Assembly: GCF_016278365.1 (NCBI RefSeq)
Contig: NZ_JADQBZ010000002.1
Span: 71,890 to 135,889, forward strand
DNA: 64,000 nt
Origin: Methanolobus sp.
GTDB lineage: Archaea; Halobacteriota; Methanosarcinia; Methanosarcinales; Methanosarcinaceae
Direction of reading: 5' to 3'
A program made the translations under genes and the position numbers. Position 1 is the first letter of the stretch. The number at the start of each line of letters is the position of its first letter. Below, one piece after another: positions 1 to 64,000 of the stretch. The notes beneath the pieces are model-generated. The model was not told the DNA's origin. It searched no databases and worked only from the letters and a program-made list of their open reading frames with translations.

Positions 1-325
1 TATAAGTTACTTTTGAAGGAGCTGCATTGATAGAAATACCGGTTACTGTTACAGGTACGGCATTAACAGTAATTGCCTGGATTGCAGTTTCTCCGCTTTC
101 GGTGTGAGTGATAGTGACGGAAGTGTTGGTTGTTGCAAGAATGCTTCCATTTGCTGGATCGGCAGTGATACCTTCAGAGATGAAATCTGCAAAAGCAACA
201 TCCTCGGTAGTTGAATTTGATCTTGCCAGTCTTATTACCAGACCATTCAGGTCAAGAGCATCACCTTCAGTATAAGTTACTTTTGAAGGAGCTGCATTGA
301 TAGAAATACCGGTTACTGTTACAGG
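1..325. repeat. 270-bp direct repeat inside the surface-protein gene
   Basis: Bases 1-55 recur without change at 271-325, giving a 270-bp (90-codon) period. This matches one Ig-like module and shows recent tandem duplication or homogenisation. Further copies may lie to the left of the window. Confidence 0.9.
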
Positions 326-691
326 AGGAATATTCTCAAGTGCTACAGTAACTGTCACATTCTCAGCAGGCATCTGAAATGTATAATTAGCTCCAGCAAT
401 TATTTCGGTCACTGATACGGGACCACTGTTACCATCTACGTCGATAGAAACAAACTCTTTACCAGACTCAATATCAGTGATTGTTACAATCACTGTTTCA
501 TTTACCGCTGCAGTTGGTTTGTCAATAGTGATGTTTGCTGTACCATTTATAACATCAGCTATTGTTATATTATAACTAGCAGATTCTGTTGAGTTCCCAC
601 TTGAAGAACCTCCCGCAGCGCTCAAAGTAACCGCAAGCACCAAAAGTGCAATGCAGAAGCTAATTTTGACAATACCCTGTATACTACTCAT
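1..691 (-). CDS. secreted surface protein with Ig-like repeats (3' part beyond window)
   Basis: The reading frame is open from an ATG at 691-689 to the left edge, so about 230 N-terminal residues are visible and the C-terminus is missing. Residues 1-30 form a signal peptide (MSSIQGIVK, then a hydrophobic run ending near SAAGG). A Ser/Asn/Thr-rich extracellular segment follows. From about residue 120 there are repeated beta-type modules of about 90 residues that begin VTVTGISINAAPSKVTYTEG, resembling bacterial Ig-like (Big_3/Big_4) domains. A cell-surface or S-layer-associated role is inferred; no enzymatic motif is seen. It diverges from the ClC gene. Confidence 0.7.
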   Translation of the reverse strand, partial: MSSIQGIVKISFCIALLVLAVTLSAAGGSSSGNSTESASYNITIADVINGTANITIDKPTAAVNETVIVTITDIESGKEFVSIDVDGNSGPVSVTEIIAGANYTFQMPAENVTVTVALENIPPVTVTGISINAAPSKVTYTEGDALDLNGLVIRLARSNSTTEDVAFADFISEGITADPANGSILATTNTSVTITHTESGETAIQAITVNAVPVTVTGISINAAPSKVTY

Positions 692-1022
692 TGTAACGTT
701 TTTTGCGAAGGGACGCATTTGTACCACCCTTTATGATAATATTTCACTCCAGATTGACAATATCTGAAGTAAACTCCACTTATTATTTTAAATCAATTAC
801 GTGCGGACATCCAGTGAACTCACTGATGACCCCGCATTTCTCCACTAACTACCAATATACAGTCTTATATTATAAAATTATTCAATATACAAGCAATTAT
901 AAATTAATATAAATTAATAACGTGTAATAAATATGGATAGTAGCCTTGCAAAAACTTTATCAAAACTATGCCCCCTATGATAGAACAAACCGTCACTCAG
1001 ACCCGGACCGAGATGAACATTA
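692..1022. other. intergenic region between divergent genes
   Basis: This AT-rich stretch of 331 bp has no convincing gene. It must hold the promoters of the surface-protein gene (minus) and the ClC gene (plus). A TATA-like run lies near 895-915 for the plus direction. A short open frame at 703-912 has no ribosome-binding site or recognisable protein features. Confidence 0.5.
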
Positions 1023-2759
1023 TTGGATAGGATAATAAAAGGTACAAAACGAAATATTCACCAGTGGCTGCAAAGTGAATCGTTGATATCCAATTCCCTC
1101 GCTATCGCGGTAGGCTGTCTTACAGGTCTTGCAATTGTTCTTTATGATCACGCCCTTAATAGCAGTGAAAATTTGTTCTTCGGAAGCATCTACGGATATC
1201 CGCGATATTATGTTATCCTGCTACCGGCTCTTGGGGGACTCATTGTGGGTGTGCTTGCCCACTCACTGATAAAGACACGGCGTTATGATATAGAAGAAGT
1301 GATAGAAGCCACAACCCTCCGGGGAGGACGGATATCACCAAAAAATGCATTTCTGGAAGTCCTGGCCTCAATAATCACTATTGGATCTGGAGGGTCTGCA
1401 GGCAAGGAAGCGCCAGTTGTACTTGCCGGATCGGGCATAGGTTCATCCCTTGCCCGGCTCTTCGGGATACATGGTAACAGAGTCAGCATACTGCTCGGTT
1501 GCGGTGCTGCGGGTGGGATTGCCGCTTCCTTCAACGCCCCTCTGGCAGGAGTCGTCTTTGCAGTGGAAGTAATACTCGGAGAATTAGAGGCAAAAACTTT
1601 CATCCCCATCGTAATATCCGCAGTCTTTGCAACACTTGTTGCCAACACTGTATTCGGAGTTCGTATCATCCAGGCTTCCGACTACCATCTTGTAAGCCCA
1701 TTATATGAGTCAGTCCTTTATCTCGGTCTGGGAATATGTGCCGGCATACTTGCAGTGATATTAATGCGCTTTTTGCATGTATCACACGAATACTTTGATA
1801 ATCTAAAGATAAGCCCTGTGTTCAAGCCTGCAATAGGAGGGCTCTTTGTCGGAATGATCGGTTATTTCTATCCTCAGATATTCGGAGTGGGATACGATGT
1901 TATCATGGATGCACTATCAAACGAACTTACCCTCAACCTGATGCTGGCGCTGGTCACCCTGAAAATAATAACATTCTCCTTTACATTGGGTTCAGGCGGA
2001 TCCGGGGGATCCATTGTCCCTGCATTGTTCACAGGAGCCATGCTCGGGGGAGCCTATGGGATTATTGTACACGGTGCCTTCCCGACTATCACTGCTGAGT
2101 CAGGGGCTTATGCGCTTGTCGGAATGGGAGCTGTTCTGGCAGGTACAAGTCATGCACCCCTTGCAGCAATACTTATTCTCTTTGAACTTACAAGGGACTA
2201 CAATCTCATCCTGCCTATTATGCTTGCCTGTGTGATGAGTAATCTTGTTTCAAGTTCCCTCAATCCGGGATCCATATTCACGGAAGGGCTACGCAAGCGT
2301 GGTTTCAACATAAGGAAAGGCAGGGAGATAGACATAATGGAATCCCTGCTTGTAAAGGATGCTATGAAGCATGAAGTTCAGACGGTTTCCGAGAATAAGA
2401 GCGTAAAGGCGCTTATAGCCCTTATGCAATCAAGTCGCCATGCAGGATTCCCGGTACTTGGTTCCGACGGCAGGCTATGTGGCATAGTAACCCTCAAGGA
2501 CCTCAGAGACAAGGTCAAACATGACGATCTGGAAAAGGACATCTGTGAGATATCAACAAAGGAACTGGAAGTCGCATATCCTGATGAAACTCTCAACGCA
2601 GTACTCAGGAGACTGGCAGCAAAAGATATCGGCCGGCTTCCGGTAGTATCAAGGAAAGATAAAAGGAAACTCCTTGGCATAATTACCCGAAGCGATATAG
2701 TAAAGCTTTATGACAAAAAAGTGCTTGACAAGATGCACCAGAGAACAGAAGAAAAGTAG
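1023..2759 (+). CDS. ClC family chloride channel/transporter with CBS domains
   Basis: This 578-residue membrane protein has the ClC signature segments: GSGGSAGKEAP near residue 121 (the Glu of GKEAP is the gating glutamate position), GAAGGIAASFNAPLAG near 160, GSGGSGGSIVPALFTGAMLGG near 322, and GMGAVLAGTSHAPLAAILIL near 364. Residues from about 445 onward form two CBS domains, usually regulatory and nucleotide-binding. It should move chloride across the cytoplasmic membrane, as a channel or H+/Cl- antiporter. The start is TTG at 1023, because the only nearby ATG is in another frame and stops at once. It converges with mtaB, with 6 bp between the stops. Confidence 0.88.
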   Translation: MDRIIKGTKRNIHQWLQSESLISNSLAIAVGCLTGLAIVLYDHALNSSENLFFGSIYGYPRYYVILLPALGGLIVGVLAHSLIKTRRYDIEEVIEATTLRGGRISPKNAFLEVLASIITIGSGGSAGKEAPVVLAGSGIGSSLARLFGIHGNRVSILLGCGAAGGIAASFNAPLAGVVFAVEVILGELEAKTFIPIVISAVFATLVANTVFGVRIIQASDYHLVSPLYESVLYLGLGICAGILAVILMRFLHVSHEYFDNLKISPVFKPAIGGLFVGMIGYFYPQIFGVGYDVIMDALSNELTLNLMLALVTLKIITFSFTLGSGGSGGSIVPALFTGAMLGGAYGIIVHGAFPTITAESGAYALVGMGAVLAGTSHAPLAAILILFELTRDYNLILPIMLACVMSNLVSSSLNPGSIFTEGLRKRGFNIRKGREIDIMESLLVKDAMKHEVQTVSENKSVKALIALMQSSRHAGFPVLGSDGRLCGIVTLKDLRDKVKHDDLEKDICEISTKELEVAYPDETLNAVLRRLAAKDIGRLPVVSRKDKRKLLGIITRSDIVKLYDKKVLDKMHQRTEEK

Positions 2760-2765
2760 TTGATC

Positions 2766-4085
2766 TCAGGCCTCTCCATGAGAACCGAGGAGTCTTCCCA
2801 AAAAGTACCCCGGAGTGGTGTCATAGATAAGTATCCTGCAGGTAACCCCTGGTTCAAGGTTGCACTGCGGGATCACTACAGGAAGGTATGAGTCTGTGCG
2901 TGCCATAGTACCCTGTTTTTTTGCTTCCTTGGACAGGAAGACATTACCTTCCCATCCGATCAGCTTATTCTTCGTGGCAAACTTGGTGCTCCTGCTGATA
3001 CTGTGAAGTTCATTGGATCTCCTTGTAAGTATGCGTGAGTCAGTATTGTGGAAATCCCAGGCTTTTGTATGGGGACGTGGAGTGTACCTGGATATGTTTA
3101 CTTTATCAGGCCTGAATTCCTCCACCCAGTTAACGCTTTTTTTGAAGTCCTCTTCTGTCTCGCCTGGGAAACCTACTATTATATCAGTAAAAAGTGTCAG
3201 GTCATCAAACCTGCTCCTGAACTGCCTGATGACATGATTCGCCTCTTCGATACTGTGATAGCGGTTCATGTTCCGCAGCACACTGTCAGAAGCAGATTGT
3301 ACGGGCAGATGCAGCAACTTATAGACTTTCTCATTATCAAAGGCATCAAGCAGGTCATAGAGTATGGGGAGCACTGAGAATGGGTTCATCATTCCGACCC
3401 TGACCCTGAACTGTCCGGGTATGGCACATATCATGCGCAGCAACTCAGGAAGAAGGATATTCTTGCCAGTGCCACGCCTGTCAGTACCATACTGACCGTT
3501 GTCCTGGGAAGTGAGCCATATCTCACGGCAGCCTTCGGAAACTGCTTGCCTTATGTCTGCAATTATTTCCTCCGGTCCAAACGACCTGAGATTTCCTCGC
3601 GCCACACTAACGATACAGTAAGAGCAGGAGTAATTGCAGCCTTGGGAAAGCTGGCAGATATGGATATTAGGATTATATCGGATTCTTGGGACACTCTGGA
3701 AGCCTTCGGGCTGATGCAAGAAAATCTGCATCCGCCTTTTTGAGCCTTTACCAATCTTACCAAGAGAGTCAAGCAATTCACCTACCCTGGAAACCGAATT
3801 AACCCCGAGGATATGCGCTTGGGGATTTTGCTTGAGTATATCTTCAAGCTGGACCTCAGGCATGCACCCGGTCACTATCACTTCTTTACCGGAGCCAGCT
3901 GCTTCCCTGATAATATGAAGGATCTTCTGCTCGGTAGCATACTTTACAGTGCAGGTATTGATAACAAGCACATCTGCATCGCTGAGAGGTACAAGAGCAT
4001 GGCCTTTGTCCCTGACAATTGCCCTCATGATCTCTGCAGATGCCTGGCTGGCAGAGCAACCGAATGTAGCGACGTGTACCTTCAT
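2766..4085 (-). CDS. tRNA N6-threonylcarbamoyladenosine methylthiotransferase (e-MtaB/CDKAL1 type)
   Basis: This radical-SAM methylthiotransferase has 439 residues, the usual length. An N-terminal UPF0004 domain carries the auxiliary-cluster cysteines (FGCSAS near 9, NTCTVK near 46, GCMPEV near 78). The radical-SAM CxxxCxxC motif appears as CNYSCSYC near 149, and a TRAM-like tail follows. It converts t6A37 to ms2t6A37 in tRNAs reading ANN codons. It is the last gene of a minus-strand group, 8 bp after glpX, and the group also holds cgi121, a KEOPS subunit needed to make its substrate t6A. Confidence 0.9.
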   Translation of the reverse strand: MKVHVATFGCSASQASAEIMRAIVRDKGHALVPLSDADVLVINTCTVKYATEQKILHIIREAAGSGKEVIVTGCMPEVQLEDILKQNPQAHILGVNSVSRVGELLDSLGKIGKGSKRRMQIFLHQPEGFQSVPRIRYNPNIHICQLSQGCNYSCSYCIVSVARGNLRSFGPEEIIADIRQAVSEGCREIWLTSQDNGQYGTDRRGTGKNILLPELLRMICAIPGQFRVRVGMMNPFSVLPILYDLLDAFDNEKVYKLLHLPVQSASDSVLRNMNRYHSIEEANHVIRQFRSRFDDLTLFTDIIVGFPGETEEDFKKSVNWVEEFRPDKVNISRYTPRPHTKAWDFHNTDSRILTRRSNELHSISRSTKFATKNKLIGWEGNVFLSKEAKKQGTMARTDSYLPVVIPQCNLEPGVTCRILIYDTTPGYFLGRLLGSHGEA

Positions 4086-4093
4086 TCGGACTA

Positions 4094-5212
4094 TTACCGG
4101 AAACGCAGCACGTTGTCTTCTTTATCGTGTATGTATATCGTGTCTGTGAACTTGACCACACCGGAACTTCCCATTGTCAGACTGTGCACCCTGGAATCAC
4201 CTTCTCCAAAGAGGCTCACTCCATTCAGGACAGAGCCGGAGGTCACTCCTGTTGCTGCAAAAATGACATCTTTTCCCGGCACAAGTCGCTCGGTATCCAG
4301 TATATCATTGATGTTCTTTTCAGTGATGCCCATCTTCTCCAGCCTTGGCATTTTCTCGGCTTTCTCCTTTGCTATTGCCTCATCGGATTTGCCGTTAGCT
4401 ACGGATGGAAGCACCAGGCGAGCCAGTATCTTACCACCGAGGCACTTTAATGCTGCTGCTGTCAGAACAGCCTCCCCGGAGCCACCGGATCCGAGTACCA
4501 TATGCACACCGGAGCCTCTTATTGCGGTTGCCACTCCGGGCATCAGGTCGCCGTCGCTTACAAGATTCACACGAGCTCCGGCTTCACGTATCTCTTTTAT
4601 TTTCTGCTCATGCCTTGTCCTTTCAAGGATGACAACAACCAGTTCATCGATACTCCTGTCAAGCGCCTTAGCGACAATATGAAGGTTATGCAGCACAGGT
4701 GCGTCAAGATCGATCCGCTGATCAGGGTGCGCTTTCTCATATTTCACGACCTGCGGTCCCACGACTATTTTATCCATGTAGATGTCCGGGCCGTGGAAAA
4801 GCCCGTCTCTTTCTGCCATAGCCATGACAGCTATGGCACCGGGAATACCGTTAGCTGCAAGGTTGGTACCTTCAAGAGGATCCACTGCGATGTCAACCTC
4901 AACACCTTCTTTCCATGTACCCACCTTTTCTCCGATGAATAGCATGGGAGCTTCATCCCTTTCTCCCTCACCGATCTTGATGATACCTTTCATGTCAAGA
5001 CAGTTCAGCATTCTTCTCATGGCTTCTACTGACACCTGGTCACAGAAGTTCTTCTCCCCACGGCCTATCTGGTAAGAAGCAGCAATCGCCGCGGCCTCAG
5101 TCACATGAAGTAATCTGGGTAACAGGTTGCTCTCAATAGGGCCTGCGCCATTGATCATTTCTTCAGCGGTTTTCGGATGAGTTATAATATTTTCGATACA
5201 ATCTTCATTCAT
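4094..5212 (-). CDS. glpX: class II fructose-1,6-bisphosphatase (GlpX family)
   Basis: The 372-residue protein has GlpX-family landmarks: IGEGERDEAPM near residue 82, DPLEGTNLAANG near 113 (metal and phosphate binding), and GSGGSGEAV near 237. It hydrolyses fructose-1,6-bisphosphate to fructose-6-phosphate in gluconeogenesis. The class I aldolase at 19.5 kb makes the substrate. Most archaea use a bifunctional class V aldolase/phosphatase instead, so GlpX together with a DhnA-type aldolase points to a bacterial-like gluconeogenic branch. It lies between cgi121 (99 bp upstream) and mtaB (8 bp downstream). Confidence 0.9.
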   Translation of the reverse strand: MNEDCIENIITHPKTAEEMINGAGPIESNLLPRLLHVTEAAAIAASYQIGRGEKNFCDQVSVEAMRRMLNCLDMKGIIKIGEGERDEAPMLFIGEKVGTWKEGVEVDIAVDPLEGTNLAANGIPGAIAVMAMAERDGLFHGPDIYMDKIVVGPQVVKYEKAHPDQRIDLDAPVLHNLHIVAKALDRSIDELVVVILERTRHEQKIKEIREAGARVNLVSDGDLMPGVATAIRGSGVHMVLGSGGSGEAVLTAAALKCLGGKILARLVLPSVANGKSDEAIAKEKAEKMPRLEKMGITEKNINDILDTERLVPGKDVIFAATGVTSGSVLNGVSLFGEGDSRVHSLTMGSSGVVKFTDTIYIHDKEDNVLRFR

Positions 5213-5311
5213 AGGATCATCTTCATTCTTCGGTAATTGTTACGATTAACAAATAATTTGAGCAACAGTGTTCATGATAACTATATTAGTGTTCCCGGTT
5301 TAAAAGGTAAA

Positions 5312-5821
5312 CTACTTTAGCACATCAACAAGAGCAACCCTCTCTATTACCAGGTCCGGTATCATTTCCTCTCCAACTGCTTCTATCTCCTTTTCGGTTA
5401 TACCGAACTGTGAGATTATGTTGTCCCGCTTTCGGGAGGAATAGCTTATGACATCCTTTTCACTAATCACACTCCTCAGAGACTCCATTGATCTGTTCAC
5501 TCCTTCGGTATCACCCATTATCACAAAAACAAGATCCATGTCCCCTTCGTGTATTCCCATTGAGAATGCCTCCTCTATCTGTCTCTTCCCTGATGCATAT
5601 CTCATTATCTCGATACCGGGGTCTTTGGCGGCGTTGTAGTTCTCCTCGATTGCCCGCAAGGTCTTTCGCACAGCAAAACTGACATGCTTTTCCCCTGCCA
5701 CCTTTCCTGCATCCATTGCCTGTATTACCGTGCTGTTAGCTGATGCGATAGAAGATATCTGGCTTAAGAATTCAGGCACTTTCCTGATATGAGTGCTGCC
5801 TCCGAGTATCTGGAATGACAT
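5312..5821 (-). CDS. cgi121: KEOPS complex subunit Cgi121
   Basis: The 169-residue protein fits the Cgi121/TPRKB family in length and sequence: a short N-terminal beta strand, a central VAGEKHVSFAVRKTLRAI helix, and a late segment DLVFVIMGD followed by ITEKEIEAVGEE. In KEOPS, Cgi121 binds the tRNA 3' CCA end and assists Bud32/Kae1 in transferring threonylcarbamoyl to A37. No clear Shine-Dalgarno precedes the ATG, so the transcript may be leaderless. The nearby mtaB acts on the product of this complex. Confidence 0.82.
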   Translation of the reverse strand: MSFQILGGSTHIRKVPEFLSQISSIASANSTVIQAMDAGKVAGEKHVSFAVRKTLRAIEENYNAAKDPGIEIMRYASGKRQIEEAFSMGIHEGDMDLVFVIMGDTEGVNRSMESLRSVISEKDVISYSSRKRDNIISQFGITEKEIEAVGEEMIPDLVIERVALVDVLK

Positions 5822-5998
5822 AGGCTGAAATTGAATTCTTTTTGAATAAGTGTGTCGGTGAGAATTGAAGGAAAATTGGAAAATTGGAAAGTCTTGAAAA
5901 TCATTCTTGATGATTATTTGCGTGTATTTTATTTAGGTTGATACTTATTACGAATATAAACCTGCACGTATAGACGAAAATGACAGAAATGGTTGCTT

Positions 5999-6009
5999 TT
6001 TATACATAA
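5999..6009 (+). promoter_or_regulatory. TATA box of leuS
   Basis: TTTATACATAA stands out at the end of a 260-bp gene-free stretch. It would place transcription start near 6030-6035, about 50 nt before the leuS ATG. This is assigned by pattern and spacing only. Confidence 0.5.
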
Positions 6010-6084
6010 AGTTAATATCTGCAGTTGATAACTAGGAAGGAAGATTCATCAAGGATTTATGTCCGGCGTGAGAAGGTGCGAACA

Positions 6085-8976
6085 ATGGAACAGGATTATG
6101 ATCCGCAGGGAATAGAAGTAAAATGGCAGAGCCTTTGGAATGAGAGCCGGATTTTCGAACCGGAACCGGATGAGAGGGAGAAGTATTTCATAACCATTCC
6201 CTACCCTTACCTCAATGGGAACTTACACGCCGGGCACACAAGGACATTCACAATAGGGGATGTACTTGCAAGGCACAGACGGATGCTGGGATACAATGTA
6301 CTCTACCCCATGGGTTTCCACGTTACTGGAACTCCCATTGTGGGCCTTGCGGAGCTTATCGCAAACCGGGACCCTCAGACTATGGATGTGTATTCCCGGC
6401 TGCACGGCATCCCGGAAAATATCCTGCACACACTTGACACTCCCGAGAAGATCGTGGACTACTTCAAAGTAGAGGCCGAGATAGCGATGCGTTCCATCGG
6501 TTATTCCATCGACTGGCGCAGGAAATTCACAACCACTGACCCTACATACAAAAAATTCATTGAATGGAAGTTCAACCTGCTCCATGAAAAAGGGCTTATC
6601 GTCAAGGGTGCACATCCGGTAAAATGGTGCCCCCATGACAAGAACCCTGTTGAAGACCACGACATCCTTCACGGCGAGGAAGCCACCATTGTGGATTTCA
6701 CCCTTGTCAAGTTCGAGCATGACGGAATGATACTGCCATGTGCGACGCTGCGGCCTGAAACAATATTCGGTGTCACTAACCTCTGGGTCAACCCGGATAT
6801 AGAGCATGTCAAGCTCAGGGTAAGTAAGGATGGGAAAGAAGAGTTCTGGGTCGTTAGCAAGGAAGCCTACAATAAGCTCACTTACACAGACAGAGATGTC
6901 GAACTTATAGGCAATGTACCCTCTGAATCACTTATAGGTATCAAGGCGAGGAATCCTCTTACAGGGAAAGAGGTCATCACACTGCCGGCATCCTTCGTGA
7001 AGGGCGGCAATGGAAGCGGTATAGTAATGAGTGTGCCGGCCCATGCGCCTTATGACTACCTGGCCCTCAGGGATCTCTACGACAAAGACCTGACAGAATA
7101 CGGTGTCAAAGAAAATCTAAGGGATATTGGGTTCATATCGCTCATCGAGGTAAAGGATTTCGGAGAATATCCTGCATTTGACGCAGTCACACAACTGGGA
7201 GTCACGGATCAAAAGGACCCAAAAGCCGAAGAGGCGACCAAGCTTGTGTACCGCAGGGAGTTTCACGGAGGCGTACTGAAGGAAAATACAGGCAAATATG
7301 CAGGTATTGCGGTCTCCAAGATCAAGGATGTGCTCACCAGGGACCTTCTTGAACAGGGCATAGGCGAAGTGTTCTATGAGTTCAGTGAGCCAGTGGTCTG
7401 CCGGTGCGGCACTCCCTGTGTTGTCAACATGGTAAAGGGACAGTGGTTTCTCAACTATTCAAGTCCTCAATGGAAGGACAAGGTATACAGCTGCCTCGAG
7501 AAGATGGAGATAATCCCTGAAGAGATCAGGGTCGAATTCAACAATAAGGTAGACTGGCTTAAGGATAAGGCATGTGCCAGGAAGAAAGGGCTTGGAACAA
7601 AACTGCCTTTTGACAAGGAATGGCTCATAGAGTCACTGGGTGATTCTACCATTTATATGTCATATTATATCACAAACAAGTTCTTTTCCCAGGGAATCAG
7701 CCCCGAGCAGCTCACACCAAAGCTTTTTGATTACGTACTCCTTGGCAAAGGCACTCTTCAGGAGACAGCTATCGATACCGGACTTAATGAGCAACTTATC
7801 GCCCGCATGAAAGCTGACCTGGATTACTGGTACCCTGTGGACCTGCGCTCATCCGGTAAGGATCTCGTGCCAAACCACCTGCTATTCTTCCTCTTCCACC
7901 ATGTAGCTATCTTTGAAGAGGACAAATGGCCCAGGGCCCTTGCTGTAAATGGCTTTGTCTCCCTTGAAGGACAGAAGATGAGCAAGTCCAAGGGTCCGAT
8001 CCTTACCATGACGGAAGCTGTGACCACCTATGGCGCCGATATCACACGCATGTACATCCTTTCCAGCGCGGAGCAGACACAGGATGCAGACTGGAGGAAT
8101 GCAGGTGTAGAGAGCGCCAAGAAACAGGTTGAGAGATTCTACAAACTTGCGACGGAGATCATCGTATCCGGTGCAAGATCTGGGTCCGAAGGAGAACTTA
8201 AGCTCATAGACCGCTGGATGCTCAGCAGGCTGCAGCAGTTTGTCAGGGAAACCAACAACAACATGACATCAATCAGAACAAGAGGCGCACTTCAGAGCGC
8301 ATTCTTCCTGCTGTACAACGATGTAAAGTGGTACCAGAAGCGCGGTGGAATTGCGGTACTATATGATGTGCTTGACACATGGGTCCGGCTGATGGCACCT
8401 TTCACACCTCACATTTGCGAAGAGATCTGGTCTGCAATGGGACATCAGGAGGGAGATTTCATATCACTTGCACCATATCCCATATTCTGTCCCAGGTTTG
8501 TTGATCACGATGCTGAACTTGCCGAGGAACTGGTCTGTAACACTCTGTCTGATATAGAAGAGATAATTAAGGTCACTAAGATCACTCCGCAGAAAGTGGT
8601 GCTCTATACATCTCCCGGATGGAAGACAAAGGCGTTCAAACTTGCTATCGACATGCTCAGGGAAGGGGAGCTCAATCCGGGTAAGCTTATCAAAGCCCTT
8701 ATGGCAGAACCTGAGAACCGTGCCTACGGAAAGGAGATACCAAAGTACGTCCAAAAGCTTGTTCCTGATATAACCAGCATGAAGACTGAAAGGTTTGAGA
8801 TGCTGCATGAATTTAACCTTGACGAGAAAAACATACTACAGGAAAACTGCGATTGTCTGGCGAATGAACTTGGATGTCCTATTGAGGTTTATTCTGCAGA
8901 CTCACCTGAGTTTGACCCGGAGAACAAGTCAAAGTTTGCAGCGCCTCTGAGGCCTGCAATATACCTTGAACAATAA
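6085..8976 (+). CDS. leuS: leucyl-tRNA synthetase
   Basis: This class I aminoacyl-tRNA synthetase has 963 residues. The HIGH motif appears as HAGH near residue 47 (PYLNGNLHAGHTRTF), a long editing (CP1) domain follows, and KMSKS near 637 reads GQKMSKSKGP. The sequence matches the archaeal/eukaryotic LeuRS branch. The ATG at 6085 was chosen because AAGGTG lies 9 nt upstream and the protein then begins MEQDYDPQGIEVKWQ, as in homologues. A start 60 nt earlier would add an unlikely arginine-rich tail. It is transcribed alone, ending in a hairpin terminator. Confidence 0.96.
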   Translation: MEQDYDPQGIEVKWQSLWNESRIFEPEPDEREKYFITIPYPYLNGNLHAGHTRTFTIGDVLARHRRMLGYNVLYPMGFHVTGTPIVGLAELIANRDPQTMDVYSRLHGIPENILHTLDTPEKIVDYFKVEAEIAMRSIGYSIDWRRKFTTTDPTYKKFIEWKFNLLHEKGLIVKGAHPVKWCPHDKNPVEDHDILHGEEATIVDFTLVKFEHDGMILPCATLRPETIFGVTNLWVNPDIEHVKLRVSKDGKEEFWVVSKEAYNKLTYTDRDVELIGNVPSESLIGIKARNPLTGKEVITLPASFVKGGNGSGIVMSVPAHAPYDYLALRDLYDKDLTEYGVKENLRDIGFISLIEVKDFGEYPAFDAVTQLGVTDQKDPKAEEATKLVYRREFHGGVLKENTGKYAGIAVSKIKDVLTRDLLEQGIGEVFYEFSEPVVCRCGTPCVVNMVKGQWFLNYSSPQWKDKVYSCLEKMEIIPEEIRVEFNNKVDWLKDKACARKKGLGTKLPFDKEWLIESLGDSTIYMSYYITNKFFSQGISPEQLTPKLFDYVLLGKGTLQETAIDTGLNEQLIARMKADLDYWYPVDLRSSGKDLVPNHLLFFLFHHVAIFEEDKWPRALAVNGFVSLEGQKMSKSKGPILTMTEAVTTYGADITRMYILSSAEQTQDADWRNAGVESAKKQVERFYKLATEIIVSGARSGSEGELKLIDRWMLSRLQQFVRETNNNMTSIRTRGALQSAFFLLYNDVKWYQKRGGIAVLYDVLDTWVRLMAPFTPHICEEIWSAMGHQEGDFISLAPYPIFCPRFVDHDAELAEELVCNTLSDIEEIIKVTKITPQKVVLYTSPGWKTKAFKLAIDMLREGELNPGKLIKALMAEPENRAYGKEIPKYVQKLVPDITSMKTERFEMLHEFNLDEKNILQENCDCLANELGCPIEVYSADSPEFDPENKSKFAAPLRPAIYLEQ

Positions 8977-8981
8977 CATCG

Positions 8982-9010
8982 AAGGCACGATTATTGTGCC
9001 TTTTTCTTTT
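8982..9010 (+). terminator. hairpin terminator of leuS
   Basis: AAGGCAC pairs with GTGCCTT across a 7-nt loop and is followed by a T-rich run, 5 nt after the leuS stop. Confidence 0.7.
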
Positions 9011-9082
9011 CTAAATGCCTCTTAAAGAGATACGGCAACGGTAGTAAATAGATATATATTTAGAAAGCATTTATATTAACTA

Positions 9083-10189
9083 ATGCATATTATTTGTGAA
9101 AGAAGAAATATCGAGTCTACATTTCCAAAAGGGCGGGCCATAGGCGTCACCTTAAGTACTATTCTGATCATATCGCTCTTTTCCCTCATAGTGAACCCTG
9201 TCTTTGCAGAACCACATATCCCAACAGGCCCAAGCTGGGAAAACAGCCTTGAAGGGAGTTATCTGGAATCAGAACAGCCAATATCCCGAAACATTTCTAC
9301 AGCAGGACTGTACACCTGGGAAAGCCCGATGTGGTTAAAATTGTCTGTAGGGATAGGTGGAAGCCTCCTATTGTTAATGATAATACTGAGTTTTGTATTG
9401 AGAGATAAGATAGATGAAAAGACAATGGAGCTTAACTCAAAGAACAGGCAGCTTGAGATAGAAATAAGAGAAAGAAAGATTGCGGAAGACAAGCTGAAGA
9501 ACTATTCCTCACAACTCAAGAGCTCTAATGAATTAAAAGATCTGTTTACCGATATCCTCAGGCATGATCTCATCAACCCTGCAACTGTGATCAAAGGTTA
9601 TGTCGAATATCTGATCGAATATGAGAATGATACAAAAAAGATTACGGCACTAAAAACTATAGAACGCAATAACCTTAAACTCATCCAGATGATAGAGAAC
9701 GCCGCAAACCTTGCAAAGCTGGAAAATGTTGAAGAACTGGAATTTGAGGAAATGGACCTCAGAGCGATTATTGAAGAGGTCGTAGAGGGTCTGCAACCAA
9801 AAGCGGATGATAAGGAAATGCATATACAGTTCGTCCCCGGAGGGAATTATCCTGCACAGGTAAACAGGATAATAGAGGAAGTTTTTTCCAATCTGATAGC
9901 GAACAGCATTAAGTACTCCCCTCCTTCAAGCGTGATATGTATAGGCGTGTGTGCCCTGAATGATAAGTACTGGAAAATATCAGTCGTAGATAACGGTTCC
10001 GGAATTGCGGACGATGATAAAACTCATATTTTTGACCGCTTCAAGCGTGCGGAAAAAACAAACATAAAAGGGACCGGACTTGGGCTTGCAATTGCCAAGC
10101 GCATAATAGAACTGCATGACGGACAGATAGGAGTTGAAGATAACCCTTCCGGGAAAGGATCTGTTTTCTGGGTCACTCTACACCGGTAG
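9083..10189 (+). CDS. membrane-bound sensor histidine kinase
   Basis: The protein has 368 residues. Two membrane segments (about 20-42 and 88-109) flank a short extracytoplasmic loop of about 45 residues. A coiled coil (115-150) leads to the HisKA domain, where the phospho-accepting His sits in ILRHDLINPA near 170. The ATPase domain has the N box (NLIANSIKYSP), G1 box (DNGSGIADDD) and G2 box (GTGLGLAIAKRI). No response regulator is adjacent, so it is an orphan kinase and its signal is unknown. A TATA-like gatatatattta lies just upstream and the leader would be short. Confidence 0.88.
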   Translation: MHIICERRNIESTFPKGRAIGVTLSTILIISLFSLIVNPVFAEPHIPTGPSWENSLEGSYLESEQPISRNISTAGLYTWESPMWLKLSVGIGGSLLLLMIILSFVLRDKIDEKTMELNSKNRQLEIEIRERKIAEDKLKNYSSQLKSSNELKDLFTDILRHDLINPATVIKGYVEYLIEYENDTKKITALKTIERNNLKLIQMIENAANLAKLENVEELEFEEMDLRAIIEEVVEGLQPKADDKEMHIQFVPGGNYPAQVNRIIEEVFSNLIANSIKYSPPSSVICIGVCALNDKYWKISVVDNGSGIADDDKTHIFDRFKRAEKTNIKGTGLGLAIAKRIIELHDGQIGVEDNPSGKGSVFWVTLHR

Positions 10190-10203
10190 ATATCGAAATG
10201 AAT

Positions 10204-11007
10204 TCAGTAGATATCCTCTCTGCGATCCTTGAAAACAGTTATCTCCTCTCTAATCTTTGACGTCTCAGCGGTATCAATAACATGTAGCAGTATGCACTCA
10301 CCCTCTCCTGCTTCCTGCAGGATCTGTCCTGAAGCGTCCACGATCATGGAACCACCGAAAAATGCGGTCTCCCCACTTTCACCCGAGCGGTTGCAGGCAA
10401 TATGAGGTATCTGATTCTCTATTGCCCTTGCCATTGCGAGTGTTCGCCATACATTGTACCGGGGTTTTGGGAACTGTGCGACTGTGATAAGGATATCGGA
10501 GCCAGATAGGGAAAGCTTTCGTGCAACTTCCGGGAATCTCAGCTCATAACATATCTCAAGACCGATGATAATATCATGTTTACTGAGCCTGCATGGGGAT
10601 ATATTATCACCTGAAGAGAAATATTGCTTTTCTCTTTTGAAAGGATGTGTTTTGCGATATGTGCCCATAATTTCGCCAGATTCTATGCAGATACCGAGAT
10701 TGTAATAACTGCCTACAGATGCATTCCTGTCAGGAGACAGCTCCTTTTCAAGAATTGAGGTAACTATCACACAATCATGCTTGCGGGAGAGATCCTGGAG
10801 CATACTGACTGTCAGGCCGGTGATTGTCTCAGCGGAGGCTTCCATATCATCATAGCAGAAGCCTGTGGAGAATAGTTCAGGCAGGACCAGCAATTCGGCA
10901 CCTTTTGATATAGCCTGCTCTGCCATAGAAATTGCCTTGTGCAGGTTTTCATCTTTACTGCACAGGCTTATATCCATCTGGATACAGGCAACTGTTATTT
11001 GTGTCAT
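10204..11007 (-). CDS. carbon-nitrogen hydrolase (nitrilase superfamily, omega-amidase-like)
   Basis: The 267-residue protein keeps the catalytic triad of the nitrilase superfamily: Glu in VLPELFSTGF near 42, Lys in YRKTHPFKREKQY near 112, and Cys in GLEICYELRFPEVA near 144. Such enzymes hydrolyse amides, for example alpha-ketoglutaramate, or act in metabolite repair. The exact substrate is not evident. It converges with the kinase gene and follows the 11.0-kb hypothetical gene on the same strand, 31 bp away. Confidence 0.85.
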   Translation of the reverse strand: MTQITVACIQMDISLCSKDENLHKAISMAEQAISKGAELLVLPELFSTGFCYDDMEASAETITGLTVSMLQDLSRKHDCVIVTSILEKELSPDRNASVGSYYNLGICIESGEIMGTYRKTHPFKREKQYFSSGDNISPCRLSKHDIIIGLEICYELRFPEVARKLSLSGSDILITVAQFPKPRYNVWRTLAMARAIENQIPHIACNRSGESGETAFFGGSMIVDASGQILQEAGEGECILLHVIDTAETSKIREEITVFKDRREDIY

Positions 11008-11038
11008 TTAGCAGCCTTAAATAGTATTCTAAAAGGTA

Positions 11039-11656
11039 TTAGCCAAAATCATTGATGGTTGTTTTCTTTGTACGCGGAGTCAGGCCGCTGATGTCCACAG
11101 ATAATTTTAACATCTTCAGAAGAAGATGATTGGAGTGTTTGAGAATATCACTGCTTAGCTGGTCTGCCTCATAAGCAGGGTCTGAACCCAGGATAGTGAA
11201 CTTTGTTATGCATGCAGCATATTCCTTCAGGTTCTCATTCCGGGACTCTTTTATCATATGGCCTGATCGGGAAAGGCAGTCATTTATGTTCTTGGAACCA
11301 AAGCCTATCTTCTGAAGTTCTTCCTTGAATACAGGCCTGTCAAGAATGTTCGTAATAACATACACTGCGACCGGTAAAGCGAATTCAGGTTCAAAGGATC
11401 TCAGTTCTCTGGAAATAAGGGAATAGATATCAGGCAACGTGTTCTCGCCTTTTGTTTCTATTTTCATATAAACTTTAGAAGGCGGGATATCCACTTCATT
11501 CAATTTCTTCAGATCACGGAGAGCACGTAGATAACCTGTCATTACAAGCCGATGCTCATTGATCCCTATTTCCTTTAACTCACGAGTGATGGCACTTATA
11601 GAAAGTTGTTTACCTTCCAGAATTTCATTTACATGGGAGTAGAGATTTTCGGACAT
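11039..11656 (-). CDS. conserved hypothetical protein, possible winged-helix N-terminus
   Basis: I do not recognise this family. The 205-residue protein begins MSENLYSHVNEILEGKQLSI. Residues 1-60 read like a small helix-turn-helix domain (SISAITRELKEIGINEHRLV, then LRALRDLKKLNEVDI), so DNA binding is possible. The rest is helical and contains KIGFGSKNINDCLSRSG and a basic C-terminal tail. The start at 11656 was preferred to an ATG at 11701 because GGTG lies at good spacing and the earlier ATG has none. It probably precedes the amidase gene in one transcript. Confidence 0.6.
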   Translation of the reverse strand: MSENLYSHVNEILEGKQLSISAITRELKEIGINEHRLVMTGYLRALRDLKKLNEVDIPPSKVYMKIETKGENTLPDIYSLISRELRSFEPEFALPVAVYVITNILDRPVFKEELQKIGFGSKNINDCLSRSGHMIKESRNENLKEYAACITKFTILGSDPAYEADQLSSDILKHSNHLLLKMLKLSVDISGLTPRTKKTTINDFG

Positions 11657-11921
11657 GTTTTTCGCACCATTATTGATAACAAATCTGAATATACTTGGCA
11701 TTTTAAGTTCTTAACGATTTTGGCAAGAGGCAGGTATAAAAACAATTACTTATATTAAAAGTGAACCTTATTGTAATATACGAAATCATACTTTGATAGT
11801 TGTTCCGTTGAAAAGTATTGCAACTGATCCGGAAAACATTACTCGATTTTGAAAATATAGTATTTGATCTTTATTGATGCAGCTGATGGCGCTGCACTTA
11901 TCATCTAATAGGAGGAGGCAA

Positions 11922-12956
11922 ATGCATCTACACACCTTTACCAAAACACCGACCATACCTGTTGAGGTCACTGAGCGATCTTTAAGTGATCTGACCGATG
12001 CCATGCAGTACACCGGATTCCAGGGGCGTAAGCTTGCAGAGTCCGTGAAAGCCTGGGAAAATATGTTCAAGGAAGAAGGGGTTACTATCTTCATGGGGCT
12101 TAGTGGGGCAATGGTGCCTGCAGGAATGCGCAACATCATTACCTACCTGATAGAGAACAGGCTCATAGACTGTCTCGTAAGCACGGGAGCTAACATTTTC
12201 CATGACTGTCACGAAGCCCTCGGGCTTAAACATTATGTAGGTTCACATATAGCAGATGACTGCGAGCTTCTGGGACATGGTATCGACAGGATATATGATG
12301 TGTTCGCCTATGAGGAGGAGTTCAGGAATACCGACCACTTTGTAGCTGACTTTGCCAGGAAACATGATGGTAAGACATATTCTTCACGTGAGTTCATACA
12401 TCTGCTGGGCAAAGAGATATCCGAGAAGGGCAACAAGAACTCGATAATAGTAAGCGCATACAAGCACAACGTTCCTATTTTCATTCCCGCACTGTCTGAT
12501 AGCTCGATCGGTATCGGACTTACAATAGCAAGAAGGAACGGCTATAATATCAATATCGACCAGATCAGGGACGTCGATGAGATCACGCAGATGGTTGAGG
12601 CATCTGAAAAGACAGGTGTCGTATATGTCGGAGGCGGTGTTCCCAAGAATTTTATCCAGCAGACAGAGGTAGTTGCGTCCATAATGGGTCATGAAGTAGC
12701 CGGGCATGAGTACGCAATACAATATACGACCGATGCACCTCACTGGGGCGGGCTATCGGGTTGTACCTTCGATGAAGCCGTATCCTGGGGAAAGATCTCC
12801 AAGGAAGCAAAAAAGGTCCAGGTATTCGTTGACGCAACTATCGCACTTCCTATCGTGACACATGCACTTAACGAAAAAACTAAGGGCTACAAGCGTAAAA
12901 TCCCTTGTTTTGAGTGGAATGGCGATGTTGCAGAACTGCATTTTGAAACTCATTGA
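11922..12956 (+). CDS. deoxyhypusine synthase family protein
   Basis: The 344-residue protein has the deoxyhypusine synthase fold signatures: FMGLSGAMVPAGMRNIITYL near 47, STGANIFHDCHEALG near 76, and the active-site lysine segment CTFDEAVSWGKISKEA near 278, equivalent to the SWGK lysine of the human enzyme. It probably transfers the aminobutyl group of spermidine, to aIF5A or, as in some divergent family members, to another amine. The glycine-rich part differs from classical DHS, so homospermidine-synthase-like activity is an alternative. The ATG at 11922 follows a strong AGGAGG; earlier in-frame ATGs lack one. Confidence 0.82.
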   Translation: MHLHTFTKTPTIPVEVTERSLSDLTDAMQYTGFQGRKLAESVKAWENMFKEEGVTIFMGLSGAMVPAGMRNIITYLIENRLIDCLVSTGANIFHDCHEALGLKHYVGSHIADDCELLGHGIDRIYDVFAYEEEFRNTDHFVADFARKHDGKTYSSREFIHLLGKEISEKGNKNSIIVSAYKHNVPIFIPALSDSSIGIGLTIARRNGYNINIDQIRDVDEITQMVEASEKTGVVYVGGGVPKNFIQQTEVVASIMGHEVAGHEYAIQYTTDAPHWGGLSGCTFDEAVSWGKISKEAKKVQVFVDATIALPIVTHALNEKTKGYKRKIPCFEWNGDVAELHFETH

Positions 12957-13089
12957 AAACAAAACACATTTATTCCTCAAAAGCCAATATAACAGGTACT
13001 TAATCAAACAATTATTGAGCAAGGTATAATCCCACATGAACGACGGAGAGGTTCAGTGGCTAGAATAGGTCTGTATATGAGGTAACTAA

Positions 13090-13602
13090 ATGAGTAAACG
13101 AACAAGAATAATCAACGACCCTTCTGAACTCGTACCTCTGCTTCAGGTTTTTGGATCAAAGAGACATAAAAAGGTATTTGATGCACTTCTTAACCTATGG
13201 ATGACAAAGGATGGCCTGGAAGATATGCTGGGAACCGATGTCACACATAGTATCAATGTCCTCAAGAAAAGCGGACTGATAGAAAGCCAATGGCATATGC
13301 CGGAGCCGGGAAAAACACCCGAGAAAGAATATCGCACATCTTATTCAAAGGTCCAGACAAACTTCCAGTGTTCCTTTGAGGATATGAGCGACATCATCAT
13401 GCTGACTTTTATGCCATATGAAGAAGTGAAGGATTCAATAGAAGAACTTGAAAAATTAGTAGAGCAAGGGAACAATTCAATGAGCAGTCTTACACGAGCG
13501 CTGAACAAGAGCCCGCTGTACATACGTGCAGTAGCCAGACGCTCCGATAATTTAACTGTCATGGGACAAAGACTGAAGATGACAGATGAGGAAAAGGAAT
13601 GA
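13090..13602 (+). CDS. winged-helix transcriptional regulator (ArsR-like)
   Basis: The 170-residue protein starts with an HTH region (VFGSKRHKKVFDALLNLWMT, then LEDMLGTDVTHSINVLKKSGLIES) typical of archaeal ArsR-like winged helices. A middle part (residues 75-150) has no recognised domain. An AGGTAACTA Shine-Dalgarno precedes the ATG. It overlaps the next gene by 4 bp (ATGA), so the two regulators are translationally coupled. Its target is unknown. Confidence 0.7.
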   Translation: MSKRTRIINDPSELVPLLQVFGSKRHKKVFDALLNLWMTKDGLEDMLGTDVTHSINVLKKSGLIESQWHMPEPGKTPEKEYRTSYSKVQTNFQCSFEDMSDIIMLTFMPYEEVKDSIEELEKLVEQGNNSMSSLTRALNKSPLYIRAVARRSDNLTVMGQRLKMTDEEKE

Positions 13603-14387
13603 TAGAACTCCTTCATAGCAAGAGCGGTATCACCAAATTCCAGATCCTCATAGAAGTAGCCGCTCACCAGCCTAATGTAAGGCAGAAGGAAATCGCTGAA
13701 AAGATAGGCGTCACACCGCAGGCAGTATCAGAGTATATAAAGGAACTGGTTGCTGAGGGTCATATATACTCAGAGGGAAGAGTACGCTACCGCATCACCA
13801 AGCAGGGTGTTGAATGGGTACTTGAGAACGCAAACGACATGAAGCGTTATGCACGCTATGTCATGAGTGATATAATCAGCCATGTTTCCACCTGGACCGC
13901 CATAGCTGAGGAAGAACTAACCAAAGGTGAAAAGGTTTACCTCCGGATGAGCAAGGGACTCCTCTATGTTGGCACAAAGGATATCACAAATGCTTCCGGG
14001 ACCACCATATCCGATGCAAAGGAAGGAGAGGATGTGGGGGTTACTGACCTGCTGGGGCTTATTGACCTGGAAAATGCGGCCATCACTGTCTGCAGGATAC
14101 CGAGGGTCGAAAGAGGAGGATCAAAGAATGTTGATATTGAACGCCTCAGATCCCTGGCAAAATCCAAGTCATATATTGCAACTGTCGGTGTTGAGTCTCT
14201 TGTTGCACTGAAGAGGATAGGCCTGAAGCCTGACGTGATGTTTGGTGCAAGGGAATCTGTCATCGAGGCGGCATATCATGGCCTCTCATCGCTGGTGCTT
14301 GCCATTGACGAGGAAGTGCCTGCCATCCTGAGCAGGCTTGAGACAGAGAATCTGGAATATGAACTTGTGGACCTGAGTATCCAATGA
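13599..14387 (+). CDS. HTH transcriptional regulator with C-terminal ligand-type domain
   Basis: Residues 15-75 of this 262-residue protein form a winged helix (VRQKEIAEKIGVTPQAVSEY is the recognition part). The C-terminal 170 residues (SKGLLYVGTKDITNASGTTI onward) form an alpha/beta domain seen in methanogen MarR-like regulators, perhaps for effector binding. It sits between another regulator and a phosphoesterase with ATGA overlaps on both sides, so the three are one operon and probably one regulatory unit. I do not know the effector. Confidence 0.72.
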   Translation: MIELLHSKSGITKFQILIEVAAHQPNVRQKEIAEKIGVTPQAVSEYIKELVAEGHIYSEGRVRYRITKQGVEWVLENANDMKRYARYVMSDIISHVSTWTAIAEEELTKGEKVYLRMSKGLLYVGTKDITNASGTTISDAKEGEDVGVTDLLGLIDLENAAITVCRIPRVERGGSKNVDIERLRSLAKSKSYIATVGVESLVALKRIGLKPDVMFGARESVIEAAYHGLSSLVLAIDEEVPAILSRLETENLEYELVDLSIQ

Positions 14388-14920
14388 AGCTTTTAGCAAT
14401 ATCTGATACACATCTTGAAACTGATACTATCCCGCAGTATCTCGCAGGCATTATCGAGGACTATGACCTCGTTGTTCATGCCGGGGATTTCAGTTCCATG
14501 AAATTTTACAAGGCCCTTGAATCTACAGGGAAACTCCGGGCAGTCCACGGAAACACCGATGAGAAGGAGCTGCAGGAGCTTCTTCCTGAAAAGCTCATAT
14601 TTGAAGTGGAAGGAATTAAGATAGGAGTCATACACGAAGGAGCGCTGTCTATAGTAGATACCACTCCCATGAGATACCTTGCACTTGAAATGGGTGTAAG
14701 TGTGTTAATATTTGGTCATCTGCACAGGCCGATAATCGAAAAGAGAGATGTGCTTTTAATCTGTCCGGGATCACCCACAAAACCAAGGATGTCAGACCCC
14801 TGCGCAGTTGAACTTATAATAGATAACGGTACAGTGAAAGCGAACATTATCGAGATAAGTGGACAATCGTGCAACTACATTGATTATTCAAGAAAACTTG
14901 ATAAGGACAAAAACTCATAA
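14384..14920 (+). CDS. YfcE/MJ0936-type metallophosphoesterase
   Basis: The 178-residue protein has all calcineurin-like metal-binding motifs: SDTHLE near 7, VHAGDF near 32, GNTDEKE near 58, and GHLHRP near 109. The family hydrolyses phosphodiesters such as cyclic nucleotides or small nucleotides, and the physiological substrate is not settled. It is the last gene of a three-gene operon behind two regulators and overlaps the upstream gene by 4 bp. Confidence 0.88.
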   Translation: MKLLAISDTHLETDTIPQYLAGIIEDYDLVVHAGDFSSMKFYKALESTGKLRAVHGNTDEKELQELLPEKLIFEVEGIKIGVIHEGALSIVDTTPMRYLALEMGVSVLIFGHLHRPIIEKRDVLLICPGSPTKPRMSDPCAVELIIDNGTVKANIIEISGQSCNYIDYSRKLDKDKNS

Positions 14921-14942
14921 TTCTGTTAAAAGAGCTCAAAAA

Positions 14943-15179
14943 TTACTGGTTCTTGCCATTGACAGTCTCGGTCTTGAACATAACACCTGTACCTTTGAGA
15001 GTCATCTGAATCTTATCCCCAAAGCGAAGGACCTCATCCAGATCAACATTATCACTCCAGTCATACACGTAATCATAGGCACCCTGCACAGGCTTGAAAC
15101 CAAGAGACATCAGGCTCCTGTTGACTTCTGAGGGCATGCCGCCATCAGTAGAGTACCAGAGTAAAAGATATGTTTTCAT
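14943..15179 (-). CDS. small conserved hypothetical protein
   Basis: This 78-residue protein begins MKTYLLLWYSTDGGMPSEVN and is rich in aromatic and acidic residues (GAYDYVYDWSDNVDLDEVL). The start at 15179 follows AGGTGAT at ideal spacing; the longer frame upstream has no Shine-Dalgarno. It is predicted soluble with an alpha/beta mix. I do not recognise the family. It stands alone between the phosphoesterase operon and the first RPA operon. Confidence 0.6.
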   Translation of the reverse strand: MKTYLLLWYSTDGGMPSEVNRSLMSLGFKPVQGAYDYVYDWSDNVDLDEVLRFGDKIQMTLKGTGVMFKTETVNGKNQ

Positions 15180-15321
15180 CAAATCACCTGCAAGATTATG
15201 AATGATATATGTGCTTATGACCCTTTTGGTCATTTTTAAATAGTTGCTATAGAAAAACAAATAAAATAGACGGTGCAGACTATCTGCACCAGTGAAAAAT
15301 CTTAGCAATGCCTATACATAT

Positions 15322-15894
15322 CTAATAAGTCTCTTTCAAAGACTGGAGAGCCTGCGAGACCATAGAATAGTAGTGCTTCACATCAGGGGCATAATATTCT
15401 TTTGTCTGTGCAACATCGAGGGAATCAGAACCACCTTCAAGCTCTTTGAGTCTTGTAAGGGTCTTTCGGGCAGTATCCATTACCCAGATATCTCTCGTCT
15501 GACCATCCACAATGTGCATAGACTCCGGGCGCACGGAAGTCAGTACATCTCCCTCGCCTGTTGTATAGGTGCTTGGCTTGCCGACGATGGCGACAAAAGC
15601 AGGGGTTTCGCATTCTGCGAGGGCCTGGGCAGCTTCCGGCTGGTACTGTCCTGCATATATCATGAAGGAACCGGTGGGATCTATAACCCTGCCACGCCAG
15701 TATTCCGAATCTGTCCCGATGTCTTCCTTCTCTACAAGAGTACCGACAATGAATATCCGGTTAACCCTGGCACCTGTAGGTGTCATTAAGTATTGCGGAG
15801 CGTATTGATCATCCCCATCCTTGAATGTCAGGGTCGATTCCCTGAATTCCTGAGCAAAGACCCTTCTTGCAACTTCTCTTGAATAGCCTGCCAT
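15322..15894 (-). CDS. RPA-associated protein (COG3390), first copy
   Basis: The 190-residue protein begins MAGYSREVARRVFAQEF and contains an OB-fold-like core (NRIFIVGTLVEKED, WRGRVIDPTGSFMIYAGQYQ). This matches the archaeal RPA-associated protein family that is co-transcribed with RPA in halophiles and Methanosarcinales. It starts on the base next to the RPA stop codon, so translation is coupled. It likely forms a complex with its RPA partner on single-stranded DNA. The second copy at 22.8 kb carries an extra C-terminal domain. Confidence 0.85.
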   Translation of the reverse strand: MAGYSREVARRVFAQEFRESTLTFKDGDDQYAPQYLMTPTGARVNRIFIVGTLVEKEDIGTDSEYWRGRVIDPTGSFMIYAGQYQPEAAQALAECETPAFVAIVGKPSTYTTGEGDVLTSVRPESMHIVDGQTRDIWVMDTARKTLTRLKELEGGSDSLDVAQTKEYYAPDVKHYYSMVSQALQSLKETY

Positions 15895-16830
15895 TTATAC
15901 CACCTCTGATGCAGCTATGAGCTCATCCAGTTCCTGCGGGTCTATGGTTGATTTAGGGACCATGGAATCCACCAGCAGGTATCTCTCAACCCTTGAGCCA
16001 GTAGCTGTGTAGTATTTGCCTACAAGCAGCTTCTTCATCTCTTCAAGCACTACTCCCTGATCGAGGGCGTCTGCTGCAAGGGAGATTGCACTCTCAAGTG
16101 TAAGTCCGGTCATCTCTTCTGCAAGGTCCCTCTTTATGATCGCATCCTGTGCAGTGACACCATCATCCAGGACAGCCTTGATCCTGAGATCGTAGACCCC
16201 GTCCACTTTCCCATGCTCCATGCATGCGCCCTTGGTAAGTGCTCTGTTGCATTGAGGGCAACGCTTTATCAGACCGGACCCGGACTGGATATCAACAAGA
16301 GCACCTATGAATGTAATTGTTGATGTCCCTACAGTAATGTCCTCGTCGAGTTGCTCTACCGAACTGCTCTTATTCATATTGAGCTGGAACTTTCCATTCC
16401 ACTCATTAACAACAACGTTCTTAAAATAGTAATTCTGGCCTTCGACGACTTCCGGGAATTCAGCACTTCCCCATTTTGTGAATTTGATAGTGCCGGTTTC
16501 ATCACCGATAAGACCCACCTGGGATATCGATTCATGGGTATTTTCCCAAAGCTGCACAACTTTACCCTTAATATTAACCCACTTTCCATCAACGTTCAGC
16601 TCGGATATCTTCATAAGAGGGGACTCCGACTGTCCGGTATAGAACTGATTTTTAGGGATGCTGTGCTCTTTTAAGAAATAGTTTACAACACTTCTTCTTG
16701 CTTCCTCTTTAGGGACCTTGAACTTGCTGACCATTTTGTCAAGCCTGTCTTCAATATCCTCGAGGGGAATCTCTACTCCAAGTTCCTGGAACTTTCTGTG
16801 AATCTCTTGCGAAATCTCTTTCATTTTCAA
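15895..16830 (-). CDS. rpa: replication protein A (single-stranded DNA-binding), first copy
   Basis: The 311-residue protein has an N-terminal helical region (1-60), an OB fold (about 70-165; WVNIKGKVVQLWENTHE, IGDETGTIKFTKWG), and a zinc-finger-type OB fold with CPQCNRALTKGACMEHG near 209, followed by LRIKAVLDDG. It coats single-stranded DNA in replication and repair. It is the first gene of a two-gene operon with its associated protein. A TATA box lies at 16891-16900. Confidence 0.92.
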   Translation of the reverse strand: MKMKEISQEIHRKFQELGVEIPLEDIEDRLDKMVSKFKVPKEEARRSVVNYFLKEHSIPKNQFYTGQSESPLMKISELNVDGKWVNIKGKVVQLWENTHESISQVGLIGDETGTIKFTKWGSAEFPEVVEGQNYYFKNVVVNEWNGKFQLNMNKSSSVEQLDEDITVGTSTITFIGALVDIQSGSGLIKRCPQCNRALTKGACMEHGKVDGVYDLRIKAVLDDGVTAQDAIIKRDLAEEMTGLTLESAISLAADALDQGVVLEEMKKLLVGKYYTATGSRVERYLLVDSMVPKSTIDPQELDELIAASEVV

Positions 16831-16890
16831 ACCTCAGGCCTCTTGTTTGTGCGTCATTTTAGAGAGGCAATTCTATTGTAGGTGTTAGTA

Positions 16891-16900
16891 CTATATAACT
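16891..16900 (-). promoter_or_regulatory. TATA box of the first RPA operon
   Basis: AGTTATATAG on the minus strand lies about 60 bp before the RPA ATG and predicts a leader of about 35 nt. Confidence 0.5.
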
Positions 16901-16972
16901 TCACACCAAGCATGGTGAAAGTATTCTTACTCACCATAAACGCCATGAAGAGAGCGCATACAGCATTACAGC

Positions 16973-19201
16973 TCACTGGAAACCTCGTATGTAAAGTTTA
17001 AGTTTGTTCAGCTTCTTAAGCAGCATATTATTGACGCCTTCTGAAGAGAGCGGTTTATGCTTCTTTATGATGAGTACAGGACCTTTATACCCCTTGGCCA
17101 GCACATAAGGCAGATTACCGATCAAAGAGAACTTGAACCTGCTGCTGGAGTCACCTATTATCAGAAGATCGTCTTCCGTAAGGAACTCAAGTACTGCGTT
17201 CTCAGCCGAGAAGTGTTCCTTCACATGATAAGTAATAGGCGCCATAGAAGTATCCCCGGCAAGTCCCTCAAGATCACGGTGAACAGAAACTTTCGTATCC
17301 CCCGCAAGATTCGGTTTTATCACCCTCAACACATGCAGCGGTACACCGGTACTCTTTGACAATCTCCTGGCAAGATGCAAACCATAGCTAGAGTTTTCTT
17401 TCCCGTTATAGGCAACGACTATGCGTCCCACCTTCCCTGGGAGATATCCCTTCAGCACAACAGTATTGTTTTTTGCAACGGAGAGTACCTGGTTTGCAAC
17501 AGTTCCAAGAGAGGGATGAAAGCGGTTCATCTCATGCCACCCAATAATTATGAAATCGACTTTTTCCAGTTCAGCTTGCTCCATAATGGAATTTGTGATG
17601 CTGTGGTCAAAAGCTATTATGTACTCCCTCTCATGGCCTACAATAATGGGAAACTTTTCGAACCTTTCCCTGAGAAGACCATCCATCATGAGCCTGTTCT
17701 CGTGAAATGCTTCCTGAGCTGCTGTTAAACTGGTCTGTTGAGGAACTTTGATAACGCTAAGACCTATTATCTGGTCACCAAGGTTGTCGGCAAGATACAG
17801 CAGGTCCATTTCATGTTTTGGGTTTGCTATCGGGACAAGTATCTTGATCTTAGAACCGGACTCAAGTGGTACAGGTTGGATGTTGTTTTCCAGTACATCG
17901 AAGATATCATATTTGGGAAAAGCTTTTCCTTTTCCATAGTACTTGTACCAAGTCATCCCTATGAAAATGACAAACAATGCAAAAACCATAGGAAGCATCC
18001 CCATAGTAGGCAACAGTGCAATACTGAAAATGATGCCTATTACCTGAGTATAAGGAAAAAAGGGGTCACGGAAAACAGGTTTATATTCTTCGAGCGATCT
18101 GTTCCTCAGGAGTATTACCGAGGAATTGATAAGTACAAATATGAGGATATTGAAAGTGCTTCCAAGTTTTGCCAGTTGCTCCACATTGAACAATACCAGA
18201 AGGGAGATCATTACAAACCCTGTGACCAGGATAGCACGATATGGAGTATCATGCTTCTCATGTATCTTGACAAACCAATTCGGTATTAGATCATCCCGAC
18301 CCATGGCAAAAGGAAATCGGGAAGAGGAAAGTATTGCAGCGTTAGCCGTAGAGACAGTGGCAAGTATACCAGCTATAACTATCAGTACTTTACCGAGATC
18401 TCCACTCATTATGACGGCAACGTCAACAAGAGGAGTAAAGGTGCTTATAGATTGCTCCAGTGTTAAGGCTCCGCTTACAACTACCATCACTCCCACATAA
18501 ATCAGAGTGACGACACCTACTGAAGCGATAAGAGCACGGGGGAGATTCCGGGATGGGTCCTTAACTTCCTCGGATATCGCTGCAAGTTGCGTTATTCCAA
18601 GATAGGATATAAAAATAAGCCCTGTTGTAGAGAATACTGAGCTGTATCCATATGGCATGAATGGGGTAAACTTTTGAGGGTCAAATAAAAACAAGCCTTT
18701 TACGATGAACACAGCCAGTATGAGAAGCAGAAAGATAACAATCACATTCTGCAGTGAGCCGCTGCTTCGTGCACCGCGGTAATTTATGAACAATAATAAC
18801 AGCCCTGCAGCAGTAGCAGTGATTATGATAGGTATTGGTATCAGCACAAAAAGATAATCTGCCAGTCCGATCAGCGCAAAAGAACCTTTAAAGACAAGTG
18901 CAAGCCATGCTCCTAAACCGATGACCGCACCAAAGGCTGCACCCATCGCCCTGCTAATGAAATAATAACTGCCACCCGCCCGGGGCATGCCGGTGGCCAG
19001 TTCAGCCATGCTTATGGCAGTTGCCATTGATATGATGCCGCCAAAAAGGAAAGATAGTATAGCTGCCGGACCGGCTGCGGATATTGCTATCCCGGGCAAT
19101 ATAAATATGCCCGCTCCTATCATGGTGCCTGTCCCGATGGCAAAGGTCTGAAAGAAACCCAGACTGCGTCCAAGTCTTTCTGTGGTTCTGATCGTACCCA
19201 T
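16973..19201 (-). CDS. APC-superfamily amino acid permease with C-terminal universal-stress domains
   Basis: The 742-residue protein has about 12 membrane helices (residues 15-430). They begin with GTGTMIGAGIFILPG, the substrate-binding unwound helix of APC transporters, and include TLIYVGVMVVVSGALTL. The region after residue 470 (KIKILVPIANPKHEMDLLYL, VDFIIIGWHEMNRF, VGRIVVAYNGKENS) forms one or two UspA-like domains that may bind nucleotide and gate transport. It probably imports amino acids; specificity is unknown. ATG at 19201 was chosen because GAGGT precedes it; a second ATG is 12 nt earlier. Confidence 0.85.
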   Translation of the reverse strand: MGTIRTTERLGRSLGFFQTFAIGTGTMIGAGIFILPGIAISAAGPAAILSFLFGGIISMATAISMAELATGMPRAGGSYYFISRAMGAAFGAVIGLGAWLALVFKGSFALIGLADYLFVLIPIPIIITATAAGLLLLFINYRGARSSGSLQNVIVIFLLLILAVFIVKGLFLFDPQKFTPFMPYGYSSVFSTTGLIFISYLGITQLAAISEEVKDPSRNLPRALIASVGVVTLIYVGVMVVVSGALTLEQSISTFTPLVDVAVIMSGDLGKVLIVIAGILATVSTANAAILSSSRFPFAMGRDDLIPNWFVKIHEKHDTPYRAILVTGFVMISLLVLFNVEQLAKLGSTFNILIFVLINSSVILLRNRSLEEYKPVFRDPFFPYTQVIGIIFSIALLPTMGMLPMVFALFVIFIGMTWYKYYGKGKAFPKYDIFDVLENNIQPVPLESGSKIKILVPIANPKHEMDLLYLADNLGDQIIGLSVIKVPQQTSLTAAQEAFHENRLMMDGLLRERFEKFPIIVGHEREYIIAFDHSITNSIMEQAELEKVDFIIIGWHEMNRFHPSLGTVANQVLSVAKNNTVVLKGYLPGKVGRIVVAYNGKENSSYGLHLARRLSKSTGVPLHVLRVIKPNLAGDTKVSVHRDLEGLAGDTSMAPITYHVKEHFSAENAVLEFLTEDDLLIIGDSSSRFKFSLIGNLPYVLAKGYKGPVLIIKKHKPLSSEGVNNMLLKKLNKLKLYIRGFQ

Positions 19202-19384
19202 TAAATACCTCATGTGGTCAAATTATTACACCGATGCTAAGAAAGTAGGGGAGTAAGATTTGGTTTTCTGCTGAAAACACCAGTAACGAATGATAATTAA
19301 GTAATCAAGTAAGTAGTCAAATAAGTATAAAAAAGTCACTATTTTCACTTGCCTTCCATGCAGAGGATTTCAGGTTCTCACACA

Positions 19385-19440
19385 ATATTTAAAATAGAAA
19401 AACATGATTAATGGTTACTTACGCAAGAAAAAGTATATAT
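19385..19440 (+). promoter_or_regulatory. promoter region of the aldolase gene
   Basis: Two TATA-like elements are present, ATATTTAAAATAG (19385-19397) and AGTATATAT (19432-19440). The second would give an almost leaderless mRNA for the ATG at 19471, the first a leader of about 50 nt. I cannot decide between them. Confidence 0.4.
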
Positions 19441-19470
19441 GAACAGAATTCTCGAGCATGGGTGATAAGA

Positions 19471-20394
19471 ATGGTCTCAATCAGTGAAGAAGATGTAAGG
19501 ATACCTTTAGATGTGCCGCTGACTGCGCGTGCAACCTACTTAAAGAACTATATGGAAATAACCAAAGGGACTGGAAGGATGATGCTCTTTGCAGGTGATC
19601 AGAAAGTTGAGCACCTGAACGATGATTTCTTTGGCAAAGACATCCCGACTGATGATAATGACCCTGAACACCTTTTCAGGATAGCATCCCAGGGCAAGAT
19701 TGGTGTTTTCGCTACCCAACTTGGCCTTATTGCAAGATATGGGATGGATTATCCGGACGTACCCTATCTTGTCAAGGTCAATTCCAAGTCCAACCTTGTG
19801 GAAACAGAGCAGATGGATCCATTCAGCAACCTGTGGTACGATGCCAAGCAGGTAGCTGAATTCCGTGACAACAGCGGGCTCAGGATACTTGGTGTCGGGT
19901 ACACCATATACCTTGGAAGCGAGTTTGAGGCTGATATGCTGAACCAGGCAGCTCAGCTCATATACGAGTCACACAGGTATGGCCTTATCACAGTCCTCTG
20001 GATATACCCCCGGGGAGCAGCAGTGGAAGATGAGAAAGACCCACATCTTATAGCAGGTGCTACAGGAGTCGGGGCAACCCTTAACGCGGACTTTGTGAAA
20101 GTCAACTACCCGAAGAAGGAAGGACAGAAGTCTGAAGAGGCATTCAAAGAGGCTGTATTAGCCGCCGGAAGGACAAAAGTTGTCTGTGCGGGTGGTTCCA
20201 GTGATGAATGTGAACCATTCCTGAAAAAGCTGTACAAACAGATACACATCAGCGGTGCCCAGGGAAATGCAACTGGCAGGAATATCCACCAGAGACCACT
20301 TGATGAAGCTATAAGGATGTGCAATGCCGTCTATGCAATAACGATCGAGGATGCGTCGGTGGAAGAGGCACTGCAGATATACAAGGGTAAGTGA
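19471..20394 (+). CDS. class I fructose-1,6-bisphosphate aldolase (DhnA/FbaB type)
   Basis: The 307-residue TIM-barrel protein has GDQKVEHLNDDF near 40, a lysine in DFVKVNYPKK near 209 that is the expected Schiff-base lysine, and the phosphate-binding glycines CAGGSSDE near 243 with ISGAQGNATGRNIHQR near 261. It condenses triose phosphates into fructose-1,6-bisphosphate for gluconeogenesis, feeding GlpX. The ATG at 19471 has GGTGATAAG in front; an ATG 60 nt earlier has none. The stop codon lies inside the end sequence of the adjoining TnpB element, so the last residues may have been altered by its insertion. Confidence 0.88.
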   Translation: MVSISEEDVRIPLDVPLTARATYLKNYMEITKGTGRMMLFAGDQKVEHLNDDFFGKDIPTDDNDPEHLFRIASQGKIGVFATQLGLIARYGMDYPDVPYLVKVNSKSNLVETEQMDPFSNLWYDAKQVAEFRDNSGLRILGVGYTIYLGSEFEADMLNQAAQLIYESHRYGLITVLWIYPRGAAVEDEKDPHLIAGATGVGATLNADFVKVNYPKKEGQKSEEAFKEAVLAAGRTKVVCAGGSSDECEPFLKKLYKQIHISGAQGNATGRNIHQRPLDEAIRMCNAVYAITIEDASVEEALQIYKGK

Positions 20395-21826
20395 ACTACC
20401 ACCGGTTAAAACCGGTGGCTTCCTACTTCGTTCCCCTGACTTGTGCCAGTGAGTCCATAGGCTCTTCCCACAGTTCCTGCGGTGTTTAAGTTACTCAATG
20501 CTATTTTCTTGCTGTTGATAGATGCATTGATGTCTCTGTCATGCAATGTTTTACATGCTGGACATTTCCATTCCCTGATATCAAGAGTTAATTCCTTGAA
20601 CTTGTATCCACAGACATTACACAATTTAGAGGATGCATCAAACCGACCTATCTTCAGGATAGTTTTGCCAAACCATTCTGCCTTGTAGATCAACTTGTCC
20701 ACAAATCCAGACCAACCAACATCACTGATGCTTTGAGCTAAACAATGATTTCTAACCATTCCTTTTACATTCAGGTCTTCTATCACAATGGCTTGACTTT
20801 CGCGAATTATCATTGCTGAGACCTTATGCTGGAAATCGTTTCTCTGGTTAGCTATCAACTGATGATGTTTTGCTAATTTGACAACAGCTTTTTTCCTGTT
20901 CTTTGAACCTTTCGGTTTTCTGGATACACTCCTCTGTAATTTGACGAGTTTTTTTAATGACCTTTTCAGGAACTTGGGATTTTCAATTTCTTCTCCTGTT
21001 GAGAGAACAGCAAAGGTCTTAATCCCGACATCGATTCCAACTGTTGTCTCCTCAGTAAATAATTCAGGTTCAGGATAAGGTGCATGGTCTTCGATAAGAA
21101 TACTTACGTGATATCTTCCAGCCGATGTCCTGGAAACAGTCAATGTTTTGAGAACCTTGAATTCCTTGTTCAATTTCTGGTCAAGGATAATTTCTCCGTT
21201 AACTTCCTTTGTCACAAGGCTATTCTCAATGAATTCCTTGCTCAGAAAATCCCGATGAAGAATGATTTTCATCCAACCTATTTTTGGGAGATATATTTGA
21301 GAGGAAGTCAGGTTGATCTGATAGTTTTGAGGAATCTGAAATGAGAAATGGTTGTCTTTCTTACTTTTCCAGGTTGGGTAGGAACCATTTCCTTCAAAGA
21401 AGTTCTTGAATCCCGTCAACAAATTCCGGTTGGCTTGTTGCAATGATTGAGAATTAATATATTTTAACCAGGGAAACGTTTCCTTGAGGGAAATAAGATG
21501 GTTATTAAGATCTACTTCCGTAACGTTTACTCTGAACTTTCCATGCATCAGATTCTTGATCGAAAGAGAATGATTGTATACGAATCGAGCAGCTCCAAAA
21601 TGTTGCTCTAACAAAGCGCTTTGTCCTCTGTTTGGATAGATTCGATATACATTACCCTTTTTCATTCAAACCACTTAATTGAGAATTAGTTAATTATGTA
21701 CATGTTTGCATGGGGTATATGCTTTTTTTGTTTGGGACGCAATTCATCCACCTGTTTCATTTCATAGAAATGGAACTCCCATCAAATCGAAGATTTAATG
21801 GAGGTTAAAACCGGGGGTCTTCTTGC
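20391..21826 (-). mobile_element. TnpB-only IS605/IS1341-type element, copy 1
   Basis: Boundaries come from comparison with copy 2 at 42.1 kb. The left end begins GCAAGAAGACCCCCG (near 21826). It carries a conserved leader of about 160 bp with two small hairpins (ATTAAATC/GATTTgAT and a GGAG-TTCC type). The right end is a perfect hairpin (CCACCGGTT/AACCGGTGG) followed by TAGTTCAC at 20391-20398. No Y1 transposase gene is present, so mobility would need TnpA in trans. TTTTATCA lies just outside the left end in both copies and is a candidate target or TAM sequence. Confidence 0.8.
20406..21665 (-). CDS. tnpB: TnpB RNA-guided endonuclease (transposon-encoded)
   Basis: The protein has 419 residues and is full length. 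It has an N-terminal HTH_OrfB-like region (MKKGNVYRIYPNRGQSALLE, FVYNHSLSIKNL), RuvC-I Asp in VGIDVGIKTFAVLS near 214, RuvC-II Glu in IVIEDLNVKGM near 300, and a zinc ribbon (CNVCGYKF, CPACKTLHDR) near 350-378. RuvC-III Asp is in HDRDINAS. All catalytic residues are kept, so it may be active. It would cut DNA guided by an RNA derived from the 3' end of its own element. It is very similar along its length to the copy at 42.2 kb. It abuts the aldolase gene tail to tail. Confidence 0.92.
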   Translation of the reverse strand: MKKGNVYRIYPNRGQSALLEQHFGAARFVYNHSLSIKNLMHGKFRVNVTEVDLNNHLISLKETFPWLKYINSQSLQQANRNLLTGFKNFFEGNGSYPTWKSKKDNHFSFQIPQNYQINLTSSQIYLPKIGWMKIILHRDFLSKEFIENSLVTKEVNGEIILDQKLNKEFKVLKTLTVSRTSAGRYHVSILIEDHAPYPEPELFTEETTVGIDVGIKTFAVLSTGEEIENPKFLKRSLKKLVKLQRSVSRKPKGSKNRKKAVVKLAKHHQLIANQRNDFQHKVSAMIIRESQAIVIEDLNVKGMVRNHCLAQSISDVGWSGFVDKLIYKAEWFGKTILKIGRFDASSKLCNVCGYKFKELTLDIREWKCPACKTLHDRDINASINSKKIALSNLNTAGTVGRAYGLTGTSQGNEVGSHRF

Positions 21827-22089
21827 TTCACGCTGATAAAAGAGGCCACTTGTAGCCTTTTTATTAACCCCATCATTTTTATTCATGTATTTTCTGGCTC
21901 CTGAATCAGATACAACTTGAGCTGGTGCTGTGTGCTTTGAAGATTTTCAGGTTTTCCTGAGTAACCAGGATAGAAAAAAGGCAGGCCAGCAAATGAATGC
22001 CAGACTTACAGAACATGACAACGAGCGCAGAAATAGGAAAATGGAGAAAATAGAAACTTCCGGGAGTAAAAATCCCGGAAATATTGAGA
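21667..22089. other. element left end plus gene-free spacer
   Basis: Bases 21667-21826 are the conserved left end of the TnpB element. Bases 21835-21871 contain a short hairpin (AGGC/GCCT with T-rich flanks) that could terminate the minus-strand gene at 22.1 kb. The rest shows no gene; two short overlapping frames near 21906-22145 have neither Shine-Dalgarno nor protein-like composition. Confidence 0.5.
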
Positions 22090-22680
22090 TTACTGATTAC
22101 ATGCGCACTCGAAATCAAAACCCAGCATGAAAGTGCCGGTGCCATGTATATTCTTAAGGCCCATTCTCTCCTTCATATATTCATCACTCGGAGGGGATGG
22201 AGAAGCTAGTGTTGCATTGCACACTTCTGGGACATCATCCACTTCAGGGCATGGCTTCGGAGGCATCACTACAACCAGCGGATCTTTTTTACCATCCATC
22301 TTTTTAAGAACACCTGTATCGAAAAGTACGATATTTCCTATTATAAGATTGGTTTTGCAGTTTTTGAGTTCTTCCAGTTTCTGCTCGTCATCCACATCCT
22401 CGCCGACCACACAACCATGATGCATAAGGATTACATTTGGTCCTGCAGGCCATTTGAAATTCATATCGGTCGTGAACGCAAATATTACATCATTTTCAAG
22501 GACCTGTTTTACACCTTTGTTATCGCCTATCCCAAGACCCATCAGGGTCATCTGATCGGCCTTCTTTTCCAGTTCCCTGATAATCTCACGGTCCTGATCG
22601 GTGAGGACAAGGATATCCCCTACACCGTTCATATTCTTAATACAACAGCTGACCTGTTCTATGATCTCATCACGCTGCAT
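22090..22680 (-). CDS. conserved hypothetical cysteine-containing protein
   Basis: I do not recognise the family. The 196-residue protein looks soluble and alpha/beta: MQRDEIIEQVSCCIKNMNGV, DILVLTDQDREII, NLIIGNIVLFDTG, PLVVVMPPKPCPEVD. It ends in a cysteine pair (DFECACNQ). Cysteines at about 12-13, 92, 110, 140, 150, 192 and 194 could bind metal or be redox active. Its composition and frame are like those of neighbouring genes, so it is probably real. The region upstream, toward 22.8 kb, has a TATA-like stretch. Confidence 0.6.
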   Translation of the reverse strand: MQRDEIIEQVSCCIKNMNGVGDILVLTDQDREIIRELEKKADQMTLMGLGIGDNKGVKQVLENDVIFAFTTDMNFKWPAGPNVILMHHGCVVGEDVDDEQKLEELKNCKTNLIIGNIVLFDTGVLKKMDGKKDPLVVVMPPKPCPEVDDVPEVCNATLASPSPPSDEYMKERMGLKNIHGTGTFMLGFDFECACNQ

Positions 22681-22830
22681 GATCTACCTCGCATTTATCC
22701 GTATCAATAGTTAAATTGTAGTCTTGTACTGTCACAATTAATATTTGTCCATATTTAAGTATAGCGCATATAATAACACCTTACACTATATCAATATCGG
22801 CCTTCACACCAGCTAAAGAAGACAGGTCTT

Positions 22831-23718
22831 TCAGGTAATAGCCCTGAAGAAACCTACCCTGGGCTCGTATATATGGCCGTCTGAAAGGAGCTTGCGTACG
22901 GTATGTTCAACTGATCCTGTCGGAATGTTCTTTGAACTTGCTTCCTGGAGCAACTCGGCATATTCCATGCCTTTTCCACCATTCATCTCCTGCAGGAGAT
23001 CCATGATAAATCCTTCAGTATCAAAAAGGTCACCTGACACTGCAGACAGACTGCTTTCAATGGATAGAAGAGCATCCCGTATCTGCTCTCTCATGTTCCG
23101 GAGGTAAGTTCTGTCGGTGCGATAGAAGTCCAGAGCCATGCATACCCCTTCTGCAACATGTGACGGCACGTTCTTCAGCGAGAGGTGGTCGAACAGTTCC
23201 ATTCCACTGAGACCTGATGAAAGAGCCTCTTCAAAGACATCCAGTCGGTCAAGCGTTAGTTCTGCAGTATCAACCATCCATCTATTGCGAGTATCCTCAT
23301 CAGCGTGATTGATCTCCTCAGGACGCAATGAGACAAAAACCGAGCCATCTCCCGGCTCATACGAACGGACCTTTCCGACAATGGTCACGAAAGAAGGGAC
23401 TTCAACTGTCGATAGGAACACCGATGTTTCCGGCTGGAAATTCCCCGAGTACACGGTAAATGTGCCTGTGGGGTCCGACACCCTCGCCCTCCATAGCTCC
23501 TTTTCTCCTCCTTTCAGGCTTCCGATATCCTCTACTTCTGTTATGACTCCGGCTATGAAAAGACGATTCACCTTTGCACCCGCCGTTGTTACAAGGAAAT
23601 TGGGGGCATGCAGGTCCGTCGGGCTGGTAACCTCCGAGCCGGAGCTTATCTGGAATCTGGAGTCATTGAACTCCCTGGCAAATACCCTGTGGGCCATCTC
23701 TCTTTCAGCCACCATCAA
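22831..23718 (-). CDS. RPA-associated protein, second copy with C-terminal winged helix
   Basis: The 295-residue protein shares its N-terminal 190 residues with the copy at 15.3 kb (MAHRVFAREFNDSRFQISSG, VNRLFIAGVITEVEDIG, WRARVSDPTGTFTVYSGNFQ). It adds about 100 residues ending in a winged-helix-like segment (NIPTGSVEHTVRKLLSDGHI). Such a tail resembles the C-terminal protein-interaction domain of eukaryotic RPA32. It overlaps the upstream RPA gene by 14 bp, so the two are translationally coupled. It likely binds its RPA partner and other repair proteins. Confidence 0.82.
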   Translation of the reverse strand: MMVAEREMAHRVFAREFNDSRFQISSGSEVTSPTDLHAPNFLVTTAGAKVNRLFIAGVITEVEDIGSLKGGEKELWRARVSDPTGTFTVYSGNFQPETSVFLSTVEVPSFVTIVGKVRSYEPGDGSVFVSLRPEEINHADEDTRNRWMVDTAELTLDRLDVFEEALSSGLSGMELFDHLSLKNVPSHVAEGVCMALDFYRTDRTYLRNMREQIRDALLSIESSLSAVSGDLFDTEGFIMDLLQEMNGGKGMEYAELLQEASSKNIPTGSVEHTVRKLLSDGHIYEPRVGFFRAIT

Positions 23719-25018
23719 TCACCTTTCCTTCAATTCTTTCAAGCAAAGAGCTTATGCGTTCCTTAAGGGATGTATCCGGGTACCAGACCGACTTTGCAAC
23801 CAGAGTGACACCAAATTCATTCCTGGAGGAGTTGCCCCTGACAACAATATACTTCCCTGTCAGAACTCTTTTCATGTCATCGTAGACAACCTCTTTGGAA
23901 ATGGACTCCCGGGCCATCTTTTCTGCTTCATACATACTCTTTCCGTAAACCACTTCTGACAACTCACAGTTAAGCATCACATGGAGGGAGCCGGTCCCAT
24001 CATCAAGGATGAACTTTATGCGCATGTCAGACACACAGTCAACTGAACCATGAGCCCTGCAATTTGCTTTCTGGGTCACCCTGTTGCATACGGGACAACG
24101 ATCGATCATCCCGGAACCAGGCCTGACTGAAATAATATTCCCAGCTACAGTTACATCGAATATACCGCTCTTCTCAAGCACCTTACCAATGGGAACAGAA
24201 TCTGATGCCTTGCTTACGGATTCCAGCGAGAAAGGCAGGTCCTCAGGCTGCGATATCAGCTCGACAGCCGTGCTCTCTCCAAAATTAATGGAAGGTAGTC
24301 CCCGGAATATCCGGACTGTTGCACCTTCAAACCGAATGAAGCTCCCGATATCCGCACCTTTGAGCGGTGTCCACGAAGTAAAGGGAAGCTTTGCAGTCTC
24401 GTCTGCAATGACACCTTCAGTTATTGTCAGTAATTTGCCCTTCATCGGGACATCCCGGTGGTACATCTCAACTATGACCACAATAGAATTTGCCACCACA
24501 TCAGCAGGAGCTATATCCTGAAGTTTCTTGAGATTCCTGTGGGACATCTCCTCTATGCCCGGTACCAGATCATCCGGGAGCTTATCGATCTGCGAACGTT
24601 TGCCAAAGTAAAGCTCGGGGCGGTTGTTCCACAGCCGCGTGTATGCATTCTTTATCCGGACAGCATCTCCGATCTTAAGCGACATGTCATCCCAGCACGT
24701 AAAAGAGCAGATACCAGTCCCATCTCCGAAAGAGCCGGTAAAAACACTCCTCTGCTCTCCCTGTACAGTGACAGTCCTTTTCTCGATGCTGATAATGCGG
24801 CCCTTGATATCAAAACTGTTCATTCCGCTCATGAGATCCTTTACCTGGACAGATGCCGGGGATTTTGACATAAACCTGTTCAGGATAGTCTTTTTTGCCT
24901 CATCGAGCGGGACCTTGAACTGCAAGAGCTTTTCCAGTTCAACTCTTATTTCCTCTGTATATCTGTTTCCAAGCGCCCTGCTTATTTCCTCTACATGGGG
25001 CGCGATTCTCTCATCCAT
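23705..25018 (-). CDS. rpa: replication protein A (single-stranded DNA-binding), second copy
   Basis: The 437-residue protein has an N-terminal helical segment (1-60), two OB folds (about 65-160, FDIKGRIISIEKRTVTVQGE; and 175-270, VVIVEMYHRDVPMKGKLLTI), and a C-terminal zinc OB fold with CPVCNRVTQKANCRAHGSVD near 318. It is longer than the first copy by one OB fold, so the two RPAs should have different footprints. It precedes its own associated-protein gene in an operon and diverges from the flavodoxin gene. Confidence 0.9.
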   Translation of the reverse strand: MDERIAPHVEEISRALGNRYTEEIRVELEKLLQFKVPLDEAKKTILNRFMSKSPASVQVKDLMSGMNSFDIKGRIISIEKRTVTVQGEQRSVFTGSFGDGTGICSFTCWDDMSLKIGDAVRIKNAYTRLWNNRPELYFGKRSQIDKLPDDLVPGIEEMSHRNLKKLQDIAPADVVANSIVVIVEMYHRDVPMKGKLLTITEGVIADETAKLPFTSWTPLKGADIGSFIRFEGATVRIFRGLPSINFGESTAVELISQPEDLPFSLESVSKASDSVPIGKVLEKSGIFDVTVAGNIISVRPGSGMIDRCPVCNRVTQKANCRAHGSVDCVSDMRIKFILDDGTGSLHVMLNCELSEVVYGKSMYEAEKMARESISKEVVYDDMKRVLTGKYIVVRGNSSRNEFGVTLVAKSVWYPDTSLKERISSLLERIEGKVIDGG

Positions 25019-25218
25019 AGATAGCCTCCGTATAAATGAAGGTAGTACTAGAAGGTCATTAACAAAATAGGGCCATCAGCAATAAATATAACCCGCTGAC
25101 AAACCTTTCAGTTTTGAAAGCAGTAAAAGAAAGGTATATCAACTATCATACCTCATTTTCTGTGTGGAGTGAATCATTGTTTGTTGACCCTACATATCTC
25201 CACGCAGGAGGAACTTAC

Positions 25219-25653
25219 ATGCCAAAACTTGCAATCGTCTACCTTAGTACCCAGGGAAATACACAGATGATGGCTGAGGCCATCGCAGAAGGAGCCAGGG
25301 AACGCCATGTTGAAGTAAAGGTCAATAATTTTCATGAATGGGACCCTGCAGAGATAGAAGATTATGATGCCATAGCTGTTGGTTCATCTACATTTTATTA
25401 TACCATGCTTGACCCTATTGCAAAGTTCATTGACAGGATAATAGAGGTGGGTGTTGATGGAAAGATAGGAGCTGCTTTTGGCTCCTATGGATGGAGCGGA
25501 GAGGCACCGGTAAAGATAGCAGAAAAACTGCGTAGCGCAGGAGTAGAGGTTATTGACCCTGTGTTAAGGATACAGTACACTCCCACCGAGAAGGATCTTT
25601 TTGAATGTAACCGCTTGGGAAAAGACCTGGCAGAGAGGGTGAAGAACAGGTAA
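25219..25653 (+). CDS. flavodoxin-like electron carrier
   Basis: The 144-residue protein has a full flavodoxin fold. The FMN phosphate loop is YLSTQGNTQMMAEAI near 9-23, and VGSSTFYY near 58 and FGSYGWSGEA near 91 are the isoalloxazine loops. FprA-type flavoproteins carry a similar domain, but this one is free-standing and would shuttle electrons. The ATG at 25219 follows GGAGG; a longer frame from 25114 has no Shine-Dalgarno. A TATA-like AAATATAA lies near 25081. Confidence 0.85.
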   Translation: MPKLAIVYLSTQGNTQMMAEAIAEGARERHVEVKVNNFHEWDPAEIEDYDAIAVGSSTFYYTMLDPIAKFIDRIIEVGVDGKIGAAFGSYGWSGEAPVKIAEKLRSAGVEVIDPVLRIQYTPTEKDLFECNRLGKDLAERVKNR

Positions 25654-25790
25654 ATTATTTCCGTTCCCGAATTTCCGGATATTTCCACGCATTTCAGGGG
25701 AAAATGCAATGCATGATACTTGATCAGTTTATCCGGAATCAGAAAGCATATTTAATGCTGTTGCCGGAATGATTTGAGAATTTAAACATA

Positions 25791-25798
25791 TTTATATA
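25791..25798 (+). promoter_or_regulatory. TATA box of the histone gene
   Basis: TTTATATA followed by CC lies 68 bp before the histone ATG, predicting a leader of about 45 nt. Confidence 0.5.
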
Positions 25799-25865
25799 CC
25801 TTATTTACCAATTAACATATATAGAATGCTTTATTAGAAGATGTAAGTTTTATTGAGGCATATTT

Positions 25866-26078
25866 ATGACAATAATACCATTTGCACCCATTGAAAGAGT
25901 AATAAGGAACGCTGGCGCACAGAGAGTCAGTGAATCAGCAGCAATGGCTCTTACTGAAATGCTGGAATCTTACGGTTTAGAGGTTTCCAGAGAAGCTATA
26001 AAGCTGGCCGAGCATGCAGGCCGCAAAACAGTCAAGGCTGAAGATATCAAACTCGCCCGGGAAATGCTGGGCAAGTAA
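25866..26078 (+). CDS. archaeal histone
   Basis: The 70-residue protein is a single histone fold of HMf type. FAPIERVIRNAGAQRVSESA forms helix 1, AMALTEMLESYGLEVSREAIKLAEHAGRK forms the long helix 2 with its loop, and VKAEDIKLAREML forms helix 3. It wraps DNA as homodimers and larger polymers. It lacks tails. A GAGG sequence lies upstream, and the gene is monocistronic between a TATA box and a perfect inverted repeat. Confidence 0.95.
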   Translation: MTIIPFAPIERVIRNAGAQRVSESAAMALTEMLESYGLEVSREAIKLAEHAGRKTVKAEDIKLAREMLGK

Positions 26079-26134
26079 TCCCCATATTTTCGTATTAAGC
26101 AATTTTTTAAATATTCATATTCCATTCATTGAAA

Positions 26135-26171
26135 GATCAAATTAGCTCTAAAACCCCATTCTAATTTGATC
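26135..26171. terminator. inverted repeat between convergent genes
   Basis: GATCAAATTAG and CTAATTTGATC are perfect 11-bp arms around a 15-nt loop. The repeat lies between the ends of the histone gene (plus) and the COG2426 gene (minus). It could serve as a terminator for either direction, but no long T run follows. Confidence 0.45.
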
Positions 26172-26201
26172 GGCTCTTTGTACCACATATCCGCACACTT
26201 T

Positions 26202-26717
26202 TCAGTAGCGCATAAGGAAAAGATCGAAAAGGCTTATACCTGTCAGCGTAACTATGCTGACAATTATGCCTGCTATCATGACACCTGCCAGTATTGCGGG
26301 GAAGGCATGCTTGAATTGTATCCCAAATACAAATGCTGCAGCACACCCAGTCCATGCACCGGTGACCGGAAGGGGCACAGCTACAAAAATAGTGAGTGCC
26401 AGAATGCCATACTTCTCAAACCTCCCGGAGTGGTTTCGATGGGTCCGGCCAAAAAGCCAGGTGAAGAATCGGTCAAATATAGGATAGCGACGCAATTGTG
26501 TGGAAACCGGTTCAAGGAATAAGAGTAAAGGGATGACAGGAAGCATGTTCCCAAAGACCGCCAGCAAATAAGCACTGGAGGGAGGCAGGCCATAGACCCC
26601 CAGAGCTATAGGAATGGCACCTCTCAGCTCGAATACTGGAAGGCAGCTTATTATGATGGTGGAAAGCCATGGAGGCACACTGCTGAGCAGCTCAAGTAAC
26701 TGCACTTCCAGTGACAT
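26202..26717 (-). CDS. small multidrug export family membrane protein (COG2426)
   Basis: The 171-residue protein has about four to five hydrophobic helices and the family hallmark PVFELRGAIPIALGVYGL near residue 27. PLPVTGAWTGCAAAFVFGI near 115 is the second conserved stretch. The family is annotated as small multidrug export protein on limited evidence, and the transported compound is unknown. It starts 2 bp after the rfcS stop codon, so both are on one transcript. Confidence 0.78.
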   Translation of the reverse strand: MSLEVQLLELLSSVPPWLSTIIISCLPVFELRGAIPIALGVYGLPPSSAYLLAVFGNMLPVIPLLLFLEPVSTQLRRYPIFDRFFTWLFGRTHRNHSGRFEKYGILALTIFVAVPLPVTGAWTGCAAAFVFGIQFKHAFPAILAGVMIAGIIVSIVTLTGISLFDLFLMRY

Positions 26718-26719
26718 GA

Positions 26720-27676
26720 TTATTCCTTTCCGGATAGTGCGAAATGAGCCAGCAGTGATTCCAGCTGGATGCGCTCGTTTGCACCTTCAGTAAGTCTGAA
26801 ATCGATCTCTCCTATGACATCTATGAGTTCGACCATCTTTTTCTCAGGAATGTTAATTTCAAAGATAGCCCGATATACCTGACCAATAACATCCTCACCT
26901 GAAAGTCCCTGCTCAAGCAGGAAAACATCCAGATGCTTTCTTGCCGCTGTAAAGTTACCTGAGAGAGCGGTTTCGATGAGCTCACGGACCTGCTCAGGGC
27001 GGGCAGTGGCTGTTATCTTGTAGATAGCATCCCTATGGATAGTATCAGTAATGAGCGCAGCTGCCTGGAGCGAGTTGATAGCTTTTCTCATATCGCCCTG
27101 AGCAACATACTTGATAGCATCCACGCCGTCCTCGGCTATATCAAGACCTTCGTTCCGGGCTACAAAACGCACGCGTCCTGCAACCGCCTCATCGGAAAGA
27201 GGGCGGAACCTGTATACGGCACATCGTGATTGTATGGGCTCAATTATCTTGGAGGAGTAATTGCATGAAAGGATAAAACGGCAGTTGTTAGTGTAACGCT
27301 CCATGGTGCGCCTGAGGGCTGACTGGGCATCGGAGGTCAATGCATCGGCTTCATCAAGGAAGATTATCTTGAAGTCTGCGCCTCCTATAGGAGTTGTTTT
27401 CGCAAAGTTCTTTATCTTTGTTCTGACGACATCTATCCCTCGCTCATCCGAAGCATTCAGTTCTGTGAAGTTCTCACGCCATGATTCTCCAAAGAGTTCA
27501 CGCGCTATGGACACTGAAGTTGCAGTCTTACCAACACCAGGAGGTCCGGAGAACAGAAGATGCGGCAGGTTTCGGGTCTTTATATAGGATTTTAACCTTT
27601 CAACCGTTTCAGTCTGGCCGACCACATCATCAAGCTTAAAGGGCCTGTATTTCTCAATCCATATCTCTTCTTTTAT
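26720..27676 (-). CDS. rfcS: replication factor C small subunit, apparent AUA start
   Basis: This AAA+ clamp-loader subunit has Walker A GPPGVGKT, Walker B IIFLDEADALT and arginine-finger box ILSCNYSSKIIEPIQSRC. The RFC-defining N-terminus (EEIWIEKYRPFKLDDVVGQ) lies upstream of the first standard start codon (GTG at 27625). Between an in-frame TAA and that GTG there is no ATG, GTG or TTG. ATA at 27676-27674, 7 nt after GGAGGG, is the best candidate and gives 318 residues, the normal length. A sequencing error is the alternative. It loads PCNA with the large subunit. Confidence 0.88.
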   Translation of the reverse strand: MKEEIWIEKYRPFKLDDVVGQTETVERLKSYIKTRNLPHLLFSGPPGVGKTATSVSIARELFGESWRENFTELNASDERGIDVVRTKIKNFAKTTPIGGADFKIIFLDEADALTSDAQSALRRTMERYTNNCRFILSCNYSSKIIEPIQSRCAVYRFRPLSDEAVAGRVRFVARNEGLDIAEDGVDAIKYVAQGDMRKAINSLQAAALITDTIHRDAIYKITATARPEQVRELIETALSGNFTAARKHLDVFLLEQGLSGEDVIGQVYRAIFEINIPEKKMVELIDVIGEIDFRLTEGANERIQLESLLAHFALSGKE

Positions 27677-27682
27677 TTCTAA

Positions 27683-27688
27683 CCCTCC
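27683..27688 (-). promoter_or_regulatory. Shine-Dalgarno that decides the rfcS start
   Basis: GGAGGG on the minus strand is placed correctly for an ATA codon at 27676 but is 58 nt from the GTG at 27625. Confidence 0.6.
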
Positions 27689-27760
27689 GGCAGAAAAAGA
27701 TAGTGTTTGACATGTATATGTGAACGTTGTTTTTTAACCTTTCGTAAGCTGAAATATATG

Positions 27761-27799
27761 AAAAATAGAGCAGGGGTGATGCTCCATCCAGCATTACCC
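27761..27799 (-). terminator. terminator of the rnf operon
   Basis: On the minus strand GGGTAATGCT pairs with AGCATCACCC (one G-U) across a 6-nt loop. A TTTTT run follows (27765-27761). It lies 16 bp after the last gene of the rnf operon and ahead of rfcS. Confidence 0.75.
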
Positions 27800-27814
27800 G
27801 TTAAAAGAGATGCC

Positions 27815-28153
27815 TTAACCGTAGATAAGCCTGTAAGCGTATCTGCCAATGAAAGGTATCTTGAACTTCATTCCCCTGTAAGCCAGGAATGCAAACAGGA
27901 TCACAAGGAACATCGCAGGGAAACCTATGAAATCAGCCAGTACCCAGCCTACATACGGCACCCATGCTATGAAGAATACCAGCAAGGACAGTGGCAGGAA
28001 TACCAGAAGCGATTGCATGGCATGGAACCTGACAAACTTGTTCTCCCTCTCGATCAGCAGGAGAATTATAGCCGATACCCATAGCCCTACATAACTTAAT
28101 GCTGCAACCTTATTCTCTTCAATACCCAGTTTTGTATCGTAAGTCACGGACAT
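27815..28153 (-). CDS. DUF4870/Tic20-like membrane protein at the end of the rnf operon
   Basis: The 112-residue protein has three membrane helices (about 17-33, 48-68, 74-94) and a cytoplasmic loop ERENKFVRFHAMQSLL that is the DUF4870 hallmark. The ATG overlaps the rnfB stop (TGATG) with GAGGTG in front, so it is coupled to the Rnf genes. The M. acetivorans rnf cluster also ends in a small membrane protein. Its role is unknown; assembly or membrane anchoring of the complex is only a guess. Confidence 0.75.
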   Translation of the reverse strand: MSVTYDTKLGIEENKVAALSYVGLWVSAIILLLIERENKFVRFHAMQSLLVFLPLSLLVFFIAWVPYVGWVLADFIGFPAMFLVILFAFLAYRGMKFKIPFIGRYAYRLIYG

Positions 28154-28953
28154 CACCTCGTTTCAATGGTATTCTGCGGGCACTTCTCCACACATATTCC
28201 ACAAGCTGTACACTTGTCCTGATCTATCACAGCAAGGAAATCAGTTACAGTGATGGCCTGCTCGGGGCAGTTCTTCTCGCATATCTTGCAGCCTATGCAT
28301 CCTACAGCACAGACTTCTTTCACAGCTTTACCTTTATCGTGAGAGACACAACGCACATGCACTCTCTCGGATTCCTTTGCAAATACAAGGATATCATTCG
28401 GGCATGAAGATATGCATAGTCCGCAGCTTGTACAGAGATTCTTGTTCACATGAGGGAGCCTGTCATCTCCGATGTAAAGTGCATCAAAAGGACATGCACG
28501 CACACAAGTACCGCGGCCCATGCATCCATAGCTGCAACCCTTTTCGCCGTCAGATAGCATCATAACCGCTTTGCAATCCTCAAATCCGACATACTCAAAA
28601 CGGTCAACGCAGTTGAGACCTCCATGACACTTGATGAAAGGATATTGTTTCTCACCCTCGGCGACTTCCTGTCCCATGATTCCGCCTATTTCTTTTGCAA
28701 CGTCAAAGCCTCCCACAGGGCAACCGGTGATTGGGGCATTCTCATTGACCACGCGTTCAGCAAAGTCGCTGCATCCTGCGTAACCGCATGCACCACAGTT
28801 GACACCAGGAAGGACACTTATTATCTCCTCAACCAGCGGATTGGTTTCAACCTTGAATTTCTTCGATGCAAATATAAGCATCAGGCCTACTGCAAGACCA
28901 AGGCCCCCAAGGATGGCCATCGACTCGATGAGGAAGGTAGTGGTATCATTCAT
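28153..28953 (-). CDS. rnfB: Rnf complex iron-sulfur subunit RnfB
   Basis: The 266-residue protein has an N-terminal membrane anchor (about 8-28), then an ASF-type cluster motif NCGACGYAGCSDF near 52. Four ferredoxin-type cysteine groups follow (GCMGRGTCVRACP, CTSCGLCISSCP, CIGCKICEKNCP, CTACGICVEKCP). It is the likely entry point for electrons from reduced ferredoxin into the Rnf complex. It overlaps rnfA by 4 bp upstream and the small membrane gene downstream. Confidence 0.93.
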   Translation of the reverse strand: MNDTTTFLIESMAILGGLGLAVGLMLIFASKKFKVETNPLVEEIISVLPGVNCGACGYAGCSDFAERVVNENAPITGCPVGGFDVAKEIGGIMGQEVAEGEKQYPFIKCHGGLNCVDRFEYVGFEDCKAVMMLSDGEKGCSYGCMGRGTCVRACPFDALYIGDDRLPHVNKNLCTSCGLCISSCPNDILVFAKESERVHVRCVSHDKGKAVKEVCAVGCIGCKICEKNCPEQAITVTDFLAVIDQDKCTACGICVEKCPQNTIETR

Positions 28954-29537
28954 ATTGGTATCACCCAGAAGTAATTAACAAATGCAAGTGAGAGCATTGT
29001 AGCAATAAGGAATGCTTGAGGGAGTCCCCTGATGGAAGAAGGAATGCTTACAAATGTTGAACGCTCCCTTATCGAAGCCATCATCAGCATGACTATCGTA
29101 TAACCCACACCAGCAGAGATGCCAAACACTACGCTCTGCATAAAATTATATTGTGACTGTACGTTCAGCAATACCACACCAAGCACCGCACAGTTGGTTG
29201 TGATCAGCGGAAGATAGATACCCAGTGAACGATACAGAGAGGGAATATTTTTCCTGACCACGAATTCCACAAGCTGGACAAGCGCCGCAATGACAACGAT
29301 GAAACTTATCAGATCAAGAAATGTCATTTCTGTAGGCACCAGAATATAGGTGTAGAGCAGATAGGATGCCGTAGATGCCATTGCCATAACGAAGATAACA
29401 GCACCAGACATTCCTGCCGCACTCTTGACATCTTTGGTGACTCCCACGAAGGAGCAAAGACCAAGGAACTGGATGATCAGGAAGTTCTTGATGAACACAC
29501 CTTCCAGAAATATCGCAAATAAAGCTTTTTCTACCAT
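28950..29537 (-). CDS. rnfA: Rnf complex membrane subunit RnfA
   Basis: The 195-residue protein has six hydrophobic helices and the RnfA/RnfE-type pseudo-repeat with conserved cysteines (LIQFLGLCSFVG style near 20, and LITTNCAVLGVVLL near 105). In Rnf, RnfA and RnfE jointly hold an iron-sulfur cluster inside the membrane. ATG at 29537 was preferred because AGGTGG sits just upstream; a GTG 9 nt earlier is possible. It begins 2 bp after the rnfE stop. Confidence 0.92.
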   Translation of the reverse strand: MVEKALFAIFLEGVFIKNFLIIQFLGLCSFVGVTKDVKSAAGMSGAVIFVMAMASTASYLLYTYILVPTEMTFLDLISFIVVIAALVQLVEFVVRKNIPSLYRSLGIYLPLITTNCAVLGVVLLNVQSQYNFMQSVVFGISAGVGYTIVMLMMASIRERSTFVSIPSSIRGLPQAFLIATMLSLAFVNYFWVIPI

Positions 29538-29538
29538 T

Positions 29539-30153
29539 TTAACCACCTTTTGCTCTCTTTTTAGCCCTCTGATAGTTAACTACAGCCATGAGGATGCCTA
29601 TTGTAAGGAATGCACCCGGTGGCAATATCATGGTTGTCACGGCAGGATTTACCGGAAGTGATAACAACGTGTAGCCAAAACTAACTATCTGCCCGGTTCC
29701 AAGAATCTCACGTATCCCCCCTATAACCATCAACACAAGCAAAAAACCTGTGCTGATACCAAGCGCATCTATGAAAGAGGGAAATATGCTGTTTTTATTA
29801 GCATATGCTTCTGCACGTCCGATTATGATACAGTTGACGACTATAAGCGGAATGAAAACTCCTAAAGCCGTATACATTGAAGGCACATAGGCCTCCATTA
29901 TCATTCTCACAATAGACACGAAAGTGGCTATAATTATAATGAATATGGGAAGTCTGACGGCTGAAGGAATCTGTTTCCTCATGGCTGAAATGAATATATT
30001 GGAGCATACCAGCACAAAAGCCGTGCCTGCAGACATACCAATTGCATTCTCAACTGAAGTTGTAACAGCCAGTGTTGGACAGAGACCCAGTACAAGTCCA
30101 AATATCGGGTTGTCCCTTGTAATTCCACGCATGAATTCACTAAATACGTTCAT
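29539..30153 (-). CDS. rnfE: Rnf complex membrane subunit RnfE
   Basis: The 204-residue protein has six membrane helices, with FGLVLGLCPTLAVTTSVENA near 16 and LIVVNCIIIGRAEAYANKN near 103. These carry the paired membrane cysteines that match those of RnfA. The Rnf complex couples ferredoxin oxidation to sodium export. ATG at 30153 has AGGTGAT upstream. It follows rnfG within a few bases. Confidence 0.92.
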   Translation of the reverse strand: MNVFSEFMRGITRDNPIFGLVLGLCPTLAVTTSVENAIGMSAGTAFVLVCSNIFISAMRKQIPSAVRLPIFIIIIATFVSIVRMIMEAYVPSMYTALGVFIPLIVVNCIIIGRAEAYANKNSIFPSFIDALGISTGFLLVLMVIGGIREILGTGQIVSFGYTLLSLPVNPAVTTMILPPGAFLTIGILMAVVNYQRAKKRAKGG

Positions 30154-30162
30154 TTTTATCAC

Positions 30163-30729
30163 CTAAGCCTCTGCCGCTTTGACCTGATTGATTTTCGTGT
30201 TCAATGCATTTACCACGGCCTGAGAAGAAATCGTAGCTCCGGTAATAGCATCAATTGACCCTCCTGACCTTGACAGAGCCAGTTGCTGCAGGGGAACTCC
30301 CCTGAACTGGTTCTGGAAAGCGGGGGTTGTGATCTTTGCACCCAAACCCGGAGTTTCCTCGTGGCTTAACACATCCATCCCCAACACATTAGAGAAGGAG
30401 GAATCTACAGCTCCTGCCACCACAATCATACTCTGGGATCCTTGTTGCCTCTGGAAGAAAGCATATGCAACGATATTGCCCGATTCATCCACTGCACGGT
30501 AGTAGAGTACTTCCCTTTCTCCCTCAGCATTTGCCGGCCCTTCTACTGGATCGAAGTTGTCTGCCCCTGGAACGAGTTCTGCCAGAATGGCCTTCTGAGC
30601 AGCTATCACATTAAGTTCTAGCTGCTGCTGTGTGGGAATGTAGGTAATTGCTAGCAGCAGAGCTGCGACAACAGATATAAGGACGAGTTTCCCTATGACA
30701 ACTACAGTGTCCTTATTAGATTCACTCAT
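30163..30729 (-). CDS. rnfG: Rnf complex FMN-binding subunit RnfG
   Basis: The 188-residue protein has one N-terminal membrane helix (about 10-28) and an extracytoplasmic FMN-binding domain. The covalent flavin site is the threonine motif DAITGATISSQAV near 160, where FMN is joined by a phosphoester bond. The ApbE homologue at 35.1 kb is the expected flavin transferase. An AGGTGAT precedes the ATG, and the gene overlaps rnfD by 8 bp. Confidence 0.93.
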   Translation of the reverse strand: MSESNKDTVVVIGKLVLISVVAALLLAITYIPTQQQLELNVIAAQKAILAELVPGADNFDPVEGPANAEGEREVLYYRAVDESGNIVAYAFFQRQQGSQSMIVVAGAVDSSFSNVLGMDVLSHEETPGLGAKITTPAFQNQFRGVPLQQLALSRSGGSIDAITGATISSQAVVNALNTKINQVKAAEA

Positions 30730-31738
30730 CTGAGATCACCTCGTATTTCAAGGACGGTGGAATTCTTTTCATTATACGCTTGTAAGACCGCTCAAGCAGG
30801 GACTCATGGCCAAACATTGCAGGTAGCGTTTTTGTCTCAATGTATGCGGCTATGGCATTTGCAAGGAAGATCCCATAGATTGTCCCATCCACATAATTCC
30901 CGAAGTAACCATAGATAGATACCAGCAGGCCACAGGCGAAACCATAGATAAGGCGACCGTTCTTTGTAACAGGGGTAGTTGGAGTGTCAGTGGCAAGGAA
31001 AAGAATACCAAAGAAAACAATACCCACCATCACATACGATAGTTCGTCTGTCACCTCAAGGAAAATGAACATTGTCGACAGATACATCAGCGGGTTTAAC
31101 ACGCCTTCCTGGATAAGGCCTATCACTGCGGATAAGAAAGCGACTGTCTGGTTGAAGAAGAACACAGTAAGGGCAAAGACAAGAGGCACTCTCCATTCGA
31201 TATATTTTTTATATACAAGATACACGCCACTAAGCAATAGTATGGGAGACACATCCACAAGCAATCCTGCACCATTCTCAAGTACGAGATCCGATAGTTG
31301 TCCCAGACTCGGTATCGATGCAGGAGTCATAAAGTCTCCCCAGGCACTCCTGACAAATACCCAGGCGACCAGCACGGGATTGAATATATATGAGCCAATA
31401 CCGCCAAATGCATGTTTACCGATAGCTATGGCAAAGAAAGCTCCAAAGATCGGTATCCATATAGGTGCTTCGGGTGGAGTCAGCAGTGCGAACATAAGTC
31501 CGATAAGTGCAGCATGGCCATCCATTATGGTTACTTTCTTCTTAAAAATTCTCTGTATGCTGTATTCTGTTGCAACCGCAGCAAGCGAGGCTGCAAGTAT
31601 GATCCCAAGGGCTGGCATACCGAAGAAGTATACAGACGCAAGGCTTACAGGAATAAGGGCCAATATCTTAGCCCTATTGATAGAGCTGAAACTAAATTTT
31701 GATTTTATATGTGGTGGAGCTGAAATCGTGTAATCCAT
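30722..31738 (-). CDS. rnfD: Rnf complex membrane subunit RnfD
   Basis: The 338-residue polytopic membrane protein matches NqrB/RnfD: FGGIGSYIFNPVLVAWVFVR near 125 and ATDTPTTPVTKNGRLIYG near 240. The threonines of the latter motif carry the second covalent FMN. ATG at 31738 follows GGAGGTGAG; an earlier in-frame start at 31762 would overlap rnfC and lacks a better site. It forms part of the Na+ pathway with RnfA and RnfE. Confidence 0.92.
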   Translation of the reverse strand: MDYTISAPPHIKSKFSFSSINRAKILALIPVSLASVYFFGMPALGIILAASLAAVATEYSIQRIFKKKVTIMDGHAALIGLMFALLTPPEAPIWIPIFGAFFAIAIGKHAFGGIGSYIFNPVLVAWVFVRSAWGDFMTPASIPSLGQLSDLVLENGAGLLVDVSPILLLSGVYLVYKKYIEWRVPLVFALTVFFFNQTVAFLSAVIGLIQEGVLNPLMYLSTMFIFLEVTDELSYVMVGIVFFGILFLATDTPTTPVTKNGRLIYGFACGLLVSIYGYFGNYVDGTIYGIFLANAIAAYIETKTLPAMFGHESLLERSYKRIMKRIPPSLKYEVISDE

Positions 31739-31739
31739 G

Positions 31740-33086
31740 TTACTCACCTCCGCAGCATCCAAGCTTCAGATTGGAAGATTCTTTTGGTGTAGCATCCTCG
31801 TAGGCTTGTTCTATTGCATTCTTTGCATACCTTATCAGCTGCAGTATATGTATCTTCGAAGGGCAGGCAAATGAACATCTTCCGCACTCGATACAGAACT
31901 GGATATGCATCTGTCGGCATTCGTCAAAACGACCCTGCTCTGCAAGCACATGGAGCCTGGTAGGAAGAAGAGAAACCGGGCAAGCATCCACACATCGTGC
32001 ACAGTGGATGCAATCCAAAGATTCGTCACGAAGGACCTGTTCTTTTGTGAGCAGGGTGATCCTGGTGGTTCCCTTGGTAACAGGAACCTCATCAGTATAC
32101 TGTGCGATTCCGGTAATAACGCCGTTCGCAATTATCTTGCCAATCTCCCCGTTGAAAGTGCATTCACTGATAATATCCTTGAAAGGCGTGCCTATTCTTA
32201 CAAATATTAATTCAGGGCAGTTCACAGCGCCTTCCATGCTTATAACTGTTTCATAATACGGCTTTCCTTCATGGACAGCATCATAAAGAGCCTTTGCGGA
32301 TTTGACACCACATACAGCAACACCCACATCCGTAGGGTTACAACCAAGTGCCACTTTACGGCCTGTCACGTTGTAAGTGAAGAAATTAAGGATATTCCTG
32401 CCAAGTATCCGCTCCTGGGAAGCTACAACGATATTGGAGCCCTGATCTTTGAAGTAGTGACCAAGACGGCGTGTGCCCAGAAGTGGCGCTACCCGCAGGG
32501 CTTTGCCATCTACCTTCACACCTTCGAAAGCTTCAATGGAATCATTATCATCCTTCCTGACGATGATAGCACCCTTTAAAGCTCCTGAAGCTTTCATCAG
32601 AAGTTTCAGTGCATCCATCATCTGGGACGCATATTCCGTGGGGGTTGCATACTTGCCACCAATCCACTCGGAAGCTGTGGCATTTATAAGCACAAGGTCG
32701 ATCTTCTTCCCTTCAGGTTTAAGCACTGTGTGTGTAGGAGCACCGTAATGTTCCACAATACCGGCACCCTGTATTATGGCGATCAGGTCTTTCTGGGAGG
32801 GATTATTGGCAGGTACGAAAGCTACCGTTTCCTCTGAATCGACCGCCTTTATGATTACACTTAAAACTTTATTTCCGTCAGGATTAGGAGCGTTTTCAAT
32901 AGCTAGTACTTCCCCGCATACACTTGAATGCACATCTGAAGAATAATAGGAGACAGACTCTCCTATCTTCTGGCCAATAAGAACCTGGTCACCTTTATTT
33001 ACAAGCGGTTTACATGCAACACCATTGTGCTGCTTTAAGGGAATGATTACTTTTTCCGGGATCGTCTTCAATCTTTTACTTTCCAC
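31740..33086 (-). CDS. rnfC: Rnf complex subunit RnfC
   Basis: The 448-residue protein has the RnfC N-terminal barrel-sandwich (VIIPLKQHNGVACKPLVNKG), a central SLBB/NADH-binding-like domain, and two 4Fe-4S motifs near 365-415 (CIHCARCVDACP and CIECGRCSFACP). It ends in a cysteine pair (GCCGGE). In bacteria RnfC reduces NAD+; in methanogens the acceptor is instead reached through the cytochrome. The start is GTG at 33086 with an AGGAG upstream. Confidence 0.92.
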   Translation of the reverse strand: MESKRLKTIPEKVIIPLKQHNGVACKPLVNKGDQVLIGQKIGESVSYYSSDVHSSVCGEVLAIENAPNPDGNKVLSVIIKAVDSEETVAFVPANNPSQKDLIAIIQGAGIVEHYGAPTHTVLKPEGKKIDLVLINATASEWIGGKYATPTEYASQMMDALKLLMKASGALKGAIIVRKDDNDSIEAFEGVKVDGKALRVAPLLGTRRLGHYFKDQGSNIVVASQERILGRNILNFFTYNVTGRKVALGCNPTDVGVAVCGVKSAKALYDAVHEGKPYYETVISMEGAVNCPELIFVRIGTPFKDIISECTFNGEIGKIIANGVITGIAQYTDEVPVTKGTTRITLLTKEQVLRDESLDCIHCARCVDACPVSLLPTRLHVLAEQGRFDECRQMHIQFCIECGRCSFACPSKIHILQLIRYAKNAIEQAYEDATPKESSNLKLGCCGGE

Positions 33087-33090
33087 ACCA

Positions 33091-34611
33091 TCAGCTCCTG
33101 AGTAAATTACCTAACACTGGCTCTCGTTCTACTTCAGCTGGCCTCTGTCCCGGAATGCTCACATCGATACCCGTCCCACTGAGATCGTTATCAGCTCCTG
33201 CAGGATCGGTCTCAAACCCAAGGGTTTCCCAATCGATAGCATTTGCTGTGACGCCATGGCAGTCAGCACACCCGAGGGGTTCTGCGAGCCCCCTTGTGGA
33301 ACTTGCTACATTATGGCTTACCGGGAAGTACATCTCCACCTGCCTGAGAACAGCATTGGGATAATCTGCTTCACCATCACCGTCTGCATCGAATGAACGT
33401 ATTTCTTCGACTGTGACATTGCCATTATTGTCCGCGTCCGCACCCTGCACATGTACAGGCAGGATAGGATTGCCTACAGCCGAACTGTTATTAAGGTCAG
33501 CAGCTACTGCAGGATCTGTACCTGCATCCCACCAGATGCCTGTTATTATATTGAAAGGCCTTAACATGGCATTATCTGCATCCCTGCTGCTATTAACAGG
33601 AAGCCTGTCATAATAAGTGCCGTTGTACCATGCCAGAGTGGGAGTGAACTGAGAATCATGGGTCACTACTTCTTGCACACCGTTTGCCCAGCTAAATTCG
33701 CTGATCGGATATTCGCCGGATATTTCTCCACCAGGAAGTGCAGGTATATGACAGGATTCACATGTAACGGTTGCAAGGTGCCCGTCAACCATTGCTCCAT
33801 GAGATATGCCAGCGTGGCAGCCAACTGAATCACAGCTCATTACCTCTCCTTCGAATGCCTCGTGCATCTCCTCGGGGACATTAAGCAGGTCTTCGCGGCC
33901 GATCTGGTGATCCTCGGTAGCATGGCATTCATAACAGCTAACGTTCGCGTGAACATCATACTGGGAATGGTCCGGGGAAGTCCATGTGACTGCTGTTGTG
34001 GTGACCGCTGACGTGGAAACTTCGCTCACATGGCAGTTTGCACACAGGTCATTTCGGGGAGCACCATTCACATGATCATGTATTTCTGTTACAATGGGAA
34101 GTGGTGTAAGTACATCGAGCATATAACTCAGTACATACAGGGGACTTTGCTGTGCATGCAATCTTGCCTCATCAAGGGCAGCATCGGTAGCTATTTCAAA
34201 ATTACCTGCACTTATTGCATCTGCACGTGCATGGAAATCGTAAAGGCCATTCTGCTCGTGGCATACCATACAGTCGATGTCAAGGCCATATTCTGCCATA
34301 TATCCACCGCCAGGGTGTACCTGGCCATATGTGGTTGCCAGAGCCTCACCTTCAATGTTGTCAGCAGCGACACCATATTCCAGTATGGAGGCCCATTGGG
34401 CCAGATTCTGCTGCTGCACATGGTATGACTCGGAAACTTCATCGTACATACCAATATGGCAGCCTTCGCAGGAGCTATCCGACCATTCCTGCTGTGTCAT
34501 ATAATGAACAGCCATTGCATCGTTACCACTGTAGCCGACATACGCATATACTCCGGCTGAGGCAAACATAAAAACAAGGATTGCGATTAAAACCATGTTC
34601 AATTTAGACAT
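33091..34611 (-). CDS. mmcA: seven-haem c-type cytochrome of the Rnf complex (MmcA type)
   Basis: The 506-residue protein begins with a signal peptide or anchor (MSKLNMVLIAILVFMFASAG). I count six CxxCH sites (CEGCH, CMVCH, CANCH, CYECH, CESCH, CADCH) and one CX4CH (CDSVGCH), seven haem sites in all. MmcA of M. acetivorans is also heptahaem; it accepts electrons from Rnf and passes them to methanophenazine or external acceptors. A DADGDGEADYP calcium-type loop lies near 430. The start at 34611 was chosen, with an overlapping GTG at 34623 as alternative. Confidence 0.93.
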   Translation of the reverse strand: MSKLNMVLIAILVFMFASAGVYAYVGYSGNDAMAVHYMTQQEWSDSSCEGCHIGMYDEVSESYHVQQQNLAQWASILEYGVAADNIEGEALATTYGQVHPGGGYMAEYGLDIDCMVCHEQNGLYDFHARADAISAGNFEIATDAALDEARLHAQQSPLYVLSYMLDVLTPLPIVTEIHDHVNGAPRNDLCANCHVSEVSTSAVTTTAVTWTSPDHSQYDVHANVSCYECHATEDHQIGREDLLNVPEEMHEAFEGEVMSCDSVGCHAGISHGAMVDGHLATVTCESCHIPALPGGEISGEYPISEFSWANGVQEVVTHDSQFTPTLAWYNGTYYDRLPVNSSRDADNAMLRPFNIITGIWWDAGTDPAVAADLNNSSAVGNPILPVHVQGADADNNGNVTVEEIRSFDADGDGEADYPNAVLRQVEMYFPVSHNVASSTRGLAEPLGCADCHGVTANAIDWETLGFETDPAGADNDLSGTGIDVSIPGQRPAEVEREPVLGNLLRS

Positions 34612-34619
34612 AAACAACC

Positions 34620-35033
34620 TCACTGTCCTTTCTTTTCAGCAGCTTCCTCGAGTTGTTTGAGAACAATGATGACCGTATTGCGCAAATTCTGCTCGTTGGT
34701 GATTTTCATTTCATCCGACACATATGTGCTGGTCTCAAACGATTTACGGACAACTCGTACATTGAAGTCAAATACTTTATCCAGCAGTCCCTTTTCCGGA
34801 GTGAAACCTAAAAAATCCACATCCATATGATTACCAAGGACATTGGCTCTAAGCTCAATCTTATCAAGGGACGAATCCGGCTTGATATATATGATAGTAT
34901 GCTTTGAAGAAGCGAAATGCTTCTCAATACCTCTCCAGCCGTATTCTTCCATTAATTGATGAAGGGCAACAATGAGGTACCTGTCCTTACTGGAACTGCC
35001 ACCTGTGCCTGTTTTTACTTCGGGGCTATTCAT
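34620..35033 (-). CDS. conserved hypothetical protein heading the rnf operon
   Basis: The 137-residue soluble protein begins MNSPEVKTGTGGSSSKDRYL and has an alpha/beta pattern (HTIIYIKPDSSLDKIELRAN, HMDVDFLGFTPEKGLL). I do not recognise a family. It is the first gene of the rnf transcript, ends 8 bp before the cytochrome ATG, and has a GCAGGAAG ribosome site. No haem motif, cysteine or membrane segment is present, so a regulatory or assembly role is only a guess. Confidence 0.7.
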   Translation of the reverse strand: MNSPEVKTGTGGSSSKDRYLIVALHQLMEEYGWRGIEKHFASSKHTIIYIKPDSSLDKIELRANVLGNHMDVDFLGFTPEKGLLDKVFDFNVRVVRKSFETSTYVSDEMKITNEQNLRNTVIIVLKQLEEAAEKKGQ

Positions 35034-35110
35034 TGCGATTACTTCCTGCAGATAAACCGTATAACAAATATCGATATGCCAAAAACTCGATTGAGTTTAC
35101 TGTACCGTTG

Positions 35111-35130
35111 TGCATATATATTAATTATAT
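35111..35130. promoter_or_regulatory. shared TATA region between the rnf operon and apbE
   Basis: The nearly symmetric run tgcatatatattaattatat lies 14-33 bp before the apbE ATG (plus, near-leaderless mRNA) and about 80 bp before the rnf operon start (minus, leader of about 50 nt). One AT-rich core could serve both directions. Confidence 0.4.
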
Positions 35131-35143
35131 CTTTTCATACGGT

Positions 35144-36169
35144 ATGAAGTATAAAACAGTTGCCATTGTCATGATAGTGGCCATCTTATCAATATTAATT
35201 ATGAATAATGCACCTTTTGCAGGGACAGGCATCCAGGAGGAATCCCTGAGCACCTACACAAGTACCAGAAGTATAATGGATACTACTGTGACTGTCACGG
35301 TACTTGGCCCGAATGAGATAAAAGCTCATGAATCCATCGATAAGGCCTTTGAACGTATAGAGTACGTAGATGACCTGATGGACACCTACGACAACAACAG
35401 TGAATTGAGCCTGCTGAACCGACAAGGCTATATCACAGATACAAATCCGGACCTGGTATACGTAGTTGATAGATCCAGGTACTACTCAGAGGCTAGCCAG
35501 GGAGCCTTTGATATCTCCATACTCCCATTACTCGACCTCTGGAAAAGTAAATTCAGCCCGGGAGGCACATACACCGCACCTGCGGGAGATGAGATTAACG
35601 AGACGCTCAGGCTTGTAAACTATTCAGCCATAAGGATAGATAACAACAACATCACCCTTGAAGAAAACATGATGCTGACTCTTGGGGGAATAGCTAAGGG
35701 ATATGCTGTGGACCTGGCAGTAGAATCACTTATTGAAGACAAAGTCGAAGCCGGGTTTGTTAATGCAGGGGGCGACGGTAGATACATCGGTCACAAGGAA
35801 GGCGGCATTCCCTGGCAAGTAGGACTACAGAATCCCGAAAAGAGCGACGATGTTGTTGCTGTTATGGATCTGGAGGATATGGCAGTTGCAACCAGCGGAA
35901 ACTATGAGCGTTATTTCAACGAAACAGCCAGGGTCTCGCATATATCGGACCCACGCACAGGATACCCTTCACATGGCCTGATCAGTGCAACCGTAATAGC
36001 AGGCACCGCAATGGATGCCGACGCCTTTGCAACGGCATTATTTGTATTGGGTGAGAAGGATGGCATGGAGATGATCGAGAAACTGGAAGGAGTGGAATGC
36101 CTTATTATTACAGAAGATAGAGAGATAATCCGCTCCAGCGGGTTCTCACAATACGAGAAACAGGAATAG
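35144..36169 (+). CDS. apbE: FAD:protein FMN transferase (ApbE family)
   Basis: The 341-residue protein has an N-terminal membrane anchor or signal (MKYKTVAIVMIVAILSILIM) and the ApbE domain: YYSEASQGAFDISILPLLDL near 122, LGGIAKGYAVDLAVE near 183, and NAGGDGRYIG near 205. Near 260, SGNYERYF precedes HISDPRTGYP, the metal-binding part. It attaches FMN covalently to threonines of RnfG and RnfD, whose operon is divergent from it. The ATG at 35144 was chosen because the TATA lies directly upstream; the frame open from 35033 runs across that TATA. Confidence 0.9.
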   Translation: MKYKTVAIVMIVAILSILIMNNAPFAGTGIQEESLSTYTSTRSIMDTTVTVTVLGPNEIKAHESIDKAFERIEYVDDLMDTYDNNSELSLLNRQGYITDTNPDLVYVVDRSRYYSEASQGAFDISILPLLDLWKSKFSPGGTYTAPAGDEINETLRLVNYSAIRIDNNNITLEENMMLTLGGIAKGYAVDLAVESLIEDKVEAGFVNAGGDGRYIGHKEGGIPWQVGLQNPEKSDDVVAVMDLEDMAVATSGNYERYFNETARVSHISDPRTGYPSHGLISATVIAGTAMDADAFATALFVLGEKDGMEMIEKLEGVECLIITEDREIIRSSGFSQYEKQE

Positions 36170-36187
36170 CTTCAGGAACGAAGTTGG

Positions 36188-36730
36188 TTACTTTAGCCGG
36201 ACCTCGTGCAATGTTTCGTAGACCGGACCCTCTGGAGTGAGTGTACTTTTCTTGAGCCTGATAGTGTTCACCTGCATGGTACCAAGTTCAATGTCCTTCA
36301 GCTCTTCAAGCAGATGAAGGAAATCCTCTTTTTTCTTTTTTGGAAGATATTTTACTCTTGCCAATGTTGCATGCGCAGTGAAATCATGAGGGTCTTGGTT
36401 AAAGCCGAAAGATGATAAAGAAGTCTCGATCAACCGGTGTAATTCCTCAAAATTTCCTTCGCAACCAATCCAGATAACCTTTGCGAACTTCGGCTTGGGG
36501 AACACACCCAGGGTATGAACGGATATTTCAAAAGGAACACAACTAATCCCATCAAGGGCTCTTGAGATATCACCAATCTTCTCCTCGGGCACTTCACCCA
36601 GGAACTTCATTGTAATATGTACCAGGGCAGGGTCTACAAACTTGAACTTGAACCCATCAAATCTGGCCTGGATATTTGCGAGTTTTGAGTGAAACTCCTC
36701 TGGAAGATCCACCGCAATAAAAGTTCTCAT
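36188..36730 (-). CDS. thpR: RNA 2',3'-cyclic phosphodiesterase (ThpR/LigT)
   Basis: The 180-residue protein of the 2H phosphoesterase superfamily has both His-x-Thr/Ser-type motifs: HITMKFLG near 39 and HATLARVKYL near 122. It opens 2',3'-cyclic phosphates on RNA ends and is thought to process or heal tRNA halves. ATG at 36730 has GGTGAT at proper spacing; the frame continues 21 nt upstream. It converges with apbE and diverges from dacZ. Confidence 0.88.
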   Translation of the reverse strand: MRTFIAVDLPEEFHSKLANIQARFDGFKFKFVDPALVHITMKFLGEVPEEKIGDISRALDGISCVPFEISVHTLGVFPKPKFAKVIWIGCEGNFEELHRLIETSLSSFGFNQDPHDFTAHATLARVKYLPKKKKEDFLHLLEELKDIELGTMQVNTIRLKKSTLTPEGPVYETLHEVRLK

Positions 36731-36852
36731 CAAAACATCACCATTTATCATTTGATGCCCAGATTTAAATTAGTGACGCTGGCAGACAAGTTTTTATTTA
36801 TAATGAGAGATATTATATATTACAGATTTAAACCGACATCACAGAGGGGAAA

Positions 36853-37743
36853 ATGGACAATACCAGGTCAGTTGTAAAAGCGGCGATAAGGCTCGCAGAA
36901 GAATTGGAGTCAACAGCCATTATTGTTTCCGGTGGTGTCGACCTGAACGATGTCAGGACAAATGTACCTGTTTTCTTTACATCCCGACGTACAAGAAGTA
37001 TAATAGATCATCTTGTTGCTTCAAGTAAAGGCAAAGATGATAAGATAAAAGAGATAGCAGACAGAATATCACAACAAGCCACCGGAACAGTAGACCACGT
37101 GGAGAACATATCTGCCATAGAGCTCATGCTTGGGGAACTTAAGGAAGGACTGGTTGTAGGAATAATCGAAACTGCTGATTCCAGTGCCATAATTGTTCAT
37201 AACTTGGGCGAGAACCCTTTGGTCAAAGCCTTAAAAACATGTGAGGAGCGAGTTTCTCCGGATGTGATGCAGGCAGCACTCAAAATAGCATTTGATGTTG
37301 CCAATACGGGACGTGAAGGGAAACAGGTAGGTACAGCGTTCATCCTGGGAGATGATGAAGAGGTAATGCTTCGCTCACACCAGATAATACTTAACCCTTA
37401 TGCAGGCCACATAGAAGAAGACAGAGATATCCTGAACCGTAACAATTGGGAGTCTGTAAAAGAATTTGCACAACTTGATGGTGTCTTTGTAATTTCCGAA
37501 GGTGGAAAGATAGAAGCTGCAGGAAGATATCTTGATGTGGATGCCAAGGAAATCAGACTGGACAAGGGCCTTGGAGGACGACATGTATCTGCAGCCGCCA
37601 TAACCAGAGACACTGTCTCAATAGCAATCACAGTCTCAGAATCCGGCGGAGTCATTCACGTTTACATGGACGGTAAGGAACTTATGTCCATAGAGTCCAC
37701 AGAAAGGGCAAAGTGCTGCAATCCCATAACTCAGGGAAAGTAA
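36853..37743 (+). CDS. dacZ: diadenylate cyclase DacZ (c-di-AMP synthase)
   Basis: The 296-residue protein has an N-terminal alpha/beta domain (1-120) of archaeal DacZ. The C-terminal DAC domain has LDGVFVISEGGKIEAAG near 214 and LGGRHVSAAAITRDT near 241. The Asp and RH pair correspond to the DGA and RHR-type motifs that bind ATP. It condenses two ATP into c-di-AMP, which in archaea acts in osmotic and K+ control. A GAGGGGAAA ribosome site precedes the ATG and TATA-like sequence spans 36791-36823. Confidence 0.86.
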   Translation: MDNTRSVVKAAIRLAEELESTAIIVSGGVDLNDVRTNVPVFFTSRRTRSIIDHLVASSKGKDDKIKEIADRISQQATGTVDHVENISAIELMLGELKEGLVVGIIETADSSAIIVHNLGENPLVKALKTCEERVSPDVMQAALKIAFDVANTGREGKQVGTAFILGDDEEVMLRSHQIILNPYAGHIEEDRDILNRNNWESVKEFAQLDGVFVISEGGKIEAAGRYLDVDAKEIRLDKGLGGRHVSAAAITRDTVSIAITVSESGGVIHVYMDGKELMSIESTERAKCCNPITQGK

Positions 37744-37760
37744 GCTTAAAAAAGATATTA

Positions 37761-37790
37761 TTACCGGCATATAGCCGGTAACATGTTTTT
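37761..37790. terminator. terminator between dacZ and the acetate transporter gene
   Basis: TTACCGGC and GCCGGTAA form a perfect 8-bp stem with a 5-nt loop, followed by TTTTT on the plus strand. It lies between two convergent genes. Confidence 0.7.
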
Positions 37791-37802
37791 AGTGATCCTC
37801 TT

Positions 37803-38363
37803 TTAGTATGGCAGCTTTATCTTGCCGACTTCGTCCATGATCAATGCGATCGCGGTATAGAGTGAAGCAAGACCCAGCAGAAGGGTAATGATACCTGCAA
37901 CCATTCCGCCAACCAGAGCGATGCTGAAGAAAGTAAGGTCCAGCAATATAAAGGTCACGATTATTGCCTTTACACCAATCTTAAAGGTTACGATTGTCAG
38001 CAGAGTTGCAATGATGCCCCATACTATAAGGTACCAGAAACCTGCAGATGCGCTCATGGCAGGCATTACGCCACCAAATATGCCTATTGTTGTGGCTATC
38101 TGAATGAACGCCCAGGAGAACCAGAACAGAGCAAATGCACCGAATGCAGATGCACCAAATGTGTCGCCTTTCTTCCAGAGTTCAATACTGGCAAACAACT
38201 GAGCAAAACCACCCAGGAATATTGCTGTTGAAACTACCATTACAGCATCATCAAATATTCCCATGACCAATAATCCGAGGAATGTAGCTGCAAATCCGAG
38301 ACCAAAGAAACCTAGTGGTGCCGGGCTTGCGGTTGTGTCTTTTATAATTACTTCTCCATCCAT
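37803..38363 (-). CDS. acetate uptake transporter (AceTr/SatP/GPR1 family)
   Basis: The 186-residue protein has six membrane helices and the family N-terminal motif as SPAPLGFFGLG near 13 (usual form NPAPLG). Length and helix pattern match SatP. It should import acetate, or succinate, with a proton. In a methylotrophic methanogen this serves carbon assimilation; in an aceticlast it feeds methanogenesis. No clear Shine-Dalgarno was seen and the upstream intergenic region is unusually long. Confidence 0.85.
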   Translation of the reverse strand: MDGEVIIKDTTASPAPLGFFGLGFAATFLGLLVMGIFDDAVMVVSTAIFLGGFAQLFASIELWKKGDTFGASAFGAFALFWFSWAFIQIATTIGIFGGVMPAMSASAGFWYLIVWGIIATLLTIVTFKIGVKAIIVTFILLDLTFFSIALVGGMVAGIITLLLGLASLYTAIALIMDEVGKIKLPY

Positions 38364-38931
38364 AGTTAATCACTTCCCTAACATATTTTTCGATAATTAT
38401 TATCGTTTATTGATAATCCGGGTCTAATAACAATCCCGATATAACTGACATCAAAGGTCTCCAAAAAGAACGACCTGTAAACATTATTACTATAACACTT
38501 TCATTAGTATTGCTAAGTATCTATCACCAATGCTACCATTTACACCTCCTGATAAGGACTTTGATAAAGTAGTATATATCATTTATGATTATGATGAAAA
38601 GTGAAAGTCCGAGTTGAAGCTTTATTTTAGTTTTAAGAGCATAAAAGAGGAGTTATAAATATATAAAAGGTATTTGCGCACTTATTTTAAAAAAGAAGCA
38701 ATAATGAACACCATATGATGAAAATATAATATTACATAACAAATATACATATTAAGATTTGCACTTTGCCAGCACTTGTGAACGAGTCGTGCACAACCCC
38801 TCCGAAAAGTTTATTAAGTAGAATCAATTAAATGCTTAAGTTCCAATATCCCAGAAACCACCTGGACCGGGAGTTCTTGGTGACGATTTTCCCGATAGTA
38901 TTCGACAATAAAAATTGGTAGATACTGCCGA
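38364..38931. other. long gene-free region with orphan promoter-like sequence
   Basis: Over 568 bp no protein gene is seen. The first 250 bp should hold the acetate-transporter promoter (minus). A strong TATA-like run TTATAAATATATAAAAGG (38653-38670) reads toward the plus strand, where no protein gene follows. A GC-rich island at 38760-38810 and 38851-38893 includes GCAC/GTGC and CACC/GGTG arms. A small RNA is possible but unproven. Confidence 0.35.
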
Positions 38932-39972
38932 TCATATCTTGAATCGCAGGAGGGCAGCAATACCCCCTAGTGCAAGAAGTTTGTGACCGGGTTCGAATAT
39001 CGTGCTAAAAATAACAATCCTTCCCTGTGAATGCTCGACAGATTGGAGGAAGGAATCAATATCGCCTTTTTCTCTTTCTTCACGAAGGAACTCGTCAGCT
39101 ACCAGCAGGGTACCTATAGACCCATAGTCCTGAGCGACCTTCACCTCGTCAATTCCATACGCGACTTTGCCGGATGTAGCTATTTCGCGGAGCAATTCGT
39201 CCATCAGCATAGACTCACGAGCTATCCGTGACTCTTCGGTTATACGGTCTACAGCGCCCCTTCTGAGGACCTCCTGGAAGCCGGACATGCCGATGGACGA
39301 AGTATCTTCCACCAGAGACCTTGAAGCCAGTTCCGGCTGCTTTGACTGCAGATACTTCATGAAGTCCTCTTTTGTAAAACCCGGACCTGCAACAACTATT
39401 GCCTCGGAACCGGGAGCGGCATGCACCAGCTGGTCGACTATCTCATGGAAGAAAACATCCCGCAAAGAAACTTCTCCCTTGCCAGAAGATTGGGAGATAT
39501 GAGAGTACATCTCTATACCATAATGCCGCACAAGACCGATATCCGCATCTCCTTCCTCAACAGCTACCAGTACAACCCTGGGACGCTTGGAAGCAGCCTC
39601 AGCTTCATCAATACGCTCGAACTGGTCCTTTTTCCAGGTTTTGATGATAGAGAGATTCGTACCCTCCTCAACATTGAATGTATGGTGCTGCCCTGTGTCC
39701 ATTCCATGCTCGATAACTCCATGGACCCTCAGCCTGTTGGAGAATCTGTGGAACTCAAGCCCGTCAACTCTTAATCCAAGCCGGACATTCTTTTTCTCCA
39801 CTTTCTCAGGCCTCAGCTTATCAGCTGCAGTATCAGCCTTTCTTTTAGTCAGGGAAAAGACCAGATCTCCATTCTCTATTATATACTTCAGGTGCCACAG
39901 ATCATCAAGAGTCTCGGCTGTAACAGATATTTCGCCTTCCCGGCCCCTAAGATTTCGGTTTGTGACACGCAT
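38932..39972 (-). CDS. pelA: pelota (Dom34), ribosome rescue factor
   Basis: The 346-residue protein has three domains as in archaeal pelota: an Sm-like N-terminal domain (1-130; MRVTNRNLRGREGEISVTAE), a central eRF1-like domain (VALVAVEEGDADIGLVRHYG region) without the GGQ motif, and a C-terminal domain (SGKVAYGIDEVKVAQDYGSI). It enters the A site of stalled ribosomes and works with aEF1A and ABCE1 to split them. It has its own TATA (about 40000-40013) and lies 70 bp after rqcH, another stalled-ribosome factor. Confidence 0.93.
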   Translation of the reverse strand: MRVTNRNLRGREGEISVTAETLDDLWHLKYIIENGDLVFSLTKRKADTAADKLRPEKVEKKNVRLGLRVDGLEFHRFSNRLRVHGVIEHGMDTGQHHTFNVEEGTNLSIIKTWKKDQFERIDEAEAASKRPRVVLVAVEEGDADIGLVRHYGIEMYSHISQSSGKGEVSLRDVFFHEIVDQLVHAAPGSEAIVVAGPGFTKEDFMKYLQSKQPELASRSLVEDTSSIGMSGFQEVLRRGAVDRITEESRIARESMLMDELLREIATSGKVAYGIDEVKVAQDYGSIGTLLVADEFLREEREKGDIDSFLQSVEHSQGRIVIFSTIFEPGHKLLALGGIAALLRFKI

Positions 39973-40042
39973 AAGAATACCCGATTAACACCCGTTAGTT
40001 AAGATATATAATTAACCACCCTCAAATAAGATATACCAGACA

Positions 40043-42037
40043 TTATACTTTAATGTCCGACTCTCCCGGCGGAAGCATCATGGCTATCCTGTCAGGAGAA
40101 GCTATCTGCTTGACAAAATTGACTTCCTTAAGAGTATCAACATACATCTTGTATACTTTTTTTGCTATATCGTTCTGATTGAACTTCCCGGGAACCAGTT
40201 CTATAACGTGCTGTCCATGCTGCCTTATTGCAGATACGGGGCCACCCATAACACGTGTTTCCGCTCCGAGTTCCAGAGCCACTGCCATGCCAACATGCAC
40301 ATCACGGAAGTAGTTGCGTTCCCCGCGGATGATGAAAGCACCCTTTTTCACATATTCACCCGATTCAGGTGTCTTTGATACCTGCTCAGGCAATATCCAG
40401 TAGCAATCCCCGCTGAACTGTCCTGATTTCCATACGCTGGAATAAGACACTACGAACTGTGCCGCTTCCATGAGCGTCTGTTCGGTCACCGGCTTGCCCT
40501 GGGCTTTTACTATTGTCATGGGTGCACCCGGATTCTGGGTATGGAAGACTATGTCATTCTTCTCCATGTATTTCTTTACAAGCTCTTCGTTGGTTTCCGC
40601 ATCTCTTCCCCCTACAACAAGGAACCCTTCGGAAGAAAAGAACCACCTGAAACGATCGTACCAGTGCTTCTTCATATGCACCTTACGTTTGCTGGCAGAA
40701 GCTTTCTTCTCTTTCTTCTGCATGGCAATCCTGGTGTCCTCAATAGCCCTGATAGCGCCTTCTTTTTTCCGGGTCAGCTTTTTAGCCCTCTCATAATATG
40801 ACTGGGCATTCTGAGGAATTGTCAGCTTGATATCTATAGTTGCTTTAGTGCCATCAAGGTCAAGCATGATCTTGCCTGTAGCTGAGTCGATACTGCTTAT
40901 GTTCTTTGCGGCGGGAACAGTGTCTTTTGCTCCTTTGAGGATGGACTTGATCTCATCCCATGAGTAACCAGTCTGTCGTGCTTTCTCAAGGACCTCGATC
41001 ACTTCTTCTATTGCCTGGTAGTGGGCATATATCTTCTCTGCGATATCTACCTGCTTTTTCGCTTCCCTGCCAAATTCCTCTATAGCATCTTCCTGCTTTT
41101 TGAGGCGCCTTTCAAAAACATCGACCTTTTCCTTCTTAACAGCCTCTACGACCTCGGTGACCTCTTCAGCCGACCTCTTCCCGAAGAAGCCGTCAAGCGC
41201 TTTGTTGAACGAGGGAAAGAATTCTTTCTCAAGACCTTCGTGTGTTTTCAATTCAAAAGGAGCTACATCGAATGGCTGCACCTCACCTTTTATTTCCTTT
41301 TTAACGATGTAAGGGCTAAGTTCGCCTTTCAGGAGTGGGGAGAACAGCTCCCTGAGTGAACCCACAATGCGTGTAATGCTTTCCGGTTCCAGGTCCTTTG
41401 CTGCAGTTCTCTTGTCAATGCCGGCCCTGAAACATACTTCTTCGGCCAGGATACCACCCAGGTTGAACCTGTTAGCTATAGTGCGCACTACATCCGCATC
41501 CGAGGAAGAGAACACATCCGCAAGGTCCTGTTCACCTGCTTCCACCGGGCTGAGCTGGGCTTCAGGATACTGGTATACTTCTCCACTACGTATTCTCCTA
41601 CCCCTGAAAGTCACGGGTTTCATTGGGAGGATTATCTTGCGTTCCGAATCCAGCAGGACTATGTTGCCAGGTGAGAAAAGCTCTGCGACCAGCACAGTCT
41701 CAACACCGCCACGAACCATTCCGAATTCTATGATCCGGTCAAAATCATACTGTCTCACATAAGTGATACGCCCCGCAAAGATATGCTTCCTCAGAAGCAT
41801 TGGGAAAGAATGGGGAATTTTTGGGCTCTGCCTTATATGCTCGCTCAGGTGGGCACGTTTACCTGCCTCGATCACAAGGTTATCCTTGCCTTTATTGTAA
41901 ACGAATAGATTGATACGCAATTCCCCGGCCACAGGCTGGTAGATCTTGCCTATCTTAGAATCGATGATTGAGTTCTCTCCGGAACTCAGTTCAAACACCA
42001 GAGCAGCAACATCTGCACTTGTCATTTCCTGCTTCAT
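40043..42037 (-). CDS. rqcH: RqcH/NEMF/Rqc2 homologue (NFACT family)
   Basis: The 664-residue protein has the full NFACT architecture: NFACT-N (MTSADVAALVFELSSGENSI), helix-hairpin-helix region near 200, long coiled coil (about 290-440), and NFACT-R (KKHWYDRFRWFFSSEGFLVV, HTQNPGAPMTIVKAQG near 495-525). It binds split large subunits with peptidyl-tRNA and may add C-terminal tails. A TATA-like AACTTATAG about 25-30 bp upstream suggests a leaderless mRNA from 42037; ATG at 42025 is the alternative. TnpB element copy 2 begins just upstream of that TATA. Confidence 0.92.
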   Translation of the reverse strand: MKQEMTSADVAALVFELSSGENSIIDSKIGKIYQPVAGELRINLFVYNKGKDNLVIEAGKRAHLSEHIRQSPKIPHSFPMLLRKHIFAGRITYVRQYDFDRIIEFGMVRGGVETVLVAELFSPGNIVLLDSERKIILPMKPVTFRGRRIRSGEVYQYPEAQLSPVEAGEQDLADVFSSSDADVVRTIANRFNLGGILAEEVCFRAGIDKRTAAKDLEPESITRIVGSLRELFSPLLKGELSPYIVKKEIKGEVQPFDVAPFELKTHEGLEKEFFPSFNKALDGFFGKRSAEEVTEVVEAVKKEKVDVFERRLKKQEDAIEEFGREAKKQVDIAEKIYAHYQAIEEVIEVLEKARQTGYSWDEIKSILKGAKDTVPAAKNISSIDSATGKIMLDLDGTKATIDIKLTIPQNAQSYYERAKKLTRKKEGAIRAIEDTRIAMQKKEKKASASKRKVHMKKHWYDRFRWFFSSEGFLVVGGRDAETNEELVKKYMEKNDIVFHTQNPGAPMTIVKAQGKPVTEQTLMEAAQFVVSYSSVWKSGQFSGDCYWILPEQVSKTPESGEYVKKGAFIIRGERNYFRDVHVGMAVALELGAETRVMGGPVSAIRQHGQHVIELVPGKFNQNDIAKKVYKMYVDTLKEVNFVKQIASPDRIAMMLPPGESDIKV

Positions 42038-42083
42038 CGGGGAGTATAACGTGAATGAAGACTATAAGTTTTATCATACTGGT

Positions 42084-43527
42084 GCAAGAAGACCCCCGTA
42101 TTCATACTCGCATTAAATCAAAGATTTAATGGGAGTTTCATTTCTCCGAAATGGAACAGGTGGATTAATTGCGGCCCAAAACAAAAAAAGCATATATCTC
42201 ATGTAACCGTATAATATTACCAAGTAATTAGTTCTCAACCAAGTGATTTCTGATGAAAAAAGGCAATGTATATCGAATCTATCCTGACAAGGAACAAAGA
42301 ACTTTGTTAGAGCAGCATTTTGGTGCGGTTCGATTCGTTTACAACCGTTCTTTGTTCATCAAGAACCTTATGTATAAGAATTTCGGGACCAGTTTAACTG
42401 AAGTTGATTTGAATAACAACCTGACAACTCTCAAGGAACATTTTCAATGGTTGAATGATATCAATTCTCAATCATTACAGCAAGCCAACCGGAATTTGTT
42501 GACCGGCTTCAAGAATTTCTTTGAAGGAAATGGTTCCTATCCAACCAGAAAAAGTAAGAAAAGCAATCATTTTTCATTTCAGGTTCCTCAAAATTACCAG
42601 ATCAACCTGACAACTTCCCAGATATATCTTCCAAAGATTGGCTGGATGAAGATCGTTATTCATCGTGATTTTCTGAGCAAGGAATTCATCGGGAATAACC
42701 TTGTAACCAAAGAGGTTAATGGTGATATTATCCTTGATCAGAAATTAAACAAGGTATTCAAGGTTCTCAAGACGTTAACTGTTTCCAGGACATCAGCTGG
42801 AAGGTATCATGTCAGTATTCTGATTGAAGACCACGCACCTTATCCTGAACCTGAACCTTTTACGGAGGAAACAACCGTTGGAATTGATGTAGGAATCAAA
42901 TCCTTTGCTACTCTTTCAACTGGAGAAGTAATTGAAAATCCTAAGTTCCTGAAAAGGTCATTGAAGAAACTCGTCAAATTACAGAGGAATGTATCCAGAA
43001 AACAAAAAGGTTCGAAGAACAGGAAAAAAGCTGTTGCCAGACTTGCAAAACATCATCAGTTAATAGCCAACCAGAGAAATGATTTCCAGCATAAGGTCTC
43101 AGCAATGATTATTTGCGAAAACCAAGCTCTTGCTATTGAAGATCTGAATGTAAAAGGAATGATAAGAAATCACTGTTTAGCTCAAAGTATCAGTGATGTA
43201 TGTTGGTCTGGATTCATTAACAAGTTAACCTATAAAGCAGAATGGTTCGGTAAAACCATCCTGAAGATTGGCAGGTTCGATGCATCATCAAAGTTGTGTA
43301 ATGTTTGCGGATACAAGTTTAAGGAATTAAGTATTTATATCCGGGAATGGGAATGTCCTTCCTGCAAAACATTGCATGATCGAGACAAAAATGCAAGCAT
43401 CAACATTAAGAAAATCGCATTGAATAACTTAAACACCGCAGGAACTGCGGGAAGAGCCTATGGACTTACTGAAAGAAGTCAGAAGAACGAAGTAGGAAGC
43501 CTCCCTTTTTAACGGGAGGTAGTTCAC
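42084..43527 (+). mobile_element. TnpB-only IS605/IS1341-type element, copy 2
   Basis: The left end starts GCAAGAAGACCCCCG, and the hairpin-rich leader aligns with copy 1. The right end is a hairpin (CCTCCC/GGGAGG) followed by TAGTTCAC ending at 43527. It sits between the divergent genes rqcH and priS. The sequence TTTTATCA precedes the left end at 42069-42076 as in copy 1. No TnpA gene is present. Confidence 0.8.
42253..43512 (+). CDS. tnpB: TnpB RNA-guided endonuclease (transposon-encoded), second copy
   Basis: The 419-residue paralogue matches the copy at 20.4 kb in length and most residues. Catalytic groups are kept: VGIDVGIKSFATLS (RuvC-I), LAIEDLNVKGM (RuvC-II), zinc ribbon CNVCGYKF with CPSCKTLHDR, and RDKNAS (RuvC-III Asp in HDRD). 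Differences are scattered substitutions, several near the zinc ribbon (ELSIYIREWECPSC against ELTLDIREWKCPAC). This suggests the copies diverged after separate transpositions while both stayed under selection or are young. Confidence 0.92.
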   Translation: MKKGNVYRIYPDKEQRTLLEQHFGAVRFVYNRSLFIKNLMYKNFGTSLTEVDLNNNLTTLKEHFQWLNDINSQSLQQANRNLLTGFKNFFEGNGSYPTRKSKKSNHFSFQVPQNYQINLTTSQIYLPKIGWMKIVIHRDFLSKEFIGNNLVTKEVNGDIILDQKLNKVFKVLKTLTVSRTSAGRYHVSILIEDHAPYPEPEPFTEETTVGIDVGIKSFATLSTGEVIENPKFLKRSLKKLVKLQRNVSRKQKGSKNRKKAVARLAKHHQLIANQRNDFQHKVSAMIICENQALAIEDLNVKGMIRNHCLAQSISDVCWSGFINKLTYKAEWFGKTILKIGRFDASSKLCNVCGYKFKELSIYIREWECPSCKTLHDRDKNASINIKKIALNNLNTAGTAGRAYGLTERSQKNEVGSLPF

Positions 43528-43588
43528 GACGGATTAAATCAATTGAGACTAGCAAAAAAATGTAAGACTTCCGGAGAAACCTGCACAT

Positions 43589-44764
43589 ATGGATGAGAAA
43601 ACACGGGCTTTTATTGTATCGAAATTCCAGGAGTACTATTCAACGGCACAGCTCACACTGCCGCCGGAGTTCACCTCAAGGGAATGGGGATTTCTTGAGT
43701 TTGGCAGCGCCGACGATGTATTCATGAAAAGACACAGGGATTTCGGATCGCAAGGGGAGCTCTACGATTATCTCAGGGGAATAGCTCCTGCCCATGCATA
43801 TTACTCCGTGGCCTACTACGAATATCCCGGCGCCCCCAAGATGAAAGAAAAGAACTGGCTGAAAGCGGACCTGATATTTGACATAGATTCAGACCACCTT
43901 CCGGGCAAGATCAATTCCTACGGCGACATGCTTGAGAAAGGGAAAAAGGAAACGTTGAAACTGCTGGACTTCCTTATCAATGATTTTGGTTTTGAAGAGA
44001 GTGCGGTCCATGCGGTTTTCTCAGGCGGCAGAGGATATCACTTCCATATCAGTGACCCGTCAGTGCTCTCACTGGAAAGCCCTGAAAGAAGGGAAATAGT
44101 GGACTATGTTAGTTCGAAAGGTCTTGACCTCGAACGTATCTTTACTACGAAGGAGATATCCGGGGATGCGGGTACAGAGTCAGCAAAAATGTCAATGTTC
44201 GTTTCAGAGGACGATGGCGGGTGGAGCAGCAGGATAAACAGGTATCTCATATCGTACCTGTCTTCCCTGGCAAAAAGTGAGAACGCTATGGAGATACTCA
44301 CAGGGTTTAAGGGCATTGGAGAGAAATCTGCAAGCAATCTAATAGATGTATTTAAGGACGAATACAAAGTCGCAGCTCTGAAAAAAGGGAACATTGACTC
44401 ACTGAGAAACATCAGAAAGGGTGTCCTTGAAACAATTGTCCGTTATGGCATTAGCCAGATGGCGGCATGTGTTGACGAGCCGGTCACTGCAGATATAAAG
44501 CGCTTGATACGCCTGCCGGGTTCCCTTCACGGAAAATCGGGAATGAAGGTCACAGCTCTTAAGATAGATGAACTGGAGAAGTTCGAACCCCTGAACGATG
44601 CCATTGTATTTGGGGATAAATCGGTAAAGATAAAAGCAATCAAGCCTTTTGCTGTGCAGATGAAAGGAAAGGACCTCATGGTCGAGGAAGGCTTGCAGGA
44701 AGTCCCGGAGTATGCGGCAGTGTACCTGATATGCAGAGGTGTGGCGGAGTATGGATCGCACTGA
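43589..44764 (+). CDS. priS: DNA primase catalytic subunit PriS
   Basis: The 391-residue archaeo-eukaryotic primase has the catalytic Asp pair in LIFDIDSDHLPG near 93, SGGRGYHFHISD near 148 (the SxH nucleotide-binding motif), and RLPGSLHGKSGM near 308. It makes RNA/DNA primers with PriL. It overlaps the gins gene by 14 bp, as in many euryarchaea, linking primase to the CMG helicase. Upstream, only 61 bp separate it from the TnpB element. Confidence 0.93.
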   Translation: MDEKTRAFIVSKFQEYYSTAQLTLPPEFTSREWGFLEFGSADDVFMKRHRDFGSQGELYDYLRGIAPAHAYYSVAYYEYPGAPKMKEKNWLKADLIFDIDSDHLPGKINSYGDMLEKGKKETLKLLDFLINDFGFEESAVHAVFSGGRGYHFHISDPSVLSLESPERREIVDYVSSKGLDLERIFTTKEISGDAGTESAKMSMFVSEDDGGWSSRINRYLISYLSSLAKSENAMEILTGFKGIGEKSASNLIDVFKDEYKVAALKKGNIDSLRNIRKGVLETIVRYGISQMAACVDEPVTADIKRLIRLPGSLHGKSGMKVTALKIDELEKFEPLNDAIVFGDKSVKIKAIKPFAVQMKGKDLMVEEGLQEVPEYAAVYLICRGVAEYGSH

Positions 44765-45485
44765 ACTTACTGATACCCTGAGAGAAGAGAGGAGCTCTTC
44801 ACTTAAATCCATAAATGCGGACTTCTACCACAAGGTGGAAGAATACATAACAGAACTGGAAGAGGAGATAGCCCAGCTTAAAAATCCACGATCGGTAGAG
44901 GCAAAGATTTTGGAAGACGAGCTACAGAATGCCACTACCTCAGTCGAACTTATTTTCATGCGTCGCATCAAGAAGATCATCGGCAGTGCCACAACTAATT
45001 CCTTTTCCAGTAAATCGACCATACAGGACATAGGTAAACTGCTCCCACAGGAGAAAGTAGTATACGAAGCTGTCCTTTCAGCCATTAACACTGCACGCAG
45101 GGAAATGCTCGAGCCTGTGATCAACCCCCACATATCTTCCACAGGGGAGAAGGGAAAAGAACATATCCCTATAGTGAGTACGAGAAACAGGGAGAATAGG
45201 GAGGCAAATACTCAAAAGAGTGCAGGTGCATCCCCGGAACTTATCCCCGTGACAGAAATTGCTACCACAGGTATTATTCCGGAAACTGAAGAGAAGGGAG
45301 AAATAGCCAAAAGTAATATAAATAAGGAATTCGTTGTTGTGCGAATACTGGAAAACGTGCCTACTTTCAAGGCTATGGATAATCGCAATTATACATTGTG
45401 TGCAGAAGACGTTGTTGCTTTGCCTGCCCTTAACGCAAAGGGACTCGTCAAACGCAACGTGGCACAAGTGATCGCAGATAATTGA
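44751..45485 (+). CDS. GINS complex subunit (Gins51 type)
   Basis: The 244-residue protein has the helical A domain first (LREERSSSLKSINADFYHKV, RSVEAKILEDELQNATTSVE, IFMRRIKKIIGSA) and a small beta B domain at the end (FVVVRILENVPTFKAMDNRN, YTLCAEDVVALPALNAKGLV), the order of Gins51/Sld5. A disordered linker (130-190) joins them. GINS activates the MCM helicase with Cdc45/GAN. ATG at 44751 lies inside the end of priS. Confidence 0.85.
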   Translation: MDRTELTDTLREERSSSLKSINADFYHKVEEYITELEEEIAQLKNPRSVEAKILEDELQNATTSVELIFMRRIKKIIGSATTNSFSSKSTIQDIGKLLPQEKVVYEAVLSAINTARREMLEPVINPHISSTGEKGKEHIPIVSTRNRENREANTQKSAGASPELIPVTEIATTGIIPETEEKGEIAKSNINKEFVVVRILENVPTFKAMDNRNYTLCAEDVVALPALNAKGLVKRNVAQVIADN

Positions 45486-45510
45486 TTTAAACTTATTTAA
45501 GGTGTAGATA

Positions 45511-45789
45511 ATGAAGATCCCGAAGAGATTCAGAACATATTGCCCTTCATGCAAGAAACACACTGAGATAGTTGTGGAAAGAGTGAAGAAGGGAAAAGCA
45601 TCGTCTTTGACACATATTGCAAGGCAGAAGAAACGCCAGACAGGAATCGGTAACACCGGTAAATTCTCAAAGGTCCCTGGAGGAGACAAACCCACCAAGA
45701 GGATATGGCTCAAGTACAAGTGCACAGAGTGCAACAAGTCCCACCAGAGACCATGTTTCAGAGCAAAGAAGTTCGAATTCGCGGAGTGA
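45511..45789 (+). CDS. rpl44e: ribosomal protein eL42 (L44e)
   Basis: The 92-residue protein begins [20 protein letters not shown] and has a zinc finger made by CPSC and CTEC (near 11-14 and 71-74). [15 protein letters not shown] is the family signature. It binds 23S rRNA near the E site. An AAGGTG site lies upstream, and eS27 follows 5 bp after the stop. Confidence 0.96.
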
Positions 45790-45794
45790 TTTAA

Positions 45795-45971
<177 letters not shown>

Positions 45972-45981
45972 AGGAGTCCAT

Positions 45982-46779
45982 ATGGAACAGAACAATTGGC
46001 CAGAGATCGGAGATTTCGTTGTCTGTACCGTGAAGGATGTAACCGACTTCGGTGCGTATACGACACTTGAAGAGTATGATGGGAAAGAAGGTTTCATCCA
46101 CATCTCCGAAATCAAGGCCGGATGGGTCAAGTACGTGCGGGACCATGTGAGAGAAGGACAAAAGATAGTCTGCAAGGTTCTCAATGTGGACCCTACCCGC
46201 CGTCACATCGATCTTTCCCTTAAAGATGTTAACGATCATCAGAAGCGTGCAAAGATCCAGGAATGGAAGAGCGAGCAGAAAGCCACCAAGTGGCTTCAGT
46301 TCGTGGCAGAGGAAACGGGTACTAGTGAAGATGAGATGCAGAAGGCTTCCCAGAAGCTGACAGAACATTTCGGCACCCTGTACTCCGCTTTTGAAGAAGC
46401 TGCGATGATCGGGGCCAACGCGTTCGACGAGATCAAGCTAAAGAAAAAGCTGGTTACCAGTATAGTCCAGATAGCCCAGAACAACATAAAACTGCCTTAT
46501 GTCGATATTGCAGGATATGTTGACCTGACATCTATCCTTCCTGAAGGAATAGACATCATAAAGGAAGCCCTCATGGCGGCTAACGGCATTGAGGAAGAGA
46601 ACGTGAGGCTGGACATCACCTATACAGGCGCACCCAGATACCGCATCAAAGTGATCGCTCCCGACTATAAGAAAGCTGAGGCAGTATTGAAGAGAGCTGC
46701 TACAATGGCTGTCACTACCATCGAAGAGCTTGGTGGGAAGGGAGAATTCCACAGGCATAACGATACCGTAAAGGCGTGA
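45982..46779 (+). CDS. eif2a: translation initiation factor aIF2 subunit alpha
   Basis: The 265-residue protein has an S1 domain (11-82; GDFVVCTVKDVTDFGAYTTL, EGFIHISEIKAGWVKYVRDH), a helical domain (90-170) and a C-terminal alpha/beta domain (ILPEGIDIIKEAL onward). It binds initiator tRNA with aIF2 beta and gamma. ATG at 45982 follows AAGGAG and begins MEQNNWPEIGD; the longer frame would overlap rps27e. Confidence 0.95.
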   Translation: MEQNNWPEIGDFVVCTVKDVTDFGAYTTLEEYDGKEGFIHISEIKAGWVKYVRDHVREGQKIVCKVLNVDPTRRHIDLSLKDVNDHQKRAKIQEWKSEQKATKWLQFVAEETGTSEDEMQKASQKLTEHFGTLYSAFEEAAMIGANAFDEIKLKKKLVTSIVQIAQNNIKLPYVDIAGYVDLTSILPEGIDIIKEALMAANGIEEENVRLDITYTGAPRYRIKVIAPDYKKAEAVLKRAATMAVTTIEELGGKGEFHRHNDTVKA

Positions 46780-46786
46780 TGTTCTT

Positions 46787-46957
46787 TTGGGACTGAAGAT
46801 CTACAAGTGTAAGAGCTGCGAAAGGTACACTCTCCAAGAAAAGTGTCCTGCATGTGGATCAATCGCTGTGGATCCCAGTCCTGCAAAATTCTCTCCAAAG
46901 GACCCATACGGAAAATACCGCCGATTGGCAAGGAAGGATGAGTTATGCAGGAAATAA
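46787..46957 (+). CDS. nop10: H/ACA RNP protein Nop10
   Basis: The 56-residue protein reads LGLKIYKCKSCERYTLQEKC with zinc-binding CKSC and CPAC, and the family motif FSPKDPYGKYRRLARK. It is part of H/ACA ribonucleoproteins that pseudouridylate rRNA. The start is TTG at 46787: the ATG at 46779 is in another frame and stops after five codons. It is located between aIF2-alpha and a PAC2 gene that it overlaps by 13 bp. Confidence 0.92.
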   Translation: MGLKIYKCKSCERYTLQEKCPACGSIAVDPSPAKFSPKDPYGKYRRLARKDELCRK

Positions 46958-47724
46958 AAGTAATTCGACTGAAGGATGAACTTCAACTGAGAGAACCAAT
47001 ATTCCTTGTGGGCCTTCCCGGAGTGGGTCATGTGGGGAAACTCGTTGCTGAGCACCTTATTGAAGAGCTTAATGCCGAGAAAGTGATCGAGATATACTCA
47101 CACCATTTTCCTCCGCAGGTTCTTGTTGACGAGAACAGCGAAACGCACATGGTCAATAATGAGATGTACATTTGTAATACGGACGAGTCGGACATCCTTA
47201 TTTTAGTAGGTGATCATCAGAGTACCACAGCCCAGGGTCACTACCAGCTTTGCGATCTCTACCTTGACATTGCAGAAGAGCTAGGGGTTAAAAGAATTTA
47301 TACGCTTGGAGGCTTCCCTACAGGACAATTGACATATTCGGAGGAGGTTCTCGGAGCAGTTAATAATCCGGACCTCAAAGAAGAGCTGCAAAAATCAGGA
47401 GTAGTGTTCAGAGAGAACGAACCCGGCGGAGGGATCATAGGTGCTTCCGGCCTGCTTCTGGGATTGAGCAAGTTCAGGAAGATGGATGCAGCTTGCCTGA
47501 TGGGACTTACTTCCGGGTATCTTGTAGACCCCAAGAGTGCACAATCACTTCTGCGGGTAATATGCAAGCTATTTAACATCGAGATAGATGAAGGCCCTCT
47601 TGAAGAACGGGCAAAAGAAATGGAAAAAATTGTTGCACGGCTTAAAGAAGTTGAGCAGCAACAACAGCAGCCGACCATACCACAAGCCAGTATAAGGGAC
47701 GAGGACCTGCGATACATCGGTTGA
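46945..47724 (+). CDS. PAC2 family proteasome-assembly chaperone-like protein
   Basis: The 259-residue protein has the PAC2-family N-terminus (PIFLVGLPGVGHVGKLVAEHL) and VYTLGGFPTGQ-type core (YTLGGFPTGQLTYSEEV near 116). A C-terminal glutamine-rich stretch (VEQQQQQPTIPQ) lies near 240. By homology it may help assemble the proteasome alpha ring. It is linked in an operon to Nop10 and aIF2-alpha. Confidence 0.85.
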   Translation: MQEIKVIRLKDELQLREPIFLVGLPGVGHVGKLVAEHLIEELNAEKVIEIYSHHFPPQVLVDENSETHMVNNEMYICNTDESDILILVGDHQSTTAQGHYQLCDLYLDIAEELGVKRIYTLGGFPTGQLTYSEEVLGAVNNPDLKEELQKSGVVFRENEPGGGIIGASGLLLGLSKFRKMDAACLMGLTSGYLVDPKSAQSLLRVICKLFNIEIDEGPLEERAKEMEKIVARLKEVEQQQQQPTIPQASIRDEDLRYIG

Positions 47725-47733
47725 AGGTGTCTG

Positions 47734-48975
47734 ATGATCATCAACGCAGACCTCCATCTGCATTCTAAGTACTCAATGGCCTGTTCAGGCAAAATGGACC
47801 TTCCGACGATCGCACAAGAGGCTGCAAAAAAGGGCATAGATCTGGTCGCAACCGGGGATTGCATACATCCCCAATGGATGAAAGAGATCAGGGAAGCTTC
47901 TGTCAATGATGAGAACATCATTCTTGGCAAAACTACTTTTACACTAACCACAGAGATAGAGGACAATCATCGTGTCCATCATCTTTTGATACTTCCTTCT
48001 ATATCCAAGGCCGAAGAGCTTGCAGAAACGATGGCCAGGCACGGCAACCTTTCTTCTGATGGACGCCCTACTGTACGCCTTAACGGAACAGAGATCGCTG
48101 AGATAGCCAGGGATATTGGTGCCCTGATCGGACCGTGTCACGCCTTTACTCCCTGGACTGCCATGTATGCCTACCACGATTCCCTGAAAAGCTGTTATGG
48201 AGACATGACTGATTATATATCATTCCTGGAACTTGGCCTGAGCGCAGACAGTGATTATGCGGACCGTATAAGCGAGCTCCACAGACTGACCTTCCTTACA
48301 AATTCCGATGCACACTCCCCGACTTCCAACAAACTTGCAAGAGAGTTCAACAGAATAGAAGTGCCGGACACATCTTTTGAAGGATTGAGAAAAGCCATCC
48401 ACAGGGAGAACAATTACCGAGTCATAATGAACGTAGGGTTCTACCCTCAGGAAGGAAAGTACAACGAATCAGCCTGCATTAAATGCTTCACTCACTACTC
48501 CCTTGAAGAAAGTGTTTCAAGCAAATGGAAGTGCAGTGTTTGCGGAGGACGTATCAAGAAAGGTGTATATGACAGAGTCAACGAGCTTGCAGACCTTCCG
48601 CAACCCGTTCATCCTGACCATCGGCCTCCCTACGTGCACCTGATGCCCCTCTCTGAAATTATAATGATGGCTCTGGGACATGCAAGCATCAACACTAAAG
48701 GAGTACAGGATGCATGGAACGCACTTCTTGACAGGTTCACAGACGAACTGGAGATACTTCTCCATGTACAGCCTCAAAACATGGACTTTGTAGATAAGAG
48801 AATCGTTGATGCAATAATTGCTTTCAGGGAAGAAAAGGTTATTCTCCATCCGGGAGGCGGTGGACAGTATGGGCATATTGAACTACCTCCCGATATCGGA
48901 GCAGGCAAGGCAGCAGGAAAAGAAGATGATGGCAAAAGTAATAAAAAGAGCCAGAGCTCCCTGTTTGATTTCTAA
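47734..48975 (+). CDS. endonuclease Q-like PHP-domain protein with PCNA-binding tail
   Basis: The 413-residue protein starts with a PHP metal centre (NADLHLHSKYSMACSG near 4-19, TGDCIHPQWM near 42) and has LTNSDAHSPTSNKLAREF near 190. A zinc finger (CIKCFTHYS with CSVCGGR) lies near 249-273. This is the TIGR00375 family, which includes EndoQ of Pyrococcus; EndoQ cuts 5' of uracil, hypoxanthine and abasic sites. The last eight residues SQSSLFDF form a PIP box, so it should bind PCNA. An AAGGTG precedes ATG at 47734. Confidence 0.85.
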   Translation: MIINADLHLHSKYSMACSGKMDLPTIAQEAAKKGIDLVATGDCIHPQWMKEIREASVNDENIILGKTTFTLTTEIEDNHRVHHLLILPSISKAEELAETMARHGNLSSDGRPTVRLNGTEIAEIARDIGALIGPCHAFTPWTAMYAYHDSLKSCYGDMTDYISFLELGLSADSDYADRISELHRLTFLTNSDAHSPTSNKLAREFNRIEVPDTSFEGLRKAIHRENNYRVIMNVGFYPQEGKYNESACIKCFTHYSLEESVSSKWKCSVCGGRIKKGVYDRVNELADLPQPVHPDHRPPYVHLMPLSEIIMMALGHASINTKGVQDAWNALLDRFTDELEILLHVQPQNMDFVDKRIVDAIIAFREEKVILHPGGGGQYGHIELPPDIGAGKAAGKEDDGKSNKKSQSSLFDF

Positions 48976-49034
48976 TTTTGCACTTGTAAAAGCTCGATAC
49001 CTATATAAGATATAACAGCCTTCCAACACTGCGT

Positions 49035-49150
49035 GCCGAGGTGGCAGAGCGGACTAATCCGACGGCAAAACAGTCCCGGAGTCCAAACGCGACCGGCTCG
49101 AGACCGGTTTCTCTGGAAAGAGTGCTTGGGTTCAAATCCCAACCTCGGCG
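49035..49150 (+). tRNA. tRNA-Ser(CGA) with a 30-nt insertion in the D arm
   Basis: Acceptor arms are GCCGAGG and CCTCGGC with discriminator G. The anticodon arm is ACCGG-CTCGAGA-CCGGT with anticodon CGA, the long variable arm is CTCT-GGAA-AGAG, and the T arm is TTGGG-TTCAAAT-CCCAA. The D stem GCA/TGC forms only if bases 59-88 of 49001-49100 (that is 49059-49088) are removed, leaving an 86-nt tRNA. Around the insertion GGACT (49051-49055) pairs with AGTCC (49080-49084) and an AAT bulge is followed by CCG/CGG, a bulge-helix-bulge-like shape. An intron at this position is inferred; a damaged gene is the alternative. Confidence 0.8.
49059..49088 (+). other. apparent non-canonical intron in tRNA-Ser
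   Basis: These 30 nt interrupt the D arm near tRNA position 23/24. The left bulge AAT (49056-49058) and right bulge AAAC (49085-49088) flank a 5-bp helix, close to the motif cut by archaeal splicing endonuclease. Exact cut sites cannot be read from sequence. Confidence 0.55.
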
Positions 49151-49228
49151 TCAGTTTCACAGTTAAACGCCCAACACTTTCACCCTACTTATTTTCAAGA
49201 TATATAGGGGGAAAAGGAAGTATTGGAT

Positions 49229-50422
49229 ATGGGACTGTATGACTACAAAAAGGATATTGAAGCTGCTGAAAAAAGGATAGTCGAAGCGGCATATTCACAA
49301 AAAAACAAGGACACTATTTTTGCTTTTGTGAATGTATTGTATGCAGAAGGCCTATCGGATGCAAGGATCCTCAAATATCTGAGCCAATTGAACATCCTCA
49401 GCGGAAAGTTCGGCAAGGATTTTGACCAAGTCACGATGACCGATATGTACCGTTTTCTGGCTGAACTGGAGAGATCTGACAAGAAACCATGGACTAAACA
49501 GGGGTATAAGGTCACAATAAAACGTTTCTTCCGTTGGCTTAATGGAGGGAAGGAAACAGAGATGACCGAGTGGATCAAGACTCCTATAAAACAGTCGGAT
49601 CAGATGCTTCCAGAAGAGCTTCTTTTAGAAGAAGAGTGCATGAAAATGATTGACTATGCCGACCACCCCCGAGACAAAGCAATCGTAGCATCTTGGTATG
49701 ATGCAGGAGCTCGCGTAGGTGAAATTGGAGAAGTCAAAATAAAGCATGTTGTTTTCGATGATATTGGTGCATTTGTAATGGTAAAAGGGAAAACGGGAAT
49801 GCGAAGAGTAAGACTTGTTTTCAGTGCACCATATATTGCCAAATGGCTGGACATCCATCCGCTAAGAGAAAATCCTGATGCTCAACTCTGGGTGAATATC
49901 GGCCACCGAAATTTTGGAAAGGAAATGAAGTATGGAGCTATTCGAAAAGTAATAAAAGTGACAGCAAAGAAAGCAGGCATTAAAAAAAGAGTTTATAATC
50001 ATCTATTCCGGCATTCTAGAGCCACAGATTATGCAGGTTTCATGTCACAGGCACAGCTTGAGATGCATATGGGCTGGAAACATGGGACCAGGATGTCTGC
50101 AACATATCTTCACCTTCAGGGAGGGCAGGTAGACAATACAATACTTGAGCACTATGGGCTGAAGGAGAAAAAAGAAAGAGCATCAGAGCTCATCCCAAGG
50201 AAATGTTTAAGGTGTAAGACCATGAACGGCCCAACTTCAGATTTCTGTTGCAGTTGTGGAATGGCTCTTAATGCAGTTGCAGCAACAAACAGTGATAACA
50301 TGCAACAACTTGGTATGCAGTTGCTTCTTGAGATTGGTGCACAGAATCCAAAGGATGCTCAGGAATTACAGAGTTATTTAAATAAATTGAAAGAAGCGTT
50401 ATCTAAATGTGATCATGGTTAA
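49229..50422 (+). CDS. int: tyrosine recombinase/integrase with C-terminal zinc ribbon
   Basis: The 397-residue protein has an N-terminal SAM-like DNA-binding domain (residues 1-110, VTMTDMYRFLAELE) and a catalytic domain. Arg is in DAGARVGEIGEVK near 163, HLFRHSR gives His-x-x-Arg near 261, and MGWKHGTRMSATYLH provides the His and nucleophilic Tyr near 290. A C-terminal zinc ribbon (CLRCKTM...FCCSCGMAL) may bind DNA or partners. It should integrate or excise the element at tRNA-Ser. ATG at 49229 follows GGAAG; TTG at 49223 is possible. Confidence 0.9.
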   Translation: MGLYDYKKDIEAAEKRIVEAAYSQKNKDTIFAFVNVLYAEGLSDARILKYLSQLNILSGKFGKDFDQVTMTDMYRFLAELERSDKKPWTKQGYKVTIKRFFRWLNGGKETEMTEWIKTPIKQSDQMLPEELLLEEECMKMIDYADHPRDKAIVASWYDAGARVGEIGEVKIKHVVFDDIGAFVMVKGKTGMRRVRLVFSAPYIAKWLDIHPLRENPDAQLWVNIGHRNFGKEMKYGAIRKVIKVTAKKAGIKKRVYNHLFRHSRATDYAGFMSQAQLEMHMGWKHGTRMSATYLHLQGGQVDNTILEHYGLKEKKERASELIPRKCLRCKTMNGPTSDFCCSCGMALNAVAATNSDNMQQLGMQLLLEIGAQNPKDAQELQSYLNKLKEALSKCDHG

Positions 50423-50675
50423 CATCTGACCAATAACTGGTAGCATACGAAATCAAGAGCAGCGCAGCACTGAGAAATAAAAGGTTGGTTGGTATTTTTT
50501 GAATTTATTTGGTCATGCTGCGCCACGCTTCACATGACAGTCATATAATTATTTAAAGTTTCCTAAATAGAGTTGGCATCTCACATGAATAATTAATGGC
50601 TTTATGTTCATATCTCCATGCTACATTTATATCGTAAACAAGATATAAGAGACATGGTTTCAAGGGGATGATACA

Positions 50676-51677
50676 ATAAAAACAAAAGAAATACTCATAC
50701 TTGCATTGATAATAGTCGCTGTGTCAGGTTGTGTATCAACAGAACCTGTTAATAACGATCATATTGAAAGCGATTTACACTCAGATATTCCAGACTCCAC
50801 TACAAATGATCCTTCAGCTGGTTCACAACCATCTTTGCCTGAACCAACACTGCCTACCATCAACCAGAGTATCCTAACAGTACATTTCATTGATGTTGGC
50901 CAGGGCGATTCTATCCTCATCCAGATTAACGATAAGAACATGCTTATCGATGCCGGAGATAACAGGGCAGGAAACACTGTGGTATCTTACCTTAAAAACA
51001 ATAGTGTCACTGAGTTGGATGTAGTGGTGGCTACACATGCACATGCTGACCATATAGGCGGAATGGTGACCGTTTTGAACAACTTCAATGTCAAGCGGTT
51101 TATTGACAGCGGAAACCCTCATACTACCAAGACCTATGAGAACATGCTGATAGCTATCGACGAGAAAGATATACCTTTCAGTCTTGCAGAAGCGGGTCAG
51201 ACCATAGGCCTTGACCCATCCACCACCATCACTATACTCAACCCTGCAGAGCTCACAGGTGACCTCAACGATGATTCCGTTGTCATCAAGCTGACCTATG
51301 GTGATGTTTCTTTCCTATTCACAGGAGATGCGGAAACACACGCGGAGGACAAAATGATTGCTGCAGGATACGACATTAACAGTGACATTCTCAAGGTTGC
51401 TCATCATGGTAGCAGGTCATCAACCAGTTCTGACTTCCTGCAGAAGGTCGATCCAAATATCTGCATAATTATGGTTGGTGCAAATAACCGCTATGGACAC
51501 CCACATCAAGAGATCATTGACAGGCTCAACCTCTTTGGATATGAGGTGTATAGGACAGATCTTGATGGTGACATTGTCGTTAAAACTGATGGGAAAGAAT
51601 ACACTGTGGAAACTCAGAACAAGGGATTGGTATTTCCATCAATATCTATAGCCTTTGAATTGATGGCAGAAGCATAG
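50676..51677 (+). CDS. ComEC/Rec2-like metallo-beta-lactamase-fold lipoprotein, apparent AUA start
   Basis: The fold is shown by FIDVGQGDSILIQ, THAHADHIGG (metal site), FTGDAETHAED and VAHHGSRSSTS. Upstream lies a lipobox (AVSGC) that needs a charged, hydrophobic lead. The frame before it (KTKEILILALIIVAVSGC) has no ATG or GTG, and the only TTG (50706) would cut the signal peptide. ATA at 50676, 4 nt after AGGGGATGAT, gives a classical 333-residue lipoprotein precursor. It resembles the nuclease-like domain of ComEC and is followed 8 bp later by a DUF3006 gene, its usual partner. The role is unknown; extracellular nucleic-acid or phosphodiester hydrolysis is possible. Confidence 0.85.
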   Translation: MKTKEILILALIIVAVSGCVSTEPVNNDHIESDLHSDIPDSTTNDPSAGSQPSLPEPTLPTINQSILTVHFIDVGQGDSILIQINDKNMLIDAGDNRAGNTVVSYLKNNSVTELDVVVATHAHADHIGGMVTVLNNFNVKRFIDSGNPHTTKTYENMLIAIDEKDIPFSLAEAGQTIGLDPSTTITILNPAELTGDLNDDSVVIKLTYGDVSFLFTGDAETHAEDKMIAAGYDINSDILKVAHHGSRSSTSSDFLQKVDPNICIIMVGANNRYGHPHQEIIDRLNLFGYEVYRTDLDGDIVVKTDGKEYTVETQNKGLVFPSISIAFELMAEA

Positions 51678-51685
51678 GAGAAGTT

Positions 51686-51925
51686 ATGATGAAGAGCAGT
51701 TTCAAGGCATCGCTGGACAGGGTGGAAGAAAATATTGCAGTGCTTCATGTCAGGGATGAAGAAACCATAAAACTGGATATTCCTTTATCCCTTCTCCCAG
51801 TTGGCTCAAAAGAAGGAGATATTCTAGATGTTAGCATTCTGAAAGATGTAGAGGGTACGGACGATGCAAAGAAGAGAGTATCTTCACTGCTAGAGAAACT
51901 GAAAAATAAACATCAAGATGGGTGA
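51686..51925 (+). CDS. DUF3006-like small protein
   Basis: The 79-residue protein begins MMKSSFKASLDRVEENIAVL and reads HVRDEETIKLDIPLSLLPVG then SKEGDILDVSILKDV. This is the DUF3006 pattern (a small beta-barrel, RVEE-x-A start) that commonly follows ComEC-like hydrolase genes in bacteria and archaea. An AGGAGAAG ribosome site precedes it. The function is unknown; a regulator or partner of the hydrolase is inferred from linkage. Confidence 0.8.
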   Translation: MMKSSFKASLDRVEENIAVLHVRDEETIKLDIPLSLLPVGSKEGDILDVSILKDVEGTDDAKKRVSSLLEKLKNKHQDG

Positions 51926-52354
51926 AATATCTCCAGAACTTTCATTTTTAGTAGTCAGCATTTTTTCTTAAAAGCCTTGAACAAAATTCATTCGTCATTC
52001 AAAGAGTGCTGAAATTTCGGCTCTGTAGAAATCCTTGCTTTCCACGCAAGAATGGAAGTTATTAATAATTTGTAATGTACTTCAGAGTGATGACAGTCAT
52101 TGCATATTCACGTCTGTTGATACTGGTTGTGATAGGTTTCCATAGAATCATTTAGCCAACAACTAAAAAAGCATTTTATTATTTAATCATCAACTTTTTC
52201 TATGGCACATATACCATAAGGCTAAGTAAGATTAGTAACTAAGTTATATTTGGTAGTGAGAGTTGATGTCTTTATTTTTAGGCATCTTGATTTGTAATTT
52301 CAACACATTGAATTTTATGTGTTTAGACAAGTGTGTTAAAATGGAGTGCATAAG
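51926..52354. other. gene-free region with a dispersed repeat copy
   Basis: Over 429 bp no gene is seen. It contains one copy (52018-52035) of an 18-nt sequence that recurs at 53398-53415, and a TATA-like AGTTATATTT about 110 bp before the next gene. Confidence 0.5.
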
Positions 52355-53275
52355 ATGGTACAAACAGCTATTATGGATAGTTTATACGGTATGATAACCG
52401 TATTGGTCGCTTTTATCCCAATACTGATAGCAGTAATCCTTCTTCTGATAATTGGCTGGATAGCAGGAAGGGCTTTGGGAAAGATTGGATCAAAGATCCT
52501 CGATAAGGTGGGATTGGATGACCTTATAAACAGAACATCTATTGGAAGAATGATAGAGAGGACAGAATTCACTGTTGTGGAACTGTTTGATGCAGTGATA
52601 AGATGGTTTGTATATCTAGTCTTTGCAGTCATTATTATAGACCTTTTACAAATACAGATCGTTGCAGCCTTTATGACAAGCATAATTCTATACATCCCCT
52701 TGATACTCTCAGCACTGGCAGTGTTGATAATAGGTCTACTCCTTGTTGATTTCCTTGCAGGTCTTATAAAGAATGTCCTTATCGCCACAGGCATTGATGA
52801 ACGCCTGGAAAGAACATCCATTGGCAGTGGGATGAGGACCAGTGGGATTACCTTTTCTGGGCTTATAGCCGGAATTGTGAAGGTCTTTGGTTACCTGGTC
52901 TTCATACTGGCTGCACTGGATATCCTTAACATGATACTCATTGCAGACATTGTCGCAGCCATGATAGCGTATCTGCCAAACCTGTTTGCCGGTATTCTGA
53001 TACTGGTCATAGGTCTTCTTGCCATTGACCTGTTTGCAGATTATATCGGCAGCTTCATGAAGAACATGAGTGTTGAAGGCAGTGAAATATGGGTTCCTGC
53101 ACTAAGGGGCTTCCTTGCGCTTGTAGTGATACTGCTTGCCCTTGACGCAATGCTCATCGACACAAGCATATTCTACATACTTCTCAATCCGCTTGCATGG
53201 GGTATTGCAATTGTAGTAGCATTCAAGTGGGGCATAAAGGATGCTCTTGTGGCCTATGCAAGAGAAAAGAAGTAA
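52355..53275 (+). CDS. membrane protein with conserved TM-helix repeats (MscS-related)
   Basis: The 306-residue protein has about eight hydrophobic segments. The repeated unit IIGWIAGRALGKIGSKILDK (near 30), IGLLLVDFLAGLIKNVLIAT (near 129) and VIGLLAIDLFADYIGSFMKN (near 217) matches the conserved TM-helix motif found beside MscS channels. The MscS beta domain is absent. It could be a small channel or stress protein. ATG at 52355 has GGAG upstream. It ends in a strong hairpin. Its position between direct repeats suggests it is cargo. Confidence 0.75.
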   Translation: MVQTAIMDSLYGMITVLVAFIPILIAVILLLIIGWIAGRALGKIGSKILDKVGLDDLINRTSIGRMIERTEFTVVELFDAVIRWFVYLVFAVIIIDLLQIQIVAAFMTSIILYIPLILSALAVLIIGLLLVDFLAGLIKNVLIATGIDERLERTSIGSGMRTSGITFSGLIAGIVKVFGYLVFILAALDILNMILIADIVAAMIAYLPNLFAGILILVIGLLAIDLFADYIGSFMKNMSVEGSEIWVPALRGFLALVVILLALDAMLIDTSIFYILLNPLAWGIAIVVAFKWGIKDALVAYAREKK

Positions 53276-53330
53276 TAAAGGAGCAGTAGTAGAAATGAAT
53301 AAACTGAATAGTAGGCAATGAAGTGCGTCT

Positions 53331-53360
53331 GCCCGGCATTCGTAGCCGGGCTTACTTTTG
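53331..53360 (+). terminator. terminator after the membrane-helix gene
   Basis: GCCCGGC pairs perfectly with GCCGGGC across a 7-nt loop and is followed by a T-rich stretch, 56 bp after the stop codon. Confidence 0.65.
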
Positions 53361-53432
53361 TAAAATTCAGCACTTCGTTAAAATGGAGTTCATGGATCGG
53401 CTCTATAGAAATCCTAGATTTTGGTTCTTGTG

Positions 53433-53492
53433 TCAATAAGTAACCAGTGAATCAATATGAGCCACTGTCGTGCAGACAGGGCTCTTCCAAAA
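53433..53492 (-). pseudogene. duplicated 3' stump of the tail-fibre gene
   Basis: On the minus strand this reads FWKSPVCTTVAHIDSLVTY then TGA. The real tail-fibre gene ends FWKAPLCTTVAHVDSLVTY with TGA at 53853, exactly 420 bp away in the same orientation: 16 of 19 residues are identical. Nothing upstream of FWK resembles the fibre. It is a leftover of duplication or of fibre-end exchange, and the DUF5654 gene lies between the two ends. Confidence 0.8.
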
Positions 53493-53534
53493 CATATCTC
53501 TAATAAAAAACAAGTTTGTTCCAATATTTACATT

Positions 53535-53765
53535 TTAAGCGTTCTTTTTTGACTTTTCTGCAAGTTTTCCTATCCAGATGGTCATTATAACTGCTAGGAT
53601 GGTTACAAAGATTGCATATGCCCAGATGCCTGAGGAAGCAAGGAAATATAGTGGTCCACCCTCTGCAAATAATGACTTTATGGCATCATTCCATGCAAGT
53701 GCAGCTATCAGTCCGAATGCTGCAGTTATGAGTGCAGCCAACTTCTCAATCACTTCTTGGTTCAA
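53535..53765 (-). CDS. small two-helix membrane protein (DUF5654-like)
   Basis: The 76-residue protein begins MNQEVIEKLAALITAAFGLI. Two membrane helices (about 8-28 and 45-67) are joined by LAWNDAIKSLFAEGGPLYFL, the typical DUF5654 loop, and the C-terminus is basic. The family is widespread in archaea with unknown function. A GGAGGAAT ribosome site precedes it. Located just after the tail genes, it could act in virus release like a holin, but this is speculation. Confidence 0.75.
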   Translation of the reverse strand: MNQEVIEKLAALITAAFGLIAALAWNDAIKSLFAEGGPLYFLASSGIWAYAIFVTILAVIMTIWIGKLAEKSKKNA

Positions 53766-53852
53766 TAAAATTCCTCCTTTTAGTTTCAGAACTTACATAT
53801 AATGATACCTATATACATTTAAAGATTATCTAGTTTTTCAACTTTTTTAGTT

Positions 53853-55433
53853 TCAATACGTAACCAGTGAATCCACGTGAGCCACGGTTGTGCAGAGGGG
53901 AGCTTTCCAGAACTGCAGATCCTGGTTGTCGACCGGCCCTTTGGTGCCATCCAGAACAGCCGGTGTTCCATAACCTGCTAAGGCTATGTTTGCGGCCTTT
54001 CCCTCGTATTCTACGAGCAGCCACCTACGGTCGTACATGGCCTGCTGGATGAATACCTGGAAGACGCCAGTCTCCGGGTCGACCTGACCCATTATGTCCC
54101 TGTCCGGTACGTCGCTGCTCTCAATAATAATCTTGTATGCTCCCAGGATCACGTTGCCATTCTGGTCCTTCGCGTGCCCACTCATCACGACCCCCACCAC
54201 GCTCTCCGCCCAGCTCCTGGTCAGCCTGAATAGTGCAAATAAAAATAACCTCTTTGAAAGGGGTAGGGTGTTATTCTCCAGGTGATCTGCGTAGAACCAG
54301 GTTAGTGGCCTAAATGCTACCGGGACATTTACTGGTTCTGGAGTGCTTATGCCTAAAAAGTCTGGCCTCTTTGTGAAGGACCGCTTAGACCAGGCCAGGG
54401 TATTGTTCTCGATATGATCAGCATACCTCCAAACAAGTGGTCTGTGGAATACTGGCACGCCTACTGGGTGGGGAGTGTTCGCTGGGTATTCCAACAGCCT
54501 TGTCGGATTATCCAGATACATAGTATAGGTCAAGTGGGTCAAAACAGGACTATACCTGCCATCGCTGTAAAAGTAAACCCTAGCCCGCCAGTATTTACCC
54601 GTGTATCCTCCGGTAAATATCCGGCCACCGTAGCCTGTGTAAAAGTCAGCCGGATCGCTCGGGCCAAGCCAAGGTGAGAAGGTTTCCATATCGTCGCTGA
54701 ACATCAGCCGAACCTTCAGGCTGGCTCCCTCAACACCCGAAACGTGCCCGATCTGCAGCAGGTCCAGGGTGTTCATATTATCATAATGGTGCCACCAGGT
54801 CTGCTGGATGTAGCCTTCGCTCTTGTACCGCTCCATCCGGATGTTTAAAATGGTGACCCAGTTGTTAAATAAAATATCGGTGGTCACGTTGTTGGTGCAG
54901 CGGACCCGGAATTTCCAGGAAGTTGATAAAATGTTCACTACCTGGTTGGCGACAATCGCGGAGCCGTTCCTGCTCCAGCGAACCACTCCGGTGTCGTCTA
55001 TCAATTCTAAAATAAAATAGCTCGAATGAAGATTTATATTGAAATCGAACGTCATTTTATAAAAACCGAAGCTGTCAAAAATAAAAGACTTGCTCTGATA
55101 GTTGGCATCAATTCTTGTATATGTGGTAAGGGCTGAAAGGGCCAGGTGGATCGTTTTCGTGTTCGCGTCCACGCTGTGGCTCGATGTCAGAAAACCATCA
55201 TCTACTGCTATGTCGGCCCCGTAGGATGGCTCGGTTTCCTCTATCTGCAGGGTGAACTGCTGGGTGGACCGGGTGTAAACTGTATTGTTCCCAGTCGCGT
55301 CCCAGTGTAATTGTTCCCCGTACCCTGTGTGTACGTTGTGGTGGCCCGGCTGGGTTCGAACAAGCTGCTGGTTGGGCTGCGGGTTTCCCCTCCCTGCTAT
55401 CTCTAAAGGAACCCCGACGTGCTCACTGGGCAT
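53853..55433 (-). CDS. putative tail fibre/receptor-binding protein
   Basis: The 526-residue protein is beta-rich and aromatic. It lies last in the tail gene order, where receptor-binding proteins usually sit. Residues about 321-352 and 365-394 are an imperfect repeat (HRPLVWRYADHIENNTL and FRPLTWFYADHLENNTL, each with SKR). A carboxypeptidase-like or Ig-like domain follows (VMSGHAKDQNGNVILGAYKI near 430). No family is recognised. Its last 19 codons are duplicated at 53433-53492, suggesting exchange of fibre tips. Confidence 0.6.
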   Translation of the reverse strand: MPSEHVGVPLEIAGRGNPQPNQQLVRTQPGHHNVHTGYGEQLHWDATGNNTVYTRSTQQFTLQIEETEPSYGADIAVDDGFLTSSHSVDANTKTIHLALSALTTYTRIDANYQSKSFIFDSFGFYKMTFDFNINLHSSYFILELIDDTGVVRWSRNGSAIVANQVVNILSTSWKFRVRCTNNVTTDILFNNWVTILNIRMERYKSEGYIQQTWWHHYDNMNTLDLLQIGHVSGVEGASLKVRLMFSDDMETFSPWLGPSDPADFYTGYGGRIFTGGYTGKYWRARVYFYSDGRYSPVLTHLTYTMYLDNPTRLLEYPANTPHPVGVPVFHRPLVWRYADHIENNTLAWSKRSFTKRPDFLGISTPEPVNVPVAFRPLTWFYADHLENNTLPLSKRLFLFALFRLTRSWAESVVGVVMSGHAKDQNGNVILGAYKIIIESSDVPDRDIMGQVDPETGVFQVFIQQAMYDRRWLLVEYEGKAANIALAGYGTPAVLDGTKGPVDNQDLQFWKAPLCTTVAHVDSLVTY

Positions 55434-55449
55434 GGGTGTTCTGGCCTCC

Positions 55450-56361
55450 TTATGCCACGTATTTTATGGCGTAGTATAACGTGTTTGCGCTATTCGGTGA
55501 CTGGATAGCCTTGCAGATGTATTTCGTTGTTGCTCCCTGGACGGCTATCACGTCCCCGTCGACCAAGCCGGATTCTGGCGAATATTGAAAGAATAGTTCA
55601 GACTGGCCTATCGGCATATATTCAGCAGCATCATTGCAGTAGAGGGGCTTTACAAAGTAGACCTTCCCGCTTCCCGTGCTCTTAAATGCGTACCATTTAC
55701 CTTTCCAGAACTGGATGCCAGATGGCTTAAAATCATTTTGGTTAGACATGAAAGCAAATGCCCTTATGTATCCGCGCATATATGAGGCGCATCCGTCCGG
55801 GATACTGTTGTGGTTCATCTGACAGTAGCACACAAAATTTGTCAGGCCGTCGCTGTATTCCTTAGCTGTCATACGCTCCACTGTACAAATAAATGATGCC
55901 TGGGCATTGTCTGTCGCGTTCGGTTCCGGGACGGCCATTATTGTAAACCCGGTAGCATCCGTCCAGAGGAAGTATGTTAGTAGAAGTGTTCCCATGTCCG
56001 CAACCACGGTGTTGCCGCCGGTCCTCGCTTGGAACGGGATTATTGTCTGCGATTCGGAGGATGCCTGTGATGGATAGGTATTGTTCACGTAGTCCCAGGA
56101 CGACGAAAGTGTCACCCTTAGTCCCTTCCCTCTACGACTGCTTGCAAAGGTTATAATATTTGAATTTACGCACTCTAATGCGATCCAGATGTCCTGGGCG
56201 TCGCCTGTAAATCTCAGACACCTTCTGGCGTTGTTGTTCAGTGTGCCGACCGTAGTCCACGACGGGTCCCCGTCTACCCAGTTGGCTGAACTGGCTATTA
56301 TCTGGTTTGCTATGTCTTCGATTAATGCCGGCAGGGTCTTTGCTCCGCTTGAAAATCCCAT
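55450..56361 (-). CDS. putative virion structural protein (tail tip)
   Basis: The 303-residue protein has a mixed beta composition rich in Asn, Ser and Thr with many aromatics and cysteines (FVCYCQMNHNSIPDGC). Early SSANWVDGDPSWTTVGTLNN looks like a surface-exposed loop. I do not recognise a family. It is placed between a tail-tip gene and the fibre gene, all on the minus strand with spacings below 20 bp, so a tail-tip role is inferred from order. Confidence 0.6.
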   Translation of the reverse strand: MGFSSGAKTLPALIEDIANQIIASSANWVDGDPSWTTVGTLNNNARRCLRFTGDAQDIWIALECVNSNIITFASSRRGKGLRVTLSSSWDYVNNTYPSQASSESQTIIPFQARTGGNTVVADMGTLLLTYFLWTDATGFTIMAVPEPNATDNAQASFICTVERMTAKEYSDGLTNFVCYCQMNHNSIPDGCASYMRGYIRAFAFMSNQNDFKPSGIQFWKGKWYAFKSTGSGKVYFVKPLYCNDAAEYMPIGQSELFFQYSPESGLVDGDVIAVQGATTKYICKAIQSPNSANTLYYAIKYVA

Positions 56362-56376
56362 GTTCTATCTCTCCAA

Positions 56377-57024
56377 TTATGCTGTTTCTACGTACCAGGA
56401 CCCTGTTAAGATCCGGCCGCCATTGTTCAACTCGTCTAGCTCTCTGGCTACGTTCTTTTCTACGGTCCCGACCTGGACGGCCATTATGCTGCTGCCTTCC
56501 TTGACCTGGGTCCCTCCTTGATCTATCGGGTCGCCTGTGACCGCCACAGCTCGCTCTTGTAGCTCGTCGCTGCAGTACATTATCTTGCTCCGCAGGTCAT
56601 ATCCTGTCATCAGGTTGCCGTTTACGTAAGTTCCCTTGTAAGTCGAGGTGATGTAGATCTGGGCCACGGTGACCTGACCTCCGGGATCAAGCTCCCAGAA
56701 ATATTCGCCAGGTGGTAAAGGCTCGAATATCATGTGCAGGGCCCGGCTTGGGCCTACGTGCTTGAAAAGAGTTTCCTGGATCAGGTTGGTCTTGTCCGGA
56801 CTATCGTATATTCGAACAGGTAGGTCCCTGCCTCCGCCATCGTCCAGGGCTATGATCAATCTATCAAACCAGTGTTCTGCGGTGAAACGGGCTCCGTATG
56901 GCAAGCTCAAAAACTGACCGGCTAATATTCCATCGATCCTGGTCTCTAGAAATTCACCGGTTTCCGGTCTGACCTGGACGTATAATATCCCCTGGCCGCT
57001 ACCTGTTATCTTACCTACTGTCAT
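56377..57024 (-). CDS. putative virion structural protein
   Basis: The 215-residue protein begins MTVGKITGSGQGILYVQVRP and looks beta-rich (PLPPGEYFWELDPGGQVTVA, VGTVEKNVARELDELNNGGR). It overlaps the hub gene by 4 bp. No family was recognised. By position after the hub gene it is likely a baseplate or tail-tip part. Confidence 0.6.
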   Translation of the reverse strand: MTVGKITGSGQGILYVQVRPETGEFLETRIDGILAGQFLSLPYGARFTAEHWFDRLIIALDDGGGRDLPVRIYDSPDKTNLIQETLFKHVGPSRALHMIFEPLPPGEYFWELDPGGQVTVAQIYITSTYKGTYVNGNLMTGYDLRSKIMYCSDELQERAVAVTGDPIDQGGTQVKEGSSIMAVQVGTVEKNVARELDELNNGGRILTGSWYVETA

Positions 57025-58472
57025 TCTGGTGTTTCTCCTCTTGAAAATATGATCTTATTGTTGCCGTAAACCTCGAAGCGTAGGGCTCCGCTGGTGCTCT
57101 TGACTTTGAAATTCTGCATATCTAAGTCTGATTCAGCCGGGCTTGTCCAGCCTCCTCCCCCTCCGGAAACAATCACCCTGTCATTGTCAACTGGCAAAAC
57201 TATGCTTTCCCCTTGACCAAGGACCCTGGCAGTGACAGTTCCTCCCCTGTTAAGGTCCACAGTGGTTGTTGAGGAACCAACAATAGGGGCTGCTGCAATA
57301 CCTATCTCCGAGCTTGGCATGGATGTGAGCACATCGTACACAACCGCTTCAGTATCATCGACAACGTTGGGAGTGACAGAGTAAGATCTGAGTCTGCTCT
57401 GGCTGAGGTCCCTGTCAGGAACGCATACGATGTTCACACTGGAACCATGCTCATCCTTGATGTGAGTGATCTCAACTATCCGAACCCAGTTCTCTCCTGT
57501 CATTCCAACAGTGTAGAGGGCATTTTCGTATTCTGTCCAGCCATCGAACTTGACCAACTGATAAAGTTCAGTATCATGTCTTTGAGTAAGGTTTGCAGTT
57601 ATCCTCTTGATAGGGAAATTGAACAAAGAATAGAGTTCTTGGGCTCGCTCATCCGCTGACTGCTGACTGCTTACATAGGGCGATGGATATTCCATGTACT
57701 CCCGGGCCTTAGCGGTCCCATTGGTCACATTAGGACTCTCTTCTATCCCTTTGAACCACTGGCCAGCAGGGTTACACCCAACAGCATAGACACGATTATA
57801 TTTGTCCTCTGACGAGTTTACAACAGCAATATCAATGGTATCGCCGTCTATCCGCTCGAGGATTGCAGGGGTTGGAAGATCCAGACCATCTGTTACATTA
57901 TCGATCTGGTTAGACCTTACGAAATACGCTCTGGATATCCAGATAGGAGACTGAGATGTTCCTGTATTATTCCACTTGACCTCAAAAACGCAATTATAGT
58001 ACTCTGCAATATCGCTGATAGCATCCATTTTTGTCTTATCTGGCCTGAATACGAACTCCTTTTTAGGTATTGCAGGAGGTGGGGTATTGACCTTGTAAGG
58101 CTCGATCCCGCTGATTATCTGCCAATTCACACCACCCAGCAGTTCCTCGATGTACCAGTTCACACTCTCATCTGCAGGCAATACCAGCAGTTCCTCGGGA
58201 ACGAACTGTCTTGACAGGAACCAGCCGTGGTCATAAGCAAATATCTGGACCATTGACCCTGCGTTCTTTAGCGTGTAAGCTTCGTCGGGAGCAGTAACGC
58301 CATAAAAGACAGTTCTATCGACACCATCATTATCTTTCAGCTGCACAGGCACATCAGTATAGTTTGCAGGAATATCCACATCCGACATGCTTGCTTCCAT
58401 CTGCCAGAAAGCGTCACTTATCGACTTGGATATCCTGATAGAACTAAGAGGATAATTATCTAGGCCTGTCAT
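57021..58472 (-). CDS. putative baseplate hub/tail-tip protein (gp27/Gp37-like)
   Basis: The 483-residue protein has an N-terminal domain with DVPVQLKDNDGVDRTVFYGV, and a middle domain with KTKMDAISDIAEYYNCVFEV and RAQELYSLFNFPIKRITANL. This arrangement resembles phage hub proteins of gp27/gpD or ReqiPepy6 Gp37 type. The C-terminus (GGGGGWTSPAESDLDMQNFK) has a glycine hinge and a fibre-like end. It is placed after the tape measure and distal-tail genes, as expected for a hub. Family assignment is inferred. Confidence 0.6.
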   Translation of the reverse strand: MTGLDNYPLSSIRISKSISDAFWQMEASMSDVDIPANYTDVPVQLKDNDGVDRTVFYGVTAPDEAYTLKNAGSMVQIFAYDHGWFLSRQFVPEELLVLPADESVNWYIEELLGGVNWQIISGIEPYKVNTPPPAIPKKEFVFRPDKTKMDAISDIAEYYNCVFEVKWNNTGTSQSPIWISRAYFVRSNQIDNVTDGLDLPTPAILERIDGDTIDIAVVNSSEDKYNRVYAVGCNPAGQWFKGIEESPNVTNGTAKAREYMEYPSPYVSSQQSADERAQELYSLFNFPIKRITANLTQRHDTELYQLVKFDGWTEYENALYTVGMTGENWVRIVEITHIKDEHGSSVNIVCVPDRDLSQSRLRSYSVTPNVVDDTEAVVYDVLTSMPSSEIGIAAAPIVGSSTTTVDLNRGGTVTARVLGQGESIVLPVDNDRVIVSGGGGGWTSPAESDLDMQNFKVKSTSGALRFEVYGNNKIIFSRGETPE

Positions 58473-58801
58473 GCAGTATGCCTCACAAAATTGATATTGT
58501 ATGTGTACTTCCCACTGCCCTTGATGAGCTCTTTATATCGAACCGGCGGAGCAATGTAGCATTTTGTGAACGACTCTGAATCTATGACAAGGGTTCCGGA
58601 GGAGCCTAGCTTCCCGAGCAGGTTGGATATCTCAGTGAAATCCTCTGTGTAGCATTCGAAGGTCCTGGCAAACTTCTGCTCGGGCGAAGCCTGGATATAC
58701 ACTTTGCCTGACAGCAGGGTCGTTTGCTTGAAAGGTGCATCGACTGCGATCTCCCCTTCTTTAATGACAGATAGTGTTACTCCATCAAAGGATACTGCCA
58801 C
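58469..58801 (-). CDS. small tail protein, possibly distal tail component
   Basis: The 110-residue protein begins MAVSFDGVTLSVIKEGEIAV and ends YTYNINFVRHTA, a beta-barrel pattern seen in short distal-tail or hub-adaptor proteins. It lies 2 bp after the tape-measure gene and overlaps the hub gene by 4 bp. A Dit-like role is inferred from position and size. Confidence 0.6.
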   Translation of the reverse strand: MAVSFDGVTLSVIKEGEIAVDAPFKQTTLLSGKVYIQASPEQKFARTFECYTEDFTEISNLLGKLGSSGTLVIDSESFTKCYIAPPVRYKELIKGSGKYTYNINFVRHTA

Positions 58802-58803
58802 TC

Positions 58804-60990
58804 TCAGTACCCCCTACGAACATGTTTTTGTCTATTGTACTGTTCAAGGTCCCTGACAAACTTCTCGAAAGGATAATCTGCAGACAGGTTGACGTTCTGA
58901 ATAACGAACTCATCACCTGCATATGTGTTATTGGTGGTACTGGTGCTTGTGGAGAAGTTTCCAGCTACACTGGTCAGACCCGAGGACAGCATGGCATCCA
59001 TCTTCCCAACTGACCTCTTAATAGGGGACACAAAGAATGCATCCCAGTTTGGAAGCTCCGATAACGGTCCAACCTTTGCGGGGCTATGAGGTAGATATCT
59101 TGAGATACCCGAGAATACATTCGAGACCGTAGATGTCAGAGGATTCACCATTGCCTTGATGCCGTTGATGAAGTTCTGTATCAGGTCCTTCCCTGACTGG
59201 TAGAAACTGCTGCTAGCAGATGTGAATATTGAAAGTATAGGCTCAAGTGCATCAGATATGATAGAATAAAGGAAACCCATGCTGTTCTGGGCTATGTTCT
59301 GTAAGGTCTGCCAGGCTCCTGCCCAGTCACCTGTAAGGACCTGAGAGAACAGCAGTATGAGATCGAGCACCTGTTCAAGGACGTATTCAAATGTTCTCAG
59401 AACCAGAGGCAGCCATACCATAATATTATCTACAACATGGTCTGCAATGTATGAGATCAATGTCCCGAGGATGGATATGATGACAGATACTGCAGATGCT
59501 ATCGTGTCTCCGTTTGCTGCCCACCAATCACTGATCTTGTTCATGGTATTGGATACGAGATCTTTCACGAGAGGAATGAGCGGTTCAATTGCTGTTCGAA
59601 TGTTCTCCAGAGTTTCCCTTACAACGGGAGATACTTTGTCCCAGCTCTTCCAAATCAGAAATGCACCCAATACTAGAGCAGCAATTGCTATTCCCACTGG
59701 CCCTGTAATTACTGCAACTATGCTACCCAGTGCTCCGGCCAGCCCGGCGCCACCTAGGAAAGTTGTCAGTGTTCCAATAGCCCCGATTGCAGAACCTGCT
59801 ATTATGAGGATAGGACCAATCACTGCAGCCACAGCAGCAATTGTCACTATGAGCTCTATTATTGGTTTGGGTATCCCGGACACAACATTGAGGACATCCG
59901 TGAAAGCCCTGACAAGAGGCATGAACCCTTCTGCAATAATGTCTCCGAAGGTTATCATTACACCTTCCAGTGCGGACTTCAGTTCACGCATGACCCCACC
60001 CGGTCCACCCTCCATCTCCTCGGCCATCCTGGCAGCAGCTCCTGCAGAGCTCTCCAGCAATTTCGTCTGCTCACGTATAGCATCAGAACCCGCAGATAGG
60101 AGTGCGATCATACCAGGTCCTGCTTCCTGGCCAAAGAGTGCCATTGCATCTGCTGTGGACAAACCAACTGTACTCAATCTCTCAATGATATCTGTAAAAG
60201 ACTGCGTGGTGGGGTCAATATCAGCAAGTGTGAGCTGGTATTTCTCAAGTACCCTGGCAACCTCGGCTGTCGGATCTGCAAGCCTTGTCATTGCACCTCT
60301 TAATGCAGTACCTGCACGGCTTCCCTGGACACCAGCATCTGACATCTTGCCTATTATGGAAGCTGTCTCTTCCATGGATATACCCATGGCAGCTGCAAGA
60401 GGAGCAACGTAGGACATTGCCTCTCCCAGCTGGATGATATCGGTGTTCGATGATGCAGACGCTTTGGCCAGGACATCTGCCACTCTTCCGGCTTCAGTTG
60501 CTTCCAGGTTAAAACCGGTGAGCACGTTCGATGCGATATCGGCAGCAGTTCCGAGGTCGATGGCTCCAGCTGCAGCAAGATTGAGCATGTCGTCGATGGA
60601 CTCCATGACCTCGGATGTGGAGAATCCTGCCATTGCAAGGTACTGCATACCTTCTGCAGCTTCACTTGCAGAAAAACGTGTAGTTCGGCCAAGCTCCCGG
60701 GCTAAGTCGGTCATCTGTTTGAATTCATCGCCTGTTGCACCGGAGATGGCCTTGACCTTTCTCATGGAGTCATCAAAAGAGGAAGCAGTATGAAACGCCA
60801 CGGCACCAAGTCCCAGGACAGGAGCGGTAACGTAGGTGGAGAGCGTTTTCCCGGCAGAGGTCATTTGTTTACCTGCTTCCTGGAACTTCTTTCCCATCTG
60901 GCTAGCCTGTGAGCTCACGTCCTCAAAAGCCTTCTTTATCTGGCTGATATCCCCGATGATGGAGACTATGAGCTCACCAACAGAAGCCAT
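58804..60990 (-). CDS. phage tail tape measure protein (TP901 family)
   Basis: The 728-residue protein has the TP901 core: RELGRTTRFSASEAAEGMQY near 94, MLNLAAAGAIDLGTAADIAS near 129, AMGISMEETASIIGKMSDAG near 196. Several hydrophobic stretches follow (about 380-460), and helical parts continue to the end. It sets tail length; at about 0.15 nm per residue the tail would be near 110 nm. ATG at 60990 was chosen, with GTG at 60996 possible. It is preceded by the chaperone pair and followed by tail-tip genes. Confidence 0.9.
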   Translation of the reverse strand: MASVGELIVSIIGDISQIKKAFEDVSSQASQMGKKFQEAGKQMTSAGKTLSTYVTAPVLGLGAVAFHTASSFDDSMRKVKAISGATGDEFKQMTDLARELGRTTRFSASEAAEGMQYLAMAGFSTSEVMESIDDMLNLAAAGAIDLGTAADIASNVLTGFNLEATEAGRVADVLAKASASSNTDIIQLGEAMSYVAPLAAAMGISMEETASIIGKMSDAGVQGSRAGTALRGAMTRLADPTAEVARVLEKYQLTLADIDPTTQSFTDIIERLSTVGLSTADAMALFGQEAGPGMIALLSAGSDAIREQTKLLESSAGAAARMAEEMEGGPGGVMRELKSALEGVMITFGDIIAEGFMPLVRAFTDVLNVVSGIPKPIIELIVTIAAVAAVIGPILIIAGSAIGAIGTLTTFLGGAGLAGALGSIVAVITGPVGIAIAALVLGAFLIWKSWDKVSPVVRETLENIRTAIEPLIPLVKDLVSNTMNKISDWWAANGDTIASAVSVIISILGTLISYIADHVVDNIMVWLPLVLRTFEYVLEQVLDLILLFSQVLTGDWAGAWQTLQNIAQNSMGFLYSIISDALEPILSIFTSASSSFYQSGKDLIQNFINGIKAMVNPLTSTVSNVFSGISRYLPHSPAKVGPLSELPNWDAFFVSPIKRSVGKMDAMLSSGLTSVAGNFSTSTSTTNNTYAGDEFVIQNVNLSADYPFEKFVRDLEQYNRQKHVRRGY

Positions 60991-60992
60991 GT

Positions 60993-61259
60993 TCACTCTC
61001 TTTTTATCCTGTTTCCGTAAAGTTCGTAGAATTTATTCAGATCCGGTCTGTCACTATTGCCTGCTTCACTTGCCTTTTCCTGGCCTCCAAGAGCCTCTCC
61101 AAGAACACTCCAGAATATCTTTGCCTGCAGTTCTATGGATTTAATCCCTTTCTCATAGTAGAGCATGACCTGGTTCATCGACATACGGTCCAGCAGATGT
61201 TCCGGGGTGGCCCAGGAGTACATGATCCCCATCTGGGAGAAAATGTCCCCGATGGTCAC
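60993..61259 (-). CDS. tail assembly chaperone, T part (GT extension)
   Basis: The 88-residue frame (from a GTG reading MTIGDIFSQMGIMYSWATPE) overlaps the stop of the G-like gene and lies directly before the tape measure. In lambda-like viruses this frame is expressed as an extension of gpG by -1 frameshifting. Here a slip at the A AAA AAC site at 61265-61271 leads exactly into this frame. Free translation from the GTG is the alternative. Confidence 0.75.
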   Translation of the reverse strand: MTIGDIFSQMGIMYSWATPEHLLDRMSMNQVMLYYEKGIKSIELQAKIFWSVLGEALGGQEKASEAGNSDRPDLNKFYELYGNRIKRE

Positions 61260-61615
61260 TGACAGTTTTTTTCAGGATCCTCGGCAGGTTTCATCTCCTC
61301 AAGTTTCCGGACGATCGGCTCCAGGACGAACTTTGAGAACTCCACAAGGGTGAACATGTCCACATTGTCCATGAGCCAGTCTGCGGTTATCTTCGGGTTT
61401 GAGCGCTGGCATGCGGTTGCTACGACCTCGACAAAGCCTTGGATGTTCTTCCCTTCCTCAAGGCTTCGGACCTTCTCCGGAGAATCGGTCATATCGATGA
61501 GTTTCAAGGTTGCCCTTGTTGAGAACACTGAAACATCAACCTCTTCACCTGCGACCCTAGCAAGCCGTTTAGGAGGAACGATGGTATCGAAATCCTTCAT
61601 GATATCAGAGCTCAT
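61256..61615 (-). CDS. tail assembly chaperone, G part
   Basis: The 119-residue protein is small, acidic and helical (RVAGEEVDVSVFSTRATLKL, FVEVVATACQRSNPKITADW). It lies between the tail tube and tape measure, the standard position of gpG-like chaperones. Its last codons carry the slippery site. It would coat the tape measure during tail assembly. No sequence family was recognised, so the call rests on position, size and the frameshift site. Confidence 0.7.
   Translation of the reverse strand: MSSDIMKDFDTIVPPKRLARVAGEEVDVSVFSTRATLKLIDMTDSPEKVRSLEEGKNIQGFVEVVATACQRSNPKITADWLMDNVDMFTLVEFSKFVLEPIVRKLEEMKPAEDPEKNCQ
61265..61271 (-). promoter_or_regulatory. A AAA AAC slippery site for -1 frameshift
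   Basis: On the minus strand the zero-frame codons are GAA AAA AAC TGT CAG TGA. The heptamer A AAA AAC is in the correct phase, three codons before the stop. The -1 frame continues CTG TCA GTG ACC, which is the downstream chaperone frame. Confidence 0.75.
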
Positions 61616-61617
61616 GT

Positions 61618-62412
61618 TCAGACCCCCTGCTCATCGTATATCTCAAAAAGCTGGTCACCAGCAGTCCTGGTAACATCGAGGACGCCTTTCATCTTCAGGT
61701 GTGGCATTGCCGGGTCATCACCGTCATCTGCAGGGAACTCGATGTTCTGTCCCTCGTTAACTGTGGCCTTGTAGAGTGTGATCCTGAATATCTTACCATT
61801 CTCATCGGTGTTGGTTATGCGGACCACACGGTCTGATATTGTGGTCTTGCCACCGCTCTTGAGGGTCACTGCGGAGTTTGGAGTATAAGAGTAGTCCACC
61901 AGCACTCCTTCTCCGTCAATGATCACAGAGGATGCTGCCACTCTGGCGATGCAGGTGTATCCGGCACTGTCCACGGCTATCACGTAGTCGGTGTTCTGGA
62001 CAGCTGCATTGCTGCTTGCATCGGTGACAACGATAGAACCGACCTCAGTACCATCCCCGTCCTTGTGTTTAAGTCTCACAAAATCAGTACCATTGAGGAT
62101 ATGGGCTTCATTTTCTACAGACACCGGTGTCCCGGCAACGGCTGCATAGGTGTCAAGGCCACCTCTGATAGTGTTGAGGTTTGCCAGGTCGACCTCCATC
62201 ATGTCGCCTTCGATATAAGCTACATGCTCCTTAATGCCTACCTTCACGACGCCGGCATTATCTGATCTTACCTCTACGTCTTCCCATTCTTCCTTGAAGA
62301 CGGCACTACGGATCGCTCCGATGTTAACAAGCGTTGCAATCGAGGTTCCTACCTCAAGCTTCCCGGACCCAAACCTTATGGACCCAGAGTTCTGTACTGT
62401 TGTCTGTGCCAT
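61618..62412 (-). CDS. major tail (tube) protein
   Basis: The 264-residue protein begins MAQTTVQNSGSIRFGSGKLE. The pattern KEEWEDVEVRSDNAGVVKVG and EHVAYIEGDMMEVDLANLNT is typical of tail-tube proteins of long-tailed viruses. A C-terminal Ig-like insertion (EVGSIVVTDASSNAAVQNTD) follows. It has AGGTGA before the ATG and precedes the chaperone genes. There is no sheath protein next to it, so the tail is non-contractile. Confidence 0.75.
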   Translation of the reverse strand: MAQTTVQNSGSIRFGSGKLEVGTSIATLVNIGAIRSAVFKEEWEDVEVRSDNAGVVKVGIKEHVAYIEGDMMEVDLANLNTIRGGLDTYAAVAGTPVSVENEAHILNGTDFVRLKHKDGDGTEVGSIVVTDASSNAAVQNTDYVIAVDSAGYTCIARVAASSVIIDGEGVLVDYSYTPNSAVTLKSGGKTTISDRVVRITNTDENGKIFRITLYKATVNEGQNIEFPADDGDDPAMPHLKMKGVLDVTRTAGDQLFEIYDEQGV

Positions 62413-62422
62413 TTTTTTTCAC

Positions 62423-62800
62423 CTAGATGTGTATGATCTTGAAATCAACAGGCACATGGAAGAGACCGGTCTCGTCCTCGATAGCATCATGAGAATTCTC
62501 GTAAACGACCTGCTTGATATGGTTCCCCGATGCTACGCCTTTGTACCTTACAAGACAGTTCATCGCTGCCTCGGATAATGTTTGTACTATTACGAATGAT
62601 TCTGCCCAGCATGAGACCTGGTACCTTGGCGTGCCATGACCTGTAATGTGGTCAATTGGATTGCTTATCTTGTGAATGCTTATTGCAGGCAGTGGACAGT
62701 CCAGTGGCAATCTAAGCGGATAGATCCGGTTGCCGGTAAGGCCCGTCACCGTATTGTCTGCAAGCAGCAGGTTCCTAAGAGCTCCATGTATCGAGGTCAT
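62423..62800 (-). CDS. tail terminator/completion protein (DUF3168-like)
   Basis: The 125-residue protein begins MTSIHGALRNLLLADNTVTG, then RIYPLRLPLDCPLPAISIHK and RYQVSCWAESFVIVQTLSEA. The profile is that of DUF3168 tail completion proteins that cap the tail tube. It overlaps the gp10-like gene by 4 bp and precedes the tail tube gene. Confidence 0.75.
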   Translation of the reverse strand: MTSIHGALRNLLLADNTVTGLTGNRIYPLRLPLDCPLPAISIHKISNPIDHITGHGTPRYQVSCWAESFVIVQTLSEAAMNCLVRYKGVASGNHIKQVVYENSHDAIEDETGLFHVPVDFKIIHI

Positions 62801-63228
62801 CTGTAGCTCCTGATAACTTTCTCAAGTTTGAGGGCAATGGCTCTCTCGACCTCGTCCGTGTTCTCATCCAGCGCAGGCCGGAGGAACGGTCTTGGCGGCT
62901 GATGATATCTCCGTCCCAGTGAATCAGTATCATTGAACCCTTTCTCAAGACGCATTGCGTAGTTCATGGTAGAGCCTACCATCACCTCACACCTTTCACT
63001 TGATCTCTCCACGTATATCGGACTCACCTGTGCAATGTTGCGGAACAGATTACCGGTTATCCTGTGTGGGAAGTTGTCACCGCCTTTTCTTGAGTTCTCC
63101 TGAGCAGCTCTAACAACCACGTCTGCTCCTGCAAGTGTACCTTCCTCCAGGACATCAGCAATGTCCTTACCTAACTCTTTCAGGGTCTTCTGCAACTCCT
63201 CCAGACCGTTGACCTTCATTTTGAACAT
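62797..63228 (-). CDS. HK97 gp10-like neck/tail protein
   Basis: The 143-residue protein begins MFKMKVNGLEELQKTLKELG, with ADVVVRAAQENSRKG near 30 and RPFLRPALDENTDEVERAIA near 115. This is the HK97 gp10 pattern. These proteins join head and tail. The start at 63228 follows GGAG; a longer frame overlaps the previous gene. It is in the usual order stopper, gp10, terminator. Confidence 0.85.
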   Translation of the reverse strand: MFKMKVNGLEELQKTLKELGKDIADVLEEGTLAGADVVVRAAQENSRKGGDNFPHRITGNLFRNIAQVSPIYVERSSERCEVMVGSTMNYAMRLEKGFNDTDSLGRRYHQPPRPFLRPALDENTDEVERAIALKLEKVIRSYR

Positions 63229-63230
63229 GA

Positions 63231-63515
63231 TCAGCTCCCAAGGAACACTATCTGGACCACAATTCCCGCTATCTGCAGGACCACAACAACAGCCAGGCCG
63301 ATGAAAGCGTTCCTTCCAAGCCATCTGTTCTGCCGCTCTTCCAGCATACGGATCCGTTCCTCGTGGTCCTCGATGGAACATTTCTCAAGCACACGGATCC
63401 TCTTCTCATGATCGTCAAGCTGGCAGCTCATCTTGTCGATACCGGCACGAACATGCTTGACATCGATATGGGTCTCAATTATCTTGTCATAGGTTTCCTG
63501 GTCGATATCCATCAT
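63231..63515 (-). CDS. coiled-coil protein with C-terminal membrane helix (XhlA-like)
   Basis: The 94-residue protein begins MMDIDQETYDKIIETHIDVK and has a heptad-rich middle (CQLDDHEKRIRVLEK and EDHEERIRMLEERQNR). It ends in one membrane helix (AFIGLAVVVVLQIAGIVVQI). This layout resembles XhlA-type phage proteins that help holins lyse cells. Its presence between head-tail joining genes is unusual. ATG overlaps the preceding stop codon (ATGATG context). Confidence 0.65.
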   Translation of the reverse strand: MMDIDQETYDKIIETHIDVKHVRAGIDKMSCQLDDHEKRIRVLEKCSIEDHEERIRMLEERQNRWLGRNAFIGLAVVVVLQIAGIVVQIVFLGS

Positions 63516-63859
63516 TTCACTGCCTTGAGATCGCATTCATAGTGATGCACGGTGTTTGCCATGGGCCAGAAGACGGGCTTTACGGCTGTAACTTCGTAAG
63601 TGTTAGAGAATTCAGGGATGGTGCTTGTGATCGTTTGACCCTCTGTAACTGTTACGGTAGACGGAAGTATAATAAATAGTTCTGAGACAACGTGCTCTCC
63701 GCTATCCTGTGAGATCATCCGGCCATTACCCGGGATAAAACGACAGGCTGATGCAGCAACGGTGGTTGTGTATACAGGTGAACCGTACTCATCCTGGCCT
63801 GACTGGATCCTGGAGACAATACTGCAGGTATGAACAAGTCCGATATCGTGGATCATCAT
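63512..63859 (-). CDS. head closure/stopper protein
   Basis: The 115-residue protein begins MMIHDIGLVHTCSIVSRIQS and contains YTTTVAASACRFIPGNGRMI and YEVTAVKPVFWPMANTVHHY, a beta-barrel like SPP1 gp16-type stoppers. The position between a connector-like frame and gp10 supports it. Start and stop codons overlap those of neighbours. Confidence 0.65.
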   Translation of the reverse strand: MMIHDIGLVHTCSIVSRIQSGQDEYGSPVYTTTVAASACRFIPGNGRMISQDSGEHVVSELFIILPSTVTVTEGQTITSTIPEFSNTYEVTAVKPVFWPMANTVHHYECDLKAVK

Positions 63860-64000
63860 TCCTCACTGTTGACCGCCTTAATGCCTGCTCTTGCGTACAA
63901 TATTGAAAATCCAGAAGTTGCGTACCTGTATTTCCTAATGTACTTTTCAGCGAGCTGTTCATGTCTGGCGATATCAACGTCGATACTGTTGGATTGGGAT
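63856..64000 (-). CDS. head-tail connector-like protein (5' part beyond window)
   Basis: Only the last 47 codons are visible, ending ILYARAGIKAVNSEE then TGA at 63858-63856. The visible part is helical and basic (EKYIRKYRYATSGFSILYAR). It overlaps the stopper gene by 4 bp. A gp6-like connector role is inferred from position only. Confidence 0.6.
   Translation of the reverse strand, partial: SQSNSIDVDIARHEQLAEKYIRKYRYATSGFSILYARAGIKAVNSEE

Follow-up and report, generated by a model that had tools for sequence, protein, structure and literature searches.

In the 64,000-nt stretch of DNA analysed here (the window), positions 49035–49150 of the forward strand hold a class II tRNA-Ser gene whose anticodon is CGA and whose D arm is enlarged by a 30-base insert; we asked what this insert is and what becomes of it. 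The host is a Methanolobus-type methanogen with a genome of 2.87 Mb in 19 contigs. A preliminary description had placed a tRNA-Ser(CGA) with a D-arm insert at this site and held its remaining arms to be intact; the sequence bears out both the location and the insert, and all other arms are indeed intact and conserved class-wide. The gene was detected neither by ARAGORN in default mode (introns off) nor by Rfam at the gathering score, and in a search of the whole genome with RF00005 it scores just 16.1 bits. With the insert deleted, ARAGORN called a regular tRNA-Ser(CGA); with the insert left in, it called nothing. As a practical consequence of being missed by ARAGORN default and Rfam, tRNA-Ser(CGA) may be reported missing from the genomes of such methanogens, which would seem to lack it under default tRNA finders. 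The tRNAs Ala-UGC, Arg-UCG, Leu-GAG, Pro-CGG and Trp-CCA were absent among the whole-genome RF00005 hits; these genes may have introns too, or fall into gaps in the assembly.

A second intact tRNA-Ser(CGA) gene elsewhere had been proposed as a sign that this copy is a pseudogene. DNA search, the RF00005 list and an anticodon-to-T-loop pattern revealed no second tRNA-Ser(CGA) in the genome, leaving 49035–49150 as the sole copy; the tRNA-Ser species with GGA, UGA and GCU anticodons are separate genes. The codon UCG is in use: across six open reading frames of the window it accounts for 11 of the 115 serine codons. Upstream of the tRNA gene by ∼27–33 bases lies a TATA-like promoter box, TATATAA (49002–49008, + strand), and an A/T-rich promoter-like box is kept at a similar place, ∼30 bases upstream, in relatives. 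That the gene is dead and tRNA-Ser(UGA) alone reads UCG is suggested by the presence of tRNA-Ser(UGA) in the genome and by the failure of default finders to see the CGA gene, but the intact arms conserved across the class, the promoter-like box and the lack of any other CGA gene make this extremely improbable. Neither decaying arms nor an intact second gene, as expected for a tRNA pseudogene, was found. Group I introns have a ribozyme core and span hundreds of bases; the insert is 30 nt long and had no Rfam match in the window.

Comparison with related genomes ruled out an artefact of the assembly or of a single genome. Each of the 26 other genomes of the genus contains the full insert-bearing gene, with 87–97% identity, so that all 27 Methanolobus-type genomes searched carry it. 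With a pattern reaching from the D arm to the anticodon, insert-bearing genes were recovered from 94 of the 238 genomes belonging to the class (27/27 in the genus, where 0/27 had an intronless gene), counts that are lower bounds as the pattern misses genes of other spacing. Named genomes with the insert include Methanolobus, Methanococcoides, Methanohalophilus, Methanosalsum, Methanohalobium and Methanomethylovorans, as well as ANME-3, ANME-2 (ANME-2a/b) archaea, Argoarchaeum/GoM-Arc1 and Methanotrichaceae; most other Methanosarcinaceae genera have it, as do 24/24 of the Methanotrichaceae genes read. Outside the class, one genus of another class has the shortest inserts, of 16–17 nt. The presence of the same insert across relatives indicates a real and old archaeal tRNA intron. 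The preliminary description had thought a D-arm intron unusual in a methanogen; comparative evidence supports a D-arm tRNA intron of the bulge–helix–bulge (BHB) type in this methanogen, but within its own class such an intron is common.

Intronless orthologs with a precise empty site occur in three families, of which f3 and f5 belong to the same order and f6 to the same class; they read GCAGAGCGGACTAACGCG (TGCG in f6) where insert-bearing genes read GCAGAGCGGACTA[ATCC...GTCYNN]ACGCG. The insert thus interrupts an otherwise intact tRNA gene. Methanosarcina-sized genomes and some small genera (L133–L140) have a quite different, intronless tRNA-Ser(CGA) (GCCCAGGTAGTCTAGTGGTAAGGCG...), which is apparently a replacement of the intron-bearing gene. 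In Methanotrichaceae, the T loop of the tRNA-Ser(CGA) gene holds a further insert (TTCAAA...GGAAAATCCC; loci L171, L228, L239–L242, L244–L250, L253–L255, L257–L260 and L262–L267), and the D-arm and T-loop inserts together give two noncanonical introns per tRNA gene. Some ANME-2-type contigs (L110, L217 and L233) contain extra partial tRNA-Ser(CGA) copies that are broken by a hairpin-like TCGAAAATCG...CGATTTTC and adjoin a further copy.

The energy fold of the window sequence yielded exactly a central helix between GGAC (49051–49054, exonic, in the D loop) and GTCC (49081–49084), the bulges TAA (49055–49057) and AAA (49085–49087), and an inner intron helix between TCCG (49058–49061) and CGGA (49077–49080), all on the + strand. 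Among 86 distinct insert-bearing sequences, GGAC pairs with GTCC, GTCT or GTTC in every one, a 3-nt bulge follows the central helix on each strand in 86/86, and the 3′ bulge always ends in A. Inner-helix pairs one to three also form in all 86, with C-G, T-A, T-G or G-C as the third (re-paired shuffles reached at most 81), and the fourth pair forms in 56 of the 86 versus at most 43 in shuffles, which take no account of shared descent among the sequences. TCCG/CGGA, TCTTC/GAAGA, TTCCG/CGGGA and TCG/CGA are the solutions of different lineages to the same inner pairing, and by this comparison the changes at the third inner pair, inside the intron, are compensatory. Judged in the same way, the paired architecture is far beyond chance, as it is kept in 86/86 while the loop changes freely and intron length ranges from 16 to 47 nt. 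The preliminary description had seen a helix and two bulges close to a BHB motif, which agrees with these results; its 5-bp helix GGACT/AGTCC is present in this sequence (49051–49055/49080–49084), but the conserved pairing is the 4-bp GGAC/GTCC.

On the outer side, C at 49050 lies opposite C at 49088, and no contiguous outer helix separates the 3′ bulge from the tRNA junction, into which it opens. Because the outer helix at the 3′ bulge is not closed, the motif is of the relaxed (HBh′/BHL-like) kind, having a helix, a 3-nt bulge and an inner helix with one side open, at a position other than 37/38. It is not a strict hBHBh′ canonical intron, given its position 21/22 and the open 3′ side in the fold. 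A retained insert, serving as an extra arm in a 116-nt tRNA that works unspliced, would fit the conservation of insert length and ends within the genus. Against it stand the 16–47-nt length range with its free loop, in which only BHB-type elements are kept, and the clean absence of the insert in related families, where the precise empty site of the intronless orthologs argues against a conserved unspliced 116-nt tRNA; we consider the chance of such a tRNA next to nil.

In each 3-nt bulge of a BHB motif, archaeal EndA cleaves between the second and third bases. Applied to the bulges TAA and AAA, this rule predicts cuts at TA^A and AA^A and hence a 30-nt intron ATCCGACGGCAAAACAGTCCCGGAGTCCAA at 49057–49086 (+), tRNA position 21/22, a placement consistent with the conserved architecture, the empty site and the fold. 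The 5′ exon, as judged from the alignment with intronless orthologs and the cutting rule, would then be 49035–49056 (+; tRNA positions 1–21) and the 3′ exon 49087–49150 (+), with the anticodon CGA at 49099–49101 as called by ARAGORN on the spliced sequence. The limits given earlier, 49059–49088, are two bases off. The predicted product without 49057–49086 reads ...GGACUAACGCG..., is 86 nt long and of mature type, and matches the intronless orthologs base for base in its D arm. Deleting 49058–49087 gives the same RNA, the two being inseparable by sequence alone. A 29-nt splice, 49058–49086, was rejected, as its product has a D loop of 12 nt, unlike the orthologs.

Splicing of the same intron as 49059–49088 would give a full 3-bp D stem, GCA/TGC, and ARAGORN draws three D-stem pairs for it versus two for the 49057–49086 product, whose D stem holds an A12·C23 mismatch. 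However, most intronless orthologs have this mismatch as well, and of the 45 genomes that have such an ortholog 43 keep C23, so what the alternative avoids is tolerated. It would also violate cutting after the second bulge base and need a fifth helix pair, T49055–A49080, which is impossible in relatives with GGACAAT. We dropped the five-bp helix register because these relatives are unable to make that pair, and regard splicing at 49059–49088 as very unlikely.

With high confidence, the insert is thus a noncanonical intron that interrupts the sole tRNA-Ser(CGA) at position 21/22 and is predicted to be cut out by EndA, with the exons ligated to an 86-nt tRNA. We infer that its removal would take place at the RNA level: in the transcript, GGAC of the D loop would pair with GTCC near the intron 3′ end, creating the 4-bp helix, its two 3-nt bulges, one per strand, and the inner intron helix; a two-repeat alpha'2 homodimeric EndA would cut both strands at the predicted sites; and RtcB would be expected to ligate the exons, as in other archaea. 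The outcome would be a tRNA-Ser(CGA) with the D arm of its intronless relatives.

The genome has one EndA gene (L035:916–1983, − strand; 355 aa), whose product contains two PF01974 and two PF02778 stretches, a two-repeat organization of the alpha'2 type, and has the A. fulgidus homodimer as its closest solved structure. At the site of the Crenarchaea-specific loop, its stretch is one residue longer than that of A. fulgidus. As the sole EndA is an alpha'2 enzyme without the crenarchaeal loop, such an enzyme should do the cutting. An insertion as long as the crenarchaeal loop was found in neither intron-bearing nor intronless lineages (11 of 15 EndA sequences), and a tie between intron presence and the EndA loop was rejected on these grounds. 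A conserved FRVYPRGGHPGKTPA stretch is retained in the N-terminal repeat of this EndA but missing from the A. fulgidus enzyme. Relaxed motifs have been described as not cut efficiently by alpha'2 enzymes (PMC4033280, PMC6379350); this is contradicted by a report that homodimers do cut them (PMC8707768). Pending biochemistry, the tRNA-Ser(CGA) gene may stand as natural evidence for homodimer cutting of relaxed motifs.

How the intron came to be so widespread is a separate matter. A tyrosine integrase gene (PF00589; window 49223–50422, + strand) starts ∼70 bases past the tRNA gene, with whole or partial copies at the same place in L008, L010, L017, L023 and L169 (Methanolobus and Methanomethylovorans). 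Farther on, tailed-virus structural genes (window about 53853–63859, − strand), among them tape measure (58804–60996), tail terminator, neck and major tail protein, point to a provirus or remnant downstream of the tRNA. An ARAGORN call of tRNA-Cys in that region (window 53885–53963, + strand) is antisense to a 526-aa open reading frame and has no Rfam support; it is probably false, a doubt raised by the good tRNA-Cys on contig C4. Spread of the intron by integrating elements whose attachment site includes an intron-bearing copy of the tRNA, instead of vertical descent, would bear on its origin only. The integrase directly downstream and integrase sequence, whole or partial, in 15 related loci speak for such spread, and an earlier proposal has introns being transferred by way of attP (Sugahara 2012, as cited in PMC8371274). 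Yet the integrase is absent from most loci, the upstream neighbour gene of tRNA-Ser(CGA) is the same across related genera, the genome has no second copy, and the next 75 kb contain no stretch of at least 13 nt repeated from the tRNA or its flank; with that search, an integration site at the tRNA gene was also rejected. We therefore regard transfer by such elements as unlikely. On balance, we favour a broader reading in which, throughout Methanosarcinia, a relaxed D-arm motif is spliced in vivo by a loop-less alpha'2 EndA, voiding the textbook enzyme link, and in which the intron predates the Methanosarcinaceae/Methanotrichaceae split, with losses in some families and gene replacement in Methanosarcina-type genera. 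If this is true, the link of relaxed tRNA introns to (alpha-beta)2 or epsilon2 enzymes fails.

Most known cases of D-arm introns and of relaxed motifs come from Crenarchaeota and Thaumarchaeota (PMC3218864, PMC8450103); three thermophilic euryarchaeal methanogens are mentioned as well (PMC3218864), and euryarchaeal tRNA introns have been described as confined to the canonical position (PMC4090602). We found no description of this D-arm intron in Methanosarcinales in the literature searched; GtRNAdb or supplementary tables may list it. The present intron is at odds with reviews that allow only canonical introns in Euryarchaeota (PMC4090602) and only canonical cutting by alpha'2 enzymes (PMC4033280, PMC6379350), and its class-wide presence in the D arm of a single-copy tRNA of culturable alpha'2 methanogens makes these claims directly testable, with introns of 16–47 nt, intron losses and one gene replacement as a natural series. 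It shares with canonical euryarchaeal 37/38 introns, such as the anticodon-loop introns of the Met-CAU and Tyr-GUA tRNA genes of this genome, an EndA-type helix between 3-nt bulges, but differs in its position 21/22 and in lacking a continuous outer helix. The introns of Thermoproteales, other Crenarchaeota and Thaumarchaeota (PMC3218864, PMC8450103) are similarly short and located away from 37/38, including in the D arm, and the noncanonical crenarchaeal and thaumarchaeal ones likewise have a 4-bp helix, 3-nt bulge(s) and a relaxed outer side; in contrast to the crenarchaeal case, the host here is a mesophilic-type euryarchaeal methanogen, and its EndA is a loop-less alpha'2 enzyme, not (alpha-beta)2. 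Thermophilic methanogens of the Methanopyrus kandleri type (PMC6379350, PMC3218864) also combine a noncanonical intron with a methanogen host, but M. kandleri EndA is (alpha-beta)2, whereas the present intron extends through a whole class and occurs together with an alpha'2 enzyme. Overall, the kind of intron is already known, and it is the pairing of host and enzyme, in a little-noticed taxon, that is unexpected.
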